A stretch of DNA of 29,874 nucleotides, taken from positions 1 through 29,874 of the IMG/VR virus record IMGVR_UViG_3300027712_000102. One strand, written 5' to 3'. Shown here one piece after another: positions 1-29,874 of this stretch (positions are counted from its first letter, which is position 1; the number at the start of each line of letters is the position of its first letter). Both the position numbers and the translations under genes were made by a program. Under the pieces are notes generated by a model. That model was given only the letters and a program-made list of their open reading frames with translations. It was not told where the DNA came from and made no database searches. This stretch comes from a virus.

Positions 1-139
1 ATAAAGCGGCTTCAGATGTTTATAATCAAACTATAAAAAAAGAGAATGAGTTAAGTGCAGCAAGAGAATTACAAGCTGCAACAAATAGAGCTACAACAGT
101 TGAAGAACAAAGGGCATCAGCACAAAGAGCCATACAAAA
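1..139. repeat. Left copy of terminal direct repeat (circle junction)
   Basis: This stretch matches 29736-29874 base for base except position 13 (C here, T at 29748), which changes a Ser codon (TCA) to Leu (TTA) in the tape-measure reading frame. The simplest explanation is that the sequence is a circular or circularly permuted genome cut inside the tape-measure gene, with assembly overlap at both ends. The reading frame continues unbroken across the join. The single mismatch suggests strain variation or a read error near a contig end. Confidence 0.9.
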
Positions 140-1091
140 TGCAAAAAGATTAGCTGATATAGATACAATATCAAAAACATTAGCTAAACTAAAAGAAGAT
201 ACAAGAGACCAAGTAGATTTAGGAATTACCTTTAATGTTTCTACATTACAAGAACAAGCAAAATTAGTACAGGCAGCAATAACTAAATTAATAACTGTAT
301 TTAATGTAGATCCTAAAAATAAAATAATATTAAATTTAAAAGCTGATTTGCGTGATTTGAACATGCTAATTAAAAGGGAAAATTTAGTTTTACCAGTTAC
401 ATTAAAATTAGCAAATGAAAAAGTAAAGCCATTAGATGATGCTGCATTTAAAAAAGTATTAAATATTGCATCATTACAATCAGTTTTATTAGGATCAGGA
501 TTAGCTGATATATTTACTTTTTTACCAGTTGGATTTTTTAAGCCATTTTCAGCAGAAAGTGTAAAAGGGTTGTTAAAAGATTTAAATAATGTATTAAAAA
601 ATGCAGCAGTTACAATAGGTGTAAGTTTTGGTGAAGCTTTAGGTAATGCAATTTCAGGTCAAAGTAATATTGGTGATTTTTTTGTTGGTATTTTTAATAC
701 TATTGGATCGGCTATGGTTGAGTTTGGAAAGGTTATGATTGGATTTGCTATAGCTGTAGATACTATAAAAAAGTTTGTTTTAGCAAATCCATTTTTAGCT
801 GTAGCTGCTGCTGTAGGATTGATAGCTATAGGTACTGCAATAAGAAATAGAACATCTAGATCAGCATTTGCAGTTGGTACACGAAATGCACCAGGTGGTA
901 TGGCTTTAGTTGGTGAGCGTGGACCAGAGATGATAAGTTTACCAAGAGGCAGTCAAGTATTGCCTGCAGCGCAAACGGCAAATATGATGGGTGGTATAGG
1001 TAAAAGTTTTGAAATTTATGGTATTTTACGAGGTCAAGATATTTATTTTAGTAACAAAAAATATAGTGCTACTTATGCACGTACAACATAA
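1..1091 (+). CDS. Tail tape measure protein, C-terminal part (5' end is at 29015)
   Basis: The frame is open from base 3, and no internal ATG is the true start: the gene begins at 29015 and crosses the circle junction, giving 603 aa in all. The tape measure sets tail length and is threaded inside the tail tube. This part has a charged, coiled-coil-like stretch (codons from base 3 to about 350), then hydrophobic helices (around 640-850, including the LANPFLAVAAAVGLIAIG segment). It ends with the typical C-terminal motif GGMALVGERGPEMISLP. It stops in a TAATG overlap with the next tail gene. At about 1.5 angstrom per residue, 603 aa would give a tail near 90 nm, which is short but reasonable for a 30-kb siphophage. 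Confidence 0.88.
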   Translation, partial: KAASDVYNQTIKKENELSAARELQAATNRATTVEEQRASAQRAIQNAKRLADIDTISKTLAKLKEDTRDQVDLGITFNVSTLQEQAKLVQAAITKLITVFNVDPKNKIILNLKADLRDLNMLIKRENLVLPVTLKLANEKVKPLDDAAFKKVLNIASLQSVLLGSGLADIFTFLPVGFFKPFSAESVKGLLKDLNNVLKNAAVTIGVSFGEALGNAISGQSNIGDFFVGIFNTIGSAMVEFGKVMIGFAIAVDTIKKFVLANPFLAVAAAVGLIAIGTAIRNRTSRSAFAVGTRNAPGGMALVGERGPEMISLPRGSQVLPAAQTANMMGGIGKSFEIYGILRGQDIYFSNKKYSATYARTT

Positions 1092-3355
1092 TGGGATTAA
1101 AATACACAAGCTCATTTGATTCAATAAGAAATGGCAATAGCAGATACGTTGTAAATATCTATCAAGATAGTTATACTGGTGATCCTATCAATTTTGTATT
1201 AGGTGCTACACCAGTAGTACATGAATGGCAAGAAGATAACCCATTGGCACCAATAAAAGGAAGCACATTAACCATAAATCTTACTACATCAGGTGGATTA
1301 TCATTGTTAGATTTTTATTCAGATAATGACAATGAATTTAGAGTTAAATTAATTGATGAAATAACAACTAACATTTTATTTGATGGATTTATACAACAAG
1401 ATGATTGTAGTGAAGTACAGGTAGATTTTATACATGAAATTACAATTGTAGCAACTGACAATTTAGGCACAATAAAAGATATTAATTTAGGTCAAGCAGC
1501 AGAGTTATTTGGAGATGTAATATCTACTGGAGCTATACCATGTGCATTTGTACCTGGTTCATATATTGTAATAGATTGGGGTGCAGGTTGGCCTGTAAGG
1601 GTTGCTCAAACATTTACTGTTAGCACTATGACTTTTACAATGGTAGCTAATTTAGGTGAGATAGATGGCACTTATCCAGGGTGGTGTATTCAGGTAGTTG
1701 AGGAGATACCAGCAGTACCACCAGGATCATTAACTATAGGCTATAAAGAGATAGTATCATTAGATGGTTACATACCATTAATGACATTTATAAAGTTGTG
1801 TTTGCGTGCAACTTATGTAACAGATTTATATTTAAATGTTTACAATCACATTACTCCATCCGATGGTGAGATTTTTGTAGCTACATTTCAAACTAGGATT
1901 TTTGAAGATGTAACCTTATTAGGTAATACATTTTTAAAAGGCAATGATTACATGAGTTGTTATGATGTTTTAGAGATAATTATTAAGCGTTTTAACATGT
2001 CATGTTTTCAATCTTTGGGTAGCTGGTGGATAGTACGTTATCCTGATTTATTCTTAGATTTTGAGGAAGGACAAACGGTTATAGATTATTACAATTACAA
2101 TTCAGATTTTGTATATGTTGACCAATTAACTATCAATAAATCATTTGTAATTGATTCAAGTAATAAAGTTGAAACTGGTTTATTAAAATCAATTATTAGA
2201 CCGTATAGGAGGACATTAGAAACATTTAATTATGTTCAGCCTGAGAGTTTAATATGCAACAATAAATTTAGTGAATTAGGTTCATTAATTAGTACTTACC
2301 CTGAGGGTGGGAATACAATTTTTAATTATACCGTTCCACAATGGACACCACAAGGAAGTGGTAATATTTACATAAGGCAAGTATTTAATTCATCTAATGA
2401 AGAGATTGAAAGATTTTGTGGTACAGATACGTTTAGTAAAGCTAAGTCTTGTAATATTGCAATTTCTAAAGATGATACTTTTGAGTTATCATTTGAAATA
2501 CGAGCAAATGATAATAGGTTTTCAGGATATTTTGATTTGAGGTTATCTCAGATGGTTAGAATTACAGATGGTAGTACAACATATTTTTTAAAGAATGATG
2601 GCTCATGGACTACTACTTACTCAGATGATAATTTGATTTATACAATCAGTGAAGGAGACAATGCATATAATTGGCATTCAGTAAGCTTTCAAACGCAAAA
2701 AGTACCATTTGATTGCATACTTAATATTTATTTAGTAAATGCGTGGTTAGGTACTGGAGATGGTGTAGAATGGTATTATAGAAATGTAAACATTAGATTA
2801 GGATGGGTTGTAGGTGGTCAGTTAAATACAATTGGACATACACATACAGCAAGCCAGTCAAGAGAATTAAATAATGTTAATGATGTTGATATACAAATTG
2901 ATAATAGTTTAAGATCAACAATATCAGGCACATTATTTTTAACAAGTCAAACAGGCATACTACAAAATAGATGCACTACATGGGAATTTGGTAGTGGGTA
3001 TAATACTGGTTTTCCCGGAGTTGTTTATGATAACTTAGGGCAATTAATTACTCAAACTTATATGTATCAAAGATACAAATCTAGAACAAAGTTTAATGGC
3101 AATTTATTGAGCATAAGGAATGCAAATGGTATACTTAGCAACTTAGCCATATTTAGCAATGAGTTTGCAGGTGATTTACAACATAACAAAATGTTATTAG
3201 GTAGTATTGCTATAGATTATAAGAATGATTCAGCTGAGTTTACGATGTGGGAAGTATTTAATAGTGAAACTGGTTATGTAGATAATTTTACTGATTACAC
3301 CAACTATTTATTTAATATTCTCTATCAATTTAATTATCTTTATGAAAACAATTAA
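1091..3355 (+). CDS. Large tail protein, probable distal tail/baseplate hub
   Basis: The protein is 754 aa and starts at the TAATG overlap with the tape-measure stop, so it is translationally coupled. Directly after the tape measure, siphophages encode distal-tail (Dit) and tail-associated (Tal) proteins, and this one is large enough to combine both. The N-terminal ~120 residues are a beta-rich segment (YVVNIYQDSY, then HEWQEDNPLAPIKGS) of a style I associate with Bacteroidota phage tail proteins. The rest is Tyr/Asn-rich and beta-rich with no obvious enzymatic motif. I see no peptidase or lysozyme signature. The assignment rests on position, size and N-terminal resemblance; the exact homolog class is uncertain. 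Confidence 0.7.
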   Translation: MGLKYTSSFDSIRNGNSRYVVNIYQDSYTGDPINFVLGATPVVHEWQEDNPLAPIKGSTLTINLTTSGGLSLLDFYSDNDNEFRVKLIDEITTNILFDGFIQQDDCSEVQVDFIHEITIVATDNLGTIKDINLGQAAELFGDVISTGAIPCAFVPGSYIVIDWGAGWPVRVAQTFTVSTMTFTMVANLGEIDGTYPGWCIQVVEEIPAVPPGSLTIGYKEIVSLDGYIPLMTFIKLCLRATYVTDLYLNVYNHITPSDGEIFVATFQTRIFEDVTLLGNTFLKGNDYMSCYDVLEIIIKRFNMSCFQSLGSWWIVRYPDLFLDFEEGQTVIDYYNYNSDFVYVDQLTINKSFVIDSSNKVETGLLKSIIRPYRRTLETFNYVQPESLICNNKFSELGSLISTYPEGGNTIFNYTVPQWTPQGSGNIYIRQVFNSSNEEIERFCGTDTFSKAKSCNIAISKDDTFELSFEIRANDNRFSGYFDLRLSQMVRITDGSTTYFLKNDGSWTTTYSDDNLIYTISEGDNAYNWHSVSFQTQKVPFDCILNIYLVNAWLGTGDGVEWYYRNVNIRLGWVVGGQLNTIGHTHTASQSRELNNVNDVDIQIDNSLRSTISGTLFLTSQTGILQNRCTTWEFGSGYNTGFPGVVYDNLGQLITQTYMYQRYKSRTKFNGNLLSIRNANGILSNLAIFSNEFAGDLQHNKMLLGSIAIDYKNDSAEFTMWEVFNSETGYVDNFTDYTNYLFNILYQFNYLYENN

Positions 3356-3358
3356 GCA

Positions 3359-4174
3359 ATGGGATTAGTACGAGGTGAAGATGTAATACTTAGTATGTAT
3401 ACTCAAACAGCTACAGGGTTTGATTACGTTCCATTTGGTTGTGCTAGATCAGTGACCTTTGACATCTCAACAGACTTTATAGAAACATCAGTTACCGAAT
3501 CGGGAGCATTCAAAACTTTTTTACCAGCAGGTAAACAATATAGCGGAAATATTGAGGGGTTGGTTTTTTTAGATAAACCACAATTAAACGAAACAAGGGC
3601 AACTACAACTTTAGATTTAACTGATATTTCAGATAGTGGAGAATTTCCAACAACTGGTAATTTATTTTGTTTAATAAGAGCTTTTGAGATTACTGGTTGG
3701 GTAAATTTATTTGTTACTTCAACGGGTATTTTTGCAACATTTGCTGATTTTTTATCTTATATGAATAATGGTATAAATTCTGGTGCAACTGGTTATACAT
3801 CAGTAATTAGTGGTAATAGTTTAATTATAACTGTAAGACCAGGATTAGGATCATCAATAAATGGATGGAATTCTCAATGTCAATATGAATTTAGCCCTGC
3901 ACCTGGAGTAAATATTGATGCAACATTTTCAGGTGGTATTTATGGCTATTATCCATCTAAAATAAGCATGGGGTTTTTATACAATAAATTTATGGTTGGT
4001 GATTCAATTCAAATAAAATATTACGAAACTGATGATGAAAATCATTATTTGTATAAAGTTTGTCAAGTGTATATTGAATCAATAAACGAGACTGCATCAT
4101 TCGATAATATTGCAACATTTTCAGCATCATTTAAAGGCACTGGAGTACCAAATATAAGTTATGGACAAATTTAA
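3359..4174 (+). CDS. Tail-tube-fold protein with an inserted domain
   Basis: 271 aa. Residues 1-85 (GEDVILSMYTQT, then SVTFDISTDFIETSV, then KQYSGNIEGLVFLDK) look like the first half of a major tail tube protein. Residues about 210-271 (GDSIQIKYYETDD, then ATFSASFKGTGVP) look like the second half. About 110 residues in between are an insertion containing FADFLSYMNNGINSGATGYTSV and SLIITVRPGLGSSINGW, a pattern seen as a separate small beta domain in other phage proteins. Lying after the hub gene, it may be a baseplate or tail-tip ring with a tube fold rather than the main tube. The main tube candidates are at 26906 and 27347. It overlaps the fibre gene by 14 bases. Confidence 0.6.
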   Translation: MGLVRGEDVILSMYTQTATGFDYVPFGCARSVTFDISTDFIETSVTESGAFKTFLPAGKQYSGNIEGLVFLDKPQLNETRATTTLDLTDISDSGEFPTTGNLFCLIRAFEITGWVNLFVTSTGIFATFADFLSYMNNGINSGATGYTSVISGNSLIITVRPGLGSSINGWNSQCQYEFSPAPGVNIDATFSGGIYGYYPSKISMGFLYNKFMVGDSIQIKYYETDDENHYLYKVCQVYIESINETASFDNIATFSASFKGTGVPNISYGQI

Positions 4175-6560
4175 ATACATACTATTATGTGCTATTCTTT
4201 TATGCACAATTACTACGTTTGCTCAACCTGCACAGTATACACCAATGACAGCTGCTGGTTATCAGATGAAGCGTTTAAAGGTGGATTCAACACTACATCT
4301 ACCGAGTTTTTGTGGTGTTCCAACTATTCGTGGTAGTCAAGTAAAAGATGGGGCCTTAGCAATAGATACGTGTGGAGCTTTACTTTATATGTGGACTAAT
4401 CAATTTGGTTGGGATACGGTTAATACATCAGGTGGTGATGGTTCACAAGATTTACAAAGTGTACTTAATACTGGAAATACATCTATAAATAAAGATATTA
4501 GTCTTTATGGTAAATCTACAGCTAATGAAGTTTACATTTCAGGAATGGATAATAATTTCATGCCATTTATAGCTCTTGGTGATTCAATTGGTGGTGGCAT
4601 TTATCAATACACTTATCCTAAAGCTACTATTGAGTTTATAAATAAATACATGTCGCAAAAATTAAAAGGTCAAGATAGCACTAGATCAATAATTTACTTA
4701 CCAGTACAAACAATAGATGCTACTGATACATTGGCTAAGCTTAGTGATGTAAGATTAGCAAGTGCAACACCAACATTGCAACAGGTAACTACATCAGGTG
4801 CTGTAAGTACAAATAATATTACAGTAAATGGATTAACTTTAGGTTCATTAGCTAGTGGGTTAGATTTTACAGGAAATACAAATCAATTAATAGTTAGTAA
4901 TAGAGGTACTTCTGATAATTTATTAGAAATAAATTATGGTGCAACAGGTAGTTTAAAATTTGGTGGTGGCACTTATCCTTATGTTGAATTAATAAATAAT
5001 CCTGATAATAATGTTGGACTTCAAGTACCAAGTACAGGTGGAACAATTCCAATTTCAGTAAATGGTTATACTGCAAATACAGCTGGTAATATAACTATTC
5101 CTGCAGGTGGGAACGATACAACAAAAGTGCCTTATACTGGTGCAAATAAAGATGTAAATATAGGCACACACGATTTGTATACAAACAAAGTTTATTTGTT
5201 AGATGAATCTAATGTAAATTATGGTAGTATACATTATACTGATGGAGATTTTCATGTTGAGGATGCAGATAATCACAAATTATTAGTTATTGAAGATGGA
5301 TTTATGCAATTGCATCTTAATGATACAATTCAATCAAATATATTTACTACTAGTTTAACTCAAATAAGAAACCATACTTTGCCTGATAAAGATGGCACAT
5401 TTGCAATGTTATCAGATATAAATGGTAAGCTAAATATTAGTGATACTGCAAGTATGCTTACTAACTATGCAAGAACTAATGCATTAGCAACAAAATTAAA
5501 TATCAGTGACACTGCATCAATGCTTACACCTTATGCACGTACTAATGCGGTAAATGTAAAGTTAAATATTAGTGACACAGCAACCATGTTAAGTAACTAT
5601 GCAAGAACTAATGCTGTAAATGTAAAGTTAAACATCAGTGATACAGCAACCATGTTAAGTAACTATGCAAGAACTAATGCTGTAAATGTAAAGTTAAACA
5701 TCAGTGATACAGCAACCATGTTAAGTAACTATGCAAGAACTAATGCTGTAAATGTAAAGTTAAATATCAGTGATACAGCAACCATGTTAAGTAACTATGC
5801 AAGAACTAATGCTGTAAATGTAAAGTTAAATATCAGTGACACAGCAAGTATGCTTAGTCCATACATACGTACAAATGTTGCAAATGCATCAATAGCAAGT
5901 AAAGTAAACATTAGTGATACAGCAAGTATGCTTAGTCCATACATACGTACAAACGTTGCAAATGCATCATTAGCAACTAAGCTAAATATTAGTGATGCAA
6001 ATCAAACTATTTCAGCATTCCAATATTTAGGCAGTTCAATAAAGTTTTTCCCTATAGGTGTAAGTTCATTTATTCAAGCAACAACTAACTTGCAATTTAT
6101 TAATACTAGAATATTTCTAACAGCTATTTATGTTCCAACAACAACAACTGTTACAGGTGTAAAATGGATTACAGGTAGTGCTGGTACTGCTTATGTTGGT
6201 GGTGCTAATTATAACGGTATTGCATTGTATAGTTATAATGTTGGTACAGGACTTTGTACGAGAATAGACTCAACAGCATCTGATGCAAATACATGGACAA
6301 CAGCAGGTTTTAATTCAAAAGCTTTTGTAACAACTGCATCATTATCTCAGGGAGTTTATTACTTAGCTGCAATATGCAATGGTACTGCTACAACTTTTCC
6401 ATCTATAGTACAAACTCTTGCACAATCTACAGTTACAACATATGATTTTACATCACCTGCAAAATTAACAGGTAATTCAGCTGGTACAGTATCTCCAGCA
6501 TCATTTAATCTATCAACAATAACAGCAACAACAAATACACCTGTAATCGCATTATATTAA
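4161..6560 (+). CDS. Tail fibre / receptor-binding protein with signal peptide and 22-aa repeats
   Basis: 799 aa. Residues 1-21 (MDKFKYILLCAILLCTITTFAQ) form a textbook Bacteroidota signal peptide: positive start, hydrophobic core, FAQ cleavage context. A beta-rich shaft follows, then at residues about 423-606 a tandem array of KLNISDTAxML units (22 aa, the last two 26 aa), typical of trimeric phage fibre shafts. Residues about 615-799 form a Thr/Ala/Tyr-rich C-terminal domain that probably contacts the receptor. Position after the baseplate genes fits a host-recognition fibre. The signal peptide is odd because phage tails normally assemble in the cytoplasm; it may be kept from a host surface-protein ancestor or used as a hydrophobic docking segment. 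Confidence 0.75.
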   Translation: MDKFKYILLCAILLCTITTFAQPAQYTPMTAAGYQMKRLKVDSTLHLPSFCGVPTIRGSQVKDGALAIDTCGALLYMWTNQFGWDTVNTSGGDGSQDLQSVLNTGNTSINKDISLYGKSTANEVYISGMDNNFMPFIALGDSIGGGIYQYTYPKATIEFINKYMSQKLKGQDSTRSIIYLPVQTIDATDTLAKLSDVRLASATPTLQQVTTSGAVSTNNITVNGLTLGSLASGLDFTGNTNQLIVSNRGTSDNLLEINYGATGSLKFGGGTYPYVELINNPDNNVGLQVPSTGGTIPISVNGYTANTAGNITIPAGGNDTTKVPYTGANKDVNIGTHDLYTNKVYLLDESNVNYGSIHYTDGDFHVEDADNHKLLVIEDGFMQLHLNDTIQSNIFTTSLTQIRNHTLPDKDGTFAMLSDINGKLNISDTASMLTNYARTNALATKLNISDTASMLTPYARTNAVNVKLNISDTATMLSNYARTNAVNVKLNISDTATMLSNYARTNAVNVKLNISDTATMLSNYARTNAVNVKLNISDTATMLSNYARTNAVNVKLNISDTASMLSPYIRTNVANASIASKVNISDTASMLSPYIRTNVANASLATKLNISDANQTISAFQYLGSSIKFFPIGVSSFIQATTNLQFINTRIFLTAIYVPTTTTVTGVKWITGSAGTAYVGGANYNGIALYSYNVGTGLCTRIDSTASDANTWTTAGFNSKAFVTTASLSQGVYYLAAICNGTATTFPSIVQTLAQSTVTTYDFTSPAKLTGNSAGTVSPASFNLSTITATTNTPVIALY
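5427..5978 (+). repeat. Tandem in-frame repeat array in fibre gene (6 x 66 bp + 2 x 78 bp)
   Basis: Units begin with an AAG (Lys) codon at 5427, 5493, 5559, 5625, 5691, 5757 (66-bp units) and at 5823 and 5901 (78-bp units); a partial unit begins at 5979. Units 3-6 encode the same 22 residues, and units 4 and 5 (5625-5690, 5691-5756) appear identical in DNA. The near identity at DNA level points to recent unit duplication, so copy number is likely variable between strains. Confidence 0.92.
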
Positions 6561-6565
6561 CTATT

Positions 6566-6847
6566 ATGACAAATACAAGAAATATAACACCAATATCAGC
6601 ATGGACTGCATCAGGTCAACAAACAGTAACTATGTTTAGTTTAACTGATTTTTTTAATTATGGTTTTTTGCCATTTTGTGAAGGAACAGTGACCTATCGT
6701 TTATTTAACACACAAGGCGAATCAGCAGTAGAGTTAATTGTTAGCCAAATACAAATACCATTTGAAATAGTACAGCAATGGGGATCAGATGACAATATAA
6801 TATTTAATTACGTAGCACAACAATTAGAATTTACAATTATTAATTAA
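6566..6847 (+). CDS. Hypothetical protein after fibre gene
   Basis: 93 aa, five bases after the fibre stop. I do not recognise the family. It has no signal peptide or membrane segment, is rich in Thr, Phe and Gln, and reads as a small beta-sheet protein (GTVTYRLFNTQGESAVELIV). Its place between the fibre and lysis genes suggests a minor tail component or a fibre-assembly helper, but nothing in the sequence proves this. Confidence 0.6.
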   Translation: MTNTRNITPISAWTASGQQTVTMFSLTDFFNYGFLPFCEGTVTYRLFNTQGESAVELIVSQIQIPFEIVQQWGSDDNIIFNYVAQQLEFTIIN

Positions 6848-6851
6848 TACA

Positions 6852-7001
6852 ATGAATCAAGATAACCCACCATTAACAGCTATAAGCGGAATATGTGCAG
6901 TAATATCTATTAGTGATATTCAACCAGTGCTAACTTTTGTTGCGTCTTTAATAGCCATTATAAGTGGCGTATATTCTATTTATAAAAAATCAAAAAAGTA
7001 A
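6852..7001 (+). CDS. Small membrane protein, possible holin or antiholin
   Basis: 49 aa. ATG at 6852 is four bases after the previous stop; the end is TAA at 6999-7001. One hydrophobic helix (VLTFVASLIAIISGVYSIY) is followed by a basic tail (KKSKK), and a weaker hydrophobic stretch (LTAISGICAVISI) sits near the N-terminus. The next gene, three bases later, encodes another small membrane protein. Paired small membrane proteins in front of a lysozyme are typical of holin/antiholin sets. Function is inferred from size, topology and position only. Confidence 0.6.
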   Translation: MNQDNPPLTAISGICAVISISDIQPVLTFVASLIAIISGVYSIYKKSKK

Positions 7002-7004
7002 AAC

Positions 7005-7229
7005 ATGAATAGTCCATTTTTAACATTGAATTCAAGCGACTTTTTAAAAGGCCTTATTATGGCAGTATTATCAACAGTTATAACCGTAGTGTATCAAACT
7101 GTTGAAGCTGGTAGTTTAGTATTTGATTGGAAAGCTATTGGCACAATGGCATTAACTACTGCACTTGCTTACATTATGAAAAATTTGTTTACCAATTCAA
7201 CCGGTAAATTGTTTGCTAAAGAAAAGTGA
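7005..7229 (+). CDS. Probable holin
   Basis: 74 aa with two hydrophobic segments: residues about 15-34 (LKGLIMAVLSTVITVVYQTV) and about 43-61 (AIGTMALTTALAYIMKNL). A polar loop lies between them and the C-terminus is basic (GKLFAKEK). This is the layout of a class II holin, which makes the inner-membrane lesion that releases or activates endolysin. The lysozyme and spanin genes follow within 2 kb. It overlaps the phosphoesterase frame by 17 bases. Confidence 0.7.
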   Translation: MNSPFLTLNSSDFLKGLIMAVLSTVITVVYQTVEAGSLVFDWKAIGTMALTTALAYIMKNLFTNSTGKLFAKEK

Positions 7230-8211
7230 TATATGCCGGGAATACAGGAAAAAATATCCTGAATACCCAACTTTAAAGTTGGCAAGGATGATTTATGCAG
7301 ATAACAATTTAACATTTAGTAATGTTGAAGCTTGTAGAACAGCGTTAAGAATTATAGAAGGTAAAGCAGGTGACCATAATCGTAAATATTTAAAAAATAA
7401 AGATTTAGTTATGAAAGAAAATAGGCCGCTAAATCCTTATAATTTACCACAATCTTATGAAGAACAACGAGAACCATATATTTTACCTGTTTGTTGTGAC
7501 AATATTCTGCTTATATCTGATCTCCATATTCCTTATCATAATATTCCTGCAGTCACTATAGCATTAGATTACGGCAAAAAAGAAAAGGTAAATACTATCT
7601 TTATAAACGGTGACCTGCTGGATTGCCACACTGTGAGCAAGTTTGAGCCAGACCCAAAGAAAAGGTCTATTAAAGAGGAATTTGATGCAACAAAAGAATT
7701 TTTAGTACAACTTCGAAAAGCATTTCCAAAGGCTTTAATTTATTGGCTTAAGGGTAACCATTGCATTCGTTGGGAAAAGTTTTTATATTCAAAGGTGCGC
7801 GAGATATGGAACGACGATTACTTTTTTCTAGAAGAAAGATTGCAATTAAATTCAGTTGGGGTTAAGATATTAGATGATAAAGTTTTAGTTAAAGCAGGTA
7901 AATTATCTATAACTCATGGCCATCATATTTTTAAAGGTGCATTCACTCCAGTTAACCCATCACGGGGCGCATTCTTAAGGGCTAAGCAGTCTTTAATTGT
8001 TGGACATCTACATAGACCAAGTCACCATCCCGAAACTGATTTAGACGGCAAAATAATAAGTTGCTGGAGTACAGGATGTTTATGTGAGCTTAGGGCTGAT
8101 TATTCGCCTTTGGTTGGCAATACAATGCATGGCTTTGCACACATACAAATAGCTAAAGATGGTGATTATACTGTAAAAAATTATTCAATCATAAAAGGTA
8201 AATTATGCTAA
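7213..8211 (+). CDS. Calcineurin-like metallophosphoesterase
   Basis: 332 aa if the TTG at 7213 is the start. The first ATG in frame would remove residues 1-25, which look like part of the conserved N-terminal helical region, so an upstream start inside the holin gene is more likely. The metal-binding motifs are all present in order: SDLHIPY, NGDLLD, GNHCIRWEK, THGHH and GHLH, the full set of the metallophosphoesterase superfamily. The protein could act on nucleic acid or small phosphoesters; the substrate cannot be told from sequence. Its place inside the lysis cassette is unusual, but such genes are scattered in Bacteroidota phages. Confidence 0.85.
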   Translation: MLKKSDICREYRKKYPEYPTLKLARMIYADNNLTFSNVEACRTALRIIEGKAGDHNRKYLKNKDLVMKENRPLNPYNLPQSYEEQREPYILPVCCDNILLISDLHIPYHNIPAVTIALDYGKKEKVNTIFINGDLLDCHTVSKFEPDPKKRSIKEEFDATKEFLVQLRKAFPKALIYWLKGNHCIRWEKFLYSKVREIWNDDYFFLEERLQLNSVGVKILDDKVLVKAGKLSITHGHHIFKGAFTPVNPSRGAFLRAKQSLIVGHLHRPSHHPETDLDGKIISCWSTGCLCELRADYSPLVGNTMHGFAHIQIAKDGDYTVKNYSIIKGKLC

Positions 8212-8462
8212 ATAAAGAGAAAGTAATTTTTGAAGATGAATCTATTGACATTGAGTTTGACAGCAGAGATGGGGAATTTATTGCAGCTGCATTTAACTCA
8301 TTAGGTGCCATTGATATGCTTGATACTGGACTTATGAATGAGGAGCAAAAAGAGGTAATAAACACAATACAATTTCAAGCAATAGCCATAATTAGTGAAT
8401 CTATAAATAACATTTACAATGAAATATTTGATACCAGTGCTGATACTACTGATCAGTTGTAA
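8205..8462 (+). CDS. Hypothetical acidic protein
   Basis: 85 aa, starting 7 bases inside the phosphoesterase stop region and overlapping the spanin gene by 44 bases. It is rich in Asp/Glu and helical (NEEQKEVINTIQFQAIAIISESINNIYNEI), with no membrane segment. The family is not recognised. Tight overlaps on both sides indicate a real, coupled gene. Confidence 0.6.
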   Translation: MLNKEKVIFEDESIDIEFDSRDGEFIAAAFNSLGAIDMLDTGLMNEEQKEVINTIQFQAIAIISESINNIYNEIFDTSADTTDQL

Positions 8463-8910
8463 TCCAAGCCGAAAACTTGACAAATTAAATGCAAAACACC
8501 CCGAACTTCTTGCAAAATTCTGCAAGGATACCTTTCCATGTGTAATTAGTAAAATAGACACGGTTACTAAGGTTGAGTATGATTTTGTTGAACTGCAATG
8601 TCCAGGATATGAGCCGGGTAATATTGATACAATTTGGCTTACACACAACAAAACTAAATTTGTTACTGGTCCTACAATTGTAGCTACAGAATATAAAATA
8701 AATACTATTACAAAAACTATTAAAGATAGTGCAGAAATTAGATCATGTGATCTAGAGCTAATATCTTGTAACAATAAATGCAATGATTTGTTACAACAAA
8801 ATATAAAGCTTCAAAATAAAGTAACTGCAAAAAATCGTTGGATAATGTGGCTTATAATAGCACTTTTATTAAGCATAATGTGTAATATAATACAATTTAA
8901 AAAATGGTAG
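8419..8910 (+). CDS. Probable unimolecular spanin (lipoprotein with C-terminal TM helix)
   Basis: 163 aa. The N-terminus MKYLIPVLILLISCNPS is a lipoprotein signal with lipobox LISC, so Cys14 should be lipidated and carried to the outer membrane. The middle is periplasmic with a helical segment before the end (CNNKCNDLLQQNIKLQNKV). The C-terminus is a transmembrane helix (WIMWLIIALLLSIMCNIIQF) followed by KKW. A single protein anchored in both membranes is the definition of a u-spanin, which fuses inner and outer membranes in the last step of lysis. It overlaps the lysozyme start by 7 bases, as spanin and endolysin genes often do. Confidence 0.72.
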   Translation: MKYLIPVLILLISCNPSRKLDKLNAKHPELLAKFCKDTFPCVISKIDTVTKVEYDFVELQCPGYEPGNIDTIWLTHNKTKFVTGPTIVATEYKINTITKTIKDSAEIRSCDLELISCNNKCNDLLQQNIKLQNKVTAKNRWIMWLIIALLLSIMCNIIQFKKW

Positions 8911-9353
8911 TTTCAAAGAATTGCATAAACTTGATTAAAATGTTCGAAGGGTATAAAGCAAAAGCTTATTTATGCCCGGCAAATGTGCCTACTATTGGAT
9001 GGGGAAGCACCATGTATACTGATGGTAGAAAAGTAAAATTAAGTGATACCATAAATGAAGAACAGGCAGAAATATTACTTATGTGGGAGTTGAAAAATAA
9101 ATCCAATGCTTTGTATGGTTTAAATCTTAATCAGAATCAATTTGATTCATTATTATCATTTATATATAATCTTGGTATTGGTGCATTTGCTAATTCAACA
9201 CTAAGAAAAAAAATATTAACTAATCCTAATGATCCTGCAATAAAGTTTGAGTTTATGCGTTGGAATAAAGCTAGAGTTAATGGTGAATTAATAGAGCTTA
9301 AAGGGTTAACCAGACGCAGAACTGCAGAAGCAGAAATGTACTTTAAAATATAG
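8904..9353 (+). CDS. Endolysin, T4-type lysozyme (GH24 muramidase)
   Basis: 149 aa. The catalytic pattern E-8aa-C-5aa-T is visible: Glu15 in MFEGYKAKAY, Cys24 and Thr30 in PTIGWGS, the E-D/C-T variant known from phage lysozymes. Other family marks are FNxLxSFIYNLGIGAF-like text (FDSLLSFIYNLGIGAF), TLRKKI and the closing GLTRRRTAEAEMY. The enzyme cleaves the MurNAc-GlcNAc bond of peptidoglycan. It has no signal peptide, so it should rely on the holin for release. It is the last gene before the terminator at 9438. Confidence 0.92.
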   Translation: MVVSKNCINLIKMFEGYKAKAYLCPANVPTIGWGSTMYTDGRKVKLSDTINEEQAEILLMWELKNKSNALYGLNLNQNQFDSLLSFIYNLGIGAFANSTLRKKILTNPNDPAIKFEFMRWNKARVNGELIELKGLTRRRTAEAEMYFKI

Positions 9354-9437
9354 TTTTTTTTAGTTTAGTAAATAACGGCTTATTGTTTCAACATTAGAGC
9401 CATCCTCAAAAAGGGTACGGTTTGTAATTTTTCATTT

Positions 9438-9468
9438 CCTCCGGTGTTTCTACACAGGAGGTTTTTTT
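9438..9468 (+). terminator. Rho-independent terminator of the late operon
   Basis: CCTCC pairs with GGAGG; after one G-A mismatch GTGT pairs with ACAC, leaving a TTCT loop. Seven T residues follow at 9462-9468. It lies 85 bases after the lysozyme stop and before the early promoter. Confidence 0.88.
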
Positions 9469-9479
9469 ATATCTACAAC

Positions 9480-9496
9480 GTCAGTTTTGCGCTGAC
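9480..9496. promoter_or_regulatory. Short inverted repeat GTCAG/CTGAC upstream of early promoter
   Basis: GTCAG (9480-9484) and CTGAC (9492-9496) form a 5-bp stem with a TTTTGCG loop, about 43 bases before the -33 box. It could be an operator or an extra RNA hairpin; there is no T-run after it. Function is not shown by sequence. Confidence 0.35.
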
Positions 9497-9538
9497 ATTT
9501 AGGATATAATAAAAAAAATAAAAAATATTTTATAAATA

Positions 9539-9571
9539 TTTGGTTAATTAAAACTACTTACCTTATCTTTG
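9539..9571 (+). promoter_or_regulatory. Main early promoter, Bacteroidota type
   Basis: TTTG at 9539-9542 and TATCTTTG at 9564-9571 match the Bacteroidota primary-sigma consensus TTTG-N(19-21)-TAnnTTTG with a 21-base spacer. Transcription should start around 9577-9580, roughly ten bases before the first ATG at 9590. This promoter probably drives the replication genes. Confidence 0.8.
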
Positions 9572-9589
9572 ATTTCTAAACTAAAAAAA

Positions 9590-9676
9590 ATGAAGCAATC
9601 AACTAAAGACACAATCACCGTAACAATCATTATTATCATTGCCTTACTTGGCGATTCAATTTTTAACCAACTTTAA
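9590..9676 (+). CDS. Small single-pass membrane protein
   Basis: 28 aa: a polar, charged N-terminus (MKQSTKD) followed by a strongly hydrophobic run (TVTIIIIIALLG) and a short tail. The ATG at 9590 is the first after the early promoter, in a good A-rich context. It could be a tiny membrane-active early protein or a leader peptide; I do not recognise it. Confidence 0.5.
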   Translation: MKQSTKDTITVTIIIIIALLGDSIFNQL

Positions 9677-9680
9677 TTTT

Positions 9681-9875
9681 ATGCAAACAGAAACAAAAAA
9701 ACGAGGGCGTAAGCCTATTCCAGACAACCAAAAAAAGAAACCCGTTTTAATTTATTTATCAGATGATCAGATAAGTTTACTCGGTGGCCCATCAGCGGCA
9801 AAAAACATTTTACAAGATTATTCATTATTCAAAATCAAACAAAATGCCAAAAAAGAGACTATTCCAAATTCATGA
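9681..9875 (+). CDS. Small basic protein, probable DNA-binding
   Basis: 64 aa from the ATG at 9681; a longer reading from 9639 would overlap the preceding small gene, so the shorter form is preferred. The N-terminus KKRGRKPIPDNQKKKP resembles an AT-hook (RGRKP). The segment PVLIYLSDDQISLLGGPSAAKNILQDY looks like a strand plus two helices, as in short ribbon-helix-helix or related regulators. First in the early operon, it may regulate transcription. The function is a guess. Confidence 0.55.
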   Translation: MQTETKKRGRKPIPDNQKKKPVLIYLSDDQISLLGGPSAAKNILQDYSLFKIKQNAKKETIPNS

Positions 9876-10200
9876 CTTTGTACTAAGACATGATACTATC
9901 ATTGTACAAATACATGACAACAATTACATTGATAATACACTTATAATTCCTATCCATTCTTTTATTCAATACTTATTACGTCATGACCGATTATACTTTG
10001 AGGCTCAAGATATGAGTACAGGTAAATTGGTTACTAAATCTTACCATTTGACATTTGACAATTACTGGGATGAAATGGAGCGTGATTATAAAGAGCAGGA
10101 CATTTACGATTTTATTATTTGCACCTGTGTTGATTTTACAAAAGCTATTGATAAGCTTATTTTAAGATTAAACCACAATCTAACAAATTATTTATGGTAA
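9844..10200 (+). CDS. Hypothetical early protein
   Basis: 118 aa from the ATG at 9844 (MPKKRLFQIHDF); the frame is open upstream to 9784, but that would overlap the preceding gene far more. It is rich in His, Asp, Tyr and Ile, with a text such as RHDTIIVQIHDNNYIDNTLIIPIHSFIQ (two short parts shown as one region, residues about 11-40). No family is recognised. It overlaps its upstream neighbour by 32 bases and its downstream neighbour by 7. Confidence 0.5.
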   Translation: MPKKRLFQIHDFVLRHDTIIVQIHDNNYIDNTLIIPIHSFIQYLLRHDRLYFEAQDMSTGKLVTKSYHLTFDNYWDEMERDYKEQDIYDFIICTCVDFTKAIDKLILRLNHNLTNYLW

Positions 10201-10337
10201 AATACTTAAAAAAATTGTATGACAAACTATTCAAATCGAGAGAAGATATTGAACACCAAAAAAAAATTGAGTTCTATAATCGAGATAATATTAAAACAAC
10301 AAAAACAAGACCGAATCTTAAAACAAAAAAATCCTAA
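10194..10337 (+). CDS. Small basic hypothetical protein
   Basis: 47 aa, starting at ATG 10194 inside the stop region of the previous gene and ending at TAA 10335-10337, 11 bases before the nuclease gene. It is very Lys-rich (MVKYLKKLYDKLFKSRE at the start, LKTKKS at the end), which fits a nucleic-acid-binding or accessory peptide. No known family. Confidence 0.45.
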   Translation: MVKYLKKLYDKLFKSREDIEHQKKIEFYNRDNIKTTKTRPNLKTKKS

Positions 10338-10348
10338 AATTAAAAAGT

Positions 10349-11101
10349 ATGAGCAACTATTTTATAGATACTAATCAAAAGCAAATCACATTTACAGACA
10401 ACAGATTTTACTCATCAGAATCGGGTATATTTATTCCTAGTGTTACAACCATTCTACAAGCTTATCCTAAAGATGCCCATTTCTTCCAATGGCTTAAACA
10501 AGTTGGCGAAGAGGCAGACACAATCAGAGATGAAGCAGGCAGACGTGGTTCTATCGTACACAGCCTTACTGAACGTTACGATGCTGGTGAAGAGGTTAAC
10601 TTATTAGATAACGGAGGCAACATCGGTTACAAGATGTCTGAGTGGACTATGTTTGAAAGATATGTTGAGTACAGGCAACAAGTGGAACAAGAGATTATGT
10701 TCAGCGAGATTAACTTTATTAGTGAGCAGTTAGGCTACGCTGGAACAGTTGACCGTATAGCGCAAATAAACGGCAAAAACTATCTAATTGATATCAAGAC
10801 ATCAAATACTATTTACGACCATTATTGGCTACAATTATCGGCTTATAACGAGCTAATAAAAGAGGCTTACAAGTCTATCAATGTTATCGACCATGTCGCA
10901 ATACTTTGGCTAAATGCTAAGACACGTACAGCTGGTAAAAATGGTGCTATTCAGGGACCAGGTTGGCAGTTGATAATTAGAGAAGATGTTGAGCGTGCAA
11001 ATGACTTAAAACTATTTAACGCAACTAAGCTTTTATGGGATGCGCAAAATAGCGAAATGAAACCGAAAATTAAAACTTATTCATTAACTCATAAATTATA
11101 A
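10349..11101 (+). CDS. PD-(D/E)XK nuclease (RecB/Cas4-like fold)
   Basis: 250 aa. Motifs in order: GRRGSIVHSLTERY (residues about 64-77, the GxxxH helix found in RecB-type nucleases), GYAGTVDRI (the catalytic Asp), YLIDIKTS (the D-x-K pair) and WLQLSAYNEL (the Q/Y helix of the RecB/Cas4 group). It probably acts as a recombination or DNA-processing exonuclease. The following gene looks like a single-strand binding protein, an arrangement seen in phage exonuclease/SSB recombination modules. Confidence 0.82.
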   Translation: MSNYFIDTNQKQITFTDNRFYSSESGIFIPSVTTILQAYPKDAHFFQWLKQVGEEADTIRDEAGRRGSIVHSLTERYDAGEEVNLLDNGGNIGYKMSEWTMFERYVEYRQQVEQEIMFSEINFISEQLGYAGTVDRIAQINGKNYLIDIKTSNTIYDHYWLQLSAYNELIKEAYKSINVIDHVAILWLNAKTRTAGKNGAIQGPGWQLIIREDVERANDLKLFNATKLLWDAQNSEMKPKIKTYSLTHKL

Positions 11102-11132
11102 AAGCTGATATCTTACTATCACAATTTAACAA

Positions 11133-11693
11133 ATGGGATCAATAATTAAAAATTCTGCTATCTACCTTACCATCAGTGATGGTAAAATCTGCAGACGTGT
11201 GCAATCTCCCACAGCGACATCAAAAGAGAGACAAACAAAAGATGGTAAGCTTATCCACGAAGAGCAGTATCATGGTTGGAGTGGTAAAATTACCGACATT
11301 CAAACCAAGCAAACTGATTATGGCAAAGAGTGGAACGTAACCATTGAAGATGGTGACACAAAAGCATTTTTGCAAATGAAGTACAGCAGTGGTTACGCAT
11401 CTGCATTTCTAAAAACATTGCCAAATGTTGACTTGTCAAAAGATGTAGAATTAATGCCTAAATCTGAGACTACAGATGGCAAAACTAAGACCACAATGTT
11501 CATCAAACAAGATGGTAAAGCTATTAAATGGGCCTATACAAAAGACAACCCTAATGGCTTACCATCTATGAAAAAAATCAAGGTTAAAGGCGTTGATGTT
11601 TGGGATGATTCCGACATGATGGAGCATCTTGAAGCAATGGTTAAATCTAAGTTTGCAAATAGCAAACAAGATGACTTTGAAGTTCCGTTTTAA
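11133..11693 (+). CDS. Probable single-stranded DNA-binding protein
   Basis: 186 aa. Beta-rich middle (GKITDIQTKQTDYGKEWNV, then KAFLQMKYSSGYASAFL) and a C-terminus DDFEVPF that copies the acidic Phe-ended tail of SSB proteins, which recruits replication partners. It follows a PD-(D/E)XK nuclease and precedes helicase/primase genes. Fold membership is inferred; I cannot confirm an OB fold from sequence alone. Confidence 0.55.
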   Translation: MGSIIKNSAIYLTISDGKICRRVQSPTATSKERQTKDGKLIHEEQYHGWSGKITDIQTKQTDYGKEWNVTIEDGDTKAFLQMKYSSGYASAFLKTLPNVDLSKDVELMPKSETTDGKTKTTMFIKQDGKAIKWAYTKDNPNGLPSMKKIKVKGVDVWDDSDMMEHLEAMVKSKFANSKQDDFEVPF

Positions 11694-11706
11694 ATCCAAT
11701 ATGGGG

Positions 11707-11725
11707 GTGCGACCAATCAACGCAC
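11707..11725 (+). promoter_or_regulatory. Weak hairpin after SSB-like gene
   Basis: GTGCG (11707-11711) pairs with CGCAC (11721-11725) across a 9-base loop, then ATTTT. It lies 14 bases after the SSB-like stop. It may attenuate transcription; it is too short of T residues to call a terminator with confidence. Confidence 0.3.
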
Positions 11726-11762
11726 ATTTTAAATTATTCATCATCAAATAAATAAAAAAAAC

Positions 11763-12005
11763 ATGTCAACAAAAATTGATTACTTTGGGGATTTTATCAG
11801 CAATATTATAATTTCAGAAGATAGATTTAAATATCTTGAATCTGCAGGAGTGGAAATATTAAGTTGTAAGGAATATACAGATGGTAGACCAATTTCACCA
11901 AAAGAAAAGCAATTTGATATAACTTTTAAGGTAAATGTTATGACTTTCTTACATTTTTATCAAGCAGGTATCAAATATTCAATGGATAAATATTGGAAAC
12001 CTTAA
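11763..12005 (+). CDS. Hypothetical early protein
   Basis: 80 aa, starting at an ATG after an A-rich leader. It is a soluble mixed alpha/beta protein (YLESAGVEILSCKEYTDG, then FDITFKVNVMTFLHFYQAG). The last part reads like a small fold ending in an amphipathic helix. I do not recognise it, and the neighbours are an SSB-like gene and small membrane proteins. Confidence 0.6.
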   Translation: MSTKIDYFGDFISNIIISEDRFKYLESAGVEILSCKEYTDGRPISPKEKQFDITFKVNVMTFLHFYQAGIKYSMDKYWKP

Positions 12006-12015
12006 ATTATAACTT

Positions 12016-12120
12016 ATGTGGATAGCATTAATATTAGAATTTGTTGTAGTTATAATTGTTTCGTTACTTTGGGTACACTTAATTTCAAATAAAAATAATA
12101 ACTACGATGAAGACGATTAA
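12016..12120 (+). CDS. Tiny single-pass membrane protein
   Basis: 34 aa: one hydrophobic helix (MWIALILEFVVVIIVSLLW) then a polar, acidic tail (NNNYDEDD). It begins 11 bases after the previous stop and overlaps the next membrane protein by 14 bases. It is part of a run of small membrane-associated early genes (12016-12685). Function unknown. Confidence 0.5.
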   Translation: MWIALILEFVVVIIVSLLWVHLISNKNNNYDEDD

Positions 12121-12376
12121 AAATTTAATTGGAATGGCATTACTTGCTGGATTCATTAACCCAATATTTTTTCCCGATAATCAATATTGGTTTCAAGGTT
12201 TCGCTGGTATGCTTGCTGCTTTCATTGGATCAGGATTAATCTTTGGATTTAAAGATTATGCAGTTGGGCCAAGAGATATTGGCAATGCAGGTGTAATGCC
12301 TAAAATCAATCAATCTTGGATGTTTTTTTTTATCGGTGCAGTTGCAAACCTTTTATGGGCTACACTTTATGTATAA
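12107..12376 (+). CDS. Small multi-pass membrane protein
   Basis: 89 aa with three hydrophobic segments: residues about 6-20 (NLIGMALLAGFINPI), about 28-47 (WFQGFAGMLAAFIGSGLIFG) and about 71-88 (WMFFFIGAVANLLWATLY). No catalytic motif. As one of several early membrane proteins it could act in superinfection exclusion or membrane takeover, but this is only positional inference. Confidence 0.6.
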   Translation: MKTIKNLIGMALLAGFINPIFFPDNQYWFQGFAGMLAAFIGSGLIFGFKDYAVGPRDIGNAGVMPKINQSWMFFFIGAVANLLWATLYV

Positions 12377-12382
12377 ACGAAT

Positions 12383-12440
12383 TATATGCAAAAGGGTATA
12401 AAATACAGCAATTAGTTCAAATTATACCTTTTTGCGTATA
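12383..12440. promoter_or_regulatory. Long inverted repeat (19-bp stem, 20-base loop)
   Basis: Bases 12383-12401 and 12422-12440 are inverted copies: 17 Watson-Crick pairs plus two that become G-U wobbles in RNA. The core is GCAAAAGGGTATAA against TTATACCTTTTTGC. It fills the gap between two membrane-protein genes. Both mismatches keep pairing on the + strand RNA, which favours an RNA hairpin (terminator, attenuator or processing site) over a protein operator. The T-run lies inside the 3' arm, not after it. Confidence 0.6.
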
Positions 12441-12460
12441 AATTAAAAATCAATTAGATT

Positions 12461-12685
12461 ATGCCAATAGATAAACAATACCATTTTATTGCAGGATTCT
12501 GCATCTACATAATTGCACAGTTATACATGCAACCAATACCTGCAATGATACCAGTAATAGCCATTGCAACAGGTAAAGAAGTATATGATTATGTAAGTGG
12601 CAAAGGTACACCGGATATTAATGATTTACTTTATACAATTTATGGAGCATTGCCATTATTAATTTTAAAATTGATACTATCATGA
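12461..12685 (+). CDS. Small membrane protein of the DKxxHF...GKExYD type
   Basis: 74 aa with hydrophobic segments at about residues 8-24, 27-40 and 59-73. The polar pattern DKQYHFIAG followed by GKEVYDYVSGKGTPDINDLLYTIYG is conserved-looking and resembles short YfiM/DUF2279-like membrane proteins, in which the His, Glu and Asp residues line a membrane-facing pocket. No enzymatic role is established that I can cite. It overlaps the next gene by 4 bases (ATGA), so the two are coupled. Confidence 0.6.
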   Translation: MPIDKQYHFIAGFCIYIIAQLYMQPIPAMIPVIAIATGKEVYDYVSGKGTPDINDLLYTIYGALPLLILKLILS

Positions 12686-13125
12686 GATTATTAATTATTA
12701 TTTTGTTGATGTCAATAAAATGCTTTGCACAAGAGTTTGAAGGTGGATTCATTAAAGTAAAAGGTATTGGTGGCACACCACCATATTTATTTTCATTAGA
12801 TGGTGGTGCCTATCAAACAAAAGATACCTTTTTTAATGTACAACCTGGTGTACATATCATAAACACGAAAGATGTAAACAACTGTATTAAAACATCTAAT
12901 TGCACAATGTACAATACATTAAGCATGTCTGTATTACGCAATACAACTTCATCTGTTACATTCAAAGCTATTGGTGGCAAACCACCATATTATTTTAGTA
13001 AGAATTCAACATCAAATTGGATATTAAATAAAACTAAATGGAGTGGTTTGAATCAATTAAGACAATACATATTTAGGGTTAAAGATTCACTAGGATACAT
13101 CTACTATATTACTGTTACACTTTAA
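12682..13125 (+). CDS. Secreted SprB-repeat protein
   Basis: 147 aa. Residues 1-17 (MRLLIIILLMSIKCFAQ) are a signal peptide. Two SprB-type repeats follow: about residues 25-70 (GGTPPYLFSLDGGAYQT, closing with VQPGVHIINTKDVNNC) and about 93-145 (GGKPPYYFSKNS, closing with YIFRVKDSLGYIYY). SprB repeats are known from giant Bacteroidota surface adhesins such as the gliding adhesin SprB. In an early phage operon an exported protein of this type is unexpected; it might alter the cell surface, block re-infection or mask a receptor. It overlaps the preceding membrane-protein gene by 4 bases. Confidence 0.75.
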   Translation: MRLLIIILLMSIKCFAQEFEGGFIKVKGIGGTPPYLFSLDGGAYQTKDTFFNVQPGVHIINTKDVNNCIKTSNCTMYNTLSMSVLRNTTSSVTFKAIGGKPPYYFSKNSTSNWILNKTKWSGLNQLRQYIFRVKDSLGYIYYITVTL

Positions 13126-13134
13126 ATTAAAAAA

Positions 13135-14643
13135 ATGCAATTACGAGATTACCAGGTTGACTTGTCGACCAAAGCTTGTGACTTATTAACTAAGCACAAA
13201 ATTGCCTACCTATCTATGCAAGTTAGAACAGGCAAAACATTAACGGCATTAAATACTTGCAAATTATACGGTGCAAAAAATGTACTGTTTGTAACAAAGA
13301 AAAAAGCGACACTTAGCGTTGTTGCTGATTACGAGCATTACAAAAATGACTTTAAATGCTTTGTAATAAATTTTGAGCAGCTGCACAACATCACTGATCA
13401 GTACTTTGATTTAGTAATCATTGATGAAGCACACTGCACTGGTGCTTTCTCTACTCCATCCAAACGCACAAAAGAATTAAAAAGATTGTGCAATAATTTG
13501 CCAATAATTTATCTAAGTGGAACACCATCACCGGAATCTTATAGCCAACTTTACCATCAATTTTGGATAAGCTCATTTAACCCATTTACGCAAAAAAACT
13601 TTTATACTTGGGCTCGTGAAGGATTCGTATCTATTACGTCTAAATACGTATACAATCGTTCCATTAACGATTACACAAATGCAAATAAGGAAGCCATTGA
13701 TAAAGTAGTTAGTCATTTATTTTTGCCATACACACAACAAGAGGCTGGATTTGAGCAGTTAGTTGATGAGCATATTCACCAGGTTACAATGTCAGACCGT
13801 ACGTATCAAGTTTGTAACCGTCTACGTATTGACAAAGTTGTCACTGGTAAAAATGGTGATGTTATTGAAGCAGATACCGAAGTAAAGCTTTTATCCAAGC
13901 TTCATCAGTTGTACTCAGGTACGGTTATATTTGATGTTGCTATGTGTGATGAGCAAGATTATGCTATTACTGATGATAGCAAAGTAAATTATATTTTTAA
14001 GACGTTTGAAGGCTTAAAATTTGCTATCTTTTATAAGTTTAAAGCCGAACGTATGGCTATCTTATTAGGAGCGCAAAAAAGGGGTTTAAAAATGACTGAA
14101 TCACCGGAGGAATTTCAAGCTAATGAGGATATGATATTTATATCTCAATTTGTGAGTGGAAGGGAAGGTGTTAATCTATCTACTGCCGACTGCCTGGTGT
14201 GTTACAACATTGATTTTTCTGCAGTTACTTATTTTCAGGTTAGAGCAAGGCTCCAGTCAAAAGATAGAATTGATCCTGCAAAAGTACATTGGATATTTGC
14301 CAAAGATGGTATTGAAGAGCGTATTTATAAATCCGTTTGCAATAAGAAAAATTACACTACATCTTACTTTATTGAGGAAGAGAAAAAAAAACCTGAATAT
14401 CATTTAGAGCAATTAAAATCAGTTACTAACGTAGCACGTAATGAGGTGCAGATACAAGTTTATAAAAAAATGGCTTTGAATAGTTTGAAAAAATATCCTA
14501 CATTAGATGCCCGACAAATTGAGAACTACTTATGGTGTTGGTGCAATGATATGCAAAACGAAATCACTAAAGCCGGCATTGATACCCAATCATTCTTAAA
14601 ACTACTAACAGATGCGTACATTTTGGACAGACAAAGAGATTAA
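13135..14643 (+). CDS. SF2 helicase (SNF2-like / DEAH)
   Basis: 502 aa. Motif Q/0 LRDYQ at residues 3-7, Walker A RTGKT at 31-35 (Arg in the place of the usual first Gly-x), motif II DEAH at 97-100, motif III LSGTPSP, motif V SGREGVNLSTAD, and motif VI region YFQVRARLQSKDR. The order and spacing are those of phage SNF2-type helicases. The enzyme likely unwinds or translocates on DNA during replication. The gene overlaps the HNH gene by 32 bases. Confidence 0.9.
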   Translation: MQLRDYQVDLSTKACDLLTKHKIAYLSMQVRTGKTLTALNTCKLYGAKNVLFVTKKKATLSVVADYEHYKNDFKCFVINFEQLHNITDQYFDLVIIDEAHCTGAFSTPSKRTKELKRLCNNLPIIYLSGTPSPESYSQLYHQFWISSFNPFTQKNFYTWAREGFVSITSKYVYNRSINDYTNANKEAIDKVVSHLFLPYTQQEAGFEQLVDEHIHQVTMSDRTYQVCNRLRIDKVVTGKNGDVIEADTEVKLLSKLHQLYSGTVIFDVAMCDEQDYAITDDSKVNYIFKTFEGLKFAIFYKFKAERMAILLGAQKRGLKMTESPEEFQANEDMIFISQFVSGREGVNLSTADCLVCYNIDFSAVTYFQVRARLQSKDRIDPAKVHWIFAKDGIEERIYKSVCNKKNYTTSYFIEEEKKKPEYHLEQLKSVTNVARNEVQIQVYKKMALNSLKKYPTLDARQIENYLWCWCNDMQNEITKAGIDTQSFLKLLTDAYILDRQRD

Positions 14644-15232
14644 ATTTTTAACCGATAACTACAGCGACATGAATACAGCTGATATTGCCACAATACTTAA
14701 TCGCCCTTTAAGTGGAGTGTATGGCAAAGCTTATACAATGCGTTTAAAAAAATCAAAAGAATATTTAACTGTTATGCTTGAACGTGAGGCAAAAAAGTTG
14801 TCAGAATTTGGCAAAAATTATCAATTTAAAAAAGGTAATGTGCCTTATAATTATGGACAAAAAATGTCCACAATAATTTATGAGAAACTACAAAAGACAA
14901 TGTTTAAAAAAGGTCAAAAGCCTCATAATACAAGAAAAGAAGGTGAAGAAAGCAAATCAAAAGATGGTTACACTTATGTAAAAGTTGCAGATAATGACTG
15001 GCGTTTAAAACATCGGGTTGTTTACGAAAACGTAAACGGACCAATACCTGCAGACCATATAGTAGTGTTTAAAGATAACAATCTTACAAATTTTGACATA
15101 AACAATTTACTTTTAATTAGTAAAGCTGATAATATGCTACGTAACACTATTCATCAATACCCGGAACCAGTACAAGAAATAATCAAATTAAATAACAAAC
15201 TAAAAAAACAAATCAATGCAAAACAAAATTGA
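14612..15232 (+). CDS. HNH endonuclease with N-terminal SANT/HTH-like domain
   Basis: 206 aa. Residues 1-45 (WTDKEIKFLTDNYSDM, then ADIATILNRPLSGVYGKAYTM) look like a Myb/SANT-type DNA-binding helix set. The C-terminal part has the HNH_3 signature: LKHRVVYENVNGPIPADHIVVF, then KDNNLTNFDINNLLL (residues about 131-168), with DH in place of the more common HxDH pattern. Such proteins are free-standing homing-type endonucleases common between phage replication genes. It starts inside the helicase gene and ends overlapping the next gene by 17 bases, so it does not interrupt either. Confidence 0.85.
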   Translation: MRTFWTDKEIKFLTDNYSDMNTADIATILNRPLSGVYGKAYTMRLKKSKEYLTVMLEREAKKLSEFGKNYQFKKGNVPYNYGQKMSTIIYEKLQKTMFKKGQKPHNTRKEGEESKSKDGYTYVKVADNDWRLKHRVVYENVNGPIPADHIVVFKDNNLTNFDINNLLLISKADNMLRNTIHQYPEPVQEIIKLNNKLKKQINAKQN

Positions 15233-15470
15233 AGATTTACGCAACCATTTATTTGCATGTCTAGAAGCTTTATCTGATCCTGAAAAGCCTATGGAATTAG
15301 ACCGTGCAAAAGCTATCGCAGATGTAGCACAGGTAATTATTAATTCTGCTAAAGTTGAAGTTGATTTTATCAACAAAGTTGGCGGTGTAGGTACTAACTT
15401 TATACCTCAAGAAACCCGACCAAAGTATGAGAGAATCACAAATACAACATCAAATAATAAAGTGGCTTGA
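15216..15470 (+). CDS. Conserved phage hypothetical protein
   Basis: 84 aa, mostly helical: DLRNHLFACLEALSDPE, then AKAIADVAQVIINSAKVEVDF. I have seen this pattern in small phage proteins beside HNH and replication genes, but I know no proven function. It overlaps both neighbours (17 and 44 bases), consistent with a tightly coupled replication operon. Confidence 0.65.
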   Translation: MQNKIEDLRNHLFACLEALSDPEKPMELDRAKAIADVAQVIINSAKVEVDFINKVGGVGTNFIPQETRPKYERITNTTSNNKVA

Positions 15471-15738
15471 AAGTCAAGGATGGCTTGTTGTTAAGATAAT
15501 TCAAACGAATAAAAATGGGTGGCCCGATTTGCAGTTACATGCTTTCGGTGTCACCATTTTTATCGAAGTTAAATCTGAGAACGGCAAACTATCTGAGCTT
15601 CAAAAATATAGACACAAACAACTACAAGACAAAGGATTTTTTGTTATTACATCATCATCATTAAACCATCTACAAAATGAATTTATTAAAATCAGCGAAG
15701 GACTACGTGTCAATCGGATTATCGGTAATCTCAACTGA
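15427..15738 (+). CDS. VRR-NUC domain nuclease
   Basis: 103 aa, a complete stand-alone VRR-NUC domain of the PD-(D/E)XK superfamily. ESQIQHQIIKWLESQGW gives the N-terminal helix with the catalytic Glu, NGWPDLQL carries the PD motif, and IFIEVKSENGKLSELQ carries ExK and the following Gln. Family members resolve branched DNA or cut flaps; small phage forms are usually near helicase/primase genes, as here. It overlaps the primase start by 62 bases. Confidence 0.88.
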   Translation: MRESQIQHQIIKWLESQGWLVVKIIQTNKNGWPDLQLHAFGVTIFIEVKSENGKLSELQKYRHKQLQDKGFFVITSSSLNHLQNEFIKISEGLRVNRIIGNLN

Positions 15739-18034
15739 TAACACCAAACGCTCCATTGGATCATGGAAGCAATACCAGTATAATGCACCCACAGAACAGC
15801 AACTTATTACAATGTTTGCACATCCGAAAGTGCAAGGACTTGCAATAATCTGTGGTGCTGTATCAGGCAATCTAGAAGTAATTGATGTGGACTGTAAGTA
15901 TGGGGTTGATTTTTCGAAATATTGTGACAAAATACTTGATGCTGATCCAGTGTTATTTAGCAAATTATTTATCGTAAAAACTAAATCTAATGGCTACCAT
16001 ATTTATTTTAGATGTGAATTTATTGAAGGCAATCAAAAACTTGCAGAACGACCTCCTAATGATGCAGAACTGAAAGCTAATCCAATGGCTAAAAGCTATG
16101 TATTAATTGAGACACGTGGCGAAGGTGGTTATGTATGTGCGCCTCCAACTGCAGGGTACAACCCGGAACCAGGCAATAAACAAATACCAGTTTTAACTAT
16201 TGATGAGCGTGATATACTTATGAGTTGTGCTAGGGAATTTAACCAAGTGATAGAGGAAGTAAAACAAGCTAAACCTCCACATGATAACGACAAGCTAACC
16301 ATTTGGGACGATTATAACAAAAGAGGTGATGTACTTGCACTACTTGAAAAGCATGGATGGTCAGTGCTAAATAATGATGGTAAAAAAACTTACCTGCTAA
16401 GACCAGGCTCAACCACATCAGCTACATCTGCTGTCTTATTTAATGATACAAGGATATTTTATCCTCATACCACATCTACTAACTTTCTTAATAAAGGTTA
16501 TAATCCATTTGGAGTGTATTGTATGCTTGAGGCTAATAATGATTCAAAAAAAGCTTGTAAGCAATTAGGAGACATTTATGGAGAAAAAAATACAAAAGGT
16601 TGGTTTTGGTATCATAATAAAAATGGAGCTGTAATTATTGAGCGTTATGAGCTGCAAAAATGGTTGCATGATAATAAATATCAGCTGTATTTTCAAAATG
16701 CTAAAAACAAAGTGTACAGGCTAATACATGAAAAAAAAATGCAAGTAAGAGAAGTGTACCCAGAATCAATAAAGAAATTTATAAAAAAGAAATTAGTTGA
16801 TGCTGGTCATATTGATGTTATGGAGCAAATAATAAAGAACACTAACAGCATATTTACTGATGCTTTCTTTGAATACATTGATAAATCAGAAATTGAGATA
16901 CTTAGAGATGAAGCGCATAAATGCTACTTTCCTTTTAAAAATGGCATTGTAACTATTGATAAAGCCAGTATAAATCGAATAGATTATGGCACCATTAACC
17001 AGTCTATTTGGGATAGCCAAATTAATGACTTTAACATCTATGTCAATAAAGATGCAGATATTACAGAATGCCAGTACTACAAGTTTATAGAAAAGATTAG
17101 CAATGATGAGCCTGAACGTATTAATTATGCCATGTCTATAATTGGATACATCCTACACTCCTACAAAGATTCATCTAGGCCATACGCTGTGATCTTGGCT
17201 GAGGAAACTGATGACGAGTCTAAAGGTGGTGGAACTGGTAAAGGTATTTTCTTTAAAGCCATCAGCAAACTTATTCCTACGGTTACAATGGATGGTAAAA
17301 ACTTTAAACCTGATAAGACATTTGCATTCAGCAGAGTAGAGCTTGGAACTAAGCTTGTAATCATTGAAGATTGTCCTAAAAATGTAGAGTTTGAGCGTTA
17401 TTATCCTACAATTACTGAGGGCATGACTATTGAAAAAAAGAATAAAGATGAGATATTTTTATCTTTTGATGATAGCCCTAAAATTGCATTTACTACCAAC
17501 TACAGCATAGCCAGTAATGCAGAACATGCTAAACGTAGACAAAGAGTGCTAGAGTTTGCTCCATTCTTTTCATCTAGTAAGACACCAGAGCAGCACTTTG
17601 GTAATAAATTATTTAATGACTGGGATAATGATGAGTGGCAACGATTCTACAACTTTTTATTTAGATGTGTGCAGTATTATTTTATAAATGGAATCAAGCC
17701 AATTATGAACAGCGAAAAGCTAAATCGTAAGCAAATTAAATTACAATTTGGAGAGGATTTTCTTGACTATTTAGATACCATTATTGAGGATCATTTAGGT
17801 CAACAATTACCCATGAATGAAGAGTGGAAAAATTTCCTAAATAGGTACGAATTACAGGCAAGAGATTACAGTCTAAAAAGATTCTCAAAAGGATTGCAAA
17901 TAGGTTCCCAAATTTTAAATATCGGTTACATCGGTTACAAAAATAGACAAGACAACAATAAAAAGTACTTTAAAATAGGAAAAAATCATAATAACTACCA
18001 AGAAATTGTAACCGATGTAACCGATTTATTTTAG
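15677..18034 (+). CDS. Primase-polymerase fused to SF3 helicase
   Basis: 785 aa. N-terminal bifunctional prim-pol domain: catalytic Asp70 and Asp72 (EVIDVDCK), His108 (GYHIYF), Glu145/Arg147 (IETRGEGGYV). The C-terminal SF3 helicase has a Walker A GGGTGKG at residues 517-523, Walker B VIIEDC at 561-566, and motif C IAFTTNY. Between them lies a linker of D5-N type. The protein should prime and unwind at the origin. The last 120 bases of the gene contain inverted copies of the 9-bp ATCGGTTAC repeat, so the gene end overlaps the candidate origin. Confidence 0.9.
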   Translation: MNLLKSAKDYVSIGLSVISTDNTKRSIGSWKQYQYNAPTEQQLITMFAHPKVQGLAIICGAVSGNLEVIDVDCKYGVDFSKYCDKILDADPVLFSKLFIVKTKSNGYHIYFRCEFIEGNQKLAERPPNDAELKANPMAKSYVLIETRGEGGYVCAPPTAGYNPEPGNKQIPVLTIDERDILMSCAREFNQVIEEVKQAKPPHDNDKLTIWDDYNKRGDVLALLEKHGWSVLNNDGKKTYLLRPGSTTSATSAVLFNDTRIFYPHTTSTNFLNKGYNPFGVYCMLEANNDSKKACKQLGDIYGEKNTKGWFWYHNKNGAVIIERYELQKWLHDNKYQLYFQNAKNKVYRLIHEKKMQVREVYPESIKKFIKKKLVDAGHIDVMEQIIKNTNSIFTDAFFEYIDKSEIEILRDEAHKCYFPFKNGIVTIDKASINRIDYGTINQSIWDSQINDFNIYVNKDADITECQYYKFIEKISNDEPERINYAMSIIGYILHSYKDSSRPYAVILAEETDDESKGGGTGKGIFFKAISKLIPTVTMDGKNFKPDKTFAFSRVELGTKLVIIEDCPKNVEFERYYPTITEGMTIEKKNKDEIFLSFDDSPKIAFTTNYSIASNAEHAKRRQRVLEFAPFFSSSKTPEQHFGNKLFNDWDNDEWQRFYNFLFRCVQYYFINGIKPIMNSEKLNRKQIKLQFGEDFLDYLDTIIEDHLGQQLPMNEEWKNFLNRYELQARDYSLKRFSKGLQIGSQILNIGYIGYKNRQDNNKKYFKIGKNHNNYQEIVTDVTDLF

Positions 18035-18204
18035 CATGTAACCTATTTTTTACAAGATTGGTTACATTCCAACGCATTGAAAATCAATTAAATAATAACA
18101 TTTGTAACCAATGTAACCTATTTTTATAATTATTTTACTAAAGTTATAAATATATATATATATAGAAGAATAGAAAAAAAGGTACAAATCGATATTTGGG
18201 TTAC
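17931..18204. repeat. Iteron-like cluster of nine GGTTAC/GTAACC hexamers, candidate origin
   Basis: Hexamers: GGTTAC at 17934, 17943, 18060, 18199; GTAACC at 18008, 18017, 18038, 18104, 18113. Three pairs are spaced exactly 9 bases apart (17934/17943, 18008/18017, 18104/18113). The two-copy blocks at 17931-17948 and 18008-18025 are a perfect 18-base inverted repeat. In addition 18036-18043 and 18060-18067 are an 8-base inverted repeat. The 9-base phasing, orientation changes and adjacent A/T tract fit an initiator-binding origin next to the primase-helicase gene. Confidence 0.7.
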
Positions 18205-18221
18205 AAACTAACAAAAAAAAT
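18035..18221. other. Non-coding gap after primase gene
   Basis: This 187-base gap holds the non-coding part of the hexamer cluster and a tract of only A and T at 18145-18164 (with TATATATATATATA) that could melt easily. I see no ORF or Bacteroidota-type promoter here; GATATTTG at 18191-18198 lacks the required spacing. Confidence 0.7.
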
Positions 18222-18554
18222 ATGCAAAAACCAACGATTTTTAGAGTGTATAATTCCAACAAAATAATGGCTTATAAAGTGGCAACAACTACCAGGTCAG
18301 ATGAGGAAATTATTGAGCAGATTTTAAAGATGTATGAAGGCATAAAAAATCTCTATAAAGTTTATAAAAATGATGAGTTAATAAAAATCATAAATGCTAA
18401 ACAAAGAAAAAATGGGGCAAAGCCTAAATCTATTTTAGAGGTAAGTAGTGGCACGATATTTAAAGACATATACGAGATGATGGATGTATTGCTAATAGAC
18501 CGTAAAAGAGCCTTAGAATTAGTTAAGAAATCATTTAATTATCGTTATGTCTAG
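18222..18554 (+). CDS. Hypothetical protein upstream of terminase genes
   Basis: 110 aa from ATG 18222; a second ATG at 18267 (MAYKVATTTRSDEE) is also possible and would give 95 aa. Helical and basic (DEEIIEQILKMYEGIKNLYKVYKNDEL, in two parts; KRALELVKKSFNYRYV at the end). No family is recognised. Position just before the small terminase candidate suggests a role in packaging or its regulation. Confidence 0.55.
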   Translation: MQKPTIFRVYNSNKIMAYKVATTTRSDEEIIEQILKMYEGIKNLYKVYKNDELIKIINAKQRKNGAKPKSILEVSSGTIFKDIYEMMDVLLIDRKRALELVKKSFNYRYV

Positions 18555-18595
18555 AAAATTAAGTAATTTTATACTGAATTAAATTATAGTTTATT

Positions 18596-18880
18596 GTGGG
18601 AAGGAAGTCAAAAGAATATGAGATTAATGTTCAGAATATAGCACTAAAAGCTATTGAAAAATTCTATGGCAGCCTTGAAAATGGTTTTATATCATTGTTA
18701 GGAAGTCAAGAACCTGCATTGATTAAGTTCTGCTGGGAGCATGGAGTGGGTAAGCCAACAGATATGATACAGATGAACGTAGAACAGGAAGTTAAAACAT
18801 TTGAAGTAATACAACTACCTGATAATGGGAGGGATAACTTTATTGAACCAATAGACGAAATAATTGAGCCAACAGTATAA
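18596..18880 (+). CDS. Probable small terminase subunit
   Basis: 94 aa from a GTG start. It begins MGRKSKEYEINVQN, has a helical middle (IALKAIEKFYGSLENGF) and the phrase HGVGKPTDMIQMNVEQEVK, whose GKPTD then EV-K pattern I associate with Bacteroidota phage small terminase proteins. The 94-aa length is short for the family. Small terminase recognises phage DNA and hands it to the large subunit. It overlaps the large subunit frame by 17 bases. Confidence 0.55.
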   Translation: MGRKSKEYEINVQNIALKAIEKFYGSLENGFISLLGSQEPALIKFCWEHGVGKPTDMIQMNVEQEVKTFEVIQLPDNGRDNFIEPIDEIIEPTV

Positions 18881-20381
18881 CATCAACTACATAAGACCTC
18901 AACCAGGTTACCAAACAATAGCTTTGTCTAGTCCTGCAGACATTGTCATCGGTGGTGCAGCTGCGTTTGTTGGTAAGACATTTGCTTTGCTACTTGATCC
19001 AATTAGACACATAGACATAAAAGGATTTGGTGGTGTGATATTCAGGAGGACTAGCGTACAGATCAGAAATGAGGGTGGCTTATGGGATACCAGTACAAAG
19101 CTTTATCCAATTGTCAAAGGTGATGCAAGGGAGTCATCATTAGATTGGAAATTCCCATCCGGAGTAAAGATATCATTTAGACATTTGGAGTACGAAAAAA
19201 ATAAGTATGATTGGCAAGGTGCGCAGATTCCTTTTTTGGGGTTTGATGAATTAACACATTTCACTGAATCAATGTTTTTTTATTTGCTATCACGTAACCG
19301 TAGTGCCTGCAGTGTAAAGCCATATGTTAGGGCTACATGCAATCCTGATCCTGAGAGTTGGGTATACAAGCTGATCAATTGGTGGATAGATACAGAGACT
19401 GGGTTCCCGATATTGGAACGTAGAGGAAAGCTAAGATACTTTATCAAATATGGCCATGATTACATTTGGGGTGATAGCTATGAAGAGGTATATGATAAAG
19501 CTGAGTATATTATTAAGCCAATGATAGATGCATCAGGGTTAACGGCTAAAGACTTTATCAAATCAATTACGTTTGTAAGTGGTAGCATATACGATAATAA
19601 GGAAGGGTTAAAACATGATCCATCTTATCCAGGTAATTTGCTTAGTCAGGATGAGGACACCAGGCGACAACTACTTGAGGGCAGATGGAAAGTGAGCAAC
19701 AGTCCTAATGATATCTACGATTATGATGCATTTGTTGGAATATTTGAGAACATAAAAGGCGTAGATAAGACTGGAAGATACATTACAGCTGATATTGCGA
19801 TGAAGGGAAGCAATAAGCTTGTAGTTGGTTATTGGGAAGGTATGGAGCTGATGGACATTGAGATAATGGATAAGAGTGATGGTAAGCAAGTAATTGATTT
19901 AATTAATAGAATGGCTCAAAAGTATTCAGTAGAAAATCGGTATATTTGTTATGACGCTGATGGTGTAGGTAGTTATGTTGATGGATTCATTCGTGGTGCA
20001 GTTCCATTCAATGGTGGCGCATCAGCAATGAGTGTAAAGGATGAGGCAAGTGGCAGACTGATAAAAGAGAATTACATGAACCTAAAGACTCAATGCTATT
20101 ATCGTACAGGCAATGCAGTTGGTATGGGTAGAATGAAGATTAATAAGCATGTAGCCAGTAAGATGTATGATAGCACGATGACAGTCAAACAACGATTTAT
20201 GTATGAAAGGAAGGCTATAAAACGTGACAAGAGTGATTACGATGGTAAGCTAAGGATTATTGGCAAAGATGAGATGAAGATAAAGCTTAATGGGGATAGT
20301 CCCGATTTATTGGATATGTTTATGATGAGAGAGATATTTGAGTTTAAACCTAAAATGGTGTTTGCATATGAAATGGATTGA
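18864..20381 (+). CDS. Large terminase subunit (packaging ATPase/nuclease)
   Basis: 505 aa from TTG 18864, overlapping the small subunit. The ATPase P-loop reads GGAAAFVGKT at residues 30-39, one residue off the usual GxxxxGKT spacing. Walker B is FLGFDE at about 124-129, and a coupling segment RATCNPDP follows. The RNase H-like nuclease has ADIAMKG, YDADGVGSYVDG and DLLDMF as its acidic motifs. It pumps DNA into the prohead and cuts it. The portal gene follows with a 14-base overlap. Confidence 0.92.
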   Translation: MSQQYNINYIRPQPGYQTIALSSPADIVIGGAAAFVGKTFALLLDPIRHIDIKGFGGVIFRRTSVQIRNEGGLWDTSTKLYPIVKGDARESSLDWKFPSGVKISFRHLEYEKNKYDWQGAQIPFLGFDELTHFTESMFFYLLSRNRSACSVKPYVRATCNPDPESWVYKLINWWIDTETGFPILERRGKLRYFIKYGHDYIWGDSYEEVYDKAEYIIKPMIDASGLTAKDFIKSITFVSGSIYDNKEGLKHDPSYPGNLLSQDEDTRRQLLEGRWKVSNSPNDIYDYDAFVGIFENIKGVDKTGRYITADIAMKGSNKLVVGYWEGMELMDIEIMDKSDGKQVIDLINRMAQKYSVENRYICYDADGVGSYVDGFIRGAVPFNGGASAMSVKDEASGRLIKENYMNLKTQCYYRTGNAVGMGRMKINKHVASKMYDSTMTVKQRFMYERKAIKRDKSDYDGKLRIIGKDEMKIKLNGDSPDLLDMFMMREIFEFKPKMVFAYEMD

Positions 20382-21681
20382 CAAGATATTTGGCAAAAAA
20401 GAAACCAAAACTAAGGCAGTAAATAACATGATGGGTATGACCATCAACGCATCCAACGCCATATTTCCAAGTTGGCAAACTATTGAAGCAATCAACCAGT
20501 ATACAACAATTGATGATATTTATTCGGTGATTAGTTACTTGGCTGAGACTGCTGCACGTATTCCATTTTATGGCTATGAGGTTGTGGATGATAATGCAAT
20601 GAAGGGTTATAAGAGACATGATTTTAAGAGCATACAAAAGAAGTATTATAAGACAAAAGCACTGCAAGATTTACAGCCTGATGATATCTTTATGAAGATG
20701 TTGGAAGGCATAACTTATGAAGACAAGATTAAGTACTACACGATACTCTACATTACTGGTGAGTTGTTTTTGTATAAGGAAGTATTGGAGTTGGGACCTA
20801 ATGCCGGTATGGTTACATTGCATGCATTAAACAATCAAAATGTAACGGTATTGGTTAGTGATAGCTTTCCACAAAATGTAGTTGGCTACAGATACTTTGA
20901 TGTAGGATTTGATGGCAAGTTTACAACTGATGATATTATACACGTAAAATATTATAATCCAACTATAACAAATGGTCAGCAGTTTAGAGGCCTTAGCCCA
21001 TTACAGGTATTAACAAAGCGTGTAACTAGATTGGATGCTGGAATGAATGCATCAGTAGCACAAATGCAGAATGGTGGCATTCCAGGTATTGTGTATGAGA
21101 AGTCAGACTTTGCCATTGAGACATTGGGACAGCGTAAAAATGATTTTGCAAAGTATCTAAAGAATAGCAGTAATAAAGGTGCGCCATACTTCGCAGCTGG
21201 TGAGATGGGATATTTAGAGTTGGGATTGAAGTTAGCAGATATGGAGGTAAGTGATTTACAAAAGATAGACTTCACAAAGATTTGCAATGCTTACAAGTTC
21301 CCTGAGGTATTGTTGAACAACACAGATAGCAGTACATACAACAACATGAATACAGCTTTAAAAATGTTGTATACAAATTCAATACTTCCAAACATACATT
21401 TGTTTAGGGATGCATTGATTAAGGGAATACTTCCGATGTATCAAGATGGTATACAAAGAACCATTGAGATTGATATCAGCGACATACCGGCTATGCAGGA
21501 TGATATGAAGACACAAGCTGAGGCATTATCTGCTATGTGGTGGATAACACCAAATGAGAAACGTGAGATACAAGATTTTGAGATGATAGATGAGCCGGCA
21601 ATGAATCAGATTATAATTGATTCAGGAAAGCAAGTAATAACCGATTTAACAATGAGTGTTTCTGATTTACCAATATTGTAA
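20368..21681 (+). CDS. Portal protein
   Basis: 437 aa from ATG 20368 (MKWIDKIFGKKETK); the longer TTG start at 20338 is less likely. Features of the HK97-type portal family are the opening W-D-x-x-F-G basic segment, YTTIDDIYSVISYLAETAARIPFYG in two parts (residues about 39-68), HVKYYNPT, GLSPLQVLTKRV, and FPEVLLNNTDSSTYNNM. It forms the dodecameric ring at the capsid vertex. The TAATG overlap leads into the next small gene. Confidence 0.92.
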   Translation: MKWIDKIFGKKETKTKAVNNMMGMTINASNAIFPSWQTIEAINQYTTIDDIYSVISYLAETAARIPFYGYEVVDDNAMKGYKRHDFKSIQKKYYKTKALQDLQPDDIFMKMLEGITYEDKIKYYTILYITGELFLYKEVLELGPNAGMVTLHALNNQNVTVLVSDSFPQNVVGYRYFDVGFDGKFTTDDIIHVKYYNPTITNGQQFRGLSPLQVLTKRVTRLDAGMNASVAQMQNGGIPGIVYEKSDFAIETLGQRKNDFAKYLKNSSNKGAPYFAAGEMGYLELGLKLADMEVSDLQKIDFTKICNAYKFPEVLLNNTDSSTYNNMNTALKMLYTNSILPNIHLFRDALIKGILPMYQDGIQRTIEIDISDIPAMQDDMKTQAEALSAMWWITPNEKREIQDFEMIDEPAMNQIIIDSGKQVITDLTMSVSDLPIL

Positions 21682-21869
21682 TGGAGAAAAGTATAGAGCA
21701 AATTACACAGATGATACATAGTAAAGTTTCATTGATGTTGATCAGTGAGTTACCAGTGCCATCATGCCCTTTAAAGAAACAACAAAGAGAATGGAAAGTA
21801 GAGCAGATTAAAAAAGCATTAGCAAATAAATTAGGCAGTCAAGGGTTAAGCATAACAGTTAGTTTATGA
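21681..21869 (+). CDS. Small hypothetical protein between portal and MuF-like gene
   Basis: 62 aa, coupled to the portal by TAATG and to the next gene by a 4-base ATGA overlap. It has an acidic/hydrophobic start (MEKSIEQITQMIHSKVSLMLI) and a basic helix (KKQQREWKVEQIKKALANK). No known family. Confidence 0.6.
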   Translation: MEKSIEQITQMIHSKVSLMLISELPVPSCPLKKQQREWKVEQIKKALANKLGSQGLSITVSL

Positions 21870-22657
21870 CACAACAGGAACAACAGGCATATTGGAATAA
21901 GTGGAATAAGTTCCAGCAACGTTATGAGAAGATGTATGAGCCTAAATTTCATAAAGCCTTAAAGATTCAATTGGATGCATTTATAAAGACACAGGATCCA
22001 ATGTTGTTGCCAGTATTTCCCATCTATGATGTGTTGATATCATTGTATAAAACTGTTGGACCTGCATGGGCAAGAGTGACAAGAACCGAATCTATAAAGG
22101 CAGATGATGCATTTGTTACAGGTCAGATGGGTTTTAATGAAAGGATAGTGCAGTTAATGAATCAGTACTACGGCATTGATTTGTTAAACGATGCTAATCT
22201 AATGACAAGTTACAGCACGTCATTTATACAACAAGTGTTAAGTGATGCAGCCATAACTGGTGCCTCATTTGATGATATTGTAAGGCAGTTGTTAGTTAGT
22301 CCGGCATTCAATGCAATGAGGGCAAGACGTATAGCACGAACAGAGACAGTGACCAGTGCAAATGGTGCAGCTATGATTTATGCAAATGAGAGTGGCAATG
22401 TAATGGAGAAAGTATGGATAGCGGTTAAAGATAAACGTACAAGACATGATCATAGAATGGTTGATGGCACAAGGCTACCAATTGAGACACCATTTACTTT
22501 GACAAATGCCAAGCTTGGAGACATTGGAATGATGCAACCTGGTGTAAGACAACAACCAAATGGGTTGGCAGTTCCAGCTGAGGAAGTGGTTAATTGCAGG
22601 TGTACTGTTGCATTCAATGCTAAGCGAGATAGGAACGGCAGAATAATTAGAAGATAA
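21866..22657 (+). CDS. MuF-like minor head protein
   Basis: 263 aa. The C-terminal half has the phage Mu gpF signature: RARRIARTETVTSANGAAM (residues about 152-170), then W-x-x-x-x-D-x-RTRHDHRMVDG, then NCRCTVAF near the end. In SPP1-type phages the homolog (gp7) binds the portal and travels with the ejected DNA. The N-terminal half is helical. It is followed by the 140-base non-coding RNA-like gap. Confidence 0.9.
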   Translation: MTQQEQQAYWNKWNKFQQRYEKMYEPKFHKALKIQLDAFIKTQDPMLLPVFPIYDVLISLYKTVGPAWARVTRTESIKADDAFVTGQMGFNERIVQLMNQYYGIDLLNDANLMTSYSTSFIQQVLSDAAITGASFDDIVRQLLVSPAFNAMRARRIARTETVTSANGAAMIYANESGNVMEKVWIAVKDKRTRHDHRMVDGTRLPIETPFTLTNAKLGDIGMMQPGVRQQPNGLAVPAEEVVNCRCTVAFNAKRDRNGRIIRR

Positions 22658-22659
22658 GA

Positions 22660-22749
22660 CACCTGGTTGGCGTAATTGGGAATGAATACCAACATTAGGA
22701 AACGTCCCTACAATGTAGGGAGATAAGGGTGCAAGTCCCTTACCAGGTG
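22660..22749 (+). ncRNA. tRNA-like structured RNA in the head operon
   Basis: An 8-bp closing stem joins 22660-22667 (CACCTGGT) with 22742-22749 (ACCAGGTG). Directly stacked against it is a 5-bp arm with a 7-base loop: 22725-22729 with 22737-22741, loop TGCAAGT. This is the acceptor/T-arm geometry of a tRNA, and the loop differs from the normal TTCRANT only at the second base. GCG...AATTGGGA at 22670-22681 resembles a D arm. A 6-bp hairpin at 22705-22721 sits where a class II variable arm would be. The anticodon arm (about 22687-22703) does not form a normal stem and lacks U33, so it is not a functional canonical tRNA. Confidence 0.55.
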
Positions 22750-22757
22750 CAAAAAAA

Positions 22758-22784
22758 TTTGGTTTAATAATTAAAATAAATTTG
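22758..22784 (+). promoter_or_regulatory. Possible second promoter before protease gene
   Basis: A perfect TAnnTTTG box (TAAATTTG, 22777-22784) is preceded by TTTG at 22758-22761 with a 15-base spacer, shorter than the usual 19-21. Transcription would start about 8 bases before the protease ATG, giving a nearly leaderless message, or the box could serve the downstream capsid genes. Confidence 0.45.
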
Positions 22785-22797
22785 TAACTTTATACCA

Positions 22798-23541
22798 ATG
22801 AACAGCATATACAACATAAAGGATGTATCAATAGTATCTGAGATAATGGATATGAATCCGATTCAGGGCATTGTTACAGGGTATTTTAGCAAGTTCAACA
22901 ATGTAGACAGTGATGGCGATATTATGAAGCCTGGTGCATTTACTAAAACAATAAATGAGCAGGGACCAACATCAGCACAACCAAGAATAAAGCATCTACT
23001 TAATCACGATCCATCACAACCATTAGGCAAGTTATTGACATTGAAAGAGGATGAATATGGATTGTATTATGAGAGTCAAGTGGGAACACATGATGGGGGT
23101 GAGGATTTTATAAAAATGGTTGAAAGTGGATTGATAACAGAGCATTCAATTGGATTTAAAATAATTAAGCGTAACCAAGTCCAATCCTATGAAAACTATT
23201 TACGCAATCCATCATTAGGACAATTTGAGATTACTGAGGTTAAGTTATATGAGGGCAGTTCACTTACAGCATGGGGTGCAAATGCATTGACACCAATCAC
23301 ATCTTTGAAAGGTGATAAGAATTTAGATGTAGACATGATAGTTGCAAAGAGTGCAGCTATTGATAAGTTCTGCAGAAACACAACGGCAACAGATGACACA
23401 ATACAGATGTTGTTGTTACATAGCAAACAATTGGCTCAATTAATTATAGATATGAAATCTAACACTACTCAACCGGTAACAACCATTGAGCCAGTAGATG
23501 AAACATTGGACATTATAAGAGCGTTTAGAAATAAAATTTAA
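22798..23541 (+). CDS. Prohead protease
   Basis: 247 aa. Herpes-assemblin/HK97 gp4-type serine protease: the early IVTGYFSKFNNVDSDGDIM motif (two parts), His in KHLLNHDPSQPLGK (residues about 65-78), Ser in TEHSIGFK (about 115-122), and FEITEVKLYEGSS. It removes the capsid delta domain and itself during maturation. It lies directly before the capsid gene, as in HK97-type phages. The C-terminal ~70 residues are a helical tail. Confidence 0.93.
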   Translation: MNSIYNIKDVSIVSEIMDMNPIQGIVTGYFSKFNNVDSDGDIMKPGAFTKTINEQGPTSAQPRIKHLLNHDPSQPLGKLLTLKEDEYGLYYESQVGTHDGGEDFIKMVESGLITEHSIGFKIIKRNQVQSYENYLRNPSLGQFEITEVKLYEGSSLTAWGANALTPITSLKGDKNLDVDMIVAKSAAIDKFCRNTTATDDTIQMLLLHSKQLAQLIIDMKSNTTQPVTTIEPVDETLDIIRAFRNKI

Positions 23542-23564
23542 TCAATTTACAAAAACCATAAGAC

Positions 23565-24767
23565 ATGGAAAAGAAAGAATTAATGTCAGAATTGGAGGCG
23601 TTGAAATCAACGTTAGAAACTTCAATATCTGAAAAAACTAAGTCTGAGATTGCTGATCAATTGAAATCAGTAGTAACAGCAGTTGATGAGAAAATCAACG
23701 CATTTGGCAATGGTAGTGATTCAGCTGAGGCTGTAAAAGCTATGACAGAAGAGTTTAACAAATTAAAAGCTGAACAAGCTGCAATCTTAAAAGGATTTGA
23801 TTTGTTACAAACAAGAGTAAAATCTTCATCTGCATCTAGCATGGAGAAAAAATCTTTTGGCCAATTATTCAGCGAAGGGTTAGAGGCTAACTTTGATGAG
23901 ATTCAAAACGTAAAGAAGGGTAAGCCATTCAGAATGGAATTGAAGGCAGTTGCTAACATGACTTTGTCAAATAACTTGAGTGGTGATGGTGTTGCATCTT
24001 ATGCAGCTACACAAGCTTTGTTACCATCTCAAAAAATAAACTTTAGAGATTTGATGCCAACTGCAATCAGTCCAACTGGTTTGTATGTACAATATCGTGA
24101 GACTGGTGGTGAGGGTGCAATCGCAGTTCAGACTGAAGGAGCATCTAAAGGCCAAGTTGATTACGATTTATCAGAAATCAAGATTGTAGAAGATTATATT
24201 GCAGGTTTTGCACGTTTCTCTAAGCAAATGGCTAAGCAATTACCATTTATGCAAACAACTTTACCAAGATTGTTGTTAAGAGATTTCTACAAGGTTGAGA
24301 ATGCTACATTCTTTTCTGCTGTTAGTGCTGCTGCAACTGGATCAACTGCATCAGCTGAGACTGATGATGTTAAGTTTATCGTTGATGCAATAGCTGCTCA
24401 AATGCAAGCTAATTACAATGCATCTTATGCATTAGTAAGTCATACTCAATTAGCACGTTTGAACAAACTTTTGTATGTTAATGGTTACTATCAAGGTTCG
24501 GGTGGTATTTTGTCAAGTGTTAATGGAAACGTTGCAATCAGTGGAACACCAATCTTGCCAGCATCTTGGGTAACTGATGATAAGATTTTAATTATAGATA
24601 GAGATTATCTTGAGCGTGTTGAGACCGAAGCTATTACTGTTGAATTCTCAATGGAAGACGCAGACAACTTTACTAAAAACTTAATCACTGCAAGAATTGA
24701 GTGTTTAGAAGATGTTAACTTAATGATGCCTGCTTCTGCTTTATATGCTGATTTCGGTAACGTATAG
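23565..24767 (+). CDS. Major capsid protein, HK97 fold
   Basis: 400 aa. Residues 1 to about 95 are a charged coiled-coil (EALKSTLETSISEKTKSE..., EEFNKLKAEQAAILKGF), the delta domain that acts as internal scaffold and is cleaved by the protease. The mature part has typical HK97-family phrases: LLPSQKINFRDLMPT, YIAGFARFSKQMAKQLPF, and ENATFFSAV. The gene is followed by a strong terminator, which would raise capsid message relative to downstream genes. Confidence 0.94.
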   Translation: MEKKELMSELEALKSTLETSISEKTKSEIADQLKSVVTAVDEKINAFGNGSDSAEAVKAMTEEFNKLKAEQAAILKGFDLLQTRVKSSSASSMEKKSFGQLFSEGLEANFDEIQNVKKGKPFRMELKAVANMTLSNNLSGDGVASYAATQALLPSQKINFRDLMPTAISPTGLYVQYRETGGEGAIAVQTEGASKGQVDYDLSEIKIVEDYIAGFARFSKQMAKQLPFMQTTLPRLLLRDFYKVENATFFSAVSAAATGSTASAETDDVKFIVDAIAAQMQANYNASYALVSHTQLARLNKLLYVNGYYQGSGGILSSVNGNVAISGTPILPASWVTDDKILIIDRDYLERVETEAITVEFSMEDADNFTKNLITARIECLEDVNLMMPASALYADFGNV

Positions 24768-24798
24768 TAAATAGGTTTGTTTGTTTGATGATGAATAT

Positions 24799-24829
24799 AA
24801 AGGCCCTGCCCTACGGGGTGGGGCTTTTT
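24799..24829 (+). terminator. Rho-independent terminator after capsid gene
   Basis: AAAGGCCCTGCCC (24799-24811) pairs with GGGTGGGGCTTTT (24816-24828): a 13-bp stem including three G-T pairs, closed by a C(TACG)G tetraloop, followed by T. It is strong, yet lies inside the morphogenesis operon, so partial read-through is expected to set the ratio of capsid to connector and tail messages. Confidence 0.9.
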
Positions 24830-24843
24830 AAAATTAGTAAATC

Positions 24844-25362
24844 ATGGTAGAATACAATAGTGTATTAGATGTTCAATTTCAAGATGGGGTAATAACTGAG
24901 CCAGTTACATTAACTGAGGCTAAGAATTTTTGTAAGATTGACATAAGTACAGACGATGATTTAATTAATCTATTGATTACTGCTGCAAGGCAGATGTGTG
25001 AAGCTTATACTGGTGTAGGTTTTGTAGAGCATAATGTTGTATCAGTATTGAACAATAGCAACGGTGATATTTACATTCCTTATGGTCCAATGATAGCCAT
25101 TAATAGCGTTGTAAATGATCAAGGCACAACTTTAGTTCTAGATACTGATTACACTTTAAGTGGCAATGAGTTTAAACGTTTAAGAACGCCAAATAGCAAC
25201 AACATCACCATTGATTATACAACAGGTTACACAACATTACCTGAAGCATTAAAGACAGCATTACTTAACCAGGTGTATTATTTGTACGATAATAGAGCTG
25301 TTGCAACAGATGACATTAGTCCAATAGCTAAGACATTATTAAACCTATTTAAGCGTGTATAA
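24844..25362 (+). CDS. Head-tail connector protein (gp6-like)
   Basis: 172 aa. PVTLTEAKNFCKIDISTDDDLINLL (in two parts, residues about 20-44) then AARQMCEAYTG is the characteristic helical start of the gp6/gp15 connector family, which caps the portal. The middle is a beta insert (GDIYIPYGPMIAINSV, DYTTGYTTLP) and the end is helical (LKTALLNQVYYLYDNR). It overlaps the next gene by 8 bases. Confidence 0.9.
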   Translation: MVEYNSVLDVQFQDGVITEPVTLTEAKNFCKIDISTDDDLINLLITAARQMCEAYTGVGFVEHNVVSVLNNSNGDIYIPYGPMIAINSVVNDQGTTLVLDTDYTLSGNEFKRLRTPNSNNITIDYTTGYTTLPEALKTALLNQVYYLYDNRAVATDDISPIAKTLLNLFKRV

Positions 25363-25936
25363 ATTAAATCGCAGAGTTACTATAAATCGATACACAACAA
25401 GCTTGAATGAGTTTGGTGGGTTGGTTAGTGTACTTACTGGTAGTTGGTCAAAGTGGGCAGATGTGGAGCAAAGAGATGGCTCAACGGCCAAGAGTTATGA
25501 TCAGAACCAATGGACTTACGACCAGAATTTTATATTAAGGTATGAGAGGGATCGACCAACTAGAAGTAACGATGTGATAGAGTACGAATCACAATTTTAC
25601 AAGATTAACTCAATACAAATCAGAACGGAGGGAGCGAAGTCTTTTGAGTATATAAAGGCTACAAAGTTAGATGAATCAATTAATTCAGATGCACCAATGG
25701 ACACAGGAAACATAAAAGTATATAATTACATAGCTGAAGGTGGTGAGTATCAATTTACTTACAATGGTTTAGTTGGTAAAAATGTTTTTGGTGCGTTTAA
25801 GGATGGCATCCAATATCTAGTAATTACTGCAGGCAGTCCAGTGGGCAAAGAGGTATTATATAACAGTGCTACAGGTGAGTTTACATGGGGTGCTTATTTT
25901 GAAGTTAACGAGGTTGCAACAATATTATATTACTAA
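25355..25936 (+). CDS. Head-tail adaptor with extra C-terminal beta domain
   Basis: 193 aa from a GTG start that overlaps the connector stop. Residues 1 to about 105 match the SPP1 gp16 / head-tail adaptor family: LNRRVTI start, WSKWADVEQRDGS, RYERDRPTRSNDVIEYESQFYKI in two parts. Residues about 115-193 form an additional beta-rich domain (NYIAEGGEYQFTYNGLVGKNVFG, then SPVGKEVLYNSATGEFTW) not found in the basic adaptor, which is normally about 110 aa. The addition might decorate the neck or contact the tail or host surface. Confidence 0.8.
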   Translation: MYKLNRRVTINRYTTSLNEFGGLVSVLTGSWSKWADVEQRDGSTAKSYDQNQWTYDQNFILRYERDRPTRSNDVIEYESQFYKINSIQIRTEGAKSFEYIKATKLDESINSDAPMDTGNIKVYNYIAEGGEYQFTYNGLVGKNVFGAFKDGIQYLVITAGSPVGKEVLYNSATGEFTWGAYFEVNEVATILYY

Positions 25937-26463
25937 TGCAATTAGAAGTAAAAGGCATAGATACGCTAATAAAAAAGTTTGATAAGTTGGCATCTGATGC
26001 TAAGGATCAAGTGCAAGCTGAACTAAACGATTGGGCAGATACAACAGCACAAAATGCAAAATCATTAGTATCAGCAAATAGCAGTGATGAGGGATTGTTG
26101 CTTAGGAGCATTAATCCTAATTATGGCAATGGCTCAGCAAGTATAACGGCATCAGCAAAGTATGCAGCATATGTTGAATTTGGTACTAGAAAATATGCAG
26201 CAGCTTATGTTAGTAGTTTACCTGCAGATTGGCAAACATACGCAGCAACATTTAAAGGAAGTACAGGAGGAACATTTAAGCAGTTTGTAGATTCACTTAT
26301 TGGATGGGCAAATAGAACGGGTAAAATGGATCCTAAATATGCTTATGTTACAGCATTAAAAATATTAAGAGAAGGCGTAACAGCAAGACCATTTCTTTAC
26401 CCATCAGTGCAAAAAACATTACCAGTGCTTAGGAAAAATTTAAAAGCAATATTTAAATTATGA
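25936..26463 (+). CDS. HK97 gp10-like tail completion protein
   Basis: 175 aa. Starts in the TAATG overlap. MQLEVKGIDTLIKKFDKLA is the usual family opening; YAAYVEFGTRK and GVTARPFLYPSVQ are the family's signature phrases. There is an insertion of about 50 residues between them, containing WQTYAATFKGSTGG. The family completes the neck between head and tail. Confidence 0.9.
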   Translation: MQLEVKGIDTLIKKFDKLASDAKDQVQAELNDWADTTAQNAKSLVSANSSDEGLLLRSINPNYGNGSASITASAKYAAYVEFGTRKYAAAYVSSLPADWQTYAATFKGSTGGTFKQFVDSLIGWANRTGKMDPKYAYVTALKILREGVTARPFLYPSVQKTLPVLRKNLKAIFKL

Positions 26464-26885
26464 GAGATGTAAACAGTGCAATATTACAAGCTTACTATGA
26501 GATAGTGAACGGATTGGATATTCCTGTTTATGAGGGTGAAGAACCGGATGATGTGAAGCATAAAATTTATTGCGTTATTAATGATGCAACATCAACTGAA
26601 ACAAGCACAGCAAATACATCAGACGTTAATTTAACTATACAACTTAGCGTACATAGTTGGGAATATAAATACAACAATAGTAAAACATTAAATACAGCGT
26701 GTGGGGCAATTATAGACGCAATAAAGCCACAAGGAGTTAGTAACATAGATTTGTCAGCCTATGGATTGCAAATGTGTAATTTAACCCTACAAACAGATAG
26801 GACTGAAAGATTTGGCAATTTGGGAGGCAAAGTATTTATTTCAAGAATATTGATATTTAAACAAGATATTTTCGTAATTTCATAA
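26460..26885 (+). CDS. Tail terminator / completion protein (DUF3168-like)
   Basis: 141 aa, with a 4-base ATGA overlap to gp10. MRDVNSAILQAYYEIVNGLDIPVYEG and KHKIYCVINDATSTET are typical of small tail-terminator proteins: N-terminal helix, then beta-sheet, with LTIQLSVHSW and the final FISRILIFKQ strand. It caps the growing tail tube at its head-proximal end. Assignment relies on pattern and position before the tube genes. Confidence 0.8.
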   Translation: MRDVNSAILQAYYEIVNGLDIPVYEGEEPDDVKHKIYCVINDATSTETSTANTSDVNLTIQLSVHSWEYKYNNSKTLNTACGAIIDAIKPQGVSNIDLSAYGLQMCNLTLQTDRTERFGNLGGKVFISRILIFKQDIFVIS

Positions 26886-26905
26886 CAAATTAAAATTTAA
26901 ATAAA

Positions 26906-27337
26906 ATGGCAGAACACAAAGTAGCAGGTGGTACAATGTTATTATTCATTGATCCTGCAGGTGGTACGGCATACGATACTGTAGTTTGTTTGACTTCAGT
27001 AGGTAAAGCTGATTCAGTAACTGTAGTTGATGCAGCTTCAGCATGTGGCCCGGATAAAAGTCCAGGCACATTAGAGTTATCATACTCTTTTGAAGGTCAG
27101 CATTTACAAGATCCAACAACAGGTAGAATCAGTGGTACTGATTTACGTACATTGTTGAGAGGTAAAACTATAATTGGTTGGAAGATAGCACCTGAAACAC
27201 CAGTAACAGGAGATGAGATTGAAAGTGGAACAGGATTTTTATCAGAATTAAGTAGCACATACGCATTTGATTCAGTTGGTACATTTACTGGTTCTATACA
27301 GCCTCAAGGAACACCAACATTATCTGTACAAGCTTAA
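26906..27337 (+). CDS. Major tail protein, short form
   Basis: 143 aa tail-tube protein: HKVAGGTMLLFIDPAGG start, VVCLTSVGKADSVTVVDAAS, SYSFEGQHLQDP, GTDLRTLLRG and the closing TGSIQPQGTP. The tube is made of hexamers of this protein around the tape measure. By eye it is identical to the first ~141 residues of the next gene at about 120 positions, so the pair is a gene duplication. It ends with TAATAA, so there is no read-through into the next gene. Confidence 0.85.
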   Translation: MAEHKVAGGTMLLFIDPAGGTAYDTVVCLTSVGKADSVTVVDAASACGPDKSPGTLELSYSFEGQHLQDPTTGRISGTDLRTLLRGKTIIGWKIAPETPVTGDEIESGTGFLSELSSTYAFDSVGTFTGSIQPQGTPTLSVQA

Positions 27338-27346
27338 TAATAAAAA

Positions 27347-28357
27347 ATGGCTGAACATAAAGTACAAGGTGGCAACATGCTACTTTTTATTGATTCAAAT
27401 GGAGGTACGGCATACGATATAGTTGTATGCCTTACTTCCGTTAGTAAATCAGATAGTATAACTGTTGTTGATGCAGCTTCAGCATGTGGACCTGATAAAA
27501 GTCCGGGTACATTGGAGTTATCCTATGCTTTTGAAGGTCAGCATTTGCAAGATCCTGATAGTGGTAGAATCAGTGGTACTGATTTGAGATTTTTATTAAG
27601 AGCTGAGCAAACCATAGGATGGAAGATAGCACCTGAGACACCAGTAACAGGAGATGAAATAGAAAGTGGAACGGGATTTTTATCTGAGTTAAGTTCTACT
27701 TATTCATTTGATAGTATTGGTACTTTTACCGGTAGTATTCAGCCTTATGGCACACCTTCATTAAGTATTTATAATAGTTCAACATCATCTGTAAATATTG
27801 GTGGTTACAATTGGATGACAAAAAATCTAAGTGTTACCACTTATGCTAATGGTGATGCAATACCTGAAGTAAGTGATCCTACAGCATGGGCAGCATTAAG
27901 TACTGGGGCTTGGTGTTATTATAACAATGATCCATCAACTGAACCAATATATGGCAGATTATATAATTGGTTTGCAGTAGCTGATATTAGAGGTTTAAAG
28001 CCTGATAATGATTTTGGATGGATTGTTCCTAATGAAGGTCAATTTAATTATTTATTTACTACTGTATCTAATGATGGTGGAGCTTTAAAAGAGGCAGGAA
28101 CTGCACATTGGTTAGCACCTAATACTGGAGCTACTAATTCATCAGGATTTACAGCAGTACCGGGTGGAGTAAGACAAGCAAATGGTACATTTGGTGGTAG
28201 TGGTGAAAGTATTGGCGAAGCTAGTGAATACTGGGTAGCTGGTAGTGCTGGGGGTACAGATGCGAGAAGTGAAGGAATATATTATAACGACAATGGTACT
28301 TACTATAACATATTTGACCAAAATGCAGGTTTATCAGTTAGATGTTTTTGGGATTAA
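27347..28357 (+). CDS. Major tail protein, long form with FISUMP domain
   Basis: 336 aa. Residues 1 to about 138 repeat the short tail protein. Residues about 147-336 are a FISUMP domain, a paralogous domain first named in Fibrobacter and related to the C-type-lectin-like/DUF1566 folds: NIGGYNWMTKNL, WCYYNNDP, YGRLYNWFAVADIRGL, GWIVPNEGQF, SGFTAVPGGVR and the closing GLSVRCFWD. The domain would be displayed on the tail surface at each ring where the long form is used, as in lambda gpV Ig-like decorations. It may bind host glycans. Expression ratio to the short form is not visible in the sequence. Confidence 0.88.
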   Translation: MAEHKVQGGNMLLFIDSNGGTAYDIVVCLTSVSKSDSITVVDAASACGPDKSPGTLELSYAFEGQHLQDPDSGRISGTDLRFLLRAEQTIGWKIAPETPVTGDEIESGTGFLSELSSTYSFDSIGTFTGSIQPYGTPSLSIYNSSTSSVNIGGYNWMTKNLSVTTYANGDAIPEVSDPTAWAALSTGAWCYYNNDPSTEPIYGRLYNWFAVADIRGLKPDNDFGWIVPNEGQFNYLFTTVSNDGGALKEAGTAHWLAPNTGATNSSGFTAVPGGVRQANGTFGGSGESIGEASEYWVAGSAGGTDARSEGIYYNDNGTYYNIFDQNAGLSVRCFWD

Positions 28358-28380
28358 TTAATAAATAAACATAAAAAAAA

Positions 28381-28728
28381 ATGAAAATTAAACTAAACGA
28401 AAAAGAGTACGGCATTAAATTCAATCAATTAGCCATTGAGAAGCTACATGAATATAATGATGGCGAGACTACATCAGGATTTATGTATGCAATGGTTTAC
28501 GGTGGTATGATTGGTTACAGCAGATTAAAGCGTGAAGATGTCGAGTACACATGGGAGTTAGTATGTGATTGGGTTGATGCAATGGAAAATAAGAATGAGC
28601 AGATACAAGCTATTACCATTGAATTAAATGAGACGAAGTTATGGAATGACTTGATAAAACAAGGTCAAGAGATAAGAGAAAATGAGGAGAAAAAAAAAGT
28701 CATCGAGAAAAGTGCTACGACAACTTAA
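28381..28728 (+). CDS. Tail assembly chaperone, short form (gpG-like)
   Basis: 115 aa. MKIKLNEKEYGIKFNQLAIEKLHEY is a typical start of a tail chaperone, and it lies between tail-tube and tape-measure genes. The end is Lys-rich (ENEEKKKVIEKSATTT) because it passes through a nine-A run at 28690-28698 where ribosomes probably shift. Confidence 0.85.
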   Translation: MKIKLNEKEYGIKFNQLAIEKLHEYNDGETTSGFMYAMVYGGMIGYSRLKREDVEYTWELVCDWVDAMENKNEQIQAITIELNETKLWNDLIKQGQEIRENEEKKKVIEKSATTT

Positions 28729-29015
28729 AGTTTGCGTTAGGTAAGTTAGGATGGAGTGTAGATCAATATTATTGCTCAATGCCTCATGAGTTTTATGCAG
28801 CGTGTGAGGGATATCAGGAGAGGCAAAAAGAATCGGCTATGGTCATTCGTTTTGCCTCTTTTCGCATAGCAGAAGCAATGGCAGGAAGTAAGGCAATAGG
28901 TAAGATTAATCGTTTTTGGCCAATGGATGATGAGCAAGATAAAAAACAGATTGAGCCAATGACGGCTGAGCGTTACAATGCTATTTTAGAAAGACACAAT
29001 TTAAAGATTAAATAA
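28381..29015 (+). CDS. Tail assembly chaperone, -1 frameshift product (gpGT-like)
   Basis: After a -1 shift in the A run, the reading frame starting at 28698 is open without a stop to 29015: SHREKCYDNLKFALGKLGW, then residues in the second part as MPHEFYAACEGYQERQKES. The product is about 106 + 105 = 211 aa. The open frame from the run up to the first ATG (28779) is better explained by frameshifting than by an independent start at 28779. The long form, made at low level, binds the tape measure while the short form covers it. Its stop overlaps the tape-measure ATG as TAATG. Confidence 0.85.
28690..28698 (+). promoter_or_regulatory. Slippery run A9G for -1 programmed frameshift
   Basis: Frame-0 codons are GAG AAA AAA AAA GTC, so A AAA AAA fits the X XXY YYZ rule, with AAA re-pairing after a -1 slip. 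A frame open to the tape-measure start begins right here. No stimulatory stem or pseudoknot was worked out. Confidence 0.8.
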
Positions 29016-29874
29016 TGGCAGAAGAGATAGAGATAATAGTCACGGCAACAGGTTTTGATAAAGTTAGTTCAGGTTTAAAAAATACTACTGATGCATTAAA
29101 GTCTACAGCTACTGAAGCTAAAAAGACTGGTGATGCATTAAAGAGTAATTTAAATGCTGGTGCAGCTCAAGCAGGTCAATCTATCACAAATTTATCTAGA
29201 GTAGTTCAGGATGCTCCATTTGGCTTTATAGGTATAGCCAACAACATCAATCCATTAGTAGAATCATTTGGCAGATTAAAAGCTGAGACTGGCAGTACAG
29301 GTGGAGCGTTAAAAGCATTGGTTAGTGGATTAAGTGGTCCGGCTGGTTTGGGTTTGGCATTTGGTGTAGTAACGGCAGCTATAACTTTTGCACAAATGGG
29401 TTTTCAAGCTTGGACTAGAGGAAGCAAAGATGCAAAAGAAAATTCAGATTTATTTAAGAAAGATTTAGAGGCATTAAAAAGAGAATTATTAGCTGTTACT
29501 GATGAGTTGAATAATTTTATAAATGTTGCTGAAAATTCAGCTAAATTAAATGATATAAATATTGTCGCAAGATTTGAAGATAAAACTCAGCAAGGTGTTT
29601 TACAAAGACAAGCTAAATTTATTACAATATCTGAGGAGTTAGTAAAAGCTACTGAAGCAAGAGAAAAAGCTTTAATAAATTTACAAGATGTTACAAGAAA
29701 TCAATTTAAAACTGAAGAGGAATACAATCAAGCTTATAAAGCGGCTTTAGATGTTTATAATCAAACTATAAAAAAAGAGAATGAGTTAAGTGCAGCAAGA
29801 GAATTACAAGCTGCAACAAATAGAGCTACAACAGTTGAAGAACAAAGGGCATCAGCACAAAGAGCCATACAAAA
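29015..29874 (+). CDS. Tail tape measure protein, N-terminal part (continues at base 140)
   Basis: Starts at the ATG of the TAATG overlap with the chaperone frame (MAEEIEIIVTATGFDKVSSG). The reading frame runs to the window end without a stop and continues across the circle junction to the stop at 1091 (603 aa). The N-terminal ~110 residues contain the usual helical pattern with LKNTTDALKSTATEAKKTGDAL, then a hydrophobic stretch around 29280-29400 (GPAGLGLAFGVVTAAITFAQ). The long helical region after that is characteristic of tape measures. Confidence 0.9.
   Translation, partial: MAEEIEIIVTATGFDKVSSGLKNTTDALKSTATEAKKTGDALKSNLNAGAAQAGQSITNLSRVVQDAPFGFIGIANNINPLVESFGRLKAETGSTGGALKALVSGLSGPAGLGLAFGVVTAAITFAQMGFQAWTRGSKDAKENSDLFKKDLEALKRELLAVTDELNNFINVAENSAKLNDINIVARFEDKTQQGVLQRQAKFITISEELVKATEAREKALINLQDVTRNQFKTEEEYNQAYKAALDVYNQTIKKENELSAARELQAATNRATTVEEQRASAQRAIQ
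29736..29874. repeat. Right copy of terminal direct repeat (circle junction)
   Basis: Same sequence as 1-139, one mismatch (29748 T against 13 C). With this overlap removed the unique circle is 29,735 bases. Confidence 0.9.

Follow-up and report, generated by a model that had tools for sequence, protein, structure and literature searches.

A tandem second copy of a phage tail-tube gene and its probable use as an optional carrier of binding domains on the tail shaft

Why should a phage encode its tail tube twice in succession, the second time with a large C-terminal extension? The question is raised by IMG/VR virus record IMGVR_UViG_3300027712_000102, the whole of which (29,874 nucleotides, hereafter the window) was analysed, together with related loci (L numbers).

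Two tube genes and their surroundings in the window

In the window a bare tail-tube gene (B) is followed by a decorated gene (D; 27347-28357, 336 aa). The initial annotation had described two consecutive, near-identical major tail genes, the second extended by about 190 residues of FISUMP, and both statements hold: the two open reading frames are present and are paralogous, their proteins agreeing far above chance at about 120 of 141 positions, and D has 195 residues beyond the B-like part, with PF09603 (Fib_succ_major) matching residues 149-333 at 106.7 bits, above the curated cut-off of 33.9 bits. At the DNA level, the 5' parts of B and D form a direct repeat of 300 nt with 77% identity and a spacing of 441. 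Family match (for D, PHROG 1407 with E 1.3e-5), gene position and, for D, the predicted tube fold identify both products as siphophage major tail proteins, and their genes are placed after a tail terminator homologue and before two small genes and the tape measure gene (Table 1). A full-length model of D, built from a checked alignment, reached a mean pLDDT of 80.7, the FISUMP part lying mostly above 90 and the platform, modelled with modest confidence, at about 40-83. Searched with Foldseek against the PDB, whole D retrieved lambda gpV (7.6e-4), monocin, NF5, 80alpha and other tubes (prob 0.97-1.0), and the structural comparison with gpV that had been suggested thus came out in favour of a tube. 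Among viral models the matches were an 84% identical tail protein of 142 aa and FISUMP proteins of uncultured phages.

Table 1. Positions of the tail genes and of their parts in the window, and of hairpins behind B in loci without D
Feature	Positions	Strand	Remarks
Tail terminator homologue	26460..26885	+	PHROG 176 tail terminator, E 2.2e-5; same place in relatives
Bare tail-tube (major tail) protein B	26906..27337	+	143 aa; PHROG 1407 major tail protein, E 1.4e-9
B-to-D junction	27338..27346	+	9 nt; a hairpin cannot fit; D has its own ATG
Tube platform of D, residues 1-141	27347..27769	+	85% identity to B; top Foldseek matches are tail tubes
Linker of D, platform to display domain	27770..27790	+	Ser/Thr/Asn-rich, from translation
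FISUMP (PF09603) display domain of D	27791..28345	+	E 2.2e-30
Putative tail assembly chaperone, first gene	28381..28728	+	Assigned by position; directly after B in loci without D
Putative second tail assembly chaperone gene	28779..29015	+	Assigned by position; order conserved in relatives
Tape measure gene, start	29015..29874	+	Runs on at 1-1091; L003 bridges both window ends
Third tail-tube-like paralogue	3359..4174	+	271 aa; PHROG 1407, E 8.9e-18; adjoins tail-tip genes
Hairpins 3' of B, loci without D	L004 3420-3494; L005 6433-6505; L031 6433-6488; L035 6433-6502; L183 3176-3251		

As the break in the record falls within the tape measure gene, this gene is split between the window ends. The ends (1-139 and 29736-29874) overlap over 139 bases with one mismatch, and L003 (6095 bases) spans their join at 100% and 99.97% identity; the record, though classed as linear, is therefore a nearly complete genome (about 29.7 kb), and the absence of a second FISUMP domain (the one in D is the single copy of PF09603 in the record) applies to the whole phage. 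The first putative chaperone gene had no family match in Pfam-type and PHROG searches. The third tube-like paralogue had been missed before; it carries an optional internal insert of about 125 residues, at about 75-200 (absent in L080, L081 and L177), making it another tube-like protein with an optional domain. Beside it, a putative tail fibre (4161-6560) has a signal-peptide-like start (MDKFKYILLCAILLCTITTFAQ) and contains a unit of about 22 residues that is repeated several times almost unchanged (LNISDTATMLSNYARTNAVNVK). Directly 3' of the major capsid gene, a terminator-like hairpin with a T run is found at 24803-24824.

Occurrence and history of the second copy

Searching IMG/VR with B as query gave 108 related stretches, 80 of which were kept; further scans with a divergent decorated platform and an alignment query returned mostly the same contigs and some more divergent ones, and a scan with a very divergent copy found known loci only. 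The bare-copy and divergent-platform scans, deduplicated by tube-protein content, yielded 69 distinct loci. B is present in all 69 and at least one extra copy in 43, so that the search of relatives for the same duplication, which had been proposed as a check, revealed a recurring arrangement. The loci comprise 38 with B and one extended copy, 26 with the bare copy only, three with one bare and two extended copies, one with two bare and one extended, and one with two bare; since L065, one of the bare-only loci, is cut by the contig end, 25 are true single-copy loci. In these, B directly precedes the chaperone homologue with no second tube copy, which indicates that B alone suffices. An extended copy lacking a bare partner was found in none of the 69 loci, the query of the first scan being the bare copy. 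Gene order was constant where readable (terminator, bare, extended, chaperones, tape measure, tip, third paralogue), and L079 reads terminator, extended, bare, extended. None of the cultured phages of the searched collection carried the B/D tube family, and a prophage search for the host returned just proteins of 26-33% identity, from three of the 399 genomes searched in one order.

A tree of 116 tube domains placed 37 of the 45 extended copies in a single group (39 rows; support 87/87, under the customary threshold), separate from nearly all bare copies, with a few divergent extended copies forming an older set. Because the D copies fall mostly in one clade, B and D are mostly old paralogues; in L076 and L069 the extended copy pairs with its own bare copy, as gene conversion or a fresh duplication would give. 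The presence of the second copy requires at least 9 changes on a tree of neighbouring genes from 65 loci (20 with shuffled labels), so that it is inherited, yet often lost or gained; L004, the nearest bare relative of the window, has no second copy. The similarity of the two copies might by itself bring to mind a recent accident or an assembly artefact, but the same pair recurs in contigs of many samples, and its members are 58-90% identical and go back mostly to an old common split, so this explanation is contradicted by the survey and we give it practically no credence.

Both parts of D are under purifying selection: dN/dS between the window and L027 and L030 is about 0.10-0.12 for the platform and about 0.11-0.15 for FISUMP. 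It could still be supposed that D is no working subunit and that an N-terminal remnant just carries FISUMP, which would act free or bound elsewhere. This seems very improbable to us, given that the platform is 85% identical to B, has a dN/dS of about 0.1 and keeps the residues that are invariant across the tube family, and that the arrangement is repeated in dozens of loci.

Contents of the C-terminal slot

The 45 extended copies were sorted by clustering and family searches. Their C-termini comprise Lcl_C/DUF1566-like domains (24), FISUMP (4), Ig-like domains of about 105 aa (4), PKD-like domains (3), Ig combined with Lcl_C (3), BspA-type leucine-rich repeats (LRRs; 2) and short tails of up to 26 residues (3), and two are cut by the contig end. 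Strong family matches were obtained for PF09603, He_PIG (1.2e-11) and LRR_5 (1e-11). The Lcl_C matches are weak one by one but occur in 17 of the 20 members scanned (best 1.2e-8), the members beyond these 20 being assigned by similarity or default, and 'PKD-like' and '105-aa Ig-like' are motif readings that lack a firm family match. FISUMP, Lcl_C/DUF1566-like, Ig-like, Ig + Lcl_C and PKD-like contents all occur within the main D clade, and the BspA-type LRRs sit on divergent D copies; in many relatives the linkers are glycine-rich.

The C-terminal domain has been swapped on a conserved platform. The window and L020 carry unrelated C-termini, FISUMP and Ig-like respectively, on platforms that are 91% identical; L027 and L030 have FISUMP domains at a dS of 0.085 on platforms at a dS of 0.50, and the domain therefore moves independently. 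Between L033 6442-7335 and L038 767-1660, the Lcl_C-like extension has a dN/dS of 0.64 (platform 0.12), so that diversification of this display domain is possible. At L058 6446-7403, L037 744-1716 and L066 6432-7387, second copies with a tail of 15-26 residues are each followed directly by a separate ORF of 150-159 aa. Its last residues are IRVYP in L058 and L066, and it may be a non-covalent version of the decoration.

The display domain had been called lectin-like, a label that is too narrow for a slot which also holds Ig-like and leucine-rich-repeat domains; lectin activity is for this reason one possibility among several. A link between FISUMP and the C-type-lectin fold has been drawn in the literature (PMC8143477), but sequence and profile searches of FISUMP gave no support for it: nothing significant with a solved structure was found for FISUMP in PDB sequence and profile searches, and its profile matched the Lcl_C-like group at 27% probability. 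The Foldseek list for whole D was filled by tubes. The Lcl_C-like group matches a solved protein, HbP1 (8q4e, 1.2e-13), for which our literature search found no paper. FISUMP homologues of about 42-52% identity are widespread in Bacteroidota genomes, and none among those retrieved was attached to a B/D-type tube domain.

In Bacteroides phages, DUF1566/Fib_succ_major proteins are diversified by diversity-generating retroelements (DGRs) and tied to host range (PMC8143477). The same domain families thus occur on phage proteins there, but here the domain sits on a tube paralogue. D as a DGR target is ruled out: no match to a reverse transcriptase (PF00078) was found in 16 records, i.e., the window and 15 related ones, a result that extends to the whole genome only for near-complete records like the window.

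Expression, proposed role and known systems

D was examined as a product of programmed frameshifting or read-through, and this is ruled out because D has its own ATG and may lie in any frame relative to B: among relatives the B-D gap ranges from -1 to 22 nt, and frames 0, 1 and 2 are all seen. The earlier proposal of a separate, duplicated gene with no recoding is thus upheld. In D-containing loci no more than 34 nt separate D from the chaperone, except in the three short-tail loci, which have the extra ORF there. In 19 of the 25 bare-only loci, B is followed by a strong hairpin with stems of about 11-19 pairs (-15 to -27 kcal/mol); it is lacking in five and ambiguous in L181, and the counts are not independent because the loci are related. 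These hairpins represent at least four unrelated sequences, the commonest of which has no clear T run, and none was found behind B in any locus surveyed with a decorated copy. The hairpin may stabilise or attenuate the message, and the decorated gene seems to take its place behind B; judging from these sequences, D is likely to be on the same message as B, with no attenuation between them.

We consider it probable that D is an optional, specialised tube subunit that assembles together with B and presents a binding domain along the shaft. The N-terminal domain of D would enter the virion by building the tail tube jointly with B, mixed with it in some stoichiometry, and the C-terminal domain, here FISUMP, would project on its short linker outside the shaft. 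There, as a glycan-binding or other binding domain, it would contact the host surface, or the host's extracellular polymers, at many points with low affinity, ahead of receptor binding by the tip. Such mosaic tubes of B and D, as we infer them, fit the absence of a hairpin or gap between the two genes and the sufficiency of B in 25 loci.

The platforms of B and main-clade D differ at a few sites. Residue 87 is K in 68/68 bare copies and E in 34/36 main-clade D copies, residue 10 is T in 68/68 bare copies and mostly D or N in decorated ones, and residue 7 is A in bare copies and mostly Q or E in main-clade decorated ones. The charge reversal at residue 87, fixed in opposite states in the two kinds of copy, could reflect a contact between unlike subunits, although it counts as one or few events because the copies share ancestry. 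The diagnostic sites K87 to E87 and T10 to D/N could, however, also mark a fixed position, if D formed one special ring, e.g., adjoining the terminator or the tip of the tail, and the third tube paralogue beside the tip genes demonstrates that specialised copies exist in this phage. We regard a single ring as unlikely, since no hairpin separates B from D, so that D is probably made in quantity, since many relatives do without D, so that no ring position depends on it, and since it is probably the third paralogue that serves on the tip side. Returning to D as a subunit displayed along the shaft, a stronger version can be proposed tentatively and with more doubt than confidence: the locus might be a dedicated, genetically separate slot of a lineage of uncultured phages, in which the contact sites of D have diverged (K87 to E87), the two subunits co-assemble in an ordered ratio, unrelated binding folds are exchanged and D replaces a hairpin that sets expression.

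The initial annotation had cited lambda and TP901-1 as cases of an extra surface domain; the latter does not apply, the tube protein of TP901-1 being naked (PMC6669499), and the frameshift case is SPP1, with short (gp17.1) and C-terminally extended (gp17.1*) forms at 3:1, the extension being dispensable (PMC7666168). SPP1 resembles the B/D tube proposed here in having a short and an extended form, but its long form arises by translational frameshift of one gene and adds an FN3 domain, whereas D is a separate paralogue with its own start codon and adds FISUMP. In the 936-group lactococcal phages, TpeX carries a C-terminal host-binding domain on part of the tube subunits, and fluorescent TpeX bound host cells (PMC6669499). 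Some of these phages lack the decoration, as do some of the loci surveyed here; however, TpeX is made by programmed frameshift and not by a paralogue, and every TpeX is a version of a single BppA-like module, in contrast to the unrelated domain families in the slot described here. Lambda gpV, T5 pb6 and the JBD30 major tail protein combine, like D, a tube domain with a surface domain, there Ig-like, but they have it on every subunit with no bare copy. Our literature search, mostly outside subscription journals, found no published tandem tube paralogues.

In known phages, shaft domains are thus placed on every tube subunit or added via recoding, and, if our reading is true, a third route to shaft decoration would be a distinct paralogue whose C-terminus can be exchanged, by which shaft chemistry could evolve without touching the essential tube gene. 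Natural pairs with and without a decorated copy, e.g., the window and L004, are available for asking what shaft decorations do, given that SPP1 survives without its own. D might also serve as an existing platform by which fused domains are put on a tube in a defined proportion. As a separate observation on the tail, loci with a decorated copy tend to have longer tape measures (Mann-Whitney p 0.0025, ancestry not corrected), those of loci with two such copies being 1214-1360 aa long.
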